Positions 1-64,000 of a DNA stretch of 64,000 nucleotides are shown here, in pieces. The stretch covers positions 620,001 to 684,000 of the forward strand of contig NZ_FNNI01000001.1 in assembly GCF_900106955.1 (NCBI RefSeq), in the 5' to 3' direction. The DNA comes from Aidingimonas halophila (lineage in GTDB: Bacteria > Pseudomonadota > Gammaproteobacteria > Pseudomonadales > Halomonadaceae). Numbering within the stretch: position 1 is the first letter of the stretch; each line of letters opens with the position of its first letter. The position numbers were made by a program, and so were the translations under genes. The notes under the pieces are model-generated. The model saw only the letters and a program-made list of their open reading frames with translations. It did not search any database and had not been told where the DNA came from.

Positions 1-1280
1 CCTGTGGTAAAGCAGATGAGATTAGCACCGCTGGCAATTTGCCCGGTCGCTGCCACCGGGTCGTATCCGGGGGAATCCATGAAAACGAATCCGGACGTGT
101 CGATCGGCTCGGCATATTCGTACACGGCTTGCAGCGGTGTCGTGCCGCCTTTCATCGCGGAGCCCAATGACTTCTCGAAAATATTCGCCAGCCCGCCTGC
201 CTGGTTACCCGGACCTACGACGCCATTGAACTGGCCGCTATGACCTCGGGTGTATTCTTCCCACCATGCCAGGCGGTCCAGTAACTTCTGGCCGACTGCC
301 GGTGACACGGCTCGGCGTGTAAGCATGTATTCAACACCATGGATTTCCGGGGTCTCGGACAGGATGGCGGTACCGCCCTGTCGTACCAGAATATCCATTG
401 CGGCCCCCAATGCCGGATTCGCGGAAATGCCTGAAAACCCATCGGAACCACCGCATTGCAGTCCAATGCTCAGGTGGCTGGCGCAGACCGGCTGACGCTC
501 GACTCGATTGGCCTCGGGCAACATCGCTTCGACCGCGGCGATGCCTGCCGCAATCGATTCTCGGGTCCCCCCCATATCCTGCATCACCAGCGTTCGAATC
601 CGCTCATCGGTCTGCAACCCCTGTGATTCCACCAGACCGGACACCTGATTCCGTTCACAACCCAAACCCACGATCAAAACACCGGCAAAATTGGGATGGC
701 GTGCATAACCGGCCAGCGTTCGTCGTAGTAAATCGAAGTGGTAGCTCGGCGATGACATACCGCACCCGCTAGTCTGCGCAAAGGCGACGACACCATCGAC
801 ATTGGGATAATCGGCGAGACGCTCCGGTGTGAAATGTGCGGCTATATGATTGATGACGGTGGCCGAGCAATTGACGGAAGAGAGAATGCCTATGAAGTTG
901 CGAGTCGCCACCCGGCCATTCGAGCGGACAATTCCATCGAAAGTGGCACGTTCACTTTCCGGCACGTACTCGACAGGCTGAACGTCTTGGCAGAACGCTG
1001 GATCACGGTCGAAGTCGATAAGTGTCAGATTATGGGTATGGATGTGATCGCCGGCTTCGATATCACGTGTCGCCGAGCCGATCACGGTGTCGTATTTTCT
1101 TACTGCTTCACCAGCAGCAATATCACGCCTTGCGACTTTATGACCGGCGGGAACCTGAGATCGCATGTGGAGCCCCAGCTCGGGAAACTCCTGCCCTAGC
1201 GTTACAGTGTCACGAGCGATCAGAACATCGTCGTTGTGATGCAAACTGATCAATGGCGGGACGGAAGAAGCGCTTTCCAT
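1..1280 (-). CDS. UxaA-family altronate/galactarate-type dehydratase (C-terminus cut by window edge)
   Basis: Reading the minus strand from an ATG at 1280 gives about 426 open codons that run off the left edge. The first ~100 residues look like the small SAF domain (stretch with HHNDDVLIAR and DIAAGEAV). The rest carries the UxaA core, with NCSATV, QTSGCGM, GLGCERNQ and GGSDGFSGI segments. Family members of about 500 residues dehydrate sugar acids such as altronate or galactarate with a bound metal. A divergent LysR gene starts 121 bases upstream and a carbohydrate ABC importer lies beyond it, so uptake and breakdown of a sugar acid is the likely role. Substrate cannot be told from sequence. 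The ribosome site is weak (AGGA about 14 bases upstream). The family call is firm; the exact enzyme is not. Confidence 0.85.
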   Translation of the reverse strand, partial: MESASSVPPLISLHHNDDVLIARDTVTLGQEFPELGLHMRSQVPAGHKVARRDIAAGEAVRKYDTVIGSATRDIEAGDHIHTHNLTLIDFDRDPAFCQDVQPVEYVPESERATFDGIVRSNGRVATRNFIGILSSVNCSATVINHIAAHFTPERLADYPNVDGVVAFAQTSGCGMSSPSYHFDLLRRTLAGYARHPNFAGVLIVGLGCERNQVSGLVESQGLQTDERIRTLVMQDMGGTRESIAAGIAAVEAMLPEANRVERQPVCASHLSIGLQCGGSDGFSGISANPALGAAMDILVRQGGTAILSETPEIHGVEYMLTRRAVSPAVGQKLLDRLAWWEEYTRGHSGQFNGVVGPGNQAGGLANIFEKSLGSAMKGGTTPLQAVYEYAEPIDTSGFVFMDSPGYDPVAATGQIASGANLICFTT

Positions 1281-1401
1281 GGAGATGGCCCAGTTCCTGC
1301 AAATGTGATCGAAGAATGACTTGCAGTATGGGGCGGCAATACATGACGATAAAATAAAACAATAGACACTCTTCATAACTTATAAGGAATATAAGCCACT
1401 C

Positions 1402-2334
1402 ATGAGTGATATCGACCGGGTACTGCGCTCCAATCTCAAGCTTCGGCATTTGCAGCTTCTAGTGGCCTTGGACGAGTTTCGCCACATTGGCCGAGTGGCT
1501 GAATTTCTGATCCTCACACAACCCGCTGTGTCGAAGATGCTGAGTGAAATCGAACGCATGTTTGGGCTGGAATTGTTCATACGCTCGACACGAGGTACTG
1601 AGCCGACCGCCTATGGTGCAACAGTGATACGATTTGCCCGCTCGGTGCTGGCCGACTATAGCCGGACATGCGACGAAATTGCCGCCGTTGCGAGTGGTGC
1701 AGCAGGCAGTGTCAATATTGGAGCCATGGTAGTGGCCACTCCCGTTCTACTGGCCAGTGCCATGGAAAAGCTCAAGGCCCGTTCGGCCCAGAGCACGGCA
1801 TTGATTGAAGAAGGCGACCTCAAGCGGTTGCTACCACGTCTGAGGATGGGAGAGCTCGATCTGATCGTTGGCCGGCTGGAGCCCGGCTATGCCGCCCCCG
1901 ACCTGGAAACGGAGGCATTATACGATGAGCCCATGTGTGTCGTCGCGGATCCAAGACATCCCATTGCTACCATGCAGGAACCACAATGGGGCGATCTAGC
2001 CGACATACCCTGGGTCGTGCCACCGCCTTGGGCATCATCGCGCGTCAAACTCAACCAGATGTTCTATAAACACGGGCTGACCCCACCGGCCGATATCATC
2101 GAATCCGCATCCTTTCTAACCATCATGACCTTTATTCAACAACGGCCGGCCATCGGCTATCTTGCCCACAGCGTGGGGCGCCATTACGAGCAATTGGGGC
2201 AACTCAAGGTCCTGCCGCTAACGATTCCCATTGAACTGCCTCCCGTCGGGATCATCACCATGCGCGGAAAAATGAAAACACCGACCTGTCTGCAATTGAT
2301 GGAGTGCTTACGTCTGACAGCGGCATCTGACTAA
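1402..2334 (+). CDS. LysR-family regulator, probably of the sugar-acid module
   Basis: The 310-residue protein has an N-terminal winged helix-turn-helix (residues ~10-70, with TQPAVSKMLSEIE) and a LysR-type effector-binding domain from ~95 onward (GSVNIGAM). It resembles the GbpR/CbsR-like subgroup that begins with a short extension and LKLRHLQLL. It is transcribed away from the UxaA-family gene, the classic arrangement for a LysR protein and its target, and converges on the carbohydrate ABC permease gene with a 19-base gap. It may therefore control dehydratase, transporter or both. The effector is unknown. Confidence 0.85.
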   Translation: MSDIDRVLRSNLKLRHLQLLVALDEFRHIGRVAEFLILTQPAVSKMLSEIERMFGLELFIRSTRGTEPTAYGATVIRFARSVLADYSRTCDEIAAVASGAAGSVNIGAMVVATPVLLASAMEKLKARSAQSTALIEEGDLKRLLPRLRMGELDLIVGRLEPGYAAPDLETEALYDEPMCVVADPRHPIATMQEPQWGDLADIPWVVPPPWASSRVKLNQMFYKHGLTPPADIIESASFLTIMTFIQQRPAIGYLAHSVGRHYEQLGQLKVLPLTIPIELPPVGIITMRGKMKTPTCLQLMECLRLTAASD

Positions 2335-2353
2335 GAAATGATAGCGTGGGAAT

Positions 2354-3202
2354 TCACCGAATCCCAACGCGTAGAAACGATTGCACGAACTGGCGTTGGA
2401 ATAGCAGGAAGGCGATGAGCAATGGTGCGATGCTCAGCAGCGTGGCGGCGCTGATAGTGGCCCAGTTGACGCCGGTCTCCGGGGCCGAAAAGATCGCGAG
2501 ACCAACGGTCAGGGGTCGGGTTTCCACCGAGTTGGTGACCACCAATGGCCAGAGAAAGTTGTTCCAGTGGTGACTTACCGACACTAACCCGTATGCCAGG
2601 TAAGTCGGCTTGGCCAAGGGGACGTAGACCTTGAGCAGGACCCCCATCCAGCTACACCCTTCAATCCGGGCGGCGTCCTCGAGTTCTCTCGGTATGGTCT
2701 TGAAGGTCTGACGTAGCAGGAAGATGCCGAAGGCACTTGCGATGTAGGGCAAGCCAATACCCGCGATGGTGTCGACCAGTCCCAGTCCGCTGGCAATACG
2801 GTAATTCTCGACGATCAATACCTCCGGAAAGACGAAGAGTTGAATCAAGACCAGCATGAACAGTACGTCCCGTCCCGGCACCGGAAAGCGAGCGAAGGCG
2901 AATCCAGCCAGGGTACAGACGATGAACTGTCCGATCAGGATCCCGGTGACCATCAGGAATGTATTGAGGTAATAACGCATGAACGGTGCTTCATTCCATG
3001 CGTCAATGAAATTCGATGCCGTCAATGGCGCGAACAAGTCGAAACTGGCGACGAAGTCCGAAGGATGAATCGCGGCCCACACGGCATAGAGCAACGGGAA
3101 AATCCAGACAAGCGCCAACAGCCATGCCGCCACCGTTTCCAGGCTCGGCATCTGGATCCGTGAGGCTGATATAGAGGGGCTGGCGTAGGTTGACCGGGAC
3201 AT
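2354..3202 (-). CDS. Carbohydrate ABC transporter permease, MalG/UgpE type
   Basis: This 282-residue inner-membrane protein has six predicted hydrophobic segments, starting at residues ~25-45. It carries the conserved EAA loop of binding-protein-dependent permeases around ELEDAARIEGCSWMGVLLKVYVP, where it contacts the ATPase. Length and loop fit the MalG/UgpE half of a carbohydrate importer. It is the last gene of the minus-strand series ATPase, binding protein, permease, permease; 18 bases separate it from the partner permease. Confidence 0.9.
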   Translation of the reverse strand: MSRSTYASPSISASRIQMPSLETVAAWLLALVWIFPLLYAVWAAIHPSDFVASFDLFAPLTASNFIDAWNEAPFMRYYLNTFLMVTGILIGQFIVCTLAGFAFARFPVPGRDVLFMLVLIQLFVFPEVLIVENYRIASGLGLVDTIAGIGLPYIASAFGIFLLRQTFKTIPRELEDAARIEGCSWMGVLLKVYVPLAKPTYLAYGLVSVSHHWNNFLWPLVVTNSVETRPLTVGLAIFSAPETGVNWATISAATLLSIAPLLIAFLLFQRQFVQSFLRVGIR

Positions 3203-3220
3203 GAAGTCAGCTCCGTCGAC

Positions 3221-4135
3221 TCATTGATAATGAATACGGCGATCCAGCACCGTGAATTTTACTGTCGCCACAATCGCCAGCACGACAAGGATCACGACTG
3301 TGATGGTGGCGGCATACGGTCGATCGAAGAACGAGAACGCATTCTCATAGACGTAGTACAACAGCAGGTTGGTCGCATTGTTGGGACCGCCCTTGGTCAG
3401 AATGAACAGATGATCCACCACTCGCACGGCATTGATCAGCGCATTGATCATCACGAACAGCGTCGTCGGCATCAGCAACGGGAAGGTGACTCGCCAGAAG
3501 AAGCTCCATCGAGTCGTCCCTTCGAGGTCGGCGGCTTCCTGAAGATCCGGGGGAAGGCTCTGCAATGCAGCCAGGTAAAAGATCATGAAGAACCCGGCCT
3601 CCTTCCAGATGGTCATCATGATCACCGAGAACAGCGCTATACGCGGATTTCCCAGCCAGTTGGGACCATCGATGCCGAGCACGTCTAGCAGGTTATTGAA
3701 CAGCCCGATCTGAGGTGCATAGAAAAACATCCAGATATTGGCCGCGGCGATCATGGGCAGGATCGTTGGCGTGAAATACGCCATCCGTACGAATCCACGC
3801 CCCGGCAGTCGTGCATTGACGAACAAGGCCATTCCCAGCGCCAGGGCAATCGATGTCGGAATCGTACCCAGCGCATAGACCAGGTTATTTCGCGCGACTT
3901 TCCAGAACGTCGCATCCTCGATGAGTGCCTGATAATTCGCCAAACCACCGAAGGCGGGCGGTTCGCCACGAATGCCGGGGAGGAACAGGCTATCGATCAG
4001 TGTGGCGATCGTCGGTAGATAAGCGAACGTCCCGAGCAGGATGGCCGCGGGAAGCAGTAGCAAGGCACCGTAAACCTGCATTCGTCTGTCGCTGTTCACC
4101 GCCCGCATGCCGGCTCCTTGATTCATACCACCCAC
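3221..4135 (-). CDS. Carbohydrate ABC transporter permease, MalF/UgpA type
   Basis: The 304-residue protein has about six membrane spans and an EAA loop at LQEAADLEGTTRWSFFWRVTFP, typical of UgpA/MalF-like permeases. It lies between the binding-protein gene and the second permease gene on the same strand, so the two permeases most likely form the heterodimeric channel. The start at 4135 was kept; a start four codons later (a second Met) is also possible. The substrate cannot be read from the permease. Confidence 0.9.
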   Translation of the reverse strand: MGGMNQGAGMRAVNSDRRMQVYGALLLLPAAILLGTFAYLPTIATLIDSLFLPGIRGEPPAFGGLANYQALIEDATFWKVARNNLVYALGTIPTSIALALGMALFVNARLPGRGFVRMAYFTPTILPMIAAANIWMFFYAPQIGLFNNLLDVLGIDGPNWLGNPRIALFSVIMMTIWKEAGFFMIFYLAALQSLPPDLQEAADLEGTTRWSFFWRVTFPLLMPTTLFVMINALINAVRVVDHLFILTKGGPNNATNLLLYYVYENAFSFFDRPYAATITVVILVVLAIVATVKFTVLDRRIHYQ

Positions 4136-4181
4136 GGAGGAGGGCTAGAGGCCCTCCCGCTCTCGATGTTATATGGGAAGC

Positions 4182-5477
4182 TCAACGGGCATAGCGGCGC
4201 AGCGCTGCATCAGCTTCTTGCTGGGCCTGTTGCAGCGCTTCCGTCGGCGCCATGTCACCTGCCAGTGCCGCCTGAATCGCGTTGTCCAACGCGCGGCGAA
4301 CACGCCCTCCCTGATAGGTGGACAACTCCGCGGTACTGTGCTCGAGCTGATCACGAGCAACGGCCGCTGCCGGGAATTCCTCGACATATTCGCGCAACGC
4401 TTCCGTCTCGTAGGCCGCTTCGCTGACTCCCATGTAGCCGGTTTCCATAGACCAGGCCGCCGCCCGTTCCGGATCGGTCATCCAGCGAACGAACGTCATG
4501 GCCGCTCGCTTTTCTTCGTCTGTACTGTCCTTGAACAGGTAGAAGTTCCCTCCCCCTGTCGGGCTGCCGGGTTGCTCTTTGGCCGGCAACATCGCCACTC
4601 CGAAGTCGAAATCGGCCTCGTTACGAACCGCCGTGAGGTTGCCGGTGCTATGCCACATCATGGCCGTCGACTCTTCGAGGAAATTCTGGCGCAACGTGCC
4701 CCACTCGATGGTGCCGTCCGGCATCGCATCGTGCTCTTCCGCCAGCGCCACCCAGTACTCCAGCGCCTCTATCGCAGCCGGGTCATCGAAGTAGGCTTCC
4801 GTACCATCGTCGCTCATCAGGCGATGACCGTTCTGGAATGCCAGTGCCTGAAACATCCAGTAGGGATATCCGGTCGAGGGAATCATGACGCCCCATTGGT
4901 CGTCGTCATCGTGGGCCTCTCGAACGGTACTAGCCATCTCGGCCATCTCGTCCCAGGTCTCCGGGGGTTGCTCGGGATCGAGTCCCGCCGCCTCGAAGGC
5001 ATCCTTGTTCCAGTAGAGCACGATGGTCGAGCGCTGGAAGGGAATGCCATACGTTTCACCGTCGAGTTGCCCGTTCTCCATCAGCCCCGGATAGAAACTG
5101 TCGAGCCATTCGCGCTCCTCGTCGGTCTCGACCACATCGTCGAAAGGCACGATGGCGTCCTGTTCGATCAACTCGAAGAGATCGATGGAAAACAGCACCG
5201 AAAGCTGCGGTGCATCGCCCGCCTCGATGGCCGATAAGGCGCGCACCCGGGTGTCATCGTAGTTGCCGGCATATATCGCATCGACCTCGATATCCGGATG
5301 CTCGGCCTCGAAATCCTCGACCAGACCATCGATGACATCGGTCAAGGCACCACCGACGGCCACGGGATAATAGAGTGTCAATTCGACAGCATCATCTTGA
5401 GCACTCGCCTGCGTACCGGCCATCAGTACGCCAGCCAGCGTCACTCCCTGCAGTATCGATTTCATGGATGTCGTCAT
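4182..5477 (-). CDS. Extracellular carbohydrate-binding protein of ABC importer (UgpB/MalE-like)
   Basis: The 431-residue protein begins with a Sec signal peptide ending near residue 26 (GTQASAQ). The mature part is a family-1 solute-binding protein with the typical ...DAPQLSVLF... and ...ERAAAWSMETGYMGVSEAAY segments. The mature chain is strongly acidic, as expected for a periplasmic protein of a halophile. Its ATG overlaps the stop of the ATPase gene (ATGA at 5474-5477), which implies translational coupling. Together with the UxaA-family enzyme it suggests a sugar or sugar-acid ligand, though a glycerol-phosphate or oligosaccharide ligand is not excluded. Confidence 0.88.
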   Translation of the reverse strand: MTTSMKSILQGVTLAGVLMAGTQASAQDDAVELTLYYPVAVGGALTDVIDGLVEDFEAEHPDIEVDAIYAGNYDDTRVRALSAIEAGDAPQLSVLFSIDLFELIEQDAIVPFDDVVETDEEREWLDSFYPGLMENGQLDGETYGIPFQRSTIVLYWNKDAFEAAGLDPEQPPETWDEMAEMASTVREAHDDDDQWGVMIPSTGYPYWMFQALAFQNGHRLMSDDGTEAYFDDPAAIEALEYWVALAEEHDAMPDGTIEWGTLRQNFLEESTAMMWHSTGNLTAVRNEADFDFGVAMLPAKEQPGSPTGGGNFYLFKDSTDEEKRAAMTFVRWMTDPERAAAWSMETGYMGVSEAAYETEALREYVEEFPAAAVARDQLEHSTAELSTYQGGRVRRALDNAIQAALAGDMAPTEALQQAQQEADAALRRYAR

Positions 5478-6640
5478 CGTTTGGCTCCTTGATCCGGGAA
5501 CGGCTGAGCCGTATCACGGGAAATGGGCGAGCGGGAGTTTGCCGTGGCGGGGGCAACGGCATCGATATCATCGCGGCGTTCGCCACTATCCGCGGTGAAG
5601 AAATGGGCGGCGGTGACGGGCCAGTCGACTCGACAATGCTCGCTCGGCATCGACTGTTGCCCCGGCAGGCGCGCTCGCAGTGTCTGATTACCGACCCGCA
5701 CTCGGACGATGGTATCGGCGCCCAGATACTCCTCGTCGATCACCTGGGCAGGCATCCCGGCAGCACTGCTGGGTTGAATGACGATATCTTCGGGACGCAA
5801 GCCCAACAGACAATGACCGGCATCGCCCCACGCGATGGGAACCGTCGGCTCCTTGGCGATGAACGTTTGCCCTTCCATGGCCTCGAGCTCGATCAGATTC
5901 ATCGCCGGACTGCCGATAAACGATGCGGCGAACGCGGTTGTCGGCCGGTTGTAAAGCTCGGCAGGCGAACCATCCTGAACGATGCGCCCGGAGTGCATGA
6001 GAATGACGCGATCACCCATACTCATGGCCTCGACCTGATCATGGGTGACATAGACCACGGTCATGCCCAATCGCTGCTGCAATGCCTTGATCTCACGACG
6101 CATGTCGCCACGCAGGCGCGCATCGAGATTGGACAGCGGTTCATCCATCAAACAGATGGCATTCTCTGCGATGATGGCACGCGCCAGCGCGACACGCTGG
6201 CGCTGCCCTCCGGACAGTTGCGCCGGCTTACGATCCAGATAGTCCTCGAGTCCAACCATCCGGGCGACGCGTTCGAGTCGCTCCTGTCGCTGCGGTTTCG
6301 GCACCTTACGGCTGCGCAGCCCGAACACGATGTTGTCGGCAACACTCAGGTGAGGAAACAGGGCATAGGACTGGAAGACCATGCTGATACCGCGATTCCC
6401 CGGCGGTTCCCGGGTCACATCCCGGTCGCCGATGACAATGCGTCCGGCAGTGGTCTGTTCGAGGCCCGATATCATTCGCAACGTCGTGGACTTGCCACAG
6501 CCAGAGGGGCCGAGAAGAATGACGAACTCTCCCGGCGAAACATCGAATGTCACCTGATCGACGGCAGCCAGGCCATCCCAAACCTTGCTGACATCCTCAA
6601 GGCGGATGCGCTTGTTATCGTTATTCTTGGTATCGACCAT
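5474..6640 (-). CDS. ABC transporter ATP-binding protein, UgpC/MsmK type
   Basis: The 388-residue ATPase has Walker A GPSGCGKST, Q-loop FQSYALFP, signature LSGGQRQRVALARA, Walker B CLMDEPLSNLD and the switch His in YVTHDQVEAM. A C-terminal regulatory OB-fold region follows, as in MalK and UgpC. I chose the ATG at 6640, with GAAGG upstream, over an upstream ATG that would add 46 residues without family similarity. It is the first gene of the importer operon and overlaps the binding-protein gene by four bases. The C-terminal regulatory part is somewhat divergent. Confidence 0.9.
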   Translation of the reverse strand: MVDTKNNDNKRIRLEDVSKVWDGLAAVDQVTFDVSPGEFVILLGPSGCGKSTTLRMISGLEQTTAGRIVIGDRDVTREPPGNRGISMVFQSYALFPHLSVADNIVFGLRSRKVPKPQRQERLERVARMVGLEDYLDRKPAQLSGGQRQRVALARAIIAENAICLMDEPLSNLDARLRGDMRREIKALQQRLGMTVVYVTHDQVEAMSMGDRVILMHSGRIVQDGSPAELYNRPTTAFAASFIGSPAMNLIELEAMEGQTFIAKEPTVPIAWGDAGHCLLGLRPEDIVIQPSSAAGMPAQVIDEEYLGADTIVRVRVGNQTLRARLPGQQSMPSEHCRVDWPVTAAHFFTADSGERRDDIDAVAPATANSRSPISRDTAQPFPDQGAKR

Positions 6641-6875
6641 GGCACGCCCTTCAGTGGCAAAAAGGGACACAGCATCAATGCCGGCCAGCACTCTCCTGAT
6701 CACTAGCGTAGCCCTTCTCACGACAATGTCATGAAAAAATCGTGGCAGGGGTTGATGACAAAATGGTGACGATCCCATGACGATGGCATGTCACACGCCT
6801 TGGCTGGCGGGGGGAAACATCGTGCTAGAATAGCGCTTGTCGTGCCCACTTCATTCGTTCAGGAATGCGCCGCCC

Positions 6876-8462
6876 ATGTCTCTTGACGACCTGCATCTCA
6901 ACCTCCGCAATCTGACTTCAGAAGACTACCCTCAACTGAAAGAATTGATGGACAGCGTCTATGACGATCTCGGGGGCGCCTGGCCCCAACTGACCATCGA
7001 CAAGTTGATCAACGAGTTCCCCGATGGTCAGATCGTGATCGAGGACGACGGCCGCCTCGTCGGCGTGGCATTGACGGCATTGGTGGATTACGACGAGTTC
7101 TCCAACCCGCATCAGTACGACGACCTGATCGGCAAGCGCGAGATCATCCTCAACGATCCCAATGGCGACGCCATGTACGGACTGGATGTCCTGATCCATC
7201 CCGACTATCGCGGCTACCGTCTGGGCCGCCGCCTGTACGAGGCGCGCAAGGAGTTGTGCCGCTCGATGAACCTGCGGGCCATTCTGGCCGGTGGCCGTAT
7301 CCCTCAGTATCACCAGTATGCCGATGAGCTCACACCGACCGAGTACATCGACAAGGTCTCGCGCAAGGAGATCCACGATCCGATCCTGTCGTTCCAACTG
7401 GCCAACGACTTCCTGGTCAAGCGGTTGCTGCGCAAGTATCTGCCCGAGGACGAAAAGTCTCAGGGGTTCGCCACCCTGCTGGAGTGGAACAACATCCTGT
7501 ACGAGCCCGCCGAACGGGTGCTGGAAACGCGCAAGACTCAGGTGCGGGTCGGTGCCGTGCAGTGGCAGATGCGGGAGTTCGACTCGGTGGAATCGGTGCT
7601 GCAGCAGGTGGAGTACTTCGTCGACGCGCTCTCCGATTACCAGAGCGACTTTGCGGTATTCCCCGAGCTGTTCAACGCCCCGTTGATGGGCCTGCAGGAT
7701 CGTGCCGCACAACAGGACCAACAGGCGGCCATCCGCTTCCTGGGCGGTTTCACCGAACAGTTCGTCACCGAGCTCTCGCGCATGGCGGTGGCCTACAACA
7801 TCAACATCGTCGCCGGCTCGATGATCGAGATGCGCGAAGACGAGCGCCTTTACAACGTCAGCTACCTGTGTCATCGCGACGGCACCATCGAGCATCAGGA
7901 CAAGCTGCACATCACTCCCCAGGAGCGCCGCGACTGGGTCATCGACGGCGGTGATGAGCTACGCGTTTTCGATACCGATGCCGGCCGCATCGGTATCCAG
8001 ATCTGTTATGACGTGGAATTCCCGGAGCTGTCACGGGTCCTGGCTGAACAGGACATGGACATTCTCTTCGTCCCCTTCTGGACCGACACCAAGAACGGCT
8101 ATCTGCGGGTCCGGCATTGCGCCCAGGCCCGAGCCATCGAAAACGAATGTTATGTCGTACTGTGCGGTAGCGTGGGCAATGTGCCCTCCATCGAGAATCT
8201 TGACATTCAGTACGCCCAGTCCTCGGTGTTCTCGCCTTCGGACTTTGCCTTTCCCCACGATGCCGTGCTCTCCGAGACGACACCCAACACCGAAATGGTG
8301 ATGTTCTCGGATCTCGACCTGACACGGCTGACCATCGTGCGGGCCGAGGGCTCTGTCACCAATCTCAAGGATCGTCGCAAGGACCTGTTCGATCTACGTT
8401 GGCGCGACTGGTCCTGGAAATCCGGGGGCAAGCCGGGCGGTGTCAATCCGGAAGAGACCTGA
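6876..8462 (+). CDS. GNAT acetyltransferase fused to carbon-nitrogen hydrolase
   Basis: The 528-residue protein joins two enzymes. Residues ~5-215 form a GNAT acyltransferase with the acetyl-CoA loop near YRGYRLGRRLY. Residues ~225-520 form a nitrilase-superfamily amidohydrolase with the complete triad: Glu264 (FPELFNAP), Lys343 (DKLHITP) and Cys377 (QICYDVEFPE). Such fusions are widespread in bacteria, but their substrate is not established, so a specific amide or nitrile cannot be named. The ATG at 6876 with AGGA upstream is preferred to a TTG at 6837, which adds 13 unconserved residues. The mtfA-like gene follows after 3 bases and is probably cotranscribed. Confidence 0.88.
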   Translation: MSLDDLHLNLRNLTSEDYPQLKELMDSVYDDLGGAWPQLTIDKLINEFPDGQIVIEDDGRLVGVALTALVDYDEFSNPHQYDDLIGKREIILNDPNGDAMYGLDVLIHPDYRGYRLGRRLYEARKELCRSMNLRAILAGGRIPQYHQYADELTPTEYIDKVSRKEIHDPILSFQLANDFLVKRLLRKYLPEDEKSQGFATLLEWNNILYEPAERVLETRKTQVRVGAVQWQMREFDSVESVLQQVEYFVDALSDYQSDFAVFPELFNAPLMGLQDRAAQQDQQAAIRFLGGFTEQFVTELSRMAVAYNINIVAGSMIEMREDERLYNVSYLCHRDGTIEHQDKLHITPQERRDWVIDGGDELRVFDTDAGRIGIQICYDVEFPELSRVLAEQDMDILFVPFWTDTKNGYLRVRHCAQARAIENECYVVLCGSVGNVPSIENLDIQYAQSSVFSPSDFAFPHDAVLSETTPNTEMVMFSDLDLTRLTIVRAEGSVTNLKDRRKDLFDLRWRDWSWKSGGKPGGVNPEET

Positions 8463-8465
8463 TCG

Positions 8466-9335
8466 ATGTTCCGTCATCTGCGTCATTGGCAGGCCCGCCA
8501 TTTCGCGCGTCGGCACCCTTTCCCGGAGAACGAATGGACCGAAGCCCGTGCACGACTCCCGCTGTTGTCAGCACTGGCTGAGGATGACGCGCAACGGCTG
8601 GGTCATCGGGCATGGCGCTTCCTGCATGACAAGCGAGTGAGCCTTCATCCGGACCTCGTCGAGTCATCACCGCTCGATTTGCCGGCCAATCTGGCACTCG
8701 CTGCGCAGGTCTGTCTGCTGACACTGGGTTGGTCCGACGCCGATCATCGCGAGGCGTTCGCCAATGTCCACGAGATCCAGATCCTTCCGGATGCCTTCCG
8801 GCGACGGGTGGAAGAGATGGACGAGTTCGGCGTGATGCACGAATATGACGATGAGCGGGCCGGGGAGACGTCCTTCCAGGGTCCGGTGGTGGTCTCCTTT
8901 CCCGACCTCATGGCAAGCGGCGAGTGGAACGGCTTCAATGTGCTGATCCACGAGTTCGCCCATAAACTGGATCTAGGCAATGCCAGTGATGTGGATGGTT
9001 TCCCGCCGCTCCCCCGGGAGCTCGACCCCCGCGAATGGCATCGACGCTTCACTGCCGTCTGGGATGACCTTCAGGCCCGAATCCAGCGCAGGGAGGCGAC
9101 CCCCATCGATGACTACGCCACTACGCATCCCGGCGAATGCTTTGCCGTCTGCTGCGAATATTTCTTTAGCGCCCCGGACACATTGAACGACGCCTATCCC
9201 GCGCTTTACGAACTGCTGTGCCGATACTTTCGCCAGAATCCGCTGACCCGGCTCCCCGACGATACGCCCCATCAGCCATCATCCAGCGATGCCACCAGCC
9301 AGTCCCAGAGCAACGACGCCTCGTCGCGCGGTTGA
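8466..9335 (+). CDS. mtfA: MtfA-family zinc-dependent peptidase
   Basis: The 289-residue protein carries the HEFAHKLD motif (His162, Glu163, His166) and downstream GECFAVCCEYFF segment of the MtfA (peptidase M90) family. In Escherichia coli MtfA acts with Mlc on the glucose phosphotransferase system and has weak aminopeptidase activity. Whether that role holds here is unknown, as I see no Mlc or PTS gene nearby. It starts 3 bases after the GNAT-nitrilase gene. Its 3' end overlaps the convergent LysR gene by 64 bases, so one tail has probably extended by loss of an earlier stop. Confidence 0.85.
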   Translation: MFRHLRHWQARHFARRHPFPENEWTEARARLPLLSALAEDDAQRLGHRAWRFLHDKRVSLHPDLVESSPLDLPANLALAAQVCLLTLGWSDADHREAFANVHEIQILPDAFRRRVEEMDEFGVMHEYDDERAGETSFQGPVVVSFPDLMASGEWNGFNVLIHEFAHKLDLGNASDVDGFPPLPRELDPREWHRRFTAVWDDLQARIQRREATPIDDYATTHPGECFAVCCEYFFSAPDTLNDAYPALYELLCRYFRQNPLTRLPDDTPHQPSSSDATSQSQSNDASSRG

Positions 9336-10144
9336 CGTCTGAGCGGCCGTACCAGCCAGAAGCTCTCCATACTGGGAACGGCCAGGTCGAACGGCGCGAC
9401 CAGATCCCGTCGGCTCTCCAGCAGACGATGGTGGGTCAACGCCACTCCCCCGCCCTGGCTGGCCAACGCCAACGTCATGACCTGATTATCGCAGGTCAAG
9501 GCGGGGCATTGGCGTTCGATTCCCGCCACTCCGGCCTGCTCCAGCCAGGTCGGCCAGCCCACGGCAAAGCCGATCGCATGCAGGAGCGTATGGCCGGCAA
9601 GATCCTCCGGCGTCTGGAGTCGCTCGGCCAGTGACGGTGCACAAGCAGGACGCATGCGTTCATCGCCCAGGGAGACACAATCGACCTCGCTCCAATCGCC
9701 TCGGCCGTAACGAATCTCCAGGTCCGCCCCCTCCGGGCCGAAATCATCCGGCCAGATGGCGCTGACCAGGCGCACGGCGACCGAAGGATGTTGACGATGG
9801 AATGACAGCAATCGTGGGGCCAACCAGCTTTGCTGCATCACCGGCGTCGTTCGCAACGTCACTGGACTCTCCGGCGTGGCGCCGAATACTTCCGTAGTTC
9901 CCTCGGCAATACGGGTAAACGCATCATGAATACTGGGCAGCCAGGCCTGGCCGGCCGGGGTCAAGGTCAGGCTACGGGGATGACGCACGAACAGTTTCTG
10001 GCCCAGTCGATCCTCCAGAAGCCGGATCCGCTGACTGATCGCGGCCTGGGTCACTCCCAGTTCCCGACCGGCGGCAGTGAAACTCAATGTGCGGGCAGCG
10101 GCTTCGAAGGCCTGTAACCATATCAAGGGAGGCAATGGGGACAT
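9272..10144 (-). CDS. LysR-family regulator, GcvA-like
   Basis: The 290-residue protein has a helix-turn-helix at residues ~15-55 (SFTAAGRELGVTQAAISQRIRLLE) and a GcvA/AmpR-type effector domain. It points away from the gamma-butyrobetaine-hydroxylase-like gene across a 116-base shared promoter region, so it is the best candidate regulator for that gene and the following binding-protein gene. No clear ribosome site is seen; a GTG three codons upstream (10153) is an alternative start. The effector may be a quaternary amine, but this rests on location only. Confidence 0.82.
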   Translation of the reverse strand: MSPLPPLIWLQAFEAAARTLSFTAAGRELGVTQAAISQRIRLLEDRLGQKLFVRHPRSLTLTPAGQAWLPSIHDAFTRIAEGTTEVFGATPESPVTLRTTPVMQQSWLAPRLLSFHRQHPSVAVRLVSAIWPDDFGPEGADLEIRYGRGDWSEVDCVSLGDERMRPACAPSLAERLQTPEDLAGHTLLHAIGFAVGWPTWLEQAGVAGIERQCPALTCDNQVMTLALASQGGGVALTHHRLLESRRDLVAPFDLAVPSMESFWLVRPLRRQPRDEASLLWDWLVASLDDG

Positions 10145-10260
10145 AACGATCACAATGAGAAAGTTTGTTATAAGTTCAGCTTTGCCATAGGGGCCATATT
10201 AATCGTTTGTCACTGCCACGGCGAGTCACCATCCTATGACACCACAGCCTAGAGGAGGTA

Positions 10261-11448
10261 ATGATGACGACTCCCGCCCCGATAACCGACGATCACTCAA
10301 CTCCCGCTCGTGTGGAGATGGGGGAACTCACTCGTTATGAGGACGCGCCTCTGCTTGATGACATCGCAGCCAATGAACAGGGGATCTCTCTGACGTGGAC
10401 CGATGGCAGCCAGGCGCACTTGCCCTACTTGTGGTTACGCGACCATTGCGCATGCCGCGAATGCCGCCACCCCACGACACGGGAACGGTTATATGTGCCG
10501 CTGACCGATATCGATGCGCCCGCCGATGCCAGTCTGCAACAAGGGCATCTCCATATCACCTGGTCGGACGGCCATGAGAGCCTGTTCGATGGGGGCTGGC
10601 TGTACCAGCGGCGTCCGGGAACCCGGAGTCAGGATCAGATCCCCGAGCGTCGGCCCTGGGCAACCGACTTCGCGCCGGAGCGCATCAGCCATGCCGCCTT
10701 CGTCAACGGTCCGGAGGGTGAACGCGCCTGGCTGGAAGCTCTGCTGCGAGATGGTCTGGTGCTACTCGATGGCGGCCCCATCGCCGACGAGGAAGTCAGC
10801 CGACTGGCGGAGAGGATCGGCCCGTTGCGTCCGACCAACTTCGGCGCCCGTTTCGATGTTCGCTCCAAGCCCAACCCCAACAATGCCGCCTATACTCCCA
10901 TTAGTCTGGCACTGCACACGGACCTTCCCAACTGGCGCCAGCCACCGGATATCCAGCTCCTGTATTGTCTGGAGAACGAAGCCGAAGGGGGAGAGTCGAT
11001 TTTTGCCGACGGGTTTGCGGCCGCCAATGCATTGCGCGAGCAATCGCCGGAGGCATTCCGCATTCTCAGCGAAACGGCGATCGATTTCCGTTTCCAGGAT
11101 GATACGCAGGATATCGGCATTCGCGCGCCCATCATCGAGCTCGATGCGGATGGACGTGTCGTCGAAATCCGATTCAACAACTGGATTCGCGATACACTTC
11201 ACCTGCCGGCCCATGAGATTGCGCCCTGGTACGAGGCGTACCAGACATTCTGGCAACTCGTGCACGCTCCGGAACAGCAACTCGAATTCGCGCTGGCACC
11301 CGGCGAGATGATCGCATTCGACAACCGGCGGGTCCTGCACGGCCGGCGGGCATTCGACCCCAATACCGGACGTCGCCATCTACAAGGCACTTACCTTGAC
11401 CTGGACATGCTCGAATCACGACTACGCGTCCTGGCACGGCAAGACTAG
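10261..11448 (+). CDS. Gamma-butyrobetaine dioxygenase-like Fe(II)/2-oxoglutarate oxygenase
   Basis: The 395-residue protein has the two-part structure of gamma-butyrobetaine hydroxylases. An N-terminal zinc domain (residues ~30-115) has Cys63, Cys65 and Cys68 in DHCACRECRHP. A TauD-type double-stranded beta-helix domain follows, with iron ligands His219 and Asp221 (LHTDLPNW) and distal His360 (RVLHGRRAF). Enzymes of this kind hydroxylate gamma-butyrobetaine to carnitine in the cytosol; related trimethyllysine or other quaternary-amine oxygenases are possible. An AGGAGG lies just before tandem ATGs at 10261 and 10264, and the second has better spacing. The next gene binds a quaternary amine, which supports the call. 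Confidence 0.82.
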   Translation: MMTTPAPITDDHSTPARVEMGELTRYEDAPLLDDIAANEQGISLTWTDGSQAHLPYLWLRDHCACRECRHPTTRERLYVPLTDIDAPADASLQQGHLHITWSDGHESLFDGGWLYQRRPGTRSQDQIPERRPWATDFAPERISHAAFVNGPEGERAWLEALLRDGLVLLDGGPIADEEVSRLAERIGPLRPTNFGARFDVRSKPNPNNAAYTPISLALHTDLPNWRQPPDIQLLYCLENEAEGGESIFADGFAAANALREQSPEAFRILSETAIDFRFQDDTQDIGIRAPIIELDADGRVVEIRFNNWIRDTLHLPAHEIAPWYEAYQTFWQLVHAPEQQLEFALAPGEMIAFDNRRVLHGRRAFDPNTGRRHLQGTYLDLDMLESRLRVLARQD

Positions 11449-11547
11449 CCAAATACGTTCATGCTCGGCTCACCGCCGCCCACCAACGATACGATAAACC
11501 GGGCGGCTTTCCTTTCGATAACTCGATTCCAGAAGAAGGAGACTTAG

Positions 11548-12483
11548 ATGACTCGCTCCCTGACACGCACGACCCTGGCAACCGCACTGGCTTTCGGTAC
11601 GGTCCAGATCGCCCAGGCCGATGATGAAACATTGCACTTCGGCGTGCCTGCCTGGCCGGGCATTACCGTCAAGACCGAGATTGCCGAGCAGTTGCTCAAT
11701 CCGCTGGGATATGAAACCACCAGCCAGGAGTTGGGCCTGCAGGTCATTTACCAGGGCCTGGATAGCGGCGATCTGGATGTTTTCCTTGGTGGGTGGCTAC
11801 CGGCACAAAACGATATGTTCAACCCCCGTGAGGAAGAAGGGTCCATCGTCAGCATTGCCAACAACGTCGATGGCGCACAGATGACGCTGGCTGTCCCGGA
11901 TTATATCTATGACCAAGGGGTGACCAGTTTCGAGGATCTCGATGAGAACCGCGAGATGTTCGATGGCGAGATTTACGGTTTCGGTTCCGGCTCCGCCGCC
12001 AGTGAGATCCTCAACAAAGCGATGGAAAACGACACCTGGGGACTCGGTGATTGGGAACTGGTCGATACCAGCGAAGTCGGCATGCTGAGTGCCGCACGTG
12101 ATGCAATGTCCCGCGAGGAGCCCATCATCTGGGTAGGCTGGACACCGCACTGGATGAATCTCGAATTCTCCATGAACTATCTCGAGGATCCGGAAGATCT
12201 CTTCGGCGAAAACAATGGTGAAAGCGAAGTGCTGACCATCGCACGCAGTGGCTATGCAGACGCCCACCCGAACCTGGTGACTTTCTTCGAACAGTTCGTC
12301 TTCGATCATGAAGAACAGAGCTGGATGATCAAGGAGTTCGGCCAGGAAGAGCGTGATGCCGATGCCGTGGCTGAAGAGTGGATTCGCGATAACAGCGACC
12401 GTATCGAAGCCATGCTGGATGGCGTCACCACCAAGGAAGGTGACGACGCCTGGCCGGTCATTCAGGCGCAGTACGACCTCTAA
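11548..12483 (+). CDS. Quaternary-amine (betaine/choline/carnitine) binding protein, OpuAC family
   Basis: The 311-residue protein has a signal peptide ending near residue 24 (VQIAQA) and a single OpuAC domain. Tryptophans in PAWPGIT, GGWLPAQ and VGWTPHW match the aromatic cage positions that hold trimethylammonium groups in ChoX-type proteins. No permease or ATPase gene is adjacent, so it is an orphan binding protein that must dock to a transporter elsewhere. Carnitine binding protein CaiX and choline binding protein of Pseudomonas behave this way. It lies 99 bases after the oxygenase gene, with AAGAAGGAGA ahead of the ATG. The mature chain is highly acidic. Confidence 0.85.
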   Translation: MTRSLTRTTLATALAFGTVQIAQADDETLHFGVPAWPGITVKTEIAEQLLNPLGYETTSQELGLQVIYQGLDSGDLDVFLGGWLPAQNDMFNPREEEGSIVSIANNVDGAQMTLAVPDYIYDQGVTSFEDLDENREMFDGEIYGFGSGSAASEILNKAMENDTWGLGDWELVDTSEVGMLSAARDAMSREEPIIWVGWTPHWMNLEFSMNYLEDPEDLFGENNGESEVLTIARSGYADAHPNLVTFFEQFVFDHEEQSWMIKEFGQEERDADAVAEEWIRDNSDRIEAMLDGVTTKEGDDAWPVIQAQYDL

Positions 12484-12579
12484 GCCTGGCCCATCAGTCA
12501 GCATGGTCGATGGCATTTGGGCCGTCGGCCATGCTGCCGTATGCTATGTCGGGTATTGCCGTTCCGGACAAGCTCGACC

Positions 12580-13281
12580 ATGCCGCGAATTCCGCTCATC
12601 CCCCTTGCCATCCTGGTGATCGTGTTGATCGCTATCGGCGCGTCATGGCAATGGCTGGCATTTCATCAGCACCTCGATGCGCAATCGCTCATCACCTTGG
12701 CTCAGGGAAGCCTGTCCTGGCGCCACGCCTCCTGGGCGATACTGGTCATCATGGCAATCTATGCCAGCGCTTCGCTGATCATGTTTCCGTTGAGCATCCT
12801 GGTGGCTGCGACCGGTCTCTTGTTCGGCCCTCTTTGGGGATTTCTCTATGCTCTGGGTGGCACCCTGAGTGCGTCGATAGTGACGTATTGGGTCGGTCGC
12901 CGGCTCGGGCGCGAGGCTTTGTTGCGTTACGGTGGCCAGCATCTGCACGGCGCCTCCCGTTATTTTGCCAAGCGCGGCATCCGTACCATGACGATCGTCA
13001 ACCTGCTCCCTCTAGCCCCATTTACCTTGACCAACATGATGGCCGGGGCATTTCACCTGCGTTTCTTCGACTATCTGATCGGTTCGATCGTGGGAATCAT
13101 TCCCGGCCTGGTCGGCATCACGCTACTGGGTAGCCAGGCAGGTGAACTGGCCACTGCCGAGGATCGCGGGGAGTTCATTTGGGCCATGGCAGGGTTAGTG
13201 GCTGGCCTGGCACTGCTGTATACCGTGAAACGCTATGCCACCTATCGGCAACGTCGCCGAAAATCGACGTGGGGGCGTTGA
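12580..13281 (+). CDS. TVP38/TMEM64-family (VTT/DedA-like) membrane protein
   Basis: The 233-residue protein is strongly hydrophobic, with about five or six membrane segments. It holds the family's FPLSILVAATGLLFGPLWG and LLPLAPFTLTNMMAGA motifs, the re-entrant loops of the SNARE-associated/VTT domain. Members are thought to move lipids or to keep membrane homeostasis; the exact task here is unknown. I chose the ATG at 12580 because the 21 residues in front of it are Arg- and Cys-rich and unlike the family. It converges on the glycosyltransferase gene with a 15-base gap. Confidence 0.8.
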   Translation: MPRIPLIPLAILVIVLIAIGASWQWLAFHQHLDAQSLITLAQGSLSWRHASWAILVIMAIYASASLIMFPLSILVAATGLLFGPLWGFLYALGGTLSASIVTYWVGRRLGREALLRYGGQHLHGASRYFAKRGIRTMTIVNLLPLAPFTLTNMMAGAFHLRFFDYLIGSIVGIIPGLVGITLLGSQAGELATAEDRGEFIWAMAGLVAGLALLYTVKRYATYRQRRRKSTWGR

Positions 13282-13296
13282 TATATCCGTGGCGAG

Positions 13297-14610
13297 TCAT
13301 TTGGTCGCCGGATCCTGCAAGGTCCCCTCCTTAGGCAGTGGCGCATCCTGGTCATCATCCTGCAGCATGGAGCGCAATACCCGTCCCCGATGGCACAACA
13401 TCCGCCATTCCGCGCCAAGTCGGGCACGCACCCGCTCCCAGGCACTGTCGTCCGCATGCCGAAACGGACCACCTGCGGCAATCACCTGGCGATAGACCTG
13501 CAGACAGTGGGCCGCACAGCGCGCTTCATCGAAGCTGCCCGCCATGGCCAAGGCATGTCGACTCATCGAGGCACGGCATTCGGGATCCGCCAGTTCGGTG
13601 AGTGCCTCTACCATGGCTGACACATCGTCGGCCTTCAGCAATCGTCCATTCTTGCCATCGCGAAGCACTTCATCCACGCCGGGGGCGCTCACCGCAACAA
13701 CCGGCAGGCCTGCGGCCATGGCTTCCACCAGCACCATGCCCTGCGTCTCGCTATGCGACGCAAAGACAAAGACATTCATGGCATGGTAGGCATCGATCAA
13801 GCGTTGCTCCCGCAAGCTTCCGGTGAAGTGGATACGTGCTTCGACACCGTGACGGGCAGCGACCGATGCCATCGTCGCTCGTGCATCGCCATCGCCTACG
13901 ACCAGGAAGTGCGCCGACTCATGGTTGGCAAGATAATGTGATACTGCCTCGGCCATGAACGGCAGGTTCTTTTCCTTGGCCAGGCGGCCGACGTGTCCGA
14001 CGACATAAGCCGACTCGGGTATCGCCAGCGATCGCCGCAATGCTTGACCATCGCCTCGGGCAAACCGTTGGGCATCCACGCCACTGGGGACGACCACGAT
14101 CTGTGAGTTGGCCCCCCGTCGCCGCAGTAACTGATGAATACTCTCACTCGGTGCAATCACGGCATCGCAAAGGTGGGTGTACTCCGTCGCCAAGGCCACC
14201 GCAAAGCGCTGCATGCGGGGTGAATCCCCCGGCACATAGTGGGTGTAATGTTCATACAGCGTATGGTGCGTAAAGACCAGTGGCAGCCCGTAGGTTTCCG
14301 CCACACGTACGGCCGTGTCACCGAGCAGAAACGGGTGATGGGAATGCACGATATCCGGATCGAAGGCTTCGATGGCCTCATACAACTGCCCGGGGATCGG
14401 CACAGGCAACGAGAAATCACTGCCATTGAAATGCTGGACCGCCGTCACTCGAATGACATCTGCATCGCGACGCCGCTGGCCTTCCATCTTGGGCGCCACC
14501 ACCAGGACCCGATGACCGGCGGCTTGCAGACGCGATTTGAGCCGCTGGACGGATTCGCTCACCCCACCGACGATCGGCGCATAGGTGTTGGTAAACATCA
14601 GGATATTCAA
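13297..14610 (-). CDS. Glycosyltransferase family 4 (glycolipid-type)
   Basis: The 437-residue enzyme has two Rossmann lobes. The N-terminal lobe starts with NILMFTNTYAPIVGGVSES and the C-terminal lobe holds VGRLAKEKN and the E-x7-E motif region SHSETQGMVLVEAMAAG. The overall form recalls diacylglycerol glucosyltransferases and related GT4 enzymes acting at the membrane face, but acceptor and sugar are not determined. Translation seems to begin at TTG (14610), which overlaps the TGA of the upstream LysR gene as TTGA. An ATG four codons later (14598) is the alternative, though it would remove the first beta strand. The C-terminal ~50 residues are charged and not conserved. Confidence 0.85.
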   Translation of the reverse strand: MNILMFTNTYAPIVGGVSESVQRLKSRLQAAGHRVLVVAPKMEGQRRRDADVIRVTAVQHFNGSDFSLPVPIPGQLYEAIEAFDPDIVHSHHPFLLGDTAVRVAETYGLPLVFTHHTLYEHYTHYVPGDSPRMQRFAVALATEYTHLCDAVIAPSESIHQLLRRRGANSQIVVVPSGVDAQRFARGDGQALRRSLAIPESAYVVGHVGRLAKEKNLPFMAEAVSHYLANHESAHFLVVGDGDARATMASVAARHGVEARIHFTGSLREQRLIDAYHAMNVFVFASHSETQGMVLVEAMAAGLPVVAVSAPGVDEVLRDGKNGRLLKADDVSAMVEALTELADPECRASMSRHALAMAGSFDEARCAAHCLQVYRQVIAAGGPFRHADDSAWERVRARLGAEWRMLCHRGRVLRSMLQDDDQDAPLPKEGTLQDPATK

Positions 14611-15605
14611 GTGTTGGCTCCCATTCGTGATGACAAGCCCATGTCATTCTCTCCTTGAATAGTCGGCCCTTCCCACGCCGGTAATGTTCCTCCTGTTGCC
14701 AGGGGAGGAACCCGTTCGGCAATCCTGTCTTCAAGATAGGCGATGAAGGCCCGGATACGCGCAGGAACGTGACGTCGTTGATCGTAGACTGCATGAAAAT
14801 CGGCACGCACCCCCTGCCATTCGGGTAGCACCTCGATTAGCCGTCCCGCTTGCAGGTGATCATGCACGTCCCACCATGAGCGCAACAAGATACCATGTCC
14901 GTCCACTGCCATCCGGGTCATGCTCTCTCCATCATTACTCGCCAGACGGCCACTCACCTTCACCGTTCGCTCATCATGACGCGAACGGTGTTCGAATCGC
15001 CAGGTCGCATAATCGCTGTCATTTTCACGCACCACCAGACACTGATGGCGTGAAAGGTCAGCCGGCTCATCGAGAGACGGCATGGTGGCACAGTACGAGG
15101 GCGCCGCACACAGGATGCGACGATTGACCATCAACCGATGAGCCACCAGTCGTGAATCCGGCGGATCGCCGACGATGATGCCGACATCGAAGCCGTGGTC
15201 GCTCAGGTTGAGAGGAAAGTTCGTCAGTTCCAGCCAGGCATCCAGCTGCGGGTGGTCGGCACAGAATGCCGACAGAATCGGTGCGATATGACGGCGTCCG
15301 AAACCAAAGGTAGCGTTGATGCGCAAGCGACCGGAGAGGTCGGACCGACGATTGCCCAATGCTTCTTCCAGGTCATCGAGCTCATCGAGGATGACCGCAC
15401 CACGCTCACGGTACAACTCGCCCTCCGGGGTCAGGGTCAAACGCCGGGTGGTGCGATGCGCCAACTCGACCCCGAGGCGGGCCTCGAGCAGTTTGAGCCG
15501 CTTGCTGACCGCTGACAGCGAAAGCCCCAATTCCCGTGCCGTGGCTGTCAGACTGCCGTGCTGCGCCAAGCGTTGGAAGAATGCCAGATCGTCGAGATCG
15601 GCCAT
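14607..15605 (-). CDS. LysR-family regulator, DmlR/TtuA-like
   Basis: The 332-residue protein has an N-terminal helix-turn-helix (GSLTATARELGLSLSAVSKRLKLLE) and the effector domain of the DmlR/TtuA subgroup. It is divergent from the tartrate/D-malate dehydrogenase gene over a 109-base shared promoter region, exactly as dmlR stands to dmlA in Escherichia coli and ttuA to ttuC in Agrobacterium. It therefore probably activates that gene in response to a hydroxydicarboxylate. I start at the ATG at 15605; an upstream start would add 20 hydrophobic residues. Its stop is embedded in the glycosyltransferase start. Confidence 0.85.
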   Translation of the reverse strand: MADLDDLAFFQRLAQHGSLTATARELGLSLSAVSKRLKLLEARLGVELAHRTTRRLTLTPEGELYRERGAVILDELDDLEEALGNRRSDLSGRLRINATFGFGRRHIAPILSAFCADHPQLDAWLELTNFPLNLSDHGFDVGIIVGDPPDSRLVAHRLMVNRRILCAAPSYCATMPSLDEPADLSRHQCLVVRENDSDYATWRFEHRSRHDERTVKVSGRLASNDGESMTRMAVDGHGILLRSWWDVHDHLQAGRLIEVLPEWQGVRADFHAVYDQRRHVPARIRAFIAYLEDRIAERVPPLATGGTLPAWEGPTIQGENDMGLSSRMGANT

Positions 15606-15714
15606 AACCACCACTCTCCACTTCAACGCAATAATAATTTGAATTGTAGCGTGATTATAAATCAACTCATAGCGACTACACTGGCAGAACGTTCACACCC
15701 GTCGGAGGAGAACC

Positions 15715-16788
15715 ATGACGAAACGTATTGCTGTCATCGCCGGTGACGGTATCGGTACCGAAGTGGTACCCGAAGGCCTGCGCGCACTGGACGCAGCCTG
15801 CAAACGGTTCGACATCGATCTCGAGTACCAGCATTTCGACTTTGCCTGCTGCGATTATTATCTGCAGCACGGTCAAATGATGCCGGATGACTGGTTCGAT
15901 CAACTCAAGGATTTCGATGCGCTTTTCTACGGCGCGGTAGGTTGGCCGGAGAAGGTGCCCGATCACATTTCACTATGGGGCTCGATTCTGCAGTTCCGGC
16001 GCGCGTTCGACCAATACATCAATCTGCGTCCATGCAAGCTGTTGCCGGGCATCAAGAGCCCACTGGCCGACCGTACCGCCGGTGAGATCGACTTCTATGT
16101 CGTGCGCGAGAATACCGAAGGGGAATACTCCAGTATCGGCGGTCGCATGTACGAAGGCACCGAGCGGGAGATTGCCATCCAGGAAACCGTGATGTCCCGT
16201 GCCGGTATCGATCGTGTACTCAAGTACGCCTTCGACCTGGCCCAGAGCCGCCCTCGCAAGAAGCTCACCTCGGCCACCAAGTCCAACGGCATCTCCATCA
16301 CCATGCCCTACTGGGATGAACGCGTGAAAGCGATGGCCGAGCAGTATGCCGACGTCGACGTCGACCAATACCACATCGACATCCTGACGGCGAACTTCGT
16401 CATGCATCCCGATTGGTTCGACGTGGTGGTGGCCAGCAACCTGTTCGGCGACATCCTCTCCGATCTGGGACCGGCCTGTACCGGGACCATTGCCGTGGCT
16501 CCCTCAGCCAACATCAATCCCGACGGCAACTTCCCCAGCATGTTCGAACCGGTTCATGGCAGTGCGCCCGATATTGCCGGCAAGGGCATCGCCAACCCCA
16601 TCGGCCAGATCTGGTCAGGTGCGATGATGCTCGACCATCTCGGTCATGCAGACGCCGGCAAGGCGATCCTCGATGCCATCGAAGCCGTTCTCGCCGAAGC
16701 GGACCCCAAGGTCATGACGCCGGATATTCGCGGACAGGGCACCACGGAAACGCTGGGCCGCGCGATTACTGAACGGATTGCCGGCTGA
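15715..16788 (+). CDS. Tartrate dehydrogenase / D-malate dehydrogenase (decarboxylating)
   Basis: The 357-residue enzyme belongs to the isocitrate/isopropylmalate dehydrogenase family. It shows the AGDGIGTEV start, the substrate Arg and Tyr in VVRENTEGEYS, metal-binding Asp residues in SNLFGDILSDLGP and the nucleotide-binding EPVHGSAPDIAGKGIANP. The subgroup that acts on D-malate and tartrate (DmlA/TtuC) is favoured over LeuB by length, sequence style and the divergent DmlR-like gene. It would yield pyruvate, CO2 and NADH from D-malate in the cytosol. A strong GGAGGAG site precedes the ATG. Confidence 0.88.
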   Translation: MTKRIAVIAGDGIGTEVVPEGLRALDAACKRFDIDLEYQHFDFACCDYYLQHGQMMPDDWFDQLKDFDALFYGAVGWPEKVPDHISLWGSILQFRRAFDQYINLRPCKLLPGIKSPLADRTAGEIDFYVVRENTEGEYSSIGGRMYEGTEREIAIQETVMSRAGIDRVLKYAFDLAQSRPRKKLTSATKSNGISITMPYWDERVKAMAEQYADVDVDQYHIDILTANFVMHPDWFDVVVASNLFGDILSDLGPACTGTIAVAPSANINPDGNFPSMFEPVHGSAPDIAGKGIANPIGQIWSGAMMLDHLGHADAGKAILDAIEAVLAEADPKVMTPDIRGQGTTETLGRAITERIAG

Positions 16789-16832
16789 AACCGTAGTGCC
16801 GGTGTTGTTCATCGACTCACTGACAGGGGATA

Positions 16833-16863
16833 CAAAAAGGCACTACCGCATGAGGGTAGTGCC
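16833..16863 (-). terminator. Rho-independent terminator of wrbA
   Basis: Perfect 9-base arms GGCACTACC and GGTAGTGCC (16839-16863) enclose a short loop. On the minus strand the stem is followed by five T residues (complement of 16833-16837). It lies about 40 bases past the wrbA stop, so it fits an intrinsic terminator for that gene. It may also slow readthrough from the dehydrogenase on the other strand. Confidence 0.75.
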
Positions 16864-16905
16864 TATAACGTAACGACTCAGTGCGCCGTTGTCATATCGG
16901 TCGGG

Positions 16906-17502
16906 TCACGAAGCCAACCGGGCTGCAATACGGGCAACGTGTTCGCCCTGGAAACGTGCAATCGTCAACTCACGCTCATCGGGTTGGCGAGAGCCGTCAC
17001 CTCCAGCAATGGTGGAGGTCCCGTAAGGGTTGCCGCCGCCGGCCTGATCGAAGATGTATTGCTCACCAATGCCATAGCCCAGCGGCACGATCACCATGCC
17101 GTGATGAGCCAGCGTATGCCAGAACGAGGTGATGGTGGTTTCCTGGCCGCCACCGGTACCTGTCGAGGTGAACACGCTTGCCACTTTACCGCGCAGTGCG
17201 CCGTTGGCCCACAGCCCACCGGTCTGATCCAGGAAGGTCCGCATCTGGCCGGCCATGTTGCCGAACCGGGTGGGGCTGCCAAAAATGATGGCATCGTAAT
17301 CGGCCAATTCCGCCGGCTTGGCCTCCGGCGTATCGTAATCCTGCTTGCCTCCCGCCTTGGCAAAGGCCTCCGGATCCATGGTCTCCGGCACGCGTTTGAT
17401 ATCGACATCGACGCCGGCTTGACGAACCCCGTCAGCCACGGTGTGCGCCAGTGTATCGACATGGCCATACATGGAATAATAAAGCACGAGCACCTTGGTC
17501 AT
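16906..17502 (-). CDS. wrbA: NAD(P)H:quinone oxidoreductase WrbA
   Basis: The 198-residue flavodoxin-like protein has the FMN phosphate loop [12 protein letters not shown], the WrbA insertion, and conserved [22 protein letters not shown] and [12 protein letters not shown] segments. WrbA tetramers reduce quinones by two electrons and limit oxidative damage. The length and the ending ARIAARLAS agree with the family. It stands alone between a terminator stem and a 309-base upstream region shared with the AstE-like gene. Confidence 0.92.
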
Positions 17503-17811
17503 AGCTGTTTCTCCTTGGCATCAGGTCCTGAGATAAAGACCGGGTAACGAACACCCACCCAGTCTAATCAAGCGAGTCATCAAGTTCAGCGAATGATTTC
17601 GAGCGTTGCATACGATTTTGTCGATCGGTTCGTGACACTGCCACGATGCTGCCGGCCCCTCCTCACGTTTTCATCATCGCACCCGCCTTTTTCATCAGCC
17701 CGACACGGCCTCTTGCCGAAAGGCGGTCTGCAAGGAAAGGTGGTCCCGCTGTCGAGGTCGACAGACAACCATCGAGGCGATCGCCATGACGGAGACCGCA
17801 GAGGATTCCAC
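17503..17811. other. Intergenic region between divergent wrbA and AstE-like genes
   Basis: This 309-base stretch must hold the promoters of wrbA and the AstE-like gene. I find no convincing coding sequence: reading frames through it lack a ribosome site and family-like content. The astE-proximal end carries GCAGAGGATTCCA directly before the ATG at 17812. The same 14 bases (CGCAGAGGATTCCA) recur at 18844-18857. No clear operator palindrome was seen. Confidence 0.5.
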
Positions 17812-18807
17812 ATGCTCAGCGACTGGCTGGATCTGACACTGAATGAGCACTCGACCGCAGTGCCAGAAGAAGGGCGTATTCCCTTCGGTCGATATCGCCT
17901 GCTCGGACCGGGGATGCTGGAGCTTGAACCCCATTCGGTAGGCTCGCATGCGCATGCCTGCATCTTGTCGGCGGGCATCCATGGCAATGAGACGGCACCT
18001 ATCGAATTGCTCGGTGAGCTACTCTCGATGATCGAGGCTGGGCGATTGCGTCTGGGGGCGCCATTGCTGATCATACTGGGCAATATCCCCGCCATACAGG
18101 CTGGCCAGCGATTCCTCGATACCAATCTGAATCGACTGTTCCAGCGGGGCATCCAGCAAGACGGTGTGGAGCCGGATCGGGCACGGCAACTAATGCGCGC
18201 GGTGGACGGTTTCTACTTGCGCCACAGCGGGCTCCCACCGCTGCACTATGACCTTCATACCGCGATTCGTGATAGTCACTATCCTCGGTTCGTGGTCGAA
18301 CCCTACGACGAGAACGCCGTGACCGATGACGCACAATGGCAATGGTTCGCGGCTGCCGACCTGCAAGCCGTGTTGCATCAGCACCAGCACAGCTGGACCT
18401 TCTCGCACTACAGCAAGCACTATCATCAGGCACAGTCCTTTACGCTGGAACTGGGCAAAGTCGCGCCTTTTGGTGACAACGACCTGACCTCGCTCCGTCT
18501 CATGCTGTGTTTGCTGAGTGCCTTGGTGGAAGGACGTGAACCGCCGAGCGATCGCGCATCAAGAATGGCCTTTTTCCGAGTCGAACACGAGTTGATGCGC
18601 AACTCGGCAGGATTTCAGTTATGTTTCGACGATGACACCCCCAATTTCAGCGAGTTCGCACCGGGGGAACGCTTGGCCCACGATCCGTCGACCGGTAACT
18701 TCATTGTCGGTGACCGACCGCTGGCGGTCGTCTTTCCCAACGCCAATGTCGAGATCGGCGCTCGCGCCGCCCTGTTGGTGGTACCATCACCACCACCGAC
18801 GCCTTGA
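17812..18807 (+). CDS. Succinylglutamate desuccinylase/aspartoacylase-family protein (AstE-like)
   Basis: The 331-residue zinc hydrolase has the ligand set His57 and Glu60 in IHGNETAP and His149 in YDLHTAIRDS. Residues DTNLNRLF supply the substrate-binding Arg region, all as in AstE. AstE frees glutamate from N-succinylglutamate at the end of the arginine succinyltransferase pathway. None of astCADB is in the window, and the gene precedes a basic-amino-acid type ABC importer, recalling the aotO position in the Pseudomonas arginine-ornithine importer operon. I take the start at 17812, with GAGG seven bases before it; upstream codons do not resemble the family. True AstE and a transport-linked paralogue are both possible. 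Confidence 0.8.
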   Translation: MLSDWLDLTLNEHSTAVPEEGRIPFGRYRLLGPGMLELEPHSVGSHAHACILSAGIHGNETAPIELLGELLSMIEAGRLRLGAPLLIILGNIPAIQAGQRFLDTNLNRLFQRGIQQDGVEPDRARQLMRAVDGFYLRHSGLPPLHYDLHTAIRDSHYPRFVVEPYDENAVTDDAQWQWFAAADLQAVLHQHQHSWTFSHYSKHYHQAQSFTLELGKVAPFGDNDLTSLRLMLCLLSALVEGREPPSDRASRMAFFRVEHELMRNSAGFQLCFDDDTPNFSEFAPGERLAHDPSTGNFIVGDRPLAVVFPNANVEIGARAALLVVPSPPPTP

Positions 18808-18856
18808 TCACCACGGCACCATCCCGGGCCGGCATAACAACAACGCAGAGGATTCC

Positions 18857-18940
18857 ATGCAGACCGACGACACTTGCACCCGACAGTTTCCATCAGCGAC
18901 GCACCACGACAGCTCTGCCAATTGGCAGCGGGCCTGTTAG
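18857..18940 (+). CDS. Possible 27-residue leader ORF ahead of the ABC ATPase gene
   Basis: An ATG at 18857 follows AGAGGATTCC, the same ribosome-binding context used by the AstE-like gene, and opens 27 codons (MQTDDTCTRQ...NWQRAC) ending in TAG at 18938. The 91 bases from there to the ATPase start at 19032 hold no other gene. The peptide shows no run of a single amino acid as in attenuator leaders. It could be a short translated leader or simply chance after a duplicated leader segment. Confidence 0.25.
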   Translation: MQTDDTCTRQFPSATHHDSSANWQRAC

Positions 18941-19031
18941 AATCGCGTCCTTTTCCACGCCAGCCACGCAGACTCCCGACCATGTCGCCAGCAACGGCCG
19001 GCATGGCCAAACAAGTATCGGAGCCCGATTT

Positions 19032-19802
19032 ATGGCCGCTACGCCTTTGCCACTTGAAGTCCGGAATATCAAGAAACGCTTCGGCGACACGGAAGTGCTG
19101 AAGGGGCTTTCACTGCAAGCCCGCCAGGGGGATGTCATCACGCTGATCGGTGCCTCCGGCTCCGGCAAGAGCACCTTCCTGCGTTGCATGAACTTACTGG
19201 AACAGCCCAATGAAGGGGATCTGCTGGTTCATGGTGAAGAAATCCGTTTCAAGCAGACCAAGCATGGTCGGGAACCCGCCGACTGGAACCAGGTCGTGCG
19301 CATGCGCGCCAAGTTGTCGATGGTTTTCCAGAGCTTCAACCTCTGGGCACACATGACACTATTGGAGAATGTCATCGAAGCGCCGGTGCATGTCCTTGGC
19401 AAGTCCAGGAAGGAAGCCACCGACCATGCCCGTTCCCTCCTCGATCGGGTCGGCCTGGCCGATCGTGCCGACTATTACCCTGCACAGATGTCGGGCGGGC
19501 AGCAGCAACGCGGCGCCATTGCCCGGGCGCTGGCCATGGATCCGGAAGTCATGCTGTTCGATGAACCGACCTCAGCGCTCGACCCGGAGCTGGTCGGTGA
19601 TGTGCTCAAAGTCATGCGCGACCTCGCCGACGAAGGGCGTACCATGATCGTGGTGACCCACGAGATGGCCTTCGCCCGGGATGTTTCTACCCAGGTCATG
19701 TACCTGCACCAGGGCGTCGTCGAGGAAGCGGGGCCGCCCGACGACGTGCTCGGAAACCCCCGCTCCGAACGACTGCGACAATTTCTCGCGCCCAAGCACT
19801 GA
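19032..19802 (+). CDS. Basic amino acid ABC transporter ATP-binding protein (HisP/AotP-like)
   Basis: The 256-residue ATPase has Walker A GASGSGKST, Q-loop FQSFNLWAHMT, signature MSGGQQQRGAIARA, Walker B VMLFDEPTSALDPE and the switch His in VTHEMAFARDV. FNLWAHMTLLENVIEAPVHVLG is characteristic of HisP/AotP/OccP importers for histidine, arginine, ornithine or lysine. I start at the ATG at 19032 with GGAG eight bases upstream; earlier codons are unrelated to the family. It heads the permease and binding-protein genes on the same strand. Confidence 0.92.
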   Translation: MAATPLPLEVRNIKKRFGDTEVLKGLSLQARQGDVITLIGASGSGKSTFLRCMNLLEQPNEGDLLVHGEEIRFKQTKHGREPADWNQVVRMRAKLSMVFQSFNLWAHMTLLENVIEAPVHVLGKSRKEATDHARSLLDRVGLADRADYYPAQMSGGQQQRGAIARALAMDPEVMLFDEPTSALDPELVGDVLKVMRDLADEGRTMIVVTHEMAFARDVSTQVMYLHQGVVEEAGPPDDVLGNPRSERLRQFLAPKH

Positions 19803-19814
19803 GAGGCTTCAGCA

Positions 19815-20519
19815 ATGATCGACCTACATGGCTACGGTCCCCGCCTGGCGGAAGGAGCCCTTGTCACTCTCGAAGTGGCGATTCTGTCCCTGATTCTGTC
19901 CGTCGTGCTGGGACTACTCACTGCCAGCGCCAAGATGTCCCGCAGCTGGTTCCTCCATCGACTGGGTACACTGTATACGACCGTCATACGCGGCATCCCC
20001 GATCTGGTATTGATGCTGCTGCTGTTCTTCGGTGGCCAGATGGGCGTCAACGTATTCACTGACTGGCTCTATTACCAGTTCGACATTGATATCTTCATCA
20101 ATATCAATGAGTTCATTGCCGGCGTACTGACGATTGGGCTGATCTTCGGTGCCTACATGGGGGAAACCTTTCGTGGCGCCTTCATGGCGGTCGAATACGG
20201 TCAGATCGAGGCCGCCCGTGCGTACGGCATGACCAACTGGCTGGTCTTCAAGCGCGTTCGCTTCCCCCAAATGATGCGTCATGCATTACCGGGGCTCTCC
20301 AACAACTGGATGGTCCTGCTCAAGACCACGGCACTCGTCTCGGTGATCGGCTTGTCAGACATGGTTCGCATCGCATCCGAAGCGTCGAAAGCCACTCGTG
20401 AGCCCTTCACCTTCATGCTGATCGTCGGCGCCGTCTATCTCGCCATCGCCACCGTGTCGGAATGGGGTTTCGCCAGGCTTCAGAAGCGCTATAGCGTCGG
20501 CTTCGGGGAGGCAGACTGA
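19815..20519 (+). CDS. Amino acid ABC transporter permease, HisQ/AotQ type
   Basis: The 234-residue inner-membrane protein has about five spans and the EAA loop YGQIEAARAYGMTNWLVFKRVRFP. Its length and the early LHGYGPRLAEGALVTLEVAIL motif match HisQ-type permeases of polar amino acid importers. It follows the ATPase gene by 12 bases and its TGA overlaps the ATG of the next permease gene, so the two halves of the channel are translationally coupled. Confidence 0.92.
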   Translation: MIDLHGYGPRLAEGALVTLEVAILSLILSVVLGLLTASAKMSRSWFLHRLGTLYTTVIRGIPDLVLMLLLFFGGQMGVNVFTDWLYYQFDIDIFININEFIAGVLTIGLIFGAYMGETFRGAFMAVEYGQIEAARAYGMTNWLVFKRVRFPQMMRHALPGLSNNWMVLLKTTALVSVIGLSDMVRIASEASKATREPFTFMLIVGAVYLAIATVSEWGFARLQKRYSVGFGEAD

Positions 20520-21250
20520 TGCAGGCACTCATCGATTGGTTCACCGCACTGCTGGCCGACAACACGATCTTCAATGCCCAGACATTGGGGTACTATGGCA
20601 GCGGACTGGTCACAACCGTACAGTTGGTGTTTCTTTCCCTGGTCATCGGGCTGGTCATGGCCGTTCCACTCGCCATCGGCCGGAGTTCGAGGCGCCGCTG
20701 GATCAGCTTGCCGATTTTCCTCTATACCTACGTATTCCGGGGGACACCGCTGCTGATCCAGCTCTATCTGATCTATTACGGCGTCGTATTCTTCGAGGGC
20801 ATTCAGGAAACCTGGCTCTGGGTGTTTCTCGAAGACCCATTCGTGCCGGCCCTGATTGCTTTCACGCTCAATACGGCCGCCTACACGACGGAAATCTTTC
20901 GTGGCGCCATCAAGGCGACCCCGCGTGGCGAGATCGAGGCGGCGCGCGCCTACGGCATGTCTCAACGATTGATGATGCGACGTATCATTCTGCCAAGCGC
21001 GTTTCGTCGAGCATTACCCGCCTATGGCAATGAGGTCATTTTCATGCTTCATGCCAGCGCGATCGCCAGTGTGGTCACCATAATGGATCTGACCGGGGCG
21101 GCACGCTTCATCTATGCGCGCTACTACGCCCCATTCGACGCCTTCCTGTTCGTCGCGGCCATTTATCTGTGTGTGACATTCGCCATTCTCTATCTCTTCA
21201 GATATCTGGAAAAACGAATGCTGGCTCACCTGAAACCCGTGGAGCAGTGA
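20519..21250 (+). CDS. Amino acid ABC transporter permease, HisM/AotM type
   Basis: The 243-residue membrane protein has the EAA loop TPRGEIEAARAYGMSQRLMMRRI and FRGTPLLIQLYLIYYGVVF near the middle, both typical of HisM-like permeases. It pairs with the HisQ-type protein and overlaps that gene by one base (TGATG). A stem-loop follows 21 bases downstream, before the binding-protein gene. Confidence 0.92.
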   Translation: MQALIDWFTALLADNTIFNAQTLGYYGSGLVTTVQLVFLSLVIGLVMAVPLAIGRSSRRRWISLPIFLYTYVFRGTPLLIQLYLIYYGVVFFEGIQETWLWVFLEDPFVPALIAFTLNTAAYTTEIFRGAIKATPRGEIEAARAYGMSQRLMMRRIILPSAFRRALPAYGNEVIFMLHASAIASVVTIMDLTGAARFIYARYYAPFDAFLFVAAIYLCVTFAILYLFRYLEKRMLAHLKPVEQ

Positions 21251-21271
21251 TACAGGCGTCAAACGAGCGTT

Positions 21272-21301
21272 GGAAACATGGCGAATTTCAGGCATGTTTC
21301 C
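21272..21301 (+). promoter_or_regulatory. Intercistronic stem-loop between permease and binding-protein genes
   Basis: Perfect 9-base arms GGAAACATG and CATGTTTCC enclose a 12-base loop, followed by a weak TCTTTC tract. It lies in a 153-base gap inside the transport operon. It may partially stop transcription, or protect the end of the upstream or downstream transcript so that binding protein is made in excess over permease. Confidence 0.5.
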
Positions 21302-21403
21302 TCTTTCGACCTGGTCCCGGGTGCGATAACTTGGACAGGTCAACCATGCCACGATGAGACTGTGCATACAGTTTCCAAACAATAAGCTAGGGGACTCATA
21401 CCC

Positions 21404-22177
21404 ATGAATAGACTCTTGACTCTCACCATGGTCGGTGCCGCCGTAGCCATGACGGCCAGCACCACTGTACAGGCACGCGACTACGATACCGTGCGCTTCG
21501 GTGTCGACGTCCCTTACGAGCCCATGGAATACCGCGATGCGGACGGTGAACTGACCGGTTTCGATATCGATCTGGGCAATGCCTTGTGCGAGGAAATCGG
21601 TATCGAGTGCGAATGGATCGTACAGGGCTGGGACGGCATCATCCCCGGGCTACAGTCGCGCAAATACGATGCCATCATGTCGTCGATGACCATCAACGAC
21701 GATCGCCGTGAACAGGTTCTGTTCTCCGATCCGTACATCACGCCGCCCTCGGCCTGGTTCGTCCCCTCCGACTCGGAGATCGAGGACGTCTCGGAAGAGG
21801 GCCTGGAAGACTTCACCATCGGCGTACAGCGCGGGACCCTGCAGGATAACTATGCGACCGACATGTACGGTGACGTGGCCGATATCAACCGCTACGACAC
21901 TGCCGAGGACCTGGTGCTCGACATGGAGTCCGAACGTGCCGATATCGCGTTCCTGGACTTCCCGGTCGGCAAGGCGACATTGATCGACAATGACGATTAC
22001 GACTATCAGGTCATTGGCGACATGATCACCGAACCCAAGGAGTACTTCGGGGACGGTTTCGGTATCGCCTTCCGCAAGCGTGACGAAGCGTTGGCGGAGC
22101 AGTTCAACGAGGCGCTGGAAACTCTCCGGGAAAACGGCACCTACGACGAGATTTACGACAAGTACTTCTCCATGTGA
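21404..22177 (+). CDS. Basic amino acid binding protein (HisJ/ArgT/AotJ-like)
   Basis: The 257-residue protein has a signal peptide ending near residue 24 (STTVQA) and a family-3 solute-binding domain. GFDIDLGNALCEEIGIECEWIVQGWDGIIPGLQSRKYDAIMSSM is the hallmark segment of lysine-arginine-ornithine and histidine binding proteins, with an Asp that meets the ligand amino group. It ends the importer operon and is preceded by AGGGGA and its own long leader, so separate transcription is possible. Arginine or ornithine is the likeliest ligand given the AstE-like gene, but this is inference. Confidence 0.9.
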   Translation: MNRLLTLTMVGAAVAMTASTTVQARDYDTVRFGVDVPYEPMEYRDADGELTGFDIDLGNALCEEIGIECEWIVQGWDGIIPGLQSRKYDAIMSSMTINDDRREQVLFSDPYITPPSAWFVPSDSEIEDVSEEGLEDFTIGVQRGTLQDNYATDMYGDVADINRYDTAEDLVLDMESERADIAFLDFPVGKATLIDNDDYDYQVIGDMITEPKEYFGDGFGIAFRKRDEALAEQFNEALETLRENGTYDEIYDKYFSM

Positions 22178-22184
22178 TGCCCTC

Positions 22185-22213
22185 ACCGGCCCTGATTATC
22201 GATCAGGGCCGGT
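22185..22213. terminator. Terminator-like hairpin between convergent genes
   Basis: A perfect 12-base stem (ACCGGCCCTGAT and ATCAGGGCCGGT) with a 5-base loop lies between the binding-protein stop and the stop of the convergent amidotransferase gene. No T-run follows on either strand, so it would be an atypical, possibly bidirectional, terminator. Confidence 0.6.
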
Positions 22214-22220
22214 CCCGCCT

Positions 22221-22940
22221 TCACTGTCGCGCCTGTATCGAGCGCCGCATGAAATTGAGGATCCAGCGCACCATCAATTGATCGTCGACCGGCGCATGGA
22301 GAGAGGCCAACCCTTCCCGGACACGATTCGCGCCAAGGGTCGCCTGTCGCAATGTCATCAGATCCGCCGAGTAAGGCTTGGCGAACTCCGGGTGGCCCTG
22401 TACGCCCAGAAAGTGCTCGCCGACCTGCATCAGGTAATAGGGACAGAATTCACTCTCGGCCAATACATTCGCCTGTTCAGGCAGCGCGATCACCTGGTCC
22501 TGGTGACTGACGATCAGATCGAGCCCCTCTTGCCAGGGATCCATCCAATCCGCGCGACCCATCACGCGGTTGAATGACATCCCCACTCCCCACCCCTTGG
22601 GGCTCTTGATCACTTCTCCCCCCAGCGCCTTGGCCATCAACTGGTGCCCGAAGCAGATACCGACGAATGTCTTTTCCGCCTGCCACAGCCTGCGAATGAA
22701 GTCGCCCAGTGCGTCGATCCAGGGGTCACCATCATTGACGCCAAACTTGGAGCCCGTGGTCAGCCAGGCGTCGACCGCCTCGATATCTTCCGGGATCTCG
22801 CCATCCAGGCAACGCCAGACACGAAAACTCAGCGTCGGATCCACCGAGGTGAACAAGCGCTCGAACATCTCAGGATAGTTGCCATGAATGTCGCGCAACT
22901 CGGGGGCAACATCATCGCACTGCAACAGCCCTATGTTCAT
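22221..22940 (-). CDS. Class I glutamine amidotransferase-like hydrolase (possible gamma-glutamyl-amide hydrolase)
   Basis: The 239-residue protein has the full class I amidotransferase triad: Cys96 in GICFGHQ, His183 and Glu185 in GHPEF. It stands alone, without a synthetase partner domain, as do plant gamma-glutamyl peptidases and related bacterial proteins. Being the last gene of a series containing a glutamine-synthetase-like ligase, two dehydrogenases and a transporter, it could remove the gamma-glutamyl group from the oxidised product, the job PuuD does in putrescine breakdown. PuuD itself has a different sequence style. The role is inferred from place; the fold call is firm. Confidence 0.85.
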   Translation of the reverse strand: MNIGLLQCDDVAPELRDIHGNYPEMFERLFTSVDPTLSFRVWRCLDGEIPEDIEAVDAWLTTGSKFGVNDGDPWIDALGDFIRRLWQAEKTFVGICFGHQLMAKALGGEVIKSPKGWGVGMSFNRVMGRADWMDPWQEGLDLIVSHQDQVIALPEQANVLAESEFCPYYLMQVGEHFLGVQGHPEFAKPYSADLMTLRQATLGANRVREGLASLHAPVDDQLMVRWILNFMRRSIQARQ

Positions 22941-22984
22941 CGGTGAATCCCTCCTCTGTGCACGCCACGTCAGGCGGGCTCCGA

Positions 22985-24169
22985 CTACAGTTGTCCTTCG
23001 ACGGCGCGCGTAAAGATACCGGCATACTGCTCGGCATCGAATGCAATCGGGTTGGTGCCCGATGACGGGTCCGCTACCGCCATGCGGCCGACACGTTCTG
23101 CCCGCTGGGTATCGATCCCGATATCAGCCAACGTATGAGGAATGGCCAGACGTTCACGCAGGTCGAGCACCCAGTCGATCACCGCACCGATCCCCGGCTG
23201 TCGCAGATCCAGGTAACGACCGAGCCGAACCATCGGCTCGCCGATGACACGCTCATTGGCACGCAACACGTAGGGCATCAGGATGGCATTGAGCGTGCCA
23301 TGGTGGGCGTCGTACAGAGCGCCCAAGGGATGAGCCAGTGCGTGCATCCCGCCCAGACCACGCTGGAAGGCGGTCGCCCCCATGCTCGATGCCACCAGCA
23401 TGTGCATCCGTGCCTCCAGATCGTCTCCATGGCTGTAGGCCCGGGGCAGGAAGTCACGTACACGTCGAATGCCCTCGACGGCAATCCCCTCGGCCATGGG
23501 GTGATACAGCGGCGAACACCAGGCTTCGAGACAGTGCGACAAGGCGTCCATGCCGGTGGCGGCTGTCAGCCAGGCCGGCATTCCTTGCGTCAATTCCGGA
23601 TCGAGGATGACCGATGCCGGTACCATGCCAGGATGAAATATGATGCGTTTGACATGGGCTTCCTCATCGGTAATGACCGAGGCACGACCGACTTCCGAAC
23701 CGGTCCCCGCCGTCGTGGGTACAGCCACGATGGGAGGAATGGCCTCACCATCGGCCTGCTTCCAGTTATCTCCGACATCCTCCATCGACCATAATGACAA
23801 ATCGTCACGCTGACGGGCCATCAAGGCGACGGCCTTGGCGGCATCCAGTCCCGATCCCCCACCGAAAGCAATGACACCATCGTGGTCGCCCTCGCGGTAG
23901 GCCTGCACGCCATCGGCAACATTCCTGCCGGTCGGATTGCCTTTGATATCGCTGAAGATATCGACCTTCAATCCCGCTTCCCGGCAGGCCGAGACACAGG
24001 ATTGAACCATTGGCATGGCTGCCAGTCCCGGGTCGGTTACCAGTAGCGGTGCCCGCATTCCCAGGGACTCACATGACGTCGGCAGTGCCCGAATACGTCC
24101 CACGCCAGTCAGCATCGGCGCCGGATAATTCCAGGCCATGGTGAAACGGGACAGATCGTTGTGACTCAT
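22985..24169 (-). CDS. Iron-containing (group III) alcohol dehydrogenase
   Basis: The 394-residue enzyme has the nucleotide loop GGGSGLDAAK, VPTTAGTGSEV, and metal ligands in GMDALSHCLEAW (Asp and His) and GMHALAHPLGALYDAHHG (two His). It would oxidise an alcohol with NAD+ in the cytosol. I prefer the ATG at 24169, with GAGG before it, over one 27 codons upstream. Neighbours on the same strand are an aldehyde dehydrogenase and a glutamine-synthetase-like ligase, so the natural substrate may be the hydroxyl end of a gamma-glutamylated amino alcohol. This substrate is inference. Confidence 0.9.
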   Translation of the reverse strand: MSHNDLSRFTMAWNYPAPMLTGVGRIRALPTSCESLGMRAPLLVTDPGLAAMPMVQSCVSACREAGLKVDIFSDIKGNPTGRNVADGVQAYREGDHDGVIAFGGGSGLDAAKAVALMARQRDDLSLWSMEDVGDNWKQADGEAIPPIVAVPTTAGTGSEVGRASVITDEEAHVKRIIFHPGMVPASVILDPELTQGMPAWLTAATGMDALSHCLEAWCSPLYHPMAEGIAVEGIRRVRDFLPRAYSHGDDLEARMHMLVASSMGATAFQRGLGGMHALAHPLGALYDAHHGTLNAILMPYVLRANERVIGEPMVRLGRYLDLRQPGIGAVIDWVLDLRERLAIPHTLADIGIDTQRAERVGRMAVADPSSGTNPIAFDAEQYAGIFTRAVEGQL

Positions 24170-24242
24170 GATGACCTCGTTCGCAAAGTGACAAGTCCGG
24201 AGCCGTAAGCCTTCACAGGTCCTTCGGTGATGGCCCATAGCG

Positions 24243-25628
24243 TCACGCATGTTTCAGATGGAATGATTTTGGCCGTGTCAGGGTCTCGTAACCGATCCGG
24301 GACAGCGAGCAGCCTCGTCCCGAGTGTTTGACCCCGGTCCAGGCCAATTCCGGATCCAGGTAATCGCACCGGTTGGTAAACACGGTGCCGGCATCGAGCC
24401 GGGTCGCCAGCGCCTCGCCAATGGCGATATCCCGCGTGAATACCGCCGCCGTCAGCCCGAACACACTGTCGTTCATGAGTTCAACGGCTTCATCGTCCGA
24501 GCCGACCGGCATGATGCCCACGACTGGACCGAAACTCTCTTCGGTCATCACCCGCATCGAATGGTCGACTCCGGTCAGTACCTGCGGTGCAAGATAGGCG
24601 CTCCCGGGGACCGACAGCAGGTACTCGCCGGGATCGATCCAGGCCTGGGCGCCAGCCGCTACGGCCTCTTCCACCTGCCCTCTGACGAAATCCGCCGCCG
24701 CAGGTCTGACCAGAGGACCCAGGCTCGTGTCGGGATCGGTCGGCGAGCCCAGCTTCAACTGTTTGACCCAGGCAACCGCCCGCTCGACGAACGCCCCGAA
24801 AATGTCGCGATGGACATAAATCCGTTCGATGCCGCAACAACTCTGTCCGGAGTTGAAAAAGGCACCATCCATGACACCGGGAACGGCGTCATCGAGATTC
24901 ACATCGGCACGGATGTAGGCGGGATCCTTGCCGCCCAGTTCCAGGCCGGTCGCAATGAAACGCCCCGCCGCATTGCGCTCGACCATGGCCCCGCCCGCGA
25001 CCGAACCGGTAAAGGACACATGGGCGATGCGGGAATCACGAATCACCGCTTCCGTGGCATCGTGAGACATATGCAGATACTGGAAAACACCATCCGGCAG
25101 TCCGGCCTCCTCGAACGCCTGCTGAATGCGTTCCGCGCAAAGTGGCGTCTGCGCCGAGTGCTTCAATACCACGCTATTACCCGCCATGATAGCCGGCACG
25201 ATGGCATTGACCGCCGTCATGAACGGGAAATTCCAGGGTGCGACGATCAATGAGACTCCCAGCGGTTCACGCGTTATGTAACGAGTGAAGCCCGGCTTGT
25301 CGGCAAGACGGATCGGTGCCAGCGCCTCTTCGGCCAACGCGATCATGCCTCTCGCGCGCTCCTCGAACCCACCGATTTCCCCGCCACCGGCGCTGATCGG
25401 ACGCCCCATCTGCCAGGTCAATTCCTCGGTGAGCACATCGCGTCGCGCCACGAACGCATCGACCATCGCCGCACACAACCGTGCCCGCTCGATGATCGAC
25501 GTGTTCCGCCACTGACGTTGCGCGGTGACCGCCCGTTCCAGCACCGTATCGATCGTCGCCGGCTCGGCCAGTTTCCGCTCCACATAAACCGACCCATCCA
25601 CTGGAGACACCGTCTGTTGTATTGCCAT
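24243..25628 (-). CDS. NAD(P)-dependent aldehyde dehydrogenase
   Basis: The 461-residue enzyme has oxyanion Asn133 (PWNFP), general base Glu230 (LELGGKDP) and nucleophile Cys264 in GQSCCGIER, followed by EESFGPVVGIMPV. The start at 25628 has AGAGGA upstream; a start 39 codons earlier would lie within the upstream intergenic region. Gene order suggests that it takes the aldehyde made by the Fe-alcohol dehydrogenase and converts it to the acid. The 73-base gaps on either side have no terminator stem, consistent with one operon. Confidence 0.9.
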   Translation of the reverse strand: MAIQQTVSPVDGSVYVERKLAEPATIDTVLERAVTAQRQWRNTSIIERARLCAAMVDAFVARRDVLTEELTWQMGRPISAGGGEIGGFEERARGMIALAEEALAPIRLADKPGFTRYITREPLGVSLIVAPWNFPFMTAVNAIVPAIMAGNSVVLKHSAQTPLCAERIQQAFEEAGLPDGVFQYLHMSHDATEAVIRDSRIAHVSFTGSVAGGAMVERNAAGRFIATGLELGGKDPAYIRADVNLDDAVPGVMDGAFFNSGQSCCGIERIYVHRDIFGAFVERAVAWVKQLKLGSPTDPDTSLGPLVRPAAADFVRGQVEEAVAAGAQAWIDPGEYLLSVPGSAYLAPQVLTGVDHSMRVMTEESFGPVVGIMPVGSDDEAVELMNDSVFGLTAAVFTRDIAIGEALATRLDAGTVFTNRCDYLDPELAWTGVKHSGRGCSLSRIGYETLTRPKSFHLKHA

Positions 25629-25675
25629 CGACTGTTCCTCTCTTCGGCTCACGGCCCGATGCTCATGGCTCGTCG

Positions 25676-27058
25676 TCAAATGATCTCGAAATAGCGATCC
25701 AGCTCCCAGTCGGTGATAGCGCGGCGGAACTGCCGTTCTTCCCACTCACGGGTAGCGGCGAAATGCTCCACGAAGGCATCACCAAGCCACTGACGGGCCT
25801 CGCTGGAGGCTTTCAGGCGCTGGGCAGCGTCCCATAGGGTTCGTGGCAGTGCCTGATGTTCGGGATGGTCAAGTTCATACGCATTCCCCTTGACCTGTGC
25901 ATCGGGCTCAAGCCGTTGTTCGATGCCACAAAGGCCAGCAGCGATCGCGGCTGACAGTGCCAGGTAAGGATTGGCATCGGCACTCCCCAGGCGATACTCG
26001 ACCCGTTGCGATTTATCGCTACCCGGTATGACACGCAGGGCCGTCGTGCGGTTTTCCACTCCCCAGGTCGCATCGGTCGGCGCCCAGAAACCGGGGATCA
26101 ACCGCGTATAGCTATTGATGGTCGGTGCGAACATGGCCAACCACTCCGGCATCAACTTCTGCTGGCCGGCGACGAAGTGGCGCTGTATCGCGCTCATCCG
26201 ATACGGTCCTTCGGGATCGAAGAATGCCGATTTGCCGGAGGCGATATCACGCAGTGACAGATGAATATGGCCACTCTGGCCGGGGTAATCCGGGGACCAC
26301 TTGGCCATGAACGTCGCCATCAGACCCCGGCGTTGTGCCCATACCTTGGTGAATGTCTTGAACAAGGCGCCCTTGTCTCCGGCGGCCAGCGCATCATCCA
26401 CGGCGATCGCCGCTTCGAGTACGCCCGGCCCGGTCTCGGTATGCAGCCCCTCGATGGGAAAGTCCATGGCTTCGGACAACGCCAGCAGTTCATGATAGAG
26501 CTCGCTATGCACGGAACTGCGCAGCATCGAGTAGCCCATCATGTCGGGTGTCAGAGGCTTCAGATCACGAAAGCCTTTTTCCCGGATGGACTCCGGCGTT
26601 TCCTGGAACATGAAGAACTCATACTCCAGAGACCCGCAGACCTCGAAGCCCATCTCGCGCGCTCTGGCCAATACACGCTTCAATAGCCCTCTGGGACAGA
26701 TGTCGCTGGCCGGCCCGTCGAACTCGGCCAGAAACAGCAACATATCCTCGCCTTCGCTGGGCAGGTCACGGCAACTGTCAGGCACGATGGTCAGAGGGGC
26801 ATCGGGATAGCCGGTATGCCACCCCGTGAACGACACATTGTCATAGAGCTCGTCCTTGCTGTCCCAACCCAGCACCACGTCACAGAAGGAAAAGCCGCTT
26901 TCCAGCGCCGCGAAGAATTTGTCGCGTCGCATGTATTTGCCCAGCATCACGCCGTCGATATCGAACATGCCCACTTTGACATGACTCAGCCCGCGCTCCT
27001 CGACGATGCGTCGAGCGTCGTCCGCTGTCTTGATGTCTCGTGCTTGCATTCGGCTCAT
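25676..27058 (-). CDS. Glutamine-synthetase-family ligase, gamma-glutamyl-amine synthetase type
   Basis: The 460-residue protein has the type-I glutamine synthetase C-terminal domain, with ATP and metal residues in SLEYEFFMF, GPGVLEAAI, GQSGHIHLSL and ENRTTALRVIPG. It lacks the adenylylation-loop tyrosine context of housekeeping GlnA and resembles PuuA/GlnA4/IpuC-like enzymes that join glutamate to an amine other than ammonia. The start at 27058 follows GAGGGGAG. Downstream alcohol and aldehyde dehydrogenases and an amidotransferase on the same strand point to a gamma-glutamylation pathway. Candidate substrates are ethanolamine-like amino alcohols; polyamines are less likely because there is no FAD amine oxidase nearby. 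Confidence 0.85.
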   Translation of the reverse strand: MSRMQARDIKTADDARRIVEERGLSHVKVGMFDIDGVMLGKYMRRDKFFAALESGFSFCDVVLGWDSKDELYDNVSFTGWHTGYPDAPLTIVPDSCRDLPSEGEDMLLFLAEFDGPASDICPRGLLKRVLARAREMGFEVCGSLEYEFFMFQETPESIREKGFRDLKPLTPDMMGYSMLRSSVHSELYHELLALSEAMDFPIEGLHTETGPGVLEAAIAVDDALAAGDKGALFKTFTKVWAQRRGLMATFMAKWSPDYPGQSGHIHLSLRDIASGKSAFFDPEGPYRMSAIQRHFVAGQQKLMPEWLAMFAPTINSYTRLIPGFWAPTDATWGVENRTTALRVIPGSDKSQRVEYRLGSADANPYLALSAAIAAGLCGIEQRLEPDAQVKGNAYELDHPEHQALPRTLWDAAQRLKASSEARQWLGDAFVEHFAATREWEERQFRRAITDWELDRYFEII

Positions 27059-27246
27059 CGAACTCCCCTCGTTCATGACTCTTGTCATTGTTTGTCGTCA
27101 TGGATGGCCGTTCGCGCCGACGGCATGTCAGGTCCATCCATTGCAGTGTCAGTCGGCCGTCAGTCGGGTGCAAACAGCATCGCCCTGGCTGACAATCCGG
27201 CTATCGGAATCGCCGATACTGTCCGGTTGACTACGCTGTCACTTCA

Positions 27247-28203
27247 CTATTCCGTGACGATCTCCTCCTGTACCCATGGCAGGTAGTGCTTCACTTCACT
27301 GCGGTAGTGACGGTCCAGCAAGCGACGGCTGTCGCGGGCCAATTGCGATGACAGGCCCCCCAACTCATCGCGCCGAGCGACCAACGTCAATTCACGCCGC
27401 AATGGCGGAGTCGGCATGGGGACGATCTGTACGTTCAGTCGTGCCAATCCGGCCTGGTAGAGACACAAGGGAGTGGTGATAGTCCAGCCGGCGCCGGCAC
27501 TGACCAACCCCAGGACGGCGTAGGTGTTATCCAGATGCAGCCGTGCCGGCAGTTCCAGTTGATTGACACGTAGATGGCGTTCAATACTCTGTCCGATCAA
27601 CGACTGCGGCGTGTAGCGGACGAAATCCAATTGCCGGGTCAACCAGCGCAGATTGTCCTTCGGGCCGCTCCAGTCGGCAGGAAGCACCAGCACGAACGGC
27701 TCGCCCAGCACGGGATGACGTTCCAGGCCATCGTAGTTTTCCAGCCGGTCGTCGGAGATGATGATGTCCACATGCCGAGTCAGCAGCGAATGGCCATGCA
27801 TGTGTGACAGCCCGGTGGTCACGGTGTAATCGTGCGTATGGCGCTTGATGACGTCGATCAACGGCTTGCCTACGGCCGTTGCCAGGGAATCGACCAGCGC
27901 CATGCGCACCTGATGCAAACGCCCGAATCGTCCTGACACCACTTCACGACGCGTGGCTCGGGCCTCCTTAAGCAAATGCTTGGCACGGTCATAGAAAAAA
28001 CGGCCGGCGCTCGTGGCCTCCATGGGTCGGGCATGCCTGTCCAACAGGCAGATACCCAACGCCTCCTCGAGGTTGGCCAGGCTCTGCGAGACCGAAGACT
28101 GCTTGAGACCCAGGCTCTCGGCCGCAGCCGTCTGGCTACCACGCTCCAGCGTTTCGACGAAGATTTCCAGGCTCCGCAGGTCGAAGCCGAAACCGCTACG
28201 CAT
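27247..28203 (-). CDS. LysR-family regulator, first of a similar pair
   Basis: The 318-residue protein has a helix-turn-helix (QTAAAESLGLKQSSVSQSLANLE) and an effector domain. It is strikingly similar throughout to the LysR protein at 31518-32480, sharing segments such as GLSHMHGHSLLTRHVDIIISDD and LDFVRYTPQSLIGQSIERHL. It lies inside the minus-strand series, between the TRAP binding-protein gene and the glutamine-synthetase-like gene, and is probably cotranscribed with them. It likely reads the same or a related ligand as its paralogue. Confidence 0.88.
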   Translation of the reverse strand: MRSGFGFDLRSLEIFVETLERGSQTAAAESLGLKQSSVSQSLANLEEALGICLLDRHARPMEATSAGRFFYDRAKHLLKEARATRREVVSGRFGRLHQVRMALVDSLATAVGKPLIDVIKRHTHDYTVTTGLSHMHGHSLLTRHVDIIISDDRLENYDGLERHPVLGEPFVLVLPADWSGPKDNLRWLTRQLDFVRYTPQSLIGQSIERHLRVNQLELPARLHLDNTYAVLGLVSAGAGWTITTPLCLYQAGLARLNVQIVPMPTPPLRRELTLVARRDELGGLSSQLARDSRRLLDRHYRSEVKHYLPWVQEEIVTE

Positions 28204-28289
28204 TGCAGGCTCCCGGTTTGAGTCAGGAATCGGCTCCGGTATCCGCCGGAACCGGGGAGACGGTCCCCGGCCGGCAGTCCGGATAACGA

Positions 28290-29390
28290 TCAGCTATAGC
28301 GGTACGGCGGACCGGCATCCTGCATGGTTTGGCGATAATCCTTGAGAATCTGTACCAGCTTGGCACTGCGTTCGCTTTCCTCGGCAATCTCATCCCAGAA
28401 AGAGAGCGCTTCATCCTCGATGGTCTGCCACTCCTCTTCGGGAATCGATGTCAATTCGAGTTTACCGCCGGTGGTGCGGTAGTGCGCCTCTCCCCACCAG
28501 TACCAGTGCTGTCGATAATAGTGGGAACTGTCCATGCATAGTTTGAACAGCGTCTTGAGATGCTCGGGAAGCTCTTCCCAGCGTTCGGTATTGGCGAAAT
28601 ACGACCCCGACCAGGCACCGGAAATGTTGTTGGTGAGGTAGTAGTTGCTGACATCGGCCCAACCGACGGTGTAAGCCTCGGTGATACCGGCCCAGGCGAT
28701 GCCATCGAGTTCACCGGTCTGCATGGCGACTTCGATATCCTCCCAGGGCAGCGTCACCGGCACGACACCGAATCGTTCGAGAAAACGTCCTGCCGTCGGG
28801 AAGGTGAAGACCCGCTGGCCATCGAGATCCTCGATACTGCGGATGGGATCGCGTGTCACGAAGTTGCAGGGATCCCACGACCCGGAACCCAGCCAGGTGA
28901 CGTTATCCACCTCGCCGTACGCTTCTTCCCATATCTCCTTGAGGCCGTAGTGGTGAAACAGGGTCGGCACATCCAGGCTGTAACGTGAAGCGAACGGAAA
29001 ATAGCCACCGAAGACCGAAACATCCACCGGCGCATTGATCGAGTCATCGTCACTTTGCACCGCATCGATGGTACCGCGCTGCATGGCACGGAACAGTTCA
29101 CTGGTGGGAACCAGTTGGTCCGAGTAATAGAGTTCGATCTCCATTTCGCCGTTGGCAGCCTTGTTGAAGGCATCGATCGATGGCTTGATGACATGCTCTG
29201 CCAGGGAAGGACCCGCATAAGTCTGCAGCCGCCAGCGAATCGGCTCGTTCGATTGCGCATGCACATAGGGTGCCGGGAAGGTAGCAGCACCGACACCGGC
29301 GGCGGTGGCATAACCGGCCGTCTTGAGGAAATGGCGTCGATTGTTGTCCATCGGTCGCTTTTGATCTTTGGGTTTGTTGTTGTTGGACAT
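28290..29390 (-). CDS. TRAP transporter binding protein, DctP family, Tat-exported
   Basis: The 366-residue protein begins with a twin-arginine signal (NNRRHFLKTAG, then a hydrophobic core and PYVHAQS near residue 46), which implies folding before export. The mature domain is a DctP/YiaO-like binder with the IDAVQSDDDS and QTGELDGIAWAG segments. A conserved Arg for a carboxylate is expected in this family. GGGAG precedes the ATG at 29390. With the DctQ and DctM genes upstream it makes a complete TRAP importer. Confidence 0.9.
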   Translation of the reverse strand: MSNNNKPKDQKRPMDNNRRHFLKTAGYATAAGVGAATFPAPYVHAQSNEPIRWRLQTYAGPSLAEHVIKPSIDAFNKAANGEMEIELYYSDQLVPTSELFRAMQRGTIDAVQSDDDSINAPVDVSVFGGYFPFASRYSLDVPTLFHHYGLKEIWEEAYGEVDNVTWLGSGSWDPCNFVTRDPIRSIEDLDGQRVFTFPTAGRFLERFGVVPVTLPWEDIEVAMQTGELDGIAWAGITEAYTVGWADVSNYYLTNNISGAWSGSYFANTERWEELPEHLKTLFKLCMDSSHYYRQHWYWWGEAHYRTTGGKLELTSIPEEEWQTIEDEALSFWDEIAEESERSAKLVQILKDYRQTMQDAGPPYRYS

Positions 29391-29501
29391 GATGTCACTC
29401 CCGCGTTGTATCCGTATGGGTGAGTCAAATGATCGTCATTGCAGTGATTCCAGCGTTGCTGTTCCTCCTCCTGGTTGGTGAGTGAATTCGAGAAATCGCC
29501 A

Positions 29502-30827
29502 CTATCGCGCCCCATAGAACGTTTCCGGCAGCCACATGGCAATTTGCGGAAACGCCGTGACCAGCCCCAGGCCGACAATCATGATGGCGACGAACGGCCA
29601 GACACTGCGGTAGATGTCACCGAGTGAGATCTCCGGCGGCGCCATGGCGCGCATGAGGAAAAGGTTGTAGCCGAACGGGGGCGTCATGTAGGCGATCTGG
29701 ACGGTAATCGTATAAAGCACGCCATACCAGACAGGGTCGAATCCCAAACTGATCACCAGCGGCACGTACAGCGGCGCCACAATCACCAGCATCGCGGTAT
29801 CGTCCAGAAACATCCCCATCAGGATGTAGGAGAGCTGCATCATCAACAGAACTTCCCACGGGCCCATGCCGATCCGATCGAGGAATAACGCCTCTATGGC
29901 ACGAACCGCACCCAGCCCGTCGAATACCGCCCCAAAACACAGCGCGGCCAGAATGATCCACATGAACATGCAAGTGATGCCCAGCGTCTTGTGCATCGTG
30001 TTCTGGAGCACTTCACGGGTCAGTCGCTTCTTGAACCAGGCTGCCAGAATCGCTGACGTTGCGCCGACCGCCGAACTTTCCACCAGGCTGGTCACGCCCA
30101 TGATGAACAGTCCGGTCATGGCAAAGAAGATCAGCAACGGCAGGATACCGGCACGCAACAGCAGCAGTTTCTCGCGGGTGGTATGTTGACGCTCCTCCTT
30201 GGGCAAGGGAGGCGCCAGATGGGGCTGGAGACGGCAACGCACCACGATATACAGGATGAACAGGGAAGCGAGCAGCAGGCCGGGAAGCGCCCCCGCCAGC
30301 CATAACTTGCCGACAGGCTGCCGAGCAATCATGCCGTAAAGCACCAGCACAACGCTCGGTGGTACCAGGATGCCCAGCGAACTCCCCGCCTGGACGACAC
30401 CGGTTACCATGATCTTGTCATAACCCCGTCTCAAGAGTTCCGGTAGCGCAATGCTCGCGCCGATCGCCATACCGGCCACACTCAATCCGTTCATGGCCGA
30501 CACCACCACCATCAAGCCGATGGTGCCGACCGCCAACCCACCTTTCAGCGATCCCATCCAGACGTGGAACATGTCGTAAAGATCGGAGGCGATGCCCGAC
30601 TCCGAGAGCATGTAACCCATGAAGATAAACAGCGGCAGGGTCAGCAGTGGATACCAGCTCATCAATTGAAAACTGGCGTTGAACGGCATCTCCACACCGC
30701 CATCACCCCAGAGCAGCAAGGCCGAAGCCGCTCCAACGAAACCAATGACACCGAAGACGCGTTGACCGGTCAGCAGCAACACCATCATGGAGGAGAACAT
30801 GGTGAGCGCGATCATTTGATAACTCAT
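29502..30827 (-). CDS. TRAP transporter large permease, DctM type
   Basis: The 441-residue protein has about 12 hydrophobic segments and the DctM family's LLTLPLFIFMGYMLSESGI and GVVQAGSSLGILVPPSVVLVLYG motifs. It is the sodium-coupled channel part of the importer. Its ATG at 30827 overlaps the DctQ stop (ATGA), with GGGAGG upstream; a GTG two codons earlier is less likely. The gap of 111 bases to the binding-protein gene contains an AGGAGGAGG string but no open frame I can support. Confidence 0.92.
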   Translation of the reverse strand: MSYQMIALTMFSSMMVLLLTGQRVFGVIGFVGAASALLLWGDGGVEMPFNASFQLMSWYPLLTLPLFIFMGYMLSESGIASDLYDMFHVWMGSLKGGLAVGTIGLMVVVSAMNGLSVAGMAIGASIALPELLRRGYDKIMVTGVVQAGSSLGILVPPSVVLVLYGMIARQPVGKLWLAGALPGLLLASLFILYIVVRCRLQPHLAPPLPKEERQHTTREKLLLLRAGILPLLIFFAMTGLFIMGVTSLVESSAVGATSAILAAWFKKRLTREVLQNTMHKTLGITCMFMWIILAALCFGAVFDGLGAVRAIEALFLDRIGMGPWEVLLMMQLSYILMGMFLDDTAMLVIVAPLYVPLVISLGFDPVWYGVLYTITVQIAYMTPPFGYNLFLMRAMAPPEISLGDIYRSVWPFVAIMIVGLGLVTAFPQIAMWLPETFYGAR

Positions 30828-31336
30828 GACCACTCCTCCCCACGGGCGGTGGCCAGATCCTTGAACAGCGTGGAGAACGACTGCAGCAACATCAGGACGA
30901 TGCCGAACGTCATGATGATCTTGATCGGTGCCAGAGGCGGTGCCCAGGAGGAATAACTGCGTTCACCGTATTGCAATGCATATTGGGTACTGGAGATCCC
31001 CCCCAACAGAAGGGTCACCAGAAAGACAATCAGGAAAAGGATGGTAACGACATCCAGTGCAGCACGTCGGCGCAGGCTCATCCGTCCATAGAGCAGATCC
31101 ATGCGGACGTGAGCACCCATCTGCATGGAATAGGCGCCGCCGACCAGAAAGTAAGCCACCATCATGAACTGGGACAGTTCCACCACCCAATTCATCGGGC
31201 TATTGAAAGCCGTTCGCGCAATGGATGAAATCAGCAGGACCCCGATCATCACGAAAATCAGGTACGTGATGAGGCGGCCGACACGCCGGTTGAACGCATC
31301 GACATAGCGTACATAGTATCGGATCGGTTTTGGCAT
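30824..31336 (-). CDS. TRAP transporter small permease, DctQ type
   Basis: The 170-residue protein has four membrane segments and the DctQ pattern NWVVELSQFMMVAYFLVGGAYSMQMGAHVRMDLLY. It partners the DctM protein and overlaps its gene by four bases. I start at MPKPIRYYVRY (31336), since the 25 residues added by the upstream GTG/ATG options are not conserved. It is the first gene of the series that runs from here to 22221. Confidence 0.88.
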   Translation of the reverse strand: MPKPIRYYVRYVDAFNRRVGRLITYLIFVMIGVLLISSIARTAFNSPMNWVVELSQFMMVAYFLVGGAYSMQMGAHVRMDLLYGRMSLRRRAALDVVTILFLIVFLVTLLLGGISSTQYALQYGERSYSSWAPPLAPIKIIMTFGIVLMLLQSFSTLFKDLATARGEEWS

Positions 31337-31439
31337 CGTCTTGTTATTATCCCTGTCGTCGTTCTGGTCAGTCGCTTGGCAAGTGTGAGCAGCGGATGAG
31401 GAAAAGCGCAAAAAACATCGCTATCAACGACAGCAGAAG

Positions 31440-31456
31440 TATCGATTTTATCGATA
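31440..31456. promoter_or_regulatory. Candidate LysR operator
   Basis: TATCGAT-TTT-ATCGATA is a perfect inverted repeat with 7-base arms and a 3-base spacer. It contains the T-N11-A core of LysR binding sites. It sits 104 bases upstream of the DctQ start, in the gap between the second LysR gene and the TRAP operon, where the regulator's binding site would be expected. A flanking CGCTATC (31419-31425) and GATAGCG add partial symmetry. Confidence 0.55.
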
Positions 31457-31517
31457 GCGCACTGTATCGGCGCGTCGAGCGAATGGTATTCACCAACTCG
31501 ACGCGGTGACGGGAAGC

Positions 31518-32480
31518 TCAATGCGTGATGTCGATATGTCGTGCCAACTCCGGGATCGTGTCCCCCAACGACCGACGGAAGTGACGTTCCAGCAAACGTC
31601 GGCTCTCCCGGGCGAGTTGGCTCGGCAGATTCCCGAGCTCATCTCGGCGTGACACCAGGGTCAATTCACGTCGCAAAGGCGATGTCGGTAGCTCGACGAC
31701 CCGAACATCGAGGTGCTCCAGCCCGGCCTGATACAGACACAGCGGCGTAGTGATGGTCCAGCCGGCGCCGGCATTGACCAGACTCAAGACCGCGAAGGTA
31801 TTATCGAGGTGTAGCCGAACCGGAAGTTCGAATTGATGGAGTCGCAGGTGACGCTCGATGCTCTGCCCAATCAGCGACTGCGGGGTATAACGCACGAAAT
31901 CCAGATGACGGGCCAGCCAGCGAAGATTGTCCACCGGCCCATCCCAGGCGGAAGGCAATACCAGCACGAAGGGTTCACCCAGGATCGGATGTCGTTCCAG
32001 ACCATCGTAGTTTTCCAGGCGGTCATCGGAAATGATGATATCGACATGCCGTGTCAACAACGAGTGGCCATGCATATGCGACAGGCCGGTTGTCAGGGTG
32101 TAATCATCGGTATGCCGCTTGATTGCCTCGATCAACGGTTGTCCGACCGCCGTTGCCAGCGAGTCGACCATGGCGACACGCACTTGATGCAGGCGACCGA
32201 AAGTCTGGGACATCAGTTCGCGGCGTGTCGAACGGGCTTCACCCAGCAGTCGTTTGGCACGGTCGTAGAAGAAACGGCCGGCACCGGTCGGCTCCAGAGG
32301 GCGGGATTGGCGCTTGAGCAAGGTGACACCGAGAGCCGCTTCGAGGTTGGAGAGGCTTTGCGATACGGTCGACTGTTTAAGCCCCAAGGCATTCGCGGCA
32401 GCGGTCTGACTGCCTCGCTCCAGGGTTTCGACGAAGATTTCCATACTACGCAGATCGAAGCCGTAAGCACTGCGTGTCAT
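31518..32480 (-). CDS. LysR-family regulator, second of a similar pair
   Basis: The 320-residue protein mirrors the LysR protein at 27247-28203 along its length, from the AYGFDLRSMEIFVETLERGSQTAAA start to the ELTLVSRRDELGNLPSQLARESRRLL end. I place the start at the ATG at 32480, preceded by GGGAG. The gene is upstream of, and reads in the same direction as, the TRAP operon, with a perfect LysR-type palindrome in between. It is divergent from the gamma-glutamylcyclotransferase-like gene, so it may control both sides. Confidence 0.88.
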   Translation of the reverse strand: MTRSAYGFDLRSMEIFVETLERGSQTAAANALGLKQSTVSQSLSNLEAALGVTLLKRQSRPLEPTGAGRFFYDRAKRLLGEARSTRRELMSQTFGRLHQVRVAMVDSLATAVGQPLIEAIKRHTDDYTLTTGLSHMHGHSLLTRHVDIIISDDRLENYDGLERHPILGEPFVLVLPSAWDGPVDNLRWLARHLDFVRYTPQSLIGQSIERHLRLHQFELPVRLHLDNTFAVLSLVNAGAGWTITTPLCLYQAGLEHLDVRVVELPTSPLRRELTLVSRRDELGNLPSQLARESRRLLERHFRRSLGDTIPELARHIDITH

Positions 32481-32566
32481 GATCGTCTCCCGAGCCGTGG
32501 TCCGGCGGCACAACGGTGTCGTGTAAGCATACCCGACAATTCCTGATGCTAGGAGAATCCCAGACA

Positions 32567-32992
32567 ATGACCTATCTGATGTTCATCTACGGGACACTGA
32601 AACGTGGCTTTCCGAATCATAGCCCCTACATGAACAGGGCCGAGTTCGTCGATGTTGCCAAGACATGCAACGCCTTTCCTCTCAAACTGCACGGCGGCCG
32701 CTACACCCCCGTAATGATCGATAACCGGGGAAAGGGGCATCGCGTTCATGGAGAACTGTTCCGCGTCGACACCGCGACACTACGCGAACTTGATCGCTTC
32801 GAAGGTGTCCATGAAACCGACGGTTATCGCCGCCAACGACTCACCGTCACCGACGGTCGAGGAAATATCCGGACCGTCTGGGGGTATCTGAAGTCACCCG
32901 TAGCGGTGAGCGACGTCAAGAGTCGGGCCATGTCAATCTATGACGACACACGCTACCGGCCCCGATCCATGCTGCAACCCCACGATGAATGA
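32567..32992 (+). CDS. Gamma-glutamylcyclotransferase-like protein (AIG2/GGACT type)
   Basis: The 141-residue protein has the family's N-terminal FIYGTLKRG phosphate-loop-like motif and the acidic DRFEGVHETDGYRRQ segment that holds the expected catalytic Glu. Relatives cut gamma-glutamyl groups off amines or peptides to form 5-oxoproline; gamma-glutamylamine cyclotransferase shares the YGTLKxG start. An AGGAG lies 11 bases ahead of the ATG. Its place next to a gamma-glutamylation gene cluster, divergent from a LysR gene of that cluster, suggests that it recycles gamma-glutamyl-amines. Function by location is inference. Confidence 0.82.
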   Translation: MTYLMFIYGTLKRGFPNHSPYMNRAEFVDVAKTCNAFPLKLHGGRYTPVMIDNRGKGHRVHGELFRVDTATLRELDRFEGVHETDGYRRQRLTVTDGRGNIRTVWGYLKSPVAVSDVKSRAMSIYDDTRYRPRSMLQPHDE

Positions 32993-33040
32993 GTGAGGTG
33001 CTGTGGCGAAAATGAACATGAACCAACGGATGAGGTAATG

Positions 33041-33832
33041 ATGAAGGCAACGGCCAGTGCCACACTTTCCGCCATGCGCCCCTCTTCGCATTGGACCGGT
33101 TGGGGCCAGTGGCTGGCCTTGATGACCATGACCACCGATCATGTCACCCGTTATGTACTGCCATACAGCTGGGACACCGCCTGGGCCGGTGCTTCCATCG
33201 GTCGCATCGCCATGCCGCTGTTTGCGGCCATGGTCGCCTGGCACGGCCTGTTCAATACACGTAACCCGCTGCGTTATGCCCGACGAATCCTGGTCATCGG
33301 ACTGATTGCTCAATTGCCATATATGTTGATGCCGAGGCCATCGGATGCCTTCGTCCTCAACATCTGTTTTACACTGGCGGCCGGATTGGCCTGGGGAACG
33401 TTACTGGAACGGGTGATTCGTCAACTGGAAACCGCGCCGCGCCCCGACCCACGAGGCGTGTTGCTGGTAGTGCTATCCTTCGGGGCTTGGTACGTCCTCG
33501 GAAATTGGGTCGAATACGGCCATCATGGCTTGCTGTTGATTCCGCTCTACATGCTGGCCATGCATCATCTTCACCGCGCAGGCACCAGCTTCACAGAACG
33601 TTTCGGGGCAGCCATGGCCGCCATGCCGGTCTTGCTCGTGGCCGGTCAGATGAACACGACCGACATGGCCAAATCATTCACGGTGGGAACCTGTCTTTGC
33701 ATCCTGCTTCTGGCTGCCGGGGCCGCACGTCTGATTCCCGGCGTGCCGATCAAGATGCCCCGGCGTCTCTGGCTCGCCTGGTACCCGGCCCATTTCGCGG
33801 CGATCGCCATGATCGTCAATTGGCCGGGTTAG
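33041..33832 (+). CDS. TraX-family integral membrane protein
   Basis: The 263-residue protein has about eight hydrophobic segments and the TraX pattern: MTTDHVTRYVLPYSW, GRIAMPLFAAMVAWHG and YGHHGLLLIPLYML. TraX of the F plasmid acetylates pilin, but chromosomal relatives are common and probably acylate other molecules. No conjugation genes are nearby, so pilin acetylation is unlikely. GAGG precedes tandem ATGs at 33038 and 33041. It follows the cyclotransferase-like gene by 48 bases. Confidence 0.8.
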   Translation: MKATASATLSAMRPSSHWTGWGQWLALMTMTTDHVTRYVLPYSWDTAWAGASIGRIAMPLFAAMVAWHGLFNTRNPLRYARRILVIGLIAQLPYMLMPRPSDAFVLNICFTLAAGLAWGTLLERVIRQLETAPRPDPRGVLLVVLSFGAWYVLGNWVEYGHHGLLLIPLYMLAMHHLHRAGTSFTERFGAAMAAMPVLLVAGQMNTTDMAKSFTVGTCLCILLLAAGAARLIPGVPIKMPRRLWLAWYPAHFAAIAMIVNWPG

Positions 33833-33838
33833 GCGCTG

Positions 33839-34693
33839 TCAGAAATGCCATTCCAGATTGAAAGTGGCGGCATCGGTATCGATGCCCGGACCATCGGCAT
33901 TGCCGAACTTGTTGCGCCACATCTCGTAGCCGACCCCGGCCAGGAACTGATCTCCCTCGTTCCACGCCAGGTCGCCGACGTCCAGCATCAATGAGGTGCG
34001 GAGCAACTGCTCATCGTCGGTCTCACTACCGCCCGCATCCTCACCCTTCTCGGTGTTGTAGTTGTAAAAGCCCTGGAACTTCAGAGGAATCGCGCCGGCC
34101 TCGAACGGCACCCCCCAAGCAATGTTCAACTGGGCGTAAGGATCGAACTCGACATCGTTGTCCGGGCCACAAAAATCGAGGCCGCAATGATTCCATTCAT
34201 GACTGTACAGCAGGCTCACGTCCAGAAAACCGCGCGGCAGATCGAACTTGAGCGTCGGCCCCACCAGAAGCTGACGCTTACGTGGCGAAAAATCGGTATT
34301 CTTGGTATTGAGATCGAACCCAGCGGTCAGAGCGACATCGCCCACCGGTCCGAATGACAGTGGTTCGTCGAAGACGCCGCCATAATGCAGCTGATGTCGA
34401 TAGGCCAGATAGGCTTCAGTTGCCCCGGTATCCCCACCGAAAGTCGTCGGATCATTGCTACCCGATTGCAGCATGTCGAGGTTGAAGAAGTTCTGGCCCA
34501 ACGAATATCCACTGACGTGGGTCAGACTGAGAATGTGTTTCTCCACATCCTCCTCAATGCCGGGTTCGGTGAATTCGGTACCGTATCGATAGCCGATCGA
34601 CGTATCGCTCCAATCAGCGGCCTGAACCGCCGGAACGACGGTGGCTACGGAAAATAGGGAGGCTGTCATTACGGCCTTGGGACTCGGTTTCAT
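33839..34693 (-). CDS. Outer-membrane channel protein of the Tsx (nucleoside-specific) family
   Basis: The 284-residue protein has a signal peptide ending near residue 25 (VPAVQAAD), alternating beta-strand sequence and a terminal Phe (FNLEWHF*) as outer-membrane barrels require. Its pattern recalls Tsx-type channels (IGYRYGTEF, LDMLQSGSND, AGVGYEMWRNKFGN). Nucleosides are the ligands of Tsx; here only the fold can be claimed. It is divergent from a LysR gene across a 171-base region and converges on the TraX-like gene with a 6-base gap. Confidence 0.8.
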   Translation of the reverse strand: MKPSPKAVMTASLFSVATVVPAVQAADWSDTSIGYRYGTEFTEPGIEEDVEKHILSLTHVSGYSLGQNFFNLDMLQSGSNDPTTFGGDTGATEAYLAYRHQLHYGGVFDEPLSFGPVGDVALTAGFDLNTKNTDFSPRKRQLLVGPTLKFDLPRGFLDVSLLYSHEWNHCGLDFCGPDNDVEFDPYAQLNIAWGVPFEAGAIPLKFQGFYNYNTEKGEDAGGSETDDEQLLRTSLMLDVGDLAWNEGDQFLAGVGYEMWRNKFGNADGPGIDTDAATFNLEWHF

Positions 34694-34789
34694 TGCATTG
34701 TCTCCAGCTCTTGTCGTTGTATTCGAGACGTTCTGTATACAAAATCGACTCGATAAATCAGTCTAGAGACACCAGAACAGATGAAAACC

Positions 34790-34806
34790 GATAGTCCCTG
34801 ATAGTC
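34790..34806. repeat. Direct repeat GATAGTC in a divergent promoter region
   Basis: GATAGTC occurs at 34790-34796 and 34800-34806, ten bases apart, that is, one helical turn. It lies in the 171-base region between the Tsx-like gene and the LysR gene and could be part of a regulator site. No palindrome accompanies it. Confidence 0.35.
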
Positions 34807-34864
34807 TGCATAACCAAAACGATATACGGCCCGGCGATTTACCCATCTGATTCACGAGGCAATC

Positions 34865-35788
34865 ATGTCCCAGAAACGCCAGGATCCACTGGATACTTAC
34901 CTGCTACGCGTGCTGACGCTGTTGCTTGATGAGCGCAGTGTTTCCCGTACGGCCATTCGCATGCAGCAGTCCCAACCCGCAGTCAGTGCGGCGTTGAAAA
35001 AACTGAGAGGTATCTTTGGCGACGAACTGTTGGTGCGGGAGAAAGGCGGCATGGTACCTACGGAACGGGCACTGCAATTGCTGCCACATGCACGCAGCGC
35101 CCTGGCTGCCATCGATCAACTGACACAACAGCCGGGGGAGTTCGACCCTTCAGCGAGTCGACATACGTATCGCCTGGGCGCTCCGGACTACCTGGCGCCC
35201 ATTTTCATGGCGACGGCTTCCCAGCGCTTCCGTCGGGAAGCCCCCAACGCACGGCTGTCGATACATGCCCTGGGACCGGACTATGACTTCGAAACGGCTC
35301 TGGCCGAAGGAGACATGGACATCGTGATCGGCAACTGGCCGGAACCACCGGAACGGATGCACTTGTCGATGCTACTCGAAGACGAGATCGTCTGCCTGGT
35401 AGCTTCACACCATCCGCTGGCCAGCACAGGCATTACCTACGAGGATTATCTCAACGCCGGGCACATCGTCCCGCTGCCCTATTCCCGCAATCAGCGCGGC
35501 GTGATTGATCGTCGGCTGGCCAACCTGCGTATCGAGCGCCGTGAAGTCGTCGAGGCCCAATCATTCAACCTGGCGCCGCATCTGCTGAAGGACACCGACC
35601 TGATTTTTACCACCAGCCGCCACTTCGCACGCTTCTATGCTCGGCAGCTCGGGCTCACGATCCTGCCCTCCCCGATCGATTTTCCCCCCATGCGTTTTTA
35701 TCAACTCTGGCACGACCGAACCCACCACTCGCCCTCGCATCGCTGGCTGAGACGTCTGCTCAGCGATGCCGGACGGCAGATCCAGTAA
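34865..35788 (+). CDS. LysR-family regulator
   Basis: The 307-residue protein has a helix-turn-helix at residues ~25-55 (RTAIRMQQSQPAVSAALKKLR) and an effector domain of the NodD/LeuO/PcpR-like subgroup (GAPDYLAPIFM). It starts with ATG after GAGG. It is divergent from the Tsx-like porin gene, its most likely target, and ends 13 bases before the convergent purK stop. The effector is unknown. Confidence 0.85.
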   Translation: MSQKRQDPLDTYLLRVLTLLLDERSVSRTAIRMQQSQPAVSAALKKLRGIFGDELLVREKGGMVPTERALQLLPHARSALAAIDQLTQQPGEFDPSASRHTYRLGAPDYLAPIFMATASQRFRREAPNARLSIHALGPDYDFETALAEGDMDIVIGNWPEPPERMHLSMLLEDEIVCLVASHHPLASTGITYEDYLNAGHIVPLPYSRNQRGVIDRRLANLRIERREVVEAQSFNLAPHLLKDTDLIFTTSRHFARFYARQLGLTILPSPIDFPPMRFYQLWHDRTHHSPSHRWLRRLLSDAGRQIQ

Positions 35789-35801
35789 CGCTCGGGGATA
35801 C

Positions 35802-36926
35802 CTACTCGAAGCTGAATCTCGGCTCAGGCGCCTCGGGAAGCCGCGAGGCGCAGTCCCGTACCTTACCGAGCAATTCGTCGTGCGAACTGGCGAGCAGATT
35901 GACATGTCCGAGCTTACGGCCAGGCCGTTCGCTCTTGCCATAGCGATGCAAGTGGGCATCGTCGATGGCAAGAATCTCGGCCGCCTCACCCTCGCTGCCG
36001 ATGACATTGACCATGCAGGTGGGTTGTCGTGCTTCGGTCGACCCTAGCGGCAATCCCTGAATGGCACGCAGATGATTCTCGAACTGGCTGGTGACGGCGC
36101 CATCCAGGGTCCAATGGCCGGAATTGTGTACGCGCGGAGCCATTTCATTGGCGAGCAACCGTCCATCACGAGTCTGGAAGAGCTCGAGCGCCAGCACACC
36201 GACATAGTCGAGTTCATCAAGCAGCGCCCTGATATAGCCATCTGCCGTTTGCTGCACCTGCGGTTCCAAATTCGGCATCGGGGCGAGCGAGTAGCGGAGG
36301 ATACCCTCGACATGCACGTTCTCGGCCATGGGGTAGAAAGCAACCCGGCCATCGCGTCCACGCACGGCGATGATCGACACCTCGCGCACGAAATCGACGA
36401 ACGCCTCGACGATCAGACGCTCATGGCCGATCGTCTGCCAAGCCGCCGCGGCCTCTTCAGCGTCATGCAAAACAGCCTGTCCCTTGCCGTCGTACCCCTC
36501 GGTGATCGATTTGGCAACCACCGGCGCCCCCAGCTCGCGGACGGCTGATGCCAGTTCTACGGGGCTCGACACCAGGCGGTAAGCAGGGGTAGGAATCGAC
36601 AGTCGATCGAACAGTGCCTTCTCCTCGGCACGGTTCTGACACACATGAAGCGCATGGCTGTTGGGATAGACCGGTTTTCGACGTTCGACGGCCTGCACCA
36701 GATCCACCGGCAGATGTTCGAACTCGTAAGTCACCACATCGACACGGGACAGGAAATCATCGAGGACATCCTCGTCGCTGGCTTCGCCGGAAAACACGAG
36801 TATCTCACCAATGCCCGCGCTCGGCTTGCCAGCGGGATCCAGAAAAACGAAACGATCGGCCAGCGGGTATCCCGCCAGGGCCAACATCCGCCCGAGTTGG
36901 CCAGCGCCCAACACACCGATATTCAT
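35802..36926 (-). CDS. purK: 5-(carboxyamino)imidazole ribonucleotide synthase
   Basis: The 374-residue ATP-grasp enzyme starts MNIGVLGAGQLGRMLALAGYP and has LVSSPVELASAVRELGAPVVAKSITEGYDGKGQ and the active-site NEMAPRVHNSGHWTLDG motif of PurK. It makes N5-carboxyaminoimidazole ribonucleotide from AIR, bicarbonate and ATP in purine synthesis. GGGAGG precedes the start at 36926; ten further upstream codons are not conserved. purE lies 48 bases upstream on the same strand and supplies the next step. Confidence 0.95.
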   Translation of the reverse strand: MNIGVLGAGQLGRMLALAGYPLADRFVFLDPAGKPSAGIGEILVFSGEASDEDVLDDFLSRVDVVTYEFEHLPVDLVQAVERRKPVYPNSHALHVCQNRAEEKALFDRLSIPTPAYRLVSSPVELASAVRELGAPVVAKSITEGYDGKGQAVLHDAEEAAAAWQTIGHERLIVEAFVDFVREVSIIAVRGRDGRVAFYPMAENVHVEGILRYSLAPMPNLEPQVQQTADGYIRALLDELDYVGVLALELFQTRDGRLLANEMAPRVHNSGHWTLDGAVTSQFENHLRAIQGLPLGSTEARQPTCMVNVIGSEGEAAEILAIDDAHLHRYGKSERPGRKLGHVNLLASSHDELLGKVRDCASRLPEAPEPRFSFE

Positions 36927-36974
36927 GCCTGCCTCCCGAAAAGAATGATGGGTCATATGGCTGTGAAAAGGATA

Positions 36975-37481
36975 TCACTCGTCATGCGGATCGGGATTAT
37001 CGAGCACCTTCTGTGTCTGAGCACGGCGATACGCCGCAACAGCGTCCCGGACACTTTCGTCACTGAGCGACAGGATCTGCGCCGCCAGCAAGCCGGCATT
37101 GGTGGCGCCGGCCTTGCCTATGGCCAGTGTCCCCACGGCAACGCCTCCCGGCATCTGAGCGATGGACAGGAGCGAGTCCAACCCCTTGAGCGACTTGGAT
37201 TCCACCGGCACGCCAAGCACCGGCAACGGCGTTTGCGACGCCACCATGCCAGGCAGGTGGGCGGCGCCTCCCGCACCGGCAATGATGACCTGAATGCCGC
37301 GGTCCGCGGCGCTCTTGGCATAATCGAACAGGAGATCAGGCGTACGGTGAGCCGAGACCACTTTCGTCTCATACACCACTCCCAGACGCTCGAGCATGTC
37401 GACGGCATGTTTCATCACCGGCCAATCGGACTTCGACCCCATGATCACTCCGACCCGGGGTGGCTCAGTAGACGTTTGCAT
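36975..37481 (-). CDS. purE: N5-carboxyaminoimidazole ribonucleotide mutase
   Basis: The 168-residue protein has the class I PurE hallmarks [24 protein letters not shown] and [13 protein letters not shown]. It converts the PurK product to carboxyaminoimidazole ribonucleotide. The order purE-purK is the usual enterobacterial and pseudomonad one. A hairpin at 37527-37546 separates it from the TRAP operon upstream, so purEK probably has its own promoter within about 45 bases of the start. Confidence 0.96.
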
Positions 37482-37526
37482 GGCCTTTCCTCACTTCGTG
37501 ATGCACAACGAAAGGCGGGTATTCTA

Positions 37527-37546
37527 ACGGCGCCCGAGGGCGCCGT
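37527..37546 (-). terminator. Terminator-like hairpin after the TRAP-TAXI operon
   Basis: Arms ACGGCGCC and GGCGCCGT pair perfectly around CGAG. The stem follows the TRAP permease stop by 27 bases on the minus strand. The trailing sequence (TAGAATA) has few T residues, so termination strength is uncertain. Confidence 0.5.
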
Positions 37547-37572
37547 CATCTTGACCAATCGAACAAGTGTCG

Positions 37573-39585
37573 TCAGTGCTCGACAGCCGTCGCGCTGCGA
37601 CGATGACTCAGCCAGTTGCCTGTCACCAACAGTGCAATGACGACCACTCCGGCGACTTCCGTCATCGGGCTCGGATAGAACACACCAACCGTGGCGGTCG
37701 CCAGCAGAATCCGTGTGGGCCACATCATGCGGGTGAACAAATAGCCCTCGAGGCTGGCAGCGAACGATAGCAATGCGGCGATCGCGATCACGGCATTCCA
37801 GATCACCAGGAGCACCGGCCCGCCGACGATGATTTCGGGGTTGAAGACCATGAACAGCGGGATCAGGTAGAGCCCCTTGGCAAACTTCCACGCCTGGAAA
37901 CTGGTCTCCATGGGCTTGCTGCCGGCGATGGCCGCCCCCGCAAAACCGGCCAGGGCGATAGGTGGCGTCACATTGGAGTCCTGGGAGTACCAGAACACCA
38001 CCAGATGCGCGATCAGCAGAGGAATACCGAACTCATTGGTCAATGCCGGCCCGACCAGGACGATCAGGACGATGTAGCTCGCCGTGACCGGCAAGCCCAT
38101 CCCCAGGACGAGACTGGCCAGCAGCACCATCAACAACGCCAGCACGATATTGCCTCCGGAGAAGGCCAGCATCATCGAGGAGAACTTCAGCCCCAGACCG
38201 GTCAGACCGACGACCCCCACGATGATGCCTGCCACGGCACATGCCATGGAAACGGCAACGGCATTGCGTGCCCCGAGCTCCAGGCTTTCGACCAGCTTGA
38301 GCAGTCCGGCGCGAATCGTCTCCCGAACCTTGTCGGCAGTCACGTGCTGGCCTTGTTGGGGAGCGATGAAGAAAAACCAGTAGGTATAGCGCAACACGGC
38401 TACCAGTACGATCGTCAGGATCGCATAGAACCCTACCCGCGTTGGCGACAGACTGATTGCCAGCAGCCAGATCAACACGGCCAAGGGCAGCAGGAAGTGC
38501 CAGCCACTGCGCATCACGTCGCGCACTTGCGGCAATTCCGCGCGCGTCATGCCCTGCATGCCCTGCTTCAAGGCAATGATGTGCACGAACAGATAGACGG
38601 TGGCGAAATACATGATGGCGGGCAGAATGCTTACCTTGACCACTTCCAGGTAAGGCATCTTGGTGTACTCGGCAATCAGAAAGGCCCCCGCCCCCATCAG
38701 CGGCGGCGTAATCTGTCCGCCGGTACTGGCTGCCGCCTCGATACCGCCCGCCTGATGCGGCCGATACCCCAGCCGCTTCATCAAGGGAATGGTAAACGCT
38801 CCGGTGGTCACCACATTGGCAATGGCGCTACCGGAAATCGACCCCATGCCGGCGGATGCCAGCACGGCCGCCTTGGCAGGACCGCCACGCTGGCGACCTG
38901 TCGCCGCATAGGCCAGGTCAATGAAGAACTTGCCGGCCCCCGTACTTTCCAGAAACGCGCCGAACAGCACGAAGGTGAAGATGTAGGTCGCCGCCACTCC
39001 CATCGGCAAACCAAAGATGCCTTCCTGTCCCAGGTAAAGCTGGCCGGCAACACGTTCCAGAGTATAGCCGCGATGTTCCAGAATGCCCGGCAGGAACTGG
39101 GTCAGCCAGGGCAGCTCCCCGCGCGGTCCGGCAAAGGCATAACCGATCGCCAGAAGACCGATAATCGTCATCCCCAGCCCGACGGCGCGCCGACTCGCCT
39201 CGAGCACGGTGACGGTGGCAATCATGGCGACCCAGATATCGGTCTGAGTCCAGAAACCGGCCCGATTGATGATTTCATCCAGGTACAAGACCAGATAGCC
39301 ACCAGTGATAACGGCACCGGCGAAGAAAATGACATCGATCACCGCGCCCACCGGCCCTCGTTTGTGCTTGGCACCGAAGACGGGGAACATCAGAAACGCC
39401 AGCATCATGATCAGGGCAAGGTGGATGCTGCGTTGATAGAACAGACCGAGCGTCTGGATGCCTGCGGAGTAAAGCTGGAAAAGCGATAGGCAGACAGCCA
39501 CTAGCGTTATCAGCCATAGAATCGGACGTGGCTGTATGGCATCACCTCCCGGCATTTTCACGGGCGGTGTCGTGGATTCGTTCAT
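37573..39585 (-). CDS. Fused TRAP transporter permease (TAXI type, 4TM plus 12TM)
   Basis: The 670-residue protein joins the small and large TRAP permeases: roughly 150-200 residues of DctQ-like spans, then a DctM-like domain with FGAFLESTGAGKFFIDLA and EAAASTGGQITPPLMGAGAFLIAEYTKMPY, the signature of the TAXI class. I place the start at the ATG at 39585, which has GAGG at good spacing. An ATG six codons earlier (39603) overlaps the upstream gene by eight bases and lacks a ribosome site. It works with the TAXI binding protein and the DUF1850 protein encoded just upstream. Confidence 0.92.
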   Translation of the reverse strand: MNESTTPPVKMPGGDAIQPRPILWLITLVAVCLSLFQLYSAGIQTLGLFYQRSIHLALIMMLAFLMFPVFGAKHKRGPVGAVIDVIFFAGAVITGGYLVLYLDEIINRAGFWTQTDIWVAMIATVTVLEASRRAVGLGMTIIGLLAIGYAFAGPRGELPWLTQFLPGILEHRGYTLERVAGQLYLGQEGIFGLPMGVAATYIFTFVLFGAFLESTGAGKFFIDLAYAATGRQRGGPAKAAVLASAGMGSISGSAIANVVTTGAFTIPLMKRLGYRPHQAGGIEAAASTGGQITPPLMGAGAFLIAEYTKMPYLEVVKVSILPAIMYFATVYLFVHIIALKQGMQGMTRAELPQVRDVMRSGWHFLLPLAVLIWLLAISLSPTRVGFYAILTIVLVAVLRYTYWFFFIAPQQGQHVTADKVRETIRAGLLKLVESLELGARNAVAVSMACAVAGIIVGVVGLTGLGLKFSSMMLAFSGGNIVLALLMVLLASLVLGMGLPVTASYIVLIVLVGPALTNEFGIPLLIAHLVVFWYSQDSNVTPPIALAGFAGAAIAGSKPMETSFQAWKFAKGLYLIPLFMVFNPEIIVGGPVLLVIWNAVIAIAALLSFAASLEGYLFTRMMWPTRILLATATVGVFYPSPMTEVAGVVVIALLVTGNWLSHRRSATAVEH

Positions 39586-39595
39586 GGGGTCCTCG

Positions 39596-40135
39596 TCAGA
39601 CATTGTCGGGCTTGTGCAGTCTCAAGGTCACACGCTCATGGGCCGCAACCGCACTCAGACTGAACTGTTGCGTACCCCATAGCAGGCGATGATTCACGTC
39701 GGACGATCCGACACGCAAGGTATAACGGTTGCCTGGCACGGGCTCGTCGATATGCTCGATCCAATACCCGCCCCGACCATCGGAGACCTGTTCACCGCGC
39801 CCCGGAATATGATCGAGACCGGCAGCGAAGTCCGGCTGATGGCTACGTTCGAGCATCATTTTTCCTTCTCGATAGCGATAGCAATCCCGCACTTCGAACC
39901 CTTCCACGGAATGGTTCCATCCCAGGCACCATCGGCCACCGGGCATGATCGGTATCGACACCAGGATGTTACCCTCTTGATCGATGGCCTCGAGGTTGGC
40001 GGGTACGACCTCGCCCGCGGCGGCGGGAAGCGTCAGCGACGACATTCCGGCCAACAAGATACACCAAAGGCAGTAACGTAACAGGGCGGGCATTGCTGCC
40101 CGCCCCGAAACGACGGTGTCAGGCATTGTCGTCAT
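39596..40135 (-). CDS. DUF1850 protein of the TRAP-TAXI system
   Basis: The 179-residue protein has an N-terminal membrane anchor or signal segment (residues ~18-40, LLAGMSSLTLPAAAG) and a beta-rich domain with GWNHSVEGFEVRDCYR, the typical DUF1850 block. Proteins of this family regularly sit between TAXI binding-protein and permease genes, as here, but their role is not known. The gene lies 30 bases after the binding-protein gene and 8 bases overlap the most upstream possible permease start. Confidence 0.85.
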   Translation of the reverse strand: MTTMPDTVVSGRAAMPALLRYCLWCILLAGMSSLTLPAAAGEVVPANLEAIDQEGNILVSIPIMPGGRWCLGWNHSVEGFEVRDCYRYREGKMMLERSHQPDFAAGLDHIPGRGEQVSDGRGGYWIEHIDEPVPGNRYTLRVGSSDVNHRLLWGTQQFSLSAVAAHERVTLRLHKPDNV

Positions 40136-40165
40136 GACGATGACACATCATCATGAATGCCTGGC

Positions 40166-41128
40166 TCAGGGGCGCAGATCATCGGGAATCTCTGCGTCGA
40201 TCTCCTCGTAATAGCGAATCGATCCGGGATGGAACGGCACCGGCGTGGACTCCATGCTGAACTCGACTGTCGTGTTCTCGGCAGCGGGGTGCACGTCGAT
40301 CAGCTCATCAATACGCTCGAAGAGCATTTTGGTGACATCGTAGGCCAGTTGCTCATCCATATCGGCATTGACGACCAGGACATTCGGGATGCCGATGGTC
40401 TGTACGGCCTCATCGACCCCCTCGTAAGTTTCCGCCTTCAACTCATAGGGGGCAAAGACCGGTTCGTCCTCCTGCGCATTCTCGATCTCCTCATCGGTGA
40501 GGCTGATCAAGCGGATGTCCCGTGTGGACGCCAGGTTCATGATGGAACTGGTGGGTGGGCCGACACTCCAGAAACCAGCGTCGATATCCCCGTCACGAAT
40601 GGCATCGGCCGTTTCGTTGAAGTTCAGGCGCTGTACGTTCATGTCGTCATAGGTCAGGCCGTTCGACTCGAGCACGGCACGCGCATTGAGTTCGGTTCCG
40701 CTGCCCGGCGCGCCTACCGAGACACGCTGTCCTTCCAGGTCGGAAAGTGACTCGATGTCGGAATCGGCCAGCGTGACCAGTTGTACGGCATTGGGATATA
40801 CAGAAGCCAAGGCTCGCGTATTCTCGACCTGACGGCCTTCGAAATCGTCCTCTCCCATATATGCCTGATGGACGGTATCGGCCAACGCAAAGGCAATATC
40901 CGCCTCATTGCGCATGATCAAGCCCATGTTCTCGACCGATGCCCCTGTCACTTCGGCAGAGGCTTCATAACCCTCGATGTGCTCGCTGATCATTTCGGCC
41001 AAACCGCCGCCCAAGGGATAATAGACACCACCCGTACCGCCAGTGGCGATGGACAATGTTTGCTGCGCGAATGCGGCCGGTGCTGTCACCAACAGCGACG
41101 CGGCCAGGGCGTACTTTAGAGTTCGCAT
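40166..41128 (-). CDS. TRAP-TAXI periplasmic binding protein
   Basis: The 320-residue protein has a signal peptide ending near residue 21 (APAAFAQ) and the TAXI family pattern LSIATGGTGGVYYPLGGGLAEMIS and GQRVSVGAPGSGTELNA. The mature chain is highly acidic. AGGAG lies eight bases before the ATG at 41128. TAXI systems carry glutamate, 2-oxoglutarate or similar solutes in the few cases studied; the ligand here is unknown. It is the first gene of the three-gene operon. Confidence 0.93.
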   Translation of the reverse strand: MRTLKYALAASLLVTAPAAFAQQTLSIATGGTGGVYYPLGGGLAEMISEHIEGYEASAEVTGASVENMGLIMRNEADIAFALADTVHQAYMGEDDFEGRQVENTRALASVYPNAVQLVTLADSDIESLSDLEGQRVSVGAPGSGTELNARAVLESNGLTYDDMNVQRLNFNETADAIRDGDIDAGFWSVGPPTSSIMNLASTRDIRLISLTDEEIENAQEDEPVFAPYELKAETYEGVDEAVQTIGIPNVLVVNADMDEQLAYDVTKMLFERIDELIDVHPAAENTTVEFSMESTPVPFHPGSIRYYEEIDAEIPDDLRP

Positions 41129-41397
41129 GAAGTTCTCCTGTGTGAGGTCATTGACCAACTTGTTATCTCATACGTCTGTCTGCGAGAAGAAAGCTAGCAC
41201 GCCAAGCCACTGATCTGCCACAACGCCTTTTTCACACTTGTCCTACCTTTGGCGCATTGTCAGCGGCCGAAATACTGGCGGGAGCCCTACGTAGCGAGCA
41301 TTAACAAATATCATCGATCAAAATCACTCGCAGGACTGGAAGAGCGAGCAAAAAACTTGCATGCTACTAGCGTGACAACCGAGATCGACGGAGCCCC

Positions 41398-41664
41398 ATG
41401 AGCACTGCGCGATTAATGACCGGTTGGGAGGCCCTCGAGAGCACTAGAACGGCCCCCGACCTGGACGTTAGAGAGCTGGAAAAACGAACCCGTCTGATGC
41501 GCATCATCACCCGCCGCATCGCCCTATCCGAACGACCCAATCGAGATATTGCCCACCGTATGGGCATTTCACCACAGAAACTCAGTGACCTGCTGTCCGG
41601 TCGTGTCGAACAATTCACCATCGATGAACTGAAAACCTTGCGAGAGACCATCGACGTCGATTGA
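41398..41664 (+). CDS. Small XRE-like helix-turn-helix protein
   Basis: The 88-residue protein has a helix-turn-helix at residues ~40-75 (RPNRDIAHRMGISPQKLSDLLSG) resembling the HigA-like antitoxin and phage repressor class. GGAG precedes the ATG. No toxin-like gene flanks it, so a complete toxin-antitoxin pair is not supported. The phosphonate-type importer genes follow 85 bases later on the same strand and could be its target. Confidence 0.7.
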   Translation: MSTARLMTGWEALESTRTAPDLDVRELEKRTRLMRIITRRIALSERPNRDIAHRMGISPQKLSDLLSGRVEQFTIDELKTLRETIDVD

Positions 41665-41749
41665 TACGTTAGCCGACTGTCCGGGGACTTTTTGATATTC
41701 TTGGCGTCATACCACACTTAGCTACTCAGGATGATCCAGGGATATCTTC

Positions 41750-42613
41750 ATGACGCATCGTTTGATGTGGCTTCTTGGCGCCACCCTGTTGCTGGTAACG
41801 CCGGTTGCCAGTGCGGAACCTTTCGTATTCACGGCAATCCCCGATGAAGACGAAACCCGTCTGCAGAAGCGGTTCCAGAAAGTCGCCGACTACCTGACCG
41901 ATGAACTCGATCATGACGTGCGATTCGTACCGGTCAAGTCGTACTCGGCAGCCGTGACAGCGTTCCGTAATGACCAGGTTCAGCTAGCCTGGTTCGGAGG
42001 CTTGTCCGGTGTGCAAGCGCGAGAACGCGTCCCCGGGTCACGGGCTATCGCCCAAGGGGTCGAAGACACGGAGTTCAGGACCTATATCATCGCCAACGAG
42101 GACACTCGCCTGGAGACCGATGCCGGGCTCAGCGACGAGATGCGCGACCTGAGCTTGACGTTCGGTTCCAAGAGTTCGACATCGGGTCGCCTGATGCCGG
42201 AGTACTACCTGCGCGAGCATTTCGGCGAACCACCCGAGGAGACGTTTTCGCGGGTCGGTTTCAGCGGCAATCACAGTCGCACCATTTCGCTGGTGGCATC
42301 CGGTGCCTATCAGCTCGGCGCAGTCAACTATGCCGTCTGGGAGAATGAGGTCGAAGCGGGCGAGATCGATACCGACGCGGTCCGCGTGATATGGAAAACG
42401 CCGCGTTACCCGGATTACCAGTGGACGATTCGCGGCGACATCGATGACCGCTTCGGTGACGGTTTCACCGAGCAAGTACAGCAAGCGTTACTGACGATGG
42501 ACGACCCCGACCTGCTTGAAAGCTTCCCCCGTGAAGGATTCATCAAGGCTGACAATGATGATTACGCCGTCATCAAGGAGGTCGGCAACGAGCTGGGACT
42601 CCTCGATCCGTGA
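41750..42613 (+). CDS. PhnD-like binding protein of a phosphonate/selenate-type ABC importer
   Basis: The 287-residue protein has a signal peptide ending near residue 22 (VASAEPF) and a PhnD-type domain with VRFVPVKSYSAAVTAFRNDQVQLAWFGG and GSKSSTSGRLMPEYYL. Proteins of this subgroup, together with a short ATPase and a double permease, have been annotated as putative selenate importers in pseudomonads; phosphonate, phosphite or another oxyanion is equally possible. It overlaps the ATPase gene by four bases (GTGA). The mature chain is acidic. Confidence 0.85.
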   Translation: MTHRLMWLLGATLLLVTPVASAEPFVFTAIPDEDETRLQKRFQKVADYLTDELDHDVRFVPVKSYSAAVTAFRNDQVQLAWFGGLSGVQARERVPGSRAIAQGVEDTEFRTYIIANEDTRLETDAGLSDEMRDLSLTFGSKSSTSGRLMPEYYLREHFGEPPEETFSRVGFSGNHSRTISLVASGAYQLGAVNYAVWENEVEAGEIDTDAVRVIWKTPRYPDYQWTIRGDIDDRFGDGFTEQVQQALLTMDDPDLLESFPREGFIKADNDDYAVIKEVGNELGLLDP

Positions 42614-43269
42614 CATCGCTGACATTGCATGAGGTTGTCGCCGACTATGGAGAGGGTCGGGTTCTCGGCCCATTGAGCCTGACGCTCTCTCCGGGCGAGC
42701 GAGTGGCGTTGGTCGGCAAGAGCGGTGCCGGCAAATCAACGCTTCTGCATCTCATGTACTCACACTGGCGACACCGGAACGCTGCGTTGATTCCGCAGCA
42801 GCTGGGATTGGTCGATACGTTGTCGACGTTTCACAACGTCTACATGGGCGGCCTGCCACGGCACTCGATCCATCACAACCTGATCACGCTCGCTCGACCG
42901 TTTCGACGCGATATCGACGCCATCTTTCCGTTGCTCGAACGGTTGGAGATCGCCGACAAGTGCTGGAACCGTGCCGGTGAACTGTCCGGCGGTCAACGAC
43001 AGCGGATTGCCGCCGCTCGCGCTCTCTACCAGGCAGGCTCGGTGCTGCTCGCTGACGAGCCGGTCTCCTCGCTCGATGGACCTCAGGCGGCTGCGGCCAT
43101 GACAGCACTGACCGAGACCTATGACACTGCCGTCCTCGCCATGCATGATGTCGAATTGGCCCTGCGCTTCTGTGATCGCGTCATCGGCATTGATCAGGGC
43201 ACCATCGCCCTGGACCAGCCCAGTCGACGCTTGGCCACCAGCGATGTACTTCCACTGTATGCATCGTGA
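42610..43269 (+). CDS. Short ABC ATP-binding protein of the same importer
   Basis: The 219-residue ATPase begins at GTG (42610), which overlaps the previous stop. It has Walker A GKSGAGKST, Q-loop IPQQLGLVDTLS, signature LSGGQRQRIAAARA, Walker B VLLADEPVSSLD and a switch His in AMHDVELALR. The domain is shorter than PhnC and has a reduced helical region between Walker A and signature. It belongs to the same operon as the flanking binding protein and permease. Confidence 0.88.
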   Translation: MTSLTLHEVVADYGEGRVLGPLSLTLSPGERVALVGKSGAGKSTLLHLMYSHWRHRNAALIPQQLGLVDTLSTFHNVYMGGLPRHSIHHNLITLARPFRRDIDAIFPLLERLEIADKCWNRAGELSGGQRQRIAAARALYQAGSVLLADEPVSSLDGPQAAAAMTALTETYDTAVLAMHDVELALRFCDRVIGIDQGTIALDQPSRRLATSDVLPLYAS

Positions 43270-43308
43270 CCCGCTGTGCTACGACATGAGCCTATGGGAG
43301 GGTCGGTG

Positions 43309-44787
43309 ATGAGGCAGTCTGCCAGCATACGGCTCAGTCTGGCATTTGTACTCGTTGCGTTCGTCTGCCTGCTATTCGCCGACCTCCAGATCAGCACATC
43401 CAACCCCTGGCAGGAGCTGGGACGTCTCGCGCTGGGGGTGGTCACGCCCGATTTCGCCGCCGTGGATTATCTCGGAAAGGCCGTAATCCGCACGCTGGCC
43501 TTCGCCTTCGTCGGAGTGGCGCTGGGCGCCGGCGGCGGATTCATGCTGGCGCTGTGCTTTCGCCATCGCGTGATTCGCGCGGGCTGCGCCATCATTCGCG
43601 CCGTGCATGAACTTTTCTGGGCGCTGCTGTTCCTGCAGTGCTTCGGCCTGCACCCCTTGACCGGCGTCCTGGCCATTGCCATTCCCTATGCCGGTATCTT
43701 TGCCAAGGTCTATGCCGAAATTCTCGATGAAACCGACCCCGAACCGGCCCATGCGCTCCCTGCAAGCAGCGGACGCCTGTCGACTCTGCTCTATACCCGG
43801 CTGCCGCTAGCCTGGTCCCACCTGGTCAGCTACACGGCCTACCGCCTGGAATGCGGCCTGCGTTCCAGTGCGGTGCTTGGGTTCATCGGCATGCCGACAC
43901 TCGGCTACTATCTCGAATCCTCATTCGCCCAAGGGCATTACAGCAGTGTCGGTGCCCTGCTGCTGATCTTCTACGTCTTGATAGCCACTCTCAAGCTATG
44001 GGTACGCCCACGGTTGTTGCCGCTATACCTGATGGCAGCCCCCTTTTTGCTGGGGTCAGGGCTCCCCATCGCCTGGAGCAACGTCAGTCGTTTCTTGACT
44101 CAGGATGTGATTCCCGCCCCGATACGGTCGGGCGAAGGGATCGCTGGGTTGGGCCCCTGGTTAGGGGATCTGCTGACCGACCAAGCGCTGCCCGGCATCC
44201 TCAATACCCTATTACTGACACAAATCGCCCTGGTACTGACCGGCGCCCTGGCTCTGCTGCTCTTTCCTCTGGTCTCAAGCCATTTCACCCGGCGACTCTC
44301 CGGCACGGCGGGACATATGGTACTGGTCATTCTCCGCTCCACGCCGGAATACCTGCTGGCTTTCATTCTGTTGCAGCTTTGGGGCCCGTCGATGCTACCC
44401 GCCGTCGTTGCACTGGCAATCCACAACGGCGGTATCATCGGCCATCTGATCGGTCAACGAAGCAACACCTTGAGGCTACGCCCCGACGCCCCTCACGGCG
44501 TGGAACGCTATGCGTATGAAGTCGTGCCTCGGCTTTACGGGCCATTCCTTGCATTACTGTTCTATCGTTGGGAGATCATCATGCGAGAGACGGCGATACT
44601 GGGCATCCTCGGTGTCGCCACGCTTGGCTTCTATATCGATAGTGCCATTCAGGAAATTCGCATCGACCGTGCATTGGTGCTGATCCTGATCACGGCCCTG
44701 CTCAATATCGGCATCGACAGCCTGGCCCGCCATCTGCGCGCCAGACTCCGGCTCCGCTACCGTGCCAATAGCCGGCAGGGTTGTTGA
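43309..44787 (+). CDS. Double-domain ABC permease, PhnE-PhnE fusion
   Basis: The 492-residue membrane protein has two permease halves, each with about six spans and a PhnE-like loop, one near ETDPEPAHALPASSGRLS and the other near HGVERYAYEVVPRLYG. A single chain thus replaces the usual PhnE dimer. GGAGG precedes the ATG at 43309; 11 upstream codons fall in the gap after the ATPase gene and are not needed. It completes the importer operon and converges on ilvD. Confidence 0.85.
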   Translation: MRQSASIRLSLAFVLVAFVCLLFADLQISTSNPWQELGRLALGVVTPDFAAVDYLGKAVIRTLAFAFVGVALGAGGGFMLALCFRHRVIRAGCAIIRAVHELFWALLFLQCFGLHPLTGVLAIAIPYAGIFAKVYAEILDETDPEPAHALPASSGRLSTLLYTRLPLAWSHLVSYTAYRLECGLRSSAVLGFIGMPTLGYYLESSFAQGHYSSVGALLLIFYVLIATLKLWVRPRLLPLYLMAAPFLLGSGLPIAWSNVSRFLTQDVIPAPIRSGEGIAGLGPWLGDLLTDQALPGILNTLLLTQIALVLTGALALLLFPLVSSHFTRRLSGTAGHMVLVILRSTPEYLLAFILLQLWGPSMLPAVVALAIHNGGIIGHLIGQRSNTLRLRPDAPHGVERYAYEVVPRLYGPFLALLFYRWEIIMRETAILGILGVATLGFYIDSAIQEIRIDRALVLILITALLNIGIDSLARHLRARLRLRYRANSRQGC

Positions 44788-44805
44788 AAGCCCCTGCCCT
44801 GCCGG
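44772..44805. terminator. Stem-loop between the double permease gene and ilvD
   Basis: Arms CCGGCAGGG and CCCTGCCGG (9 bases each, perfect) enclose a 16-base loop that includes the permease stop. ilvD ends at 44813 on the other strand. The position between convergent genes fits a two-way terminator, though no T-run is present. Confidence 0.45.
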
Positions 44806-44812
44806 TATGGCT

Positions 44813-46507
44813 TCACATGTCTTCGGGAATGTCGGTGACCGCCCCGCGGGACGCCGAGCTCACCGTTCTGGCGTATTTGGCCAGCACGCCCCGCGAATAA
44901 CGCGGCGTCGGTCGTTGCCAGGCCGCACGGCGTCGCATCAACTCCTCGTCACTGAGATGCACATCCATGGTATCGGCTTCCGCGTCGATGGTGATGGTGT
45001 CACCATCCTCGACCAGGGCGATCGGCCCACCATCGAACGCCTCCGGAGATACGTGCCCAACGACGAAACCATGGCTCCCCCCCGAGAAGCGACCATCGGT
45101 GATCAATGCCACCTCGCTGCCCAGACCGCGCCCCATGATCGCCGAGGTCGGTGTCAGCATTTCGCGCATGCCAGGACCGCCACGCGGGCCTTCGTAACGG
45201 ATGACCAGCACATCACCGGCGACGACGGTGCCATCATTGATGCGTGCCTGAGCTTCCTCTTCCGAACCGAAGACCCTGGCCCGGCCTGTGAACCGTGTGC
45301 CTTCCTTGCCGGTAATCTTGGCCACGGCACCTTCCGGTGCCAGGTTGCCGTGCAGGATACGCAAATGGCTTTCACTTTTGTGGGGCTGATCCAGGGGCGC
45401 GATGATACGCTGGCCTTCCGGATACGGAGCGACATTGGCCAGGTTCTCGGCCAGCGTCTTGCCGGTCACGGTCAGACAACTGCCATGCAACATCCCGGCG
45501 TCCAGCAGCATCTTCATCAGCGGTTGAATCCCACCGATCTCTACCAGCTCACTCATCATGTAGTGGCCGCTGGGACGCAGATCGGCCAGGACCGGCACCC
45601 GCTTGCCGATGCGTGTGAAGTCCTCGATCGACAAGTCGACGCCGATCGTATTGGCCATGGCGATCAGGTGCAGAACGGCATTAGTCGAGCCGCCCAGCGC
45701 AATCACCACAGTAATGGCATTTTCGAATGCCTCCCGTGTCATGATGTCCGATGGCTTGATGTCATGTTCAAGCAGTTTGAGTACCGCTGCACCCGCCGCC
45801 TCGCAGTCGTCACGCTTCTGTTGTGAGACGGCGTTCTGAGCCGAACTGCCCGGCAGGCTCATGCCCAGGGCCTCGATGGCCGAAGCCATGGAGTTGGCGG
45901 TGTACATGCCACCACACGACCCGGGACCGGGAATCGCGGTTTTTTCGATCTGCTGGACCTCGATCAGATCCATGTCGCCCTTGGTATAGGCCCCCATGGC
46001 TTCGAAGACCGAGACGATATCGGTGTGGCCCTCACCGGGCAGGATGGTACCGCCATAAACGAAGACACTCGGGCGGTTCAGACGAGCCAACCCCATCATG
46101 CACCCTGGCATGTTCTTGTCGCAGCCACCGATGGCGACCAATCCATCGAAGCCTTCACAGCCGGCCACGGTCTCGATCGAGTCGGCAATCACCTCACGCG
46201 ACACCAGTGAGTACTTCATGCCCTCCGTGCCATTGGCGATACCGTCAGAAATGGTGATGGTATTGAAGATCACCCCTTTACCACCCGCCTGATCTGCCCC
46301 ACCGCAAGCCGCCTCGGCCAGGCCGCCGATATGGCTATTGCAGGGTGTGACCTGACTCCAGGTCGAGGCGATACCGACCTGGGGCTTGGTGAAATCTTCA
46401 TCGGTAAAGCCCACGGCACGCAGCATGGCACGACTGGCCGATTTTCCCAGCCCATCGACGACCGGTGCGGAATAACGACGACGGGGATCCTGTTGTTCAT
46501 CGCTCAT
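44813..46507 (-). CDS. ilvD: Dihydroxy-acid dehydratase
   Basis: The 564-residue enzyme has iron-sulfur ligand cysteines in [15 protein letters not shown] and [14 protein letters not shown], and the C-terminal [22 protein letters not shown] block. It converts dihydroxy-isovalerate and -methylvalerate to keto acids in branched-chain amino acid synthesis. The length matches the shorter (about 560) IlvD group rather than the 616-residue enterobacterial form. Sugar-acid dehydratases of the same superfamily usually differ in these motifs. It is a single gene, divergent from an unknown protein gene. Confidence 0.93.
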
Positions 46508-46669
46508 GGCAAGCTAGCTCCTCAAGACTCAGTCACGAACATCATTGTAGCGCGGTTGGATAGCAAGCCATGATCGACGCGCCGATGGTAGCTGTCAAAG
46601 CGACTTCGTGGTTTCATTGCTCTTGAACAAGACAAGTTGGACTTCCTCACGCAACCCTCGAGATAAGTC

Positions 46670-47350
46670 ATGCCGTATACAGAAGCCAAGGAACATGTTC
46701 CGGGTCGCTTGAACACGATTTTCAACGAGCCCTACCAGGCCTTCGACAACGACGTCCCAGAGCGCCAGTTACACTTGAAGATCGCGTTACGTGCGCTGCT
46801 CGAACAGCCCATGCAACAACAAAGGCTGATTTTGCGGGTCATTCACGGCTGGGAAAATGGTAACGACGATCCCGTCGACCTGCGCCATAGCGACCATGAT
46901 GTCACGGCACTGGATGACGTTCATGAGGTATTCCGGCGCTACCATCAGGCCATCGAACGTATCGAGCCGTTTCCCGAGGACGATGACTCACTCATTGCGC
47001 AACCCCGTGATGACGCCATCGCTCACGCTAGACGACAAGGCGCCGCACTCGACGACGACATCGCCCAGCGCCCTGCCCAGTGGCCGACGTTCGAACGAGG
47101 ATTGTATTTATACACCTTGTTCAAGATGTACCACCGTCTGACCTATGGTGAGGACGAGAGCTACCGCTCCACGCGTTGCAGCACGGCGGAGGGTGAATTC
47201 GAGATCCACGAGTTTCATCTGGAGGAAGGCGAATTTGCCGTTGTCACACCGGCGGAAAGCGGACAGGACCAGCCCACCTTGCTGATTCTTCATGAAGGTG
47301 AGCTGGAGCCGGTGTTGCAGCTTTGGGAGACCGCCTGGCACAACGCCTAG
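46670..47350 (+). CDS. Hypothetical acidic protein
   Basis: I do not recognise this 226-residue protein. It is soluble, rich in Asp, Glu, His and Arg, without signal peptide or membrane segment. It has a helical N-terminal half (IALRALLEQPMQQQRLILRVIHGWENG) and a shorter C-terminal part (YLYTLFKMYHRLTYGEDESYRS). Codon use looks like that of its neighbours and the frame is open throughout. It is divergent from ilvD with a 162-base gap and converges on the kinase-like gene with a 37-base gap. Confidence 0.65.
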   Translation: MPYTEAKEHVPGRLNTIFNEPYQAFDNDVPERQLHLKIALRALLEQPMQQQRLILRVIHGWENGNDDPVDLRHSDHDVTALDDVHEVFRRYHQAIERIEPFPEDDDSLIAQPRDDAIAHARRQGAALDDDIAQRPAQWPTFERGLYLYTLFKMYHRLTYGEDESYRSTRCSTAEGEFEIHEFHLEEGEFAVVTPAESGQDQPTLLILHEGELEPVLQLWETAWHNA

Positions 47351-47387
47351 ACGGCGAGTAGGCCGGCCTCCCCGATATCAGCAGAGA

Positions 47388-48962
47388 TCAGGCCGGTACC
47401 GGTTCGGCGGCAACCCGTTCCCGAATCAGGCCTGCCAGTTCGGTCTCAACGCCCGGTACCGTGGTATCCACGTCCAGGCTGTAGTCGCTCTCTTCCGCAG
47501 ACAAGGGTTCCGCCGCGGTCTGCTGCTTTTCCATGACGGTTTCATCGGCCTCGGAGGGATCGGCCTCGGTCTTGCCACGGTGCTTCAAGCGCTGACGGAG
47601 TTCCGACTCCGGTGCTTTACAGTCCAGCAACAGATAGGGCAGATCACGCGAAGCGGCCACCCGGACCAACTGGTCGCGCTCCGCCTGATGCAGTGCGGCG
47701 GAGTCCAAGATCACCGGATAACCGGCTTGCAACGCACTGTCGGCCAGCGTTGCCAGACGCTGATAGGTCTCACGCGAGGCCTCGGGGGTATAGATATTCA
47801 ACTCAGGCTGTGCATGGCTGTTATCCATCGGCTTGAGGCCGAACAGCCGCTTGCGTTCGATATCGGAACGCAACCAGATCAGGTTCAATGACTGGGAAAG
47901 ATGTTGACTCACCCAGCTCTTGCCGCTGCCCGACAATCCGGTGGTTGCCAGCAAGTACCGCTGACGTTGCTCGGCATACTGCTCGGCCAGATTGATATAG
48001 GCCTGGTATTTATCCAGTAATGCCTGTTTTTCCTCGTCGCTGAGGTCGGGATTGCCGCGAGTGAACAAGGCAATCTTGGCACGCACAGTGGCTCGATAGG
48101 CCTTGTAGTAATCCATCAGCGGCAGGCAGTCATAATCGCCACTTAGCTGGAGGTAGCGGTTGAGAACGCGATTGGCCAGTTCCGGCGCATCGCGGAACTC
48201 GAGATCCATCAGCAGGAACGCCAGGTCGTTACAGGTATCGATCCAGCGCAGCCCATCGCTGAATTCGATGCAGTCGAATACCGTGGCACGGCCATTGTAG
48301 AGCGTGATATTGGCCAGGTGCAGATCACCGTGGCACTCCCGGACATAGCCCTCTTGATGGCGGTGAGAGATATGCGACTCGAGTTGCTTGAACGTCTTGT
48401 CATTCCAGGCAGACAGCCGATCGAGTTGATCCAGTTGCGCCTGGTCTTCCAGCAGCGGGCGGATCTGCTCGAAATTCTGCTCGGCATCCGCACGCACCGC
48501 TTCGGGCGTGCCACATTCGCCTTGCGTGGAGGGTAGCGACTCATGAAAATCGGCCAATTGGTCGGCCAATTCATCCATGTGCGCTTCCGTCAGTCGCCCT
48601 TCCTCGTGCAGTTTGTCCAGCATCTGGGTATTGTCGAACTGACGCATGCGAATCGCATACTCGAACGGCTCGCCATCTCCGCCGAGACGAGGCGATTCGG
48701 GCGTGCCCGTCACCGGGACCACATCGACATACAGCGCAGAAGCGAGACGCTTGTTCAAGCGAATCTCTTCTTCGCAGAACCGCTTGCGCCGGTCCAGCGT
48801 CGAAAAGTTCAGGAACCCGAAATCCACGGGCTTCTTGATCTTGTAGACATACTCCCCGGTGAGCAGTACCCAGGATATATGGGTCTCATATAAAGAGAAC
48901 GATTCGACCGGGTGGTCGTAGCATTGCGGGTCTTGCAATGCTTGAAGCAATTCAGAGCTCAT
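47388..48962 (-). CDS. Bifunctional APH-like kinase and P-loop ATPase protein
   Basis: The 524-residue protein has two parts. Residues ~1-330 resemble the aminoglycoside-phosphotransferase fold (VYKIKKPVDFGFLNFSTL near the start, then the catalytic-loop-like ECHGDLHLANITLYNGRATVFDCIEFSD). Residues ~340-520 form a P-loop kinase with Walker A TGLSGSGKSWVS. Such COG2187/COG0645-type fusions are widespread and lack an assigned substrate. I start at the ATG at 48962 after AAGGAA. It follows the MTHFR-like gene by 63 bases on the same strand, so it may be the last gene of the betaine operon. Confidence 0.8.
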   Translation of the reverse strand: MSSELLQALQDPQCYDHPVESFSLYETHISWVLLTGEYVYKIKKPVDFGFLNFSTLDRRKRFCEEEIRLNKRLASALYVDVVPVTGTPESPRLGGDGEPFEYAIRMRQFDNTQMLDKLHEEGRLTEAHMDELADQLADFHESLPSTQGECGTPEAVRADAEQNFEQIRPLLEDQAQLDQLDRLSAWNDKTFKQLESHISHRHQEGYVRECHGDLHLANITLYNGRATVFDCIEFSDGLRWIDTCNDLAFLLMDLEFRDAPELANRVLNRYLQLSGDYDCLPLMDYYKAYRATVRAKIALFTRGNPDLSDEEKQALLDKYQAYINLAEQYAEQRQRYLLATTGLSGSGKSWVSQHLSQSLNLIWLRSDIERKRLFGLKPMDNSHAQPELNIYTPEASRETYQRLATLADSALQAGYPVILDSAALHQAERDQLVRVAASRDLPYLLLDCKAPESELRQRLKHRGKTEADPSEADETVMEKQQTAAEPLSAEESDYSLDVDTTVPGVETELAGLIRERVAAEPVPA

Positions 48963-49025
48963 GATGGCGGTTTCCTTTATCGTCGGGCTCGCAACGCGAA
49001 GGGAATGATACGCGCTGACCACGGA

Positions 49026-49976
49026 TCAGGTCAGCACACTTCCCATGGCCCGTGGAGCATGAATGCGGTGCTCGCGCAGCGTGCGGGCCAGCGAAATCGT
49101 CGTCGCAGCGGGTATCCGTCCAATCGGTGCCAGGTTGGCACTGATCGGAAATGGCGATGCCGTCTCGGCGGCATGCTCGGCAATGTCTCTCCAGACATCC
49201 CCGATATGGGACAGAGATCGCTCGGTCACCGCCTCCGGATCGCTGATCAGCCAGTTCTCCAGGTCATTGGACAGATTGACACCAAGCCAGTGCAGAAAAC
49301 GAATATTGCGCTCGGAACGTACCGGAGCGAGTGATATCAAAATAGCAGGCGTCCTGGAGGAACCGACATCGGTGCCGATACTGTCCAGGAGCGATGTGAC
49401 TTCATCGGCGTGAAAGATGACCTGGGTGGTAAAAAAGTCCGCACCGGAAGCGATCTTTCGCTTCATCCGAGCGGCTTCATCGGGGCGGGATGGAATACAG
49501 ATATTCCCGACCTCGATATCAGGCGCATCGGGCCGATCCTTCAACAGCCTTGTGGCCTCGGGAACGGAGGGTCCGGGATACTGCCGATCACTACGTTCTC
49601 CACCGACCAGGACGACACGATTGACGCCATAGTCTTCGTGGGTCTCACGAAACCAGTCGAGTTGGCGCTCACGTTCGAGATGAACGACAACACGATTGAT
49701 AATGCAGGGCACACCCAACTGTTCCTGGATGCGATGGGCCAACACTCGAGGTTCCACCCGGGGAGCGAAGGGCTTGCGCCGTTCTCCCTTGCTGCTCTTG
49801 GAACTCTCTTCCCGGATCTCCGGGATATTGACGGCATCGAGACCGACTTCCCGGTGAAGTCCTTCAACCTTCTCCAGAGCTGCCTCGATCCCTCGTTCCC
49901 CCTGTTGGATTTCCGGAGGCACGGCTTCGAGAACGAGCTCGGAAGGGGCTGCTGAGCGACTTACCAAGCTATTCAT
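49026..49976 (-). CDS. Methylenetetrahydrofolate-reductase-like protein
   Basis: The 316-residue protein appears to be a TIM barrel of the MTHFR family: VNIPEIREESSKSSKG early, GVNRVVLVGGERS in the middle and SGADFFTTQVIFHADEV, which corresponds to the flavin and substrate-binding region of MetF. It is divergent from standard MetF. Reduction of methylene- to methyl-tetrahydrofolate would supply methyl groups for methionine. It lies behind sahH, metK and the glycine methyltransferase genes, where it fits a methyl cycle. I start at the ATG at 49976 after AGGAGAGG; upstream ATGs lie in structured leader. Confidence 0.72.
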   Translation of the reverse strand: MNSLVSRSAAPSELVLEAVPPEIQQGERGIEAALEKVEGLHREVGLDAVNIPEIREESSKSSKGERRKPFAPRVEPRVLAHRIQEQLGVPCIINRVVVHLERERQLDWFRETHEDYGVNRVVLVGGERSDRQYPGPSVPEATRLLKDRPDAPDIEVGNICIPSRPDEAARMKRKIASGADFFTTQVIFHADEVTSLLDSIGTDVGSSRTPAILISLAPVRSERNIRFLHWLGVNLSNDLENWLISDPEAVTERSLSHIGDVWRDIAEHAAETASPFPISANLAPIGRIPAATTISLARTLREHRIHAPRAMGSVLT

Positions 49977-49997
49977 CAGGTATTTCCTCTCCTGATA
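49974..49997 (-). promoter_or_regulatory. Small inverted repeat around the MTHFR-like ribosome-binding site
   Basis: On the minus strand ATCAGG and CCTGAT flank AGAGGAAATA, so the ribosome-binding purines fall in the loop and the start codon in the closing arm. Such a hairpin could modulate initiation. It is short (6-base arms) and may be chance. Confidence 0.35.
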
Positions 49998-50071
49998 TTT
50001 TGACAACATCTCCCACCCACCATGGCGTCGGCCAATACCGGGCGGGAGAATGCCTCGGACGGAAGACATCC

Positions 50072-50121
50072 GGCATCAGACAACCGCACACGAGGAGGCA
50101 CCCCGTGCGCAGTCCGATGCC
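50072..50121 (-). promoter_or_regulatory. Strong structured leader between sahH and the MTHFR-like gene
   Basis: The minus strand reads as an imperfect hairpin: GGCATC pairs with GATGCC, GGAC with GTCT (one wobble), then GCGCAC with GTGTGC (one wobble) after an internal loop, with a 13-base top loop. It begins 10 bases after the sahH stop and ends about 95 bases before the next start. No T-run follows. It could stabilise the upstream message or form a regulatory leader. Confidence 0.45.
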
Positions 50122-50130
50122 GTCGTCACC

Positions 50131-51549
50131 TCAGTAGCGGTAGTGCTCAGGCTTGAACGGGCCTGTGACCGGTACGCCGATATAGTCTGCCTGTACCTGG
50201 TCGAGCGGAGTCAGGTTGGCCCCGATCTTCTCGAGGTGTAACCGTGCAACCTCCTCGTCCAGATGCTTGGGCAGCATGTATACGTCGTTCTTGTACTCCC
50301 CTTTGTTGTTGAACAGCTCCATCTGGGCCAGCACCTGGTTGGTGAAGCTGTTGGACATCACGAAGCTCGGGTGACCGGTAGCGCAACCGAGGTTCACCAG
50401 ACGTCCTTCGGCAAGCATGATGATCTTCTTGCCGTCGGGGAAGGTGATGTGATCCACCTGCGGCTTGATGTTGTCCCACTCGTACTGGCGCAGGCTGGCG
50501 ACATCGATCTCGTTGTCGAAGTGACCGATGTTGCAGACGATGGCCTCGTCCTTCATGGCCTGCATGTGCTCGTGAGTGATGACATGATAGTTACCGGTCG
50601 CGGTGACGAAGATATCGGCCTTGTCGGCGGCTTCGTCCATGGTCACGACACGGAACCCTTCCATTGCCGCCTGCAGGGCGCAGATGGGATCGATCTCGGT
50701 GACCCAGACGGTGGCACCAAGACCACGCAGGCTCTGCGCCGACCCTTTACCGACATCACCATAACCGGCCACGACGGCGATCTTGCCGGCCACCATCACG
50801 TCGGTGGCACGCTTGATACCGTCAACCAACGATTCGCGGCAACCATAGAGGTTATCGAACTTGGACTTGGTCACGGAATCGTTGACGTTGATCGCCGGGA
50901 ACGGCAGCTCATTGTTGCGTGCCAGATGGTACAGGCCGTTGACGCCGGTGGTGGTTTCTTCGGTCACACCCAGGATGGCGTCCTGCAGCTTCTGATAATA
51001 GCCCGCCGGCTTCTCCTTGAGACGCTTGCGAATGGCGGCGAACAGGGCGCGTTCCTCGTCACTGCCGGGATTCTCGAGCACGGACGGATCCTTTTCCGCC
51101 TTGGCGCCCAGCGTCACGACCGTCGTGGCATCGCCACCATCGTCGAGAATCATGTTCGGCGTACCGCCATCATGCCAATCCATGATGGCATGGGTGAACT
51201 CCCAGTACTCCTCGGTGGTTTCGCCCTTGTAGGCGAAGACCGGCGTGCCGGAACGCGCGATTTCGGCAGCGGCATGGTCCTGGGTGGAGTAGATGTTGCA
51301 AGACGCCCAACGGACATCGGCACCCAACGCCTTGAGGGTCTCGATCAAGACAGCCGTCTGAATGGTCATGTGCAGCGAGCCGGCAACCTTGGCTCCTTTC
51401 AGCGGCTTATCGGTGCCATACTTCTCACGCAGGGCCATGAGACCGGGCATTTCGGTCTCGGCAATCTTGATTTCCTTGCGTCCCCAGTCGGCCAGCGACA
51501 GGTCGGCGACCTTGAAATCATCTTTTAGTGCTTCTGCGACAGCGTTCAT
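50131..51549 (-). CDS. ahcY: S-adenosylhomocysteinase
   Basis: The 472-residue enzyme has [14 protein letters not shown] near the N-terminus, the NAD loop [21 protein letters not shown], the [12 protein letters not shown] segment and the conserved C-terminal [10 protein letters not shown]. It splits S-adenosylhomocysteine into adenosine and homocysteine in the cytosol and so relieves product inhibition of methyltransferases. Its 122-base leader matches the SAH riboswitch pattern. GGAG is seven bases before the ATG. Flanking metK and methyltransferase genes on the same strand make a methyl-cycle operon. Confidence 0.96.
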
Positions 51550-51575
51550 GGTTTCACTCCGTAACTGAAAATGAA

Positions 51576-51657
51576 ATCCGAGCGCCGTTGTTATGTGGGG
51601 TCGACTTCTGCGACCGAGCCTTGCCGGTTCGTACCAGCTGCAGCGCTCCTCGGTGCA
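51576..51657 (-). promoter_or_regulatory. SAH riboswitch in the ahcY leader
   Basis: On the minus strand the leader reads CCGAGGAGCGCTGC, then AGGCTCGG, then AACGGCGCTCGG. These blocks in this order are the conserved parts of the S-adenosylhomocysteine riboswitch as I know it: the P1 strand CCGAG pairs with CTCGG, and the AGCGC(TG) block pairs with GGCGCT as a pseudoknot. It lies between the metK stop and the ahcY start, where the known riboswitch raises ahcY expression when SAH builds up. No covariance search was run. Confidence 0.85.
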
Positions 51658-51671
51658 GTCCCCCGATGGTT

Positions 51672-52829
51672 TTAGATGCCTGCGGCAGACTTGAGCTGTT
51701 CGACCCGGTCGGTACGCTCCCAGGTAAAGGCATCATCCTCACGACCGAAGTGGCCATAGGACGCCGTTCCCTGGTAGATCGGACGTTGCAGGTCCAGCAT
51801 CCGCAGGATGCCGTACGGGCGGAGGTCGAAGAACTCACGAGTCAGCTCTTCCAGCTTCGGCTCGGGGATCTTGCCGGTGCCGAAGGTATCGACGGATACC
51901 GACGTCGGTTCGGCCACGCCGATCGCATAGGAAACCTGGATCTCGCACTTGTCGGCCAGCCCGGCGGCCACGATGTTCTTGGCGACATAGCGGCAGGCGT
52001 AGGCGGCACTACGGTCGACCTTGGAGGGGTCCTTGCCGGAGAAGGCACCACCACCGTGACGCGCCATACCACCATAGGTATCAACGATGATCTTGCGTCC
52101 GGTAAGGCCACAGTCGCCAACGGGACCACCGATCACGAAGTTACCGGTCGGGTTGATATGGAAGCGGGTGCCACGATCAAGCCATTCGTCGGGCAGCACC
52201 GGCTTGATGATCTCTTCCATGACGGCTTCTTTGATCTGGCTCGCGGAAACCGAGTCGGCATGCTGGGTGGACAGGACCACCGCATCGACACCCGCCGGCT
52301 TGCCGTCCTCGTAACGGAAGGTCACCTGGCTCTTGGCATCAGGACGGAGCCAGTCGAGCTTACCGCTACGGCGCAATTCGCTCTGGCGCTTGACCAGGCG
52401 ATGCGAATAGGTGATCGGTGCCGGCATGAGAACGTCCGTCTCATTACAGGCATAGCCGAACATCATGCCCTGGTCACCAGCGCCCTGGTCTTCCGGCTTG
52501 CTGCGGTCCACGCCCTGGGCGATATCCGGTGATTGCTTACCGATGGCATTGATGACGGCGCAGAGATCGCCATCGAAACCGACATCGGGATTGTCATAAC
52601 CGATATCGTTGATGGTGCGCCGAACCAGGTCTTCATAATCGATGTTGGCGGTTGTCGTCAGTTCGCCGGAGATAATGGCGAGACCGGTCTTGACCAAGGT
52701 TTCACAAGCCACCTTGGCGTACTTGTCCTCAGCCAGAACCGCGTCGAGGATCGCATCGGAAACCTGATCCGCCAGCTTGTCCGGATGCCCCTCGGACACC
52801 GATTCGGAGGTAAAAAGACGTGTACTCAT
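51672..52829 (-). CDS. metK: S-adenosylmethionine synthetase
   Basis: The 385-residue enzyme has [15 protein letters not shown] (ATP-binding His), [12 protein letters not shown] and the phosphate loop [19 protein letters not shown]. It makes S-adenosylmethionine from methionine and ATP. Placing it directly behind the glycine methyltransferase genes fits the three S-adenosylmethionine used per betaine. AGGAG precedes the ATG. The 121-base gap to the methyltransferase gene upstream contains a hairpin with GCGGCAA/TTGCCGC arms but no recognisable riboswitch. Confidence 0.96.
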
Positions 52830-52950
52830 TGATTCGATTCTCCTTTTCGTGTCGCGTCGTAACGCTTGTGCAGCATGACAAAGGTGAAGTCAGGAGCGGC
52901 AAGGGCAGTTATCACACTCCATTGCCGCCCACCAATTTACGTGTCGAGCC

Positions 52951-53808
52951 TTACTGCGCAGGCTTGCGGAAATGGAAGATGCCCCAACGCAGATTGCCGC
53001 GCTGACCACCTTCGACCCAGTGCTGAAGCCCATGCTTCATGCGGTCGATATAGCCACGACTCACGTGCTGACCGACGTCATCCTCATGTTCGCTCAAGAC
53101 TTGATGAATGCGTCCATAGTGCATCGCGATCATGTCGGAGTGATCATCGAAGTCCTGCTCTTCGAGCCCCAGGCGACGAAGCGTATCCCGATAGAACCCA
53201 GGCGAGCCGAGGGTCTCGAGATGAATTCGTGCCAGAATCGGCTCCAACGCCTCGCGAGGACATTCATCGTCCTGCATGGGATCGGTAAAGATGAGATGAC
53301 CGCCCGGGCGTAGAACACGTACGGCTTCTTCGAGCACGCGCTCGCGATCGCCGCTGTGCAGAATGGCATCCTGGGACCAGACGACATCGAACGATTCGTT
53401 ATCGAAGGGAATGTCCTCGAAACTGCCGTCGATGATCTCCACCCGGTCGTCCACGCCCTGCTGGCGGTTCTTTTCACGACCGCGCTCGTTCTCTTTCTCA
53501 CTGATGTTCAGAGCGGTCACCGAACAACCGTACTCGTGAGCGAGATACCGCGCGGACCCAGCATAACCGGCGCCGATATCCAAGACCTGGGTAGTGGCAT
53601 CCAGCTTCGGTAAGCGAGCCGCCATCTGAGCCACCGTCCGACGACTGGCGTCATAGACCGGCTCTTTGTCGTCGCGGTACAGGCCGACGTGGATGTCCTC
53701 GCCACCCCAGACGTGGAAGTAGAAATTATCGGCATCGTCGCTGTTGTAATACTCGCGAGCCGTCTCGTCCGCGGCCGTGTAAGCCTTTTCCATCACCTTA
53801 TTCATCAT
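52951..53808 (-). CDS. Sarcosine/dimethylglycine N-methyltransferase (SDMT)
   Basis: The 285-residue methyltransferase has motif I VLDIGAGYAGSARYLA (residues 75-90), the acidic end of strand two at NISEKENERG and WSQDAILHSGDR. In the fourth motif region it shows TDPMQ (Pro177-Met178), where glycine/sarcosine methyltransferases have a Gln-Arg pair; in Aphanothece the Pro-Met pair marks the dimethylglycine enzyme. It would convert sarcosine and dimethylglycine to betaine. The start overlaps the upstream gene's stop (ATGATGAATAA, with AGGAG before it), which implies translational coupling. It is the second gene of the operon. Confidence 0.9.
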   Translation of the reverse strand: MMNKVMEKAYTAADETAREYYNSDDADNFYFHVWGGEDIHVGLYRDDKEPVYDASRRTVAQMAARLPKLDATTQVLDIGAGYAGSARYLAHEYGCSVTALNISEKENERGREKNRQQGVDDRVEIIDGSFEDIPFDNESFDVVWSQDAILHSGDRERVLEEAVRVLRPGGHLIFTDPMQDDECPREALEPILARIHLETLGSPGFYRDTLRRLGLEEQDFDDHSDMIAMHYGRIHQVLSEHEDDVGQHVSRGYIDRMKHGLQHWVEGGQRGNLRWGIFHFRKPAQ

Positions 53809-54619
53809 CGGTCTCCTGATATGCCTTGTGAGCCACATGAATGAAGAAGTCGGGTTCGGCATCACGGTAGGTTTCCTGGAAGTCCCCGTAGGTATCCACA
53901 TGCTGGAAGCCGACTTCCTTCATCAGGCGACGGGTATAGTCCTTCCGCAACGGATACATGTTCAGGTAGTACGTGGAGTCGTCCGGGAAGTTGTAGCGGA
54001 AACGGGCCAGACCGTCGTCGATATGCTCCGGATAGACGGAGATATTGGAGCCGCAATAGTAGTAGGTGTGCTTGCTGGAGTAGCCGACGTCGAGCATCGC
54101 ATCATAGTTGCGCTGATCCAGGATCAGTATGCCGTCGTGCTTGAGGGTGGCGTAGAATTCGGCGAGCGCCTTGCGGCGGTCATGTTCCGAGAAGAGGTGG
54201 GTGAAGGAGTTGCCGAGGCAGATGATGGCATCATAATGACCGTGAACGTCCCGGTTGAGCCAGCGCCAGTCGACTTGCACGGTCCGCAGGATATGTCCCC
54301 ACTGCTGGCCATTCTGGAACGCTTTTACCAGCATTTCCGGGCTGCCGTCACAACTGACCACTTCGAATCCGGCTTCGACCAGCCGCACCGAGTGGAAACC
54401 GGTGCCGGTGGCTGCATCGAGAATCCTCGTGGCACCCCGCTCCTTGAGCAATTCGATGAAGAAGTCACCCTCGCTCTTGGCTCGGTTCTTCCAGTCGATC
54501 AGTTCGTCCCACTTGTCGACGAATCCCTCGATGTACTCATCCTGGTAGTGACTGGTTTCACGACAAGCTACCGGGTCTTCTCCGAAATCCTGTCGCTCTT
54601 TTGATTGAACTGCGTCCAT
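53798..54619 (-). CDS. Glycine/sarcosine N-methyltransferase (GSMT)
   Basis: The 273-residue enzyme has motif I ILDAATGTGFHSVRLVEAGFEVVSCDGSPEML (residues 66-97), CLGNSFTHLF and LDQRNYD. The Gln169-Arg170 pair in LDQRNYD corresponds to the carboxylate-binding Arg of glycine methyltransferases. Overall it follows the GNMT/GSMT family, not generic methyltransferases. It would methylate glycine to sarcosine and dimethylglycine using S-adenosylmethionine. The start at 54619 follows AGGGGGA; 35 upstream codons are unrelated. It heads the betaine operon. Confidence 0.9.
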   Translation of the reverse strand: MDAVQSKERQDFGEDPVACRETSHYQDEYIEGFVDKWDELIDWKNRAKSEGDFFIELLKERGATRILDAATGTGFHSVRLVEAGFEVVSCDGSPEMLVKAFQNGQQWGHILRTVQVDWRWLNRDVHGHYDAIICLGNSFTHLFSEHDRRKALAEFYATLKHDGILILDQRNYDAMLDVGYSSKHTYYYCGSNISVYPEHIDDGLARFRYNFPDDSTYYLNMYPLRKDYTRRLMKEVGFQHVDTYGDFQETYRDAEPDFFIHVAHKAYQETDDE

Positions 54620-54648
54620 ATATCCCCCTGTCGTGGTTGAAAAATTCA

Positions 54649-54680
54649 CCACCTGCAGGCAACGGGGTAGCCACCTGCAG
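54649..54680. repeat. Direct repeat CCACCTGCAG, possible operator
   Basis: Two identical 10-base units at 54649-54658 and 54671-54680, with 22-base spacing, lie immediately upstream of the GSMT gene. The position suggests a regulator site; the protein is unknown. Confidence 0.5.
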
Positions 54681-55000
54681 TGACCGAGACCAGGAAAATA
54701 GGCGCACTGGACCTGGGCACTCACGGAAGAGCACCTGTCCTACCGGGGACACTGTTGCATCATGTCGAGCAGTCGATTCTCAAGGACGTACTCGCCCCGG
54801 CGATTCATGCAGCACGGTATCAGCCGTACTCTCGCCTATAGCGATGCCTGATCTTCGTCTGTCGCGATTGTCGATCGCGTTGGTTACGCCTTCCTTTCGC
54901 AAGGAGCGGCGAATTGCGGCGTACTCGAACTCCGCTGATGTGTAGGCCCTACGGCGATACCAAACTCGATCGCCAAGCAACCCTGAACGGAGCCATACTC

Positions 55001-55030
55001 TGTCGCGCTGAAATCTTTTTTTGTCGCGCT
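55001..55030. repeat. Direct repeat TGTCGCGCT, possible operator
   Basis: Units at 55001-55009 and 55022-55030 are 21 bases apart, flanking an AT-rich stretch. TGTCGCG also occurs at 54860-54866. They lie about 240-410 bases upstream of the betaine operon. Confidence 0.4.
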
Positions 55031-55220
55031 ACGGCTAGTAACCCTAGTGGCATTAGCGCAGGCATTGCAAATACGATTTGGTGATATCGTTCGAACGAAG
55101 ACGGTCTCGCAGTGGTGGTCAGATCGCGCAAACCGCCTTGCCAGAGCCATTCACACGGCTTGAATAATTTTCATGAACAAGCAGCGTTTGACTCATGTTT
55201 CCCGTCCTGGTGGCGGGATG

Positions 55221-55246
55221 AGAGCGCATCGACAAGGCGCTCTTTT
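55221..55246 (+). terminator. Terminator-like hairpin with no gene before it
   Basis: Arms AGAGCGC and GCGCTCT enclose a 9-base loop, followed by TTTT on the + strand. No + strand gene precedes it. On the minus strand the T-run is on the wrong side for the MFS gene. It may close a small non-coding transcript starting in the betaine promoter region. Confidence 0.5.
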
Positions 55247-55281
55247 CGATACGTTGAATCACAGTAGAAGCCATGATTCTT

Positions 55282-56514
55282 TCATGACGGTTCGAGCCTG
55301 GCGCGATCAGCCTCACGAGTTCCCAGCATGGCAGCGATCCCCAGGGCAGGCCCGATGGCGAGCAAGGCGAAGGCGGCGCCCCATCCCAGGGCATTGGCGA
55401 CGATCGGGATCAGCCATAACGTCGGCACCGTCAGGGTAAAGCCGATGGCCAGTTGCAACGTCAGCGCAGTGCCGACATAGCTCTGATCGGCGACTTCCGT
55501 CACCAGCGTCGAGAATTGCGCCGAATCCGCCACGACCCAGAATCCCCAGATCAACCCCACCGCCAGTACCAGCGCGATGGGCGCGCCGGACAGGAACCCG
55601 ATGATCAGCGCGCAACCACCGGAGAGCCCCATCGCCAACGATGTCGCCTTGGCCCGCCCCCAGCGATCGCCCAACAGGCCGCCCACGAGACAGCCCACCG
55701 CACCGATGCCGATCACGGCGAAGGTGGCATAGGCCGCCCAGCGTCCGGGATCGGCGATGTCGTGTGTCGCCAGCACATGGGTAAAGAAGACCGAGAACCA
55801 TGCCCACATGGCATAGAGTTCCCACATATGACCGAAGTAGCCCAGCGACGCCAGCAACACCTTGCGATCGGTGAAGGCCTGCCAGGCCTTGCCGGGATCG
55901 AACGGCGCGCGTGGAAACGGAAACGGGCCGTCACGTCCGATGAACTCGGCCAGCAAACCGCCCGTCAGGGTCAACACGGACGTGGCGATGATCACCACCC
56001 TCCAGTCCAGGCCACCCAAGCCATTGACGAGATGAGGCGCCGCCGACCCCAACGTCAAGGCACCGACCATGATGCCCAACGCGGTGCCCCGCTTGAAGCG
56101 GAACCAGGTCGCCATCGCCTTCATCGCCGGCGGATAGACGGCTGCCAGACAGGCACCGGTGACCACGCGCAAGGCGATGGCCGGCCAGAAGCCCTCGGCC
56201 ACCAGCAGCAACGCATTGACTGCAGCCGCGCCTGCCGCCCCCAGCAGCATCAGCCGGCGAGGCGACATGCGATCAGACAGGCTCATCAATGCCGAGCCCA
56301 ACGCACCGAGAACGAACCCCAGTTGCACCGCGATCGTCAACCAAGCCGACTGCCCCGGCCCCAGTTGCCAATGCTGTTCGAGTTGCGGCACGACCGCCGT
56401 GGCCGAGAACCAAGTGGTCATCGCCAGCAACTTGGCGCTGGCCAACACCGCCAGGCCACGCCAGCACCCCTCGGGATCGCGGTTGACCGCCCCACCCACC
56501 GATGTTCGTTCCAT
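55282..56514 (-). CDS. Major facilitator superfamily transporter
   Basis: The 410-residue protein has 12 predicted spans and the MFS motif A-like loops LSDRMSPRRLML and GGLLGDRWGRAKATSL after spans 2 and 8. It follows the general YcaD/NarK-like pattern for small-molecule export or import; the substrate is unknown. The start has a weak ribosome site. It lies between the long gene-free region and a phosphoesterase gene, all on the minus strand, with a stem at 56621-56639 separating it from the latter. Confidence 0.85.
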   Translation of the reverse strand: MERTSVGGAVNRDPEGCWRGLAVLASAKLLAMTTWFSATAVVPQLEQHWQLGPGQSAWLTIAVQLGFVLGALGSALMSLSDRMSPRRLMLLGAAGAAAVNALLLVAEGFWPAIALRVVTGACLAAVYPPAMKAMATWFRFKRGTALGIMVGALTLGSAAPHLVNGLGGLDWRVVIIATSVLTLTGGLLAEFIGRDGPFPFPRAPFDPGKAWQAFTDRKVLLASLGYFGHMWELYAMWAWFSVFFTHVLATHDIADPGRWAAYATFAVIGIGAVGCLVGGLLGDRWGRAKATSLAMGLSGGCALIIGFLSGAPIALVLAVGLIWGFWVVADSAQFSTLVTEVADQSYVGTALTLQLAIGFTLTVPTLWLIPIVANALGWGAAFALLAIGPALGIAAMLGTREADRARLEPS

Positions 56515-56620
56515 AACCGGCGCATCACCTCATCATGTAATAGCCGACCAATCGCTTGCAGATCGGATCATTTGACAGTAGTTGGCGACATTAACGACTG
56601 TAAATCAGACAAACGTGTGT

Positions 56621-56639
56621 AACCGGGGATCACCCGGTT
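56621..56639. terminator. Terminator-like hairpin after the phosphoesterase gene
   Basis: Perfect 7-base arms AACCGGG and CCCGGTT enclose a 5-base loop, five bases after the phosphoesterase stop on the minus strand. No T-run follows, so it may only be a stabilising stem. Confidence 0.4.
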
Positions 56640-56643
56640 GATG

Positions 56644-57132
56644 TCACAGCGGTATATGCAAGATCGCGCCGCGCAAATCACTCTCGCCGGCCCATAGCTT
56701 GCCGAGCGTGATCGGTAGCTTGAAGCGGCGCTTGCCGGCACTGCCGGGGTTGAACAGCAGACGACCGTTCTGCCACTCGTGACGCGGTTTGTGGGAATGG
56801 CCGTGGAGTACGGCATCGCAAAGCGTTTCCGAGTCGAAATCGGCGATATCGTGCACCAGGTGCAGCCGCCGGCCGTTGACGATCAGGTCCTGGGTCATCG
56901 GTAATCGCTCGGCCCACGCTTGAGTATCGATATTGCCACGCACGCTGTAGAGCGGCGCCAGCTCGGCGAGGCGTTCGAGGATCGCCTCGTCCTCGACCTT
57001 GCCTCCCACATCACCGAGATGGAGGATCAGCGCGCAGTCTTCCAGCATGGTCAGCGCTTCGTCACGCAGCTTGCCGTGGGTGTCGGAGATCACCCCGACC
57101 GGGGTGTCGATATCGAAAGTCGGTACGTTCAT
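56644..57132 (-). CDS. YfcE-family metallophosphoesterase
   Basis: The 162-residue protein has the calcineurin-like metal motifs GVISDTHGKL, HLGDVG, VRGNID and the final VLHGHSHKP. YfcE-type enzymes are manganese-dependent phosphodiesterases. I start at the ATG at 57132; 13 further upstream codons are not needed. The ribosome site is weak. It is divergent from recC. Confidence 0.85.
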   Translation of the reverse strand: MNVPTFDIDTPVGVISDTHGKLRDEALTMLEDCALILHLGDVGGKVEDEAILERLAELAPLYSVRGNIDTQAWAERLPMTQDLIVNGRRLHLVHDIADFDSETLCDAVLHGHSHKPRHEWQNGRLLFNPGSAGKRRFKLPITLGKLWAGESDLRGAILHIPL

Positions 57133-57285
57133 CGCGCCATCCGGCCAGTGTCCGTCTACGCACTCTAGCATCGTTGACGCAGGTGCCGACCGATACGTTC
57201 CAACCGCGTTTATCCCCTCAACATTTTACGGCACCATGTAAGCTTGCTTATCCAGGCCCCGACTACCTGCCGCGAAGGAATTGCC

Positions 57286-60200
57286 ATGCCCCTGTTCGCC
57301 GATACCGCTCAGGATGACTCTCTGCCGACCGGTTTCATGGTGGTGCACGGCAACCGCCTGGAGGATCTGCGCGAGTTGGCGGTGGAGTGGATGAAGCGCC
57401 ATCCACTGGCACCGCTGGAAAACGAAGTGATCCTGGTACAAAGCAACGGTATCAGCCAGTGGCTGAAACTGGCACTGGCCGAGGACCCGGCCCAGGGTGG
57501 CTGCGGCATCGCGGCTTCGCTGGACGTGACCCTGCCGGCACGCTTCCTGTGGCAGGCCTATCGAGCGGTACTCGGCGAGGATGCCGTGCCGCCCAGCTCG
57601 CCATTCGACAAGGCGCACCTGACCTGGCGCTTGATGCGTCTGCTGCCCGAGCTGATCGCCGATGACGCCTTCACCCCGCTGGCCCGCTTCCTGGAAGACG
57701 ACAGCGATCTGCGCAAGCGCCATCAGCTCGCCGAACGTCTGGCCGACCTGTTCGACCAGTACCAGGTCTACCGTGCCGACTGGCTCGACGCCTGGGCCGA
57801 AGGCAACGACGTATTGATCGATGCCCGAGGCCAGGCCACGCCGCTGGCCGACGACCAGCGCTGGCAGGCCATCCTGTGGCGCACCCTTCTCGACGATGTC
57901 GGCGCGCAGGGACTGGAATCCAGCCGCGCCGCCGTGCATCGCCGCTTTCTCGACGCCGGCCGGGCGCTGACACCGGATCAACGTCCCGCCGGCCTGCCAC
58001 GCCGGGTCATCGTGTTCGGCATTTCGTCGCTGCCGCAGCAAACCCTGGAAGCCCTGGCCGCCATGGCGCGGGTCAGCCAGGTGGTGCTGTGCGTGCATAA
58101 CCCCTGCCAGCACTACTGGGCCGATATCATCGAGCACAAGGATCTGCTGCGCGCCGAGCGTCGTCGCCAGCGCACCAAGCCCGGCATGCCCGCGAGTCTC
58201 GACGACAGCGAGATGCACCTGCACGCCCAGCCGCTGCTGGCCGCCTGGGGCAAGCAGGGGCGTGATTACCTGCGCCTGCTCGACGAATTCGACGAGCGCC
58301 AGGCCTATGAAAGCCTGTTCGAGCGCGAAGCGCTGCGCATCGATCTGTTCGAATCCCATGGCGACGACTGCCTGCTGCACCAGTTGCAGGAAGACATCCG
58401 CGAACTGCGCCCGCTACACGAGACCCTTGAGACCTGGCCGGCGGCGGACCCCTCGCACGACACCTCGCTGCGCTTCCATATCGCACATAGCGCGCTGCGC
58501 GAGGTCGAGATCCTTCACGACCAGTTACTGGCCGCGTTCAGCGAGGACGACACGCTCAAGCCGCGCGACATCCTGGTCATGGTGCCGGACATCGACAGCT
58601 ACGCCGCCGCCGTACAGGCGGTCTTCGGCCGGCTCGACCGCGACGACCCGCACTACATTCCCTTCACGCTCTCTGATCAGGCCAATCGCCATCGCCAGCC
58701 GTTGCTGATCGCTCTGGAAAAACTGCTGCACCTGCCGGAGCTGCGCCTGTCGGTAAGCGACCTGCTCGACCTGCTCGACGTCCCGGCGGTGCGCCAGCGC
58801 TTCGGTATCGACGAGCACCACCTGCCGACCCTGACACGCTGGATCGAAGGCGCCGGCATCCGCTGGGGGCTGGATAAAGAACAGCGTGCCAGCCTCGACC
58901 TGCCAGGCGGGCTGGCCCAGAACACCTGGGCCTTCGGCCTGCGACGGCTGCTGCTGGGCTACGCAGTGGGCGCCGACAGCGAAGGCCCCTGGCACGACAT
59001 CGAACCGTACGACGACATCGGCGGTCTGGAAGCGACATTGGTCGGCCCGCTGGTCAGCCTGCTCGACACCCTGGAGGCGCAGTGGCGCACGCTAGCCTCC
59101 CCGGCGGACGTGCCCACCTGGTGCCAACGCCTGCGTGATCTGCTGGCCGCCTGCTTCACGGCCTTCGACGACCGCGACATGCTGCTGCTCACCCAGCTCG
59201 AACAGGCGCTGGAAAGCTGGCAGGAGAGCGCTGCCGAAGCCGAACTCGACGAGCCACTGCCGCTCTCCGTGGTGCGCGAGCACTGGCTTGGCCAGATCGA
59301 CGAGGCCAGCCTGTCGCAACGCTTCCTGGCCGGGGCGGTGAACTTCGCCACGCTGATGCCGATGCGCGCCATCCCCTTCCGTCATGTATGCCTGCTGGGC
59401 ATGAACGATGGCGACTACCCGCGCACCCAGACCCCGCTCGATTTCGACCTGATGGGCCGTGACTACCGTCCCGGCGACCGCTCGCGGCGCGAGGACGACC
59501 GCTACCTGTTCCTGGAAGCGCTGCTCTCGGCCCGCGAGCGCCTGACCATCAGTTGGGTGGGTCGCAGTATCGTCGACAACACCGAGAAGCCCCCCTCGGT
59601 ACTGCTCGGCCAGCTTCGCGATCACCTGGCGCGCGGCTGGCGACTGGCCGATCACGACCAGGACGCAGACGCCGGCAGCGAACTACTCGAGGCACTGACC
59701 ACCGAGCACCCCTTGCAGCCCTTCAGCCGACGTTACTTCGAGAGCCACAGCGAGCTGTTCACCTATGCCCACGAATGGCGGGAAGTGCATGCGGGAGAGA
59801 GCCATGACCTCGACCCATCTCAAAGCGTAACGAACGCAGTCGCCTTGAAGCCGTTCGAGCAGGACACACCGCTCACGCTCGCCCAACTGGGCGGCTTTCT
59901 CAGCGAGCCGGTCAAGGCCTTTTTCACTACCCGGCTCAAGGTGTTTCTCGAGCAGGAAGCGGTCAACCGCCTGGACAACGAACCCTTCGCCCTGGACGGC
60001 CTGGAACACTGGCAACTACAGCACGAACTGATCGCAGCCCAGCGCCAGGCCGTGGAAGCCGGCGCCTCCCGCGAGGCGGCGATGTTCGAGACGCTGGAAC
60101 GACTGCAGCGCCAGGGACGCCTGGCCATGGGCGGCTTCGCCGAACGCATGCGCGAGGCGCTGATCGAGCCGATGGACACACTGTTCGAACGCTATGCGGA

Positions 60201-60885
60201 CGTCCTGGAAGCGTGGCCGCATGCCGTCGCCGAACCGGCGCCAGTGTCGTTGAATTTGACCACACCCCACGGCGAACTGGCGCTGGAGGACTGGCTCGAC
60301 GAACTGCGCGAGAACGAAAGCGGCGAGTACTGCCGGGTGCTGCTGCTCTCCAGCAGCCTGATCAACAACCGCCGACACAACTGGAAGCACTGGATGCGCC
60401 CGTGGGTCGCGCACCTGGCCGCACAGCTTGCCATCGGCCCGATGACCAGCCAGCTACTCTCGCGTGCCGGTGAAGGCACCCTGCCACCGTTGCCGGCGGA
60501 CACCGCCCGCGCTCACCTGGACGCGATCGCGACTGCCTGGCAGGCCGGCATGGCCGCGCCGCTGCCCCTGGCCCGCGACACGGCCCTGGCCTGGGTAGAT
60601 AAAGACGGCACGCCGGAGGCCATGTCCCGCTGCCTCGCTTCCAGCGCCGAGGAAGAGGACATCAAGGCATTCGAGACGGCCCGCAGAACCTTCGACGGCG
60701 ATGCCTACAACGCCGGCGAATGGGAGCGCGATCCCTACCTGGCGCGCCAATGGGGCAGCTTCCAGGCCCTGATAGACAGCGACGGCCAGGCCTTCGCCGA
60801 CCTGGCCGAACGCCTCTATTCGCCGCTGCATGGCGAGGTCAAGACGAACAACAAGGGCAACGGCGGCAAGGGAGGCCGGTCATGA
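57286..60885 (+). CDS. recC: Exodeoxyribonuclease V subunit gamma
   Basis: The 1199-residue protein has the RecC features VVHGNRLEDLRELAVEW at the start, inactive helicase-like blocks with LVQSNGISQWLKLALAE, and RHVCLLGMNDGDYPRTQTP late in the chain. RecC is the Chi-recognising and holding subunit of RecBCD, the helicase-nuclease for double-strand break repair. AAGGA precedes the ATG at 57286. Its TGA overlaps the recB ATG (ATGA), so the subunits are translationally coupled. Confidence 0.95.
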   Translation: MPLFADTAQDDSLPTGFMVVHGNRLEDLRELAVEWMKRHPLAPLENEVILVQSNGISQWLKLALAEDPAQGGCGIAASLDVTLPARFLWQAYRAVLGEDAVPPSSPFDKAHLTWRLMRLLPELIADDAFTPLARFLEDDSDLRKRHQLAERLADLFDQYQVYRADWLDAWAEGNDVLIDARGQATPLADDQRWQAILWRTLLDDVGAQGLESSRAAVHRRFLDAGRALTPDQRPAGLPRRVIVFGISSLPQQTLEALAAMARVSQVVLCVHNPCQHYWADIIEHKDLLRAERRRQRTKPGMPASLDDSEMHLHAQPLLAAWGKQGRDYLRLLDEFDERQAYESLFEREALRIDLFESHGDDCLLHQLQEDIRELRPLHETLETWPAADPSHDTSLRFHIAHSALREVEILHDQLLAAFSEDDTLKPRDILVMVPDIDSYAAAVQAVFGRLDRDDPHYIPFTLSDQANRHRQPLLIALEKLLHLPELRLSVSDLLDLLDVPAVRQRFGIDEHHLPTLTRWIEGAGIRWGLDKEQRASLDLPGGLAQNTWAFGLRRLLLGYAVGADSEGPWHDIEPYDDIGGLEATLVGPLVSLLDTLEAQWRTLASPADVPTWCQRLRDLLAACFTAFDDRDMLLLTQLEQALESWQESAAEAELDEPLPLSVVREHWLGQIDEASLSQRFLAGAVNFATLMPMRAIPFRHVCLLGMNDGDYPRTQTPLDFDLMGRDYRPGDRSRREDDRYLFLEALLSARERLTISWVGRSIVDNTEKPPSVLLGQLRDHLARGWRLADHDQDADAGSELLEALTTEHPLQPFSRRYFESHSELFTYAHEWREVHAGESHDLDPSQSVTNAVALKPFEQDTPLTLAQLGGFLSEPVKAFFTTRLKVFLEQEAVNRLDNEPFALDGLEHWQLQHELIAAQRQAVEAGASREAAMFETLERLQRQGRLAMGGFAERMREALIEPMDTLFERYADVLEAWPHAVAEPAPVSLNLTTPHGELALEDWLDELRENESGEYCRVLLLSSSLINNRRHNWKHWMRPWVAHLAAQLAIGPMTSQLLSRAGEGTLPPLPADTARAHLDAIATAWQAGMAAPLPLARDTALAWVDKDGTPEAMSRCLASSAEEEDIKAFETARRTFDGDAYNAGEWERDPYLARQWGSFQALIDSDGQAFADLAERLYSPLHGEVKTNNKGNGGKGGRS

Positions 60886-63800
60886 GCGAAGCGCATCACG
60901 ACGACACGCCACCGACACTCGACCCGATCGGCCTGCCGCTGACCGGCAGCCGCCTGATCGAGGCCAGCGCCGGCACCGGCAAGACCTTCACCATCGCCCT
61001 GCTCTACGTGCGCCTGGTGCTCGGCCCTCGCTCGCCCGACGACACCGCGAGTTTCCCGCGTGCCCTGACCCCGCCAGAGATCCTGGTGGTCACCTTCACC
61101 AACGCCGCCACCCAGGAACTGCGCGACCGTATCCGGGCACGGCTGGTCGAAGCGGCCGAGGTTTTTCTTCAGACGCCCGAAGCCGCGCCAACCGATGCCA
61201 GTACCATCGACGCAGAAGATGTCCAAGGCGAGCCGGGGGCTGGTCGAAGCGAGGGTCTTTTTCCAGGGATGGAAAAAGTAGCGCCCAAGGATGGGTTTAC
61301 AGCGCCCTTGCAGAGACCTGCCCCCGGAGCCACTACGGACCCGCTGATCGCTCTGCGCGACAGCTATCCCCGCGAGAACTGGCCGGCGATGGCCCGACGC
61401 CTGCAACTCGCCGCCGAATGGATGGACGAGGCCGCCGTCTCCACCATTCATAGCTGGTGCTACCGCATGCTCCGCGAGCACGCCTTCGACAGCGGCAGCC
61501 TGTTCTCGCTGAACCTGGAGACCGACCAGTCGGAACTGGAGCTCGAGGTGGCACGCGACTACTGGCGCAGCTTCTACTACGCCCTGTCGCGCGACGACCT
61601 GGAGATCGTGACACAATACTGGGACACACCTGACGCCCTGAACGCTGCCGTCGCCCGGCTCCGCGATGACGCGGCAGCCCTGCCGACGGCGCCACCGCCG
61701 GCCGACAGCCTGGCCCGGGTACGCAAAGAACAACAACGCCGACTCGACGAACTCAAGGCCCCATGGCCCGAGTGGGTCGACGAACTAGCCCAGCTTTTCG
61801 ATGAAGGGCAACAGGCCAAGGCATTCGCCGGCAACAAGATGCGCAAGGATCACCGCAACAACTGGCTGGGTGCGCTGCGCGAGTGGGCAACCACGCCAGG
61901 TCAAGTCTCGCCCGCACTGACCGATGCCGCCTGGAAACGCCTGACACCGGAAGGGATCGCTGAAATATGGAAAGAGTCCCCACCAGAGCATCCCGCTTTT
62001 GCCGCGTTCAAAGATCTACCCAGTGAATTGGACTCTCTGCCCGACGCCTATTCCGATCTGCTGGCCCATGCCGTGCACTGGATGGCCGAGCGCCGCGAGC
62101 AGGCTCAGCAGCGTCGCGCCGAGATGGGCCCCCACGACCTGCTCACCCATCTCGACCGGGCACTTGCCGGCCCGACCGGCGACACCCTGGCCGAACGTAT
62201 CCGCAGCCAGTTCCCGGTCGCGCTGGTCGACGAGTTCCAGGACACCGACCCCATCCAGTACCGGCTTTTCGACCGTGTCTACCGGCTGGCCCAGAATGCC
62301 GACGAGGATACGAACGCCAGCGCCGTCTTTTTGATCGGCGATCCCAAACAGGCCATCTACGCCTTCCGTGGCGCGGATATCCACACCTACCTGCAAGCCC
62401 GGCGCGATACCGCCGGCCGCCACGTCACGCTGGGCACCAACTTCCGCTCCAGCCGACCGATGGTCGACGCGATCAACCGCTGCTTCCAATACGCCGAAGA
62501 CGACCCACGCGGCCAGGGTGCGTTCCTGTTCCGCGATGCGAACGGCGACAATCCCGTCCCGTTCGTGGGCGTGAACGCCAAGGGACGCAAGGACTCACTC
62601 ACCCGCGAGGGTCAGCCGCTGCCGGCGCTGACGCTATGGCATCTTGATGCCGAGGAACCGCTGGCCAAGACCGCCTACCTGGCGGAGATGGCCGAACGTT
62701 GCGCCAGCCATATGACCGAACTGCTGAGCGACGCCCAGGCCGGGCGGGTCGGCTTCACTGCGCCCGATGGCTTCACGCCGCTCGCACCCTCCGATCTGGC
62801 GGTGCTGGTCAACAACGGCGGCGAGGCCCGCGCCATCCGTACCGCCCTGGCGCGGCGCGGGATCAAGAGCGTCTACCTCTCGGACAAGGAAGGCGTGTTC
62901 GAAAGCCCCGCCGCCGGCGAACTGGAAACCTGGCTGCGTGCCGCCAGCGCCCCCGACGACGACCGCGCACTGCGCGCCGCCCTGGCCTCGCCAAGCCTGG
63001 GGCTGTCGCTCGCCGAGCTCGATGAGTTGAACCACAACGAGCTGGCCTGGGAAGCGCGGGTCCTGCAGTTCCGCGACTATCACCGCCTGTGGCAACGCCA
63101 GGGCGTGCTGCCCATGCTGCGCCGGATGATGGCGGACTTCCAGGTGCCGACCCGCCTGCTGACCGCCGCCAATGCCCTGGAGGGCGAGCGACGACTTACC
63201 GACCTGCTCCACCTGGGCGAATTGCTGCAACAGACCAGCCTGGAACTCGATGGCGAACACGCCCTGACTCGTTACCTCGCCGAGACGCGCGCCAATCCAT
63301 TGGGCCAGGACGACACCCACCGCCTGCGCCTGGAAAGCGATGCCGACCTGGTGCAGGTGATCACCATCCACAAGTCCAAGGGCCTGGAATACCCGCTGGT
63401 GTTTCTGCCCTTCATTGGCGCACACCGCGAAACCAAGGCCAAGGACACACCGTTGCGCTGGCACGACGATGACGGTAACGCACGCGTCTCGTTGACCGCC
63501 GACGACACCATCCTGGCCCGCGCCGACCGCGAACGCCTCGGCGAGGACCTGCGCAAGCTCTACGTGGCGCTGACCCGCGCCCGCCACGCCACCTGGCTCG
63601 GTCTGGCCCCGCTCAAGGGGCTGGAGAACAGCGCCATCGCCCAGCTGCTGAATGCCGGCGAGCCCATCGCGCCGCAGGCGCTGCGCGCCACCCTCGACAC
63701 CCTGCGTGGCGACTGCGACGCCATCGCCGTCGAAGACGCGCCACCGATCGGCGAACGACGCGTGGCATGGGTCGACGAGACGGCCCCCCTGGCACCCGCG

Positions 63801-64000
63801 CGCACGCCCGCACGCCGTGCTCGCGAGCACTGGTGGATCGCCAGCTACTCGGCATTGCGAGCCGGCATTCGCCAACAGGCTCTGGCGCCGGAACTGGTGG
63901 ATCTCGACGCGGACGATACCGACGCCCTTCAACTCACCGGCGACCACGCGGAACCCACCACCGCACTGGAAGCCACCGCCCGCGAAATACGCGACGAGTT
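60882..64000 (+). CDS. recB: Exodeoxyribonuclease V subunit beta (C-terminus beyond window)
   Basis: About 1039 codons are present. The helicase motifs are complete: Walker A EASAGTGKTF, LVDEFQDTDP, GDPKQAIYAFRGAD, ITIHKSKGLEYPLVF and VALTRARHA. The C-terminal nuclease domain lies beyond the right edge. Residues ~118-149 (PGAGRSEGLFPGMEKVAPK...) are encoded by a 95-base segment with terminal inverted repeats (61233-61327) that looks like an in-frame inserted repeat element rather than RecB sequence. Flanking recC overlaps the start by four bases. Confidence 0.95.
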   Translation, partial: MSEAHHDDTPPTLDPIGLPLTGSRLIEASAGTGKTFTIALLYVRLVLGPRSPDDTASFPRALTPPEILVVTFTNAATQELRDRIRARLVEAAEVFLQTPEAAPTDASTIDAEDVQGEPGAGRSEGLFPGMEKVAPKDGFTAPLQRPAPGATTDPLIALRDSYPRENWPAMARRLQLAAEWMDEAAVSTIHSWCYRMLREHAFDSGSLFSLNLETDQSELELEVARDYWRSFYYALSRDDLEIVTQYWDTPDALNAAVARLRDDAAALPTAPPPADSLARVRKEQQRRLDELKAPWPEWVDELAQLFDEGQQAKAFAGNKMRKDHRNNWLGALREWATTPGQVSPALTDAAWKRLTPEGIAEIWKESPPEHPAFAAFKDLPSELDSLPDAYSDLLAHAVHWMAERREQAQQRRAEMGPHDLLTHLDRALAGPTGDTLAERIRSQFPVALVDEFQDTDPIQYRLFDRVYRLAQNADEDTNASAVFLIGDPKQAIYAFRGADIHTYLQARRDTAGRHVTLGTNFRSSRPMVDAINRCFQYAEDDPRGQGAFLFRDANGDNPVPFVGVNAKGRKDSLTREGQPLPALTLWHLDAEEPLAKTAYLAEMAERCASHMTELLSDAQAGRVGFTAPDGFTPLAPSDLAVLVNNGGEARAIRTALARRGIKSVYLSDKEGVFESPAAGELETWLRAASAPDDDRALRAALASPSLGLSLAELDELNHNELAWEARVLQFRDYHRLWQRQGVLPMLRRMMADFQVPTRLLTAANALEGERRLTDLLHLGELLQQTSLELDGEHALTRYLAETRANPLGQDDTHRLRLESDADLVQVITIHKSKGLEYPLVFLPFIGAHRETKAKDTPLRWHDDDGNARVSLTADDTILARADRERLGEDLRKLYVALTRARHATWLGLAPLKGLENSAIAQLLNAGEPIAPQALRATLDTLRGDCDAIAVEDAPPIGERRVAWVDETAPLAPARTPARRAREHWWIASYSALRAGIRQQALAPELVDLDADDTDALQLTGDHAEPTTALEATAREIRDE
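61233..61327 (+). repeat. REP-like inverted-repeat element inserted in frame in recB
   Basis: The ends CCGGGGGCTGGTC (61233-61245) and GACCTGCCCCCGG (61315-61327) are inverted copies with one mismatch. Inside, TTTTTCC-AGGGAT-GGAAAAA forms a second hairpin, and CAAGG/CCTTG a third. The 95 bases together with flanking codons keep the reading frame open. Pseudomonas- and Halomonas-type dispersed palindromic repeats have similar architecture, usually between genes. No other copy was found in this window, so family membership must be tested in the full genome. Confidence 0.65.

Follow-up and report, generated by a model that had tools for sequence, protein, structure and literature searches.

An SAH riboswitch ahead of ahcY in a betaine-synthesis operon of Aidingimonas halophila, probably acquired together with the operon

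The synthesis of betaine from glycine uses three SAM and makes three SAH per molecule, so SAH removal may limit betaine as an osmolyte. In a 64,000-nt stretch of the genome of the halophilic bacterium Aidingimonas halophila (the window hereafter), the genes for this pathway share an operon with ahcY, and the ahcY leader looks like a sensor of SAH; is this a genuine riboswitch, and if so, what is it doing among betaine genes? A first-pass annotation, made from the letters of the window, proposed that SAH from glycine methylation would raise AhcY and clear a strong inhibitor of GSMT and SDMT, amounting to a built-in feedback on betaine flux. Here, we consider the identity of the element, its likely mode of action, its descent and, finally, whether a role dedicated to betaine is called for.

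The identity of the element can be addressed with some firmness. A covariance-model search returned a significant match to the SAH riboswitch family RF01057 that spans the whole model (positions 1–78 of 78, RNA 5' end at 51657), scoring 50.2 bits against a gathering score of 37, with an E value of 2.8e-6 for a search of both strands of the 64 kb with 4227 families; no other Rfam family reached its gathering score within the 64-kb window. The three conserved blocks on which the first-pass annotation relied all lie on the minus strand, and its coordinates, 51576-51657, located the element correctly but ended 3 nt short of the model match (Table 1). Because the Rfam structure line does not include the P4 pairing and scores only its letters, P4 provides a further test. 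Pairing was assessed in an alignment of 24 SAH riboswitches from the host bacterial family. Over P1, P2 and P4 together, standard pairs are found in 95.6% of cells and both-side changes in 12 of the 21 pairs; none of 500 shuffles matched the observed pairing and covariation, and shifting the partner strand by 1–3 columns brings pairing down to 35–48%. P1 and P2 are paired in 92.3% and 94.4% of cells, respectively, with double changes in 11 pairs, and in P4 all seven pairs form in the window, with full pairing in 24 of 24 aligned copies. Covariation in P4 is thin because only one of its seven pairs varies, this pair being G-C in 21 copies and a compensatory A-U in three betaine-operon copies. 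Additionally, the window aptamer and the copy of Aidingimonas lacisalsi (G001) are identical at 75 of 84 aligned positions. By these comparisons of sequence, the annotation of the ahcY leader as a genuine SAH riboswitch is confirmed, and the element is predicted to bind SAH.

Table 1. Features of the betaine operon and its SAH riboswitch, in window coordinates
Feature	Position	Strand	Evidence or remark
GSMT, glycine/sarcosine N-methyltransferase	53798..54604	-	NF051855, 502 bits; 268 aa from ATG
SDMT, sarcosine/dimethylglycine N-methyltransferase	52951..53808	-	NF041675 best hit, 443 bits, below 550 cut-off
metK, methionine adenosyltransferase, 385 aa	51672..52829	-	TIGR01034, 620 bits
SAH riboswitch aptamer RF01057	51573..51657	-	50.2 bits
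P1 5' strand	51650..51656	-	pairs with 51617-51611; coordinates by hand from alignment columns
P4 pseudoknot 5' strand GAGCGCU	51642..51648	-	alignment, pairing test
P2 5' strand	51633..51638	-	alignment
P2 3' strand	51623..51628	-	alignment
P1 3' strand	51611..51617	-	alignment
P4 pseudoknot 3' strand GGCGCUC	51580..51586	-	predicted anti-RBS strand without ligand
Shine-Dalgarno GGAG of ahcY	51557..51560	-	7 nt before ATG
ahcY, adenosylhomocysteinase, 472 aa	50131..51549	-	TIGR00936, 619 bits; Nitrococcus/Arhodomonas-type by tree
Divergent MTHFR-like (metF-like) gene	49026..50069	-	PF02219, 26.5 bits (cut-off 24); PDB 3ijd, E 4.5e-16

The genes on the minus strand run GSMT-SDMT-metK-[SAH]-ahcY-MTHFR-like, in agreement with the placement first proposed, inside the operon, after metK and ahead of ahcY. 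The metK stop codon is 14 nt from the aptamer, and the aptamer match ends 23 nt before the ahcY ATG. The start of SDMT was chosen by eye and gives an 11-nt overlap with the end of GSMT; of the 80 best GSMT loci, 79 have SDMT directly after GSMT, and the 80th (L063) stops at a contig edge. A sigma-70-type promoter or a terminator between metK and ahcY was considered, and a scan of the minus strand of this gap found neither a promoter-like site (sigma-70-type consensus only) nor a terminator-like one; over 48800-55300, the scan returned four promoter-like and three terminator-like sites, compared with 3.0 and 4.6 in shuffles. The spacing suggests that metK and ahcY are co-transcribed and, given the 14-nt gap and the lack of promoter- or terminator-like sites, the simplest view is that control would be translational, exerted on ahcY within a longer message. 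The GC content is 0.57–0.60 across the operon, much as on its left side, and lower than the 0.62–0.67 to the right of 55 kb. The MTHFR-like protein is far from a normal MetF, its best PDB relative being an uncharacterised protein, and it is matched too in the betaine operons of A. lacisalsi, Halomonas ramblicola (G078), Halomonas sp. LBP4 (G053) and Litchfieldella qijiaojingensis (G132). Elsewhere in the window, 41750-42613 encodes a substrate-binding protein of the putative selenate ABC transporter family TIGR04553 (401 bits), after which ATPase-like and permease-like genes were recognised by eye.

How might the riboswitch act on ahcY? In SAH riboswitches, binding of SAH stabilises P1 and P4, and expression is turned on. 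We used secondary-structure models, in which P4 was represented by blocked bases, to ask what this would mean for the ribosome-binding site (RBS). In the unbound fold of the window copy, the 3' strand of P4 pairs with the ahcY start region and encloses the Shine-Dalgarno (SD); the pairing of this strand to the RBS/start has a mean of 0.76, versus 0.09 in 60 shuffles, 3% of which reach 0.76. With P1 forced and both P4 strands withdrawn, opening the RBS costs 6.2 instead of 8.3 kcal/mol, the controls giving 9.5 kcal/mol with only the 3' strand left free and 10.8 kcal/mol with other 7-mers blocked, and in the sister copy the cost falls from 13.9 to 9.5 kcal/mol. For the relatives, a pattern search caught 58 different aptamers, of which 55 were used for SD openness and P4-3' pairing and 52 for opening energy; among the aptamers that escaped it are those of the resident cassettes in G000 and G126 and of the betaine operons in G276, G284, G285 and G287, the start in L135 (Arhodomonas) was set wrongly, and the modelled set holds five of the ten known betaine-operon copies. 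SD openness showed no overall effect across the 55 (mean 0.36 free and 0.37 bound, rising in 23). The RBS opening energy, a second measure that was picked after the outcome for SD openness was known, drops by over 0.3 kcal/mol in 34 of the 52 copies; it falls in 18 of 28 copies of the GGCGCCC set (including Alloalcanivorax), in 14 of 19 of the other set and in two of five betaine copies, with no gain in the Kushneria, H. ramblicola and Aquisalimonas copies. Pairing of the P4 3' strand to the RBS/start exceeds that of shuffles in all five betaine copies, in 18 of 29 GGCGCCC-type copies and in 13 of 21 others, and in the 21 modelled copies of the type found in the order of Arhodomonas (54 genomes, called the source order below) SD pairing is not above shuffles (0.46 vs 0.52). 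The folding models favour an SAH-on switch for the window copy, though not for all of its relatives. Most likely, the element is an SAH-on translational switch for ahcY that was inherited with its cassette.

The window does not hold the only such switch in this organism. The genome (3.89 Mb in 21 contigs) has a second SAH riboswitch at C13:164480-164573 (48.3 bits), within a resident metK-[SAH]-ahcY cassette at C13:163195-165971 that has the same element and gene pair as the betaine operon. The proteins of the two cassettes are 50% (AhcY) and 72% (MetK) identical, the resident aptamer has P4 strands GGGCGCT/GGCGCCC, unlike the GAGCGCT/GGCGCTC of the window, and the only above-cut-off GSMT of the genome is that of the window, the resident cassette lying on another contig. 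We reject a recent duplication of the resident cassette within the genome on the basis of the AhcY identity, the best shared DNA stretch (79.5%) and the trees described below. Among 275 host-family genomes, RF01057 was matched in 62, a count made with stricter filters by which weak matches can be lost, and two copies were found in three, i.e. the window genome, A. lacisalsi and Kushneria sinocarnis (G126). GSMT at E 1e-60 or better is present in six of the 275. Two SAH riboswitches are thus a feature of three of the six GSMT-bearing halomonads and of 0 of the 269 others (Fisher p 5.8e-6), a count that stands for fewer independent events because two of the three genomes are sister species. In H. 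ramblicola, the riboswitch of the betaine operon is the sole one found and a second ahcY is without one; LBP4 has two ahcY genes, and no SAH riboswitch was found in it. The betaine operon of Litchfieldella (L132/L054) is GSMT-SDMT-metK-metF-like, without ahcY or riboswitch, and its single ahcY, elsewhere in the genome, carries an SAH riboswitch. With a resident SAH-switched ahcY in the same cell, betaine-derived SAH should reach both switches, on the assumption of one shared pool.

From where, then, did the second copy come? The AhcY tree has 47 rows, leaving out L147 (a second AhcY-like protein of G276, 33% identical) and L055 (the same operon as L130). In this tree, the betaine-operon AhcY proteins of five halomonads fall among those of Arhodomonas, Nitrococcus and relatives, and a branch of length 1.04 with 100/100 support sets off 16 halomonad housekeeping AhcY proteins plus Alloalcanivorax. 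The betaine-operon proteins split into two sets, those of Aidingimonas and Kushneria joining G276 (90/97) and those of G053 and G078 lying near G313 (91/66). The metK tree, built like the GSMT tree from a hand-picked subset of loci, gives two groups identical to these; the GSMT tree agrees in part, several of its forks being weakly supported. The letters of P4 can be read as a signature as well: every halomonad housekeeping copy read (32 of 32) has GGGCGCT/GGCGCCC, all four halomonad betaine copies (window, L050, L022 and L155) have GAGCGCT/GGCGCTC and, in the source order, GAGCG[C/T]T is present in 31 of 31 loci and GGCGCTC in 28 of 31. By trees and signatures, metK, ahcY and the riboswitch of the betaine operon belong with a Nitrococcus/Arhodomonas-type lineage and not with the halomonads. 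The simplest reading is that halomonads acquired the operon on two occasions and that the riboswitch travelled with it, and we infer both the direction and the donor. One genome, G313, hints at how such an operon could be built, as it has both GSMT-SDMT-metK and a separate metK-[SAH]-ahcY that are 98% identical over 1287 nt (L224 4796-6077, L227); the shared DNA runs from approximately the metK start to ∼133 nt past the metK end and stops ∼85 nt before the aptamer. Recombination between the metK copies would join both runs. In Alloalcanivorax profundimaris (L064) the order is another, metK-[SAH]-ahcY-metF-GSMT-SDMT, as if the two modules had come together there on a separate occasion.

Is a position between metK and ahcY in any way special to betaine synthesis? 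In the source order, RF01057 is found in 36 of 54 genomes and GSMT in 28 of 54. Thirty-one of the 36 were read as loci, and in every one of these a metK match ends no more than 220 nt upstream and ahcY lies downstream; 'after metK, before ahcY' is therefore the ordinary place in this order. GSMT is found 2.1–2.3 kb upstream on the same strand in six of the 31 (G275, G276, G277, G284, G285 and G287), and the remaining 25 have GSMT elsewhere, on another contig or not at all. More broadly, ahcY is downstream in all 66 SAH loci read, and of the 29 housekeeping loci from halomonads (L011-L040 except L022), seven have metK within 220 nt, 13 have it 660–1160 nt away and nine gave no metK match within 1.5 kb. 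Starting from GSMT instead, the best 80 loci from named genomes include seven with a clear match to the riboswitch query R1, six of them between metK and ahcY of a betaine operon and the seventh (Alloalcanivorax) in a metK-[SAH]-ahcY-metF run upstream of GSMT-SDMT; a weak R1 match in L123 (19.2 bits, E 0.68) was counted as chance, and in this reading the window metK served as the only metK query, with matches of at least 60 bits retained.

The riboswitch is not a constant companion of such operons either. It is present in ten of the 17 gammaproteobacterial GSMT-SDMT-metK-ahcY operons that we read (window, L050, L053, L056, L058, L061, L092, L214, L215 and L216). It was not found in the other seven (L055, L217, L218, L219, L220, L221 and L226), of which six were searched with R1 and Rfam and L221 with R1 only; the genome of L221, G298, has no RF01057 match either. 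We take L217-L220 to be Halorhodospira, and, at the genome level, further Halorhodospira-like genomes of the order (G303-G308) gave no RF01057 match. Additionally, three sister copies from Aquisalimonas-like genomes (G284, G285 and G287; loci L197, L209 and L201) have an eroded 3' P4 strand, reading GGCGCTA, TGCGCTG and GGCGCTA, respectively, with one or two of the seven pairs lost as judged by eye. This erosion may be one event; in source-order copies away from GSMT, GGCGCTC is retained in 25 of 25 read.

What do these distributions say about function? In the strong form of the reading put forward by the first-pass annotation, the riboswitch owes both its place in the operon and its retention there to a dedicated feedback role, in which it would shield GSMT and SDMT from SAH and thereby set the flux to betaine. 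The aptamer does sit inside the operon, strong inhibition of the betaine reaction by SAH is indeed stated in PMC7824335, and both P4 strands are kept in Aidingimonas, Kushneria, H. ramblicola, Arhodomonas, G276 and Aquisalimonas. The idea is weakened, however, by the ordinariness of metK-[SAH]-ahcY in the source order, 25 of 31 times without a linked GSMT, by the absence of the riboswitch from seven of 17 comparable operons, by the eroded P4 in three of the ten riboswitch-bearing operons, all of one clade, and by the second SAH riboswitch on the resident ahcY of the same cell. Feedback on betaine flux is thus plausible but weakened, the comparative data are compatible with such a role but do not require it, and as the reason for the placement we find it doubtful. 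The converse would be that the riboswitch was carried in with the cassette and has lost its importance, being outweighed by the promoter of the operon and by the second AhcY. The operons of the Halorhodospira-like clade and LBP4, which do without a riboswitch, and the erosion of P4 in one Aquisalimonas-like clade are what such a passive relic would lead one to expect, but an aptamer that forms all seven P4 pairs and has so many positions in common with the A. lacisalsi copy is not, and we regard this possibility as quite improbable. That the resemblance is accidental, or that the RNA is another element of the SAM type, is far less credible still; we found no point in support of this, whereas the full-length match well above the gathering score, the P4 pairing, the covariation and the ahcY context all speak against it; as for a chance match in particular, it is ruled out by the RF01057 score and the P4 pairing test.

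We are left with an explanation that we consider likely, namely that a genuine SAH riboswitch turns ahcY on inside the betaine-synthesis operon and that it arrived with its cassette. As in other members of the family, bound SAH would lock P1 and the P4 pseudoknot; the locked 3' strand of P4 would then be unavailable to the ahcY ribosome-binding/start region, as modelled for the window copy only, and AhcY would be translated and hydrolyse SAH. Judging from position, the target would be ahcY and not the upstream GSMT, SDMT and metK. In a lineage of the Nitrococcus/Arhodomonas type, GSMT-SDMT would have been linked to a metK-[SAH]-ahcY cassette of the ordinary kind, and the resulting operon would have entered the ancestors of Aidingimonas and Kushneria, which retained their resident SAH-switched ahcY; the descent is shown by the trees and signatures, and the direction of transfer is the presumed one. 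The likely benefit would be SAH clearance that is matched to heavy methylation under salt stress.

Much of this is familiar biology in a new place. According to PMC4239095, SAH riboswitches control ahcY and metF, in one or two operons per genome, and do not control metK; its main text uses the word 'betaine' once, for BhmT. The window copy resembles the known RF01057 riboswitches on ahcY of beta- and gammaproteobacteria in its aptamer core, P1, P2, P4 and downstream ahcY; unlike in the known setting, its surroundings are a GSMT-SDMT betaine operon, and its genome has a second copy. A Halorhodospira cluster, GMT-DMT-MAT-SAHase-MTHFR, is described in PMC7824335, where Halorhodospira is called the only Gammaproteobacteria having such a cluster and the main text does not contain the word 'riboswitch'; its gene order and its SAH-removal logic are like those of the window, although the Halorhodospira-like operons that we read are without an SAH riboswitch, unlike the window operon. 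We find the four genes through ahcY beyond Halorhodospira, in Aidingimonas, Kushneria, H. ramblicola, LBP4, Arhodomonas, G276 and Aquisalimonas-like genomes. An MTHFR-type gene comes next in Aidingimonas, H. ramblicola and LBP4 (of the divergent type) and in the Aquisalimonas-like operons, and was not matched after ahcY in the Arhodomonas, Kushneria and G276 operons. PMC3766115 includes the SAH family in its list and makes the case that several riboswitch families have been transferred horizontally, and PMC5146677 deals with GSMT structure and betaine feedback. In the open-access literature searched, we found no tie of an SAH riboswitch to betaine synthesis. The locus thus presents a known riboswitch family in an apparently unreported setting, probably acquired with the betaine operon and standing beside a resident copy.

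The operon looks as if a riboswitch and its target gene had moved as a unit from one family to another, and should the strong form of the feedback idea fail, it would still illustrate neatly how a regulatory cassette is inherited, without being a new device. More tentatively, halophiles may be swapping a self-regulated methylation module, made up of an osmolyte pathway, SAM-regenerating genes and an SAH sensor and built by metK recombination, which in Aidingimonas and Kushneria would run beside the resident sensor; the two riboswitches would differ in expression platform and perhaps also in threshold, the one serving housekeeping and the other salt stress. Two SAH riboswitches of unlike descent in one cell are a natural comparison of tuning, and an SAH-switched ahcY within the pathway operon makes the idea that SAH limits betaine synthesis directly testable.
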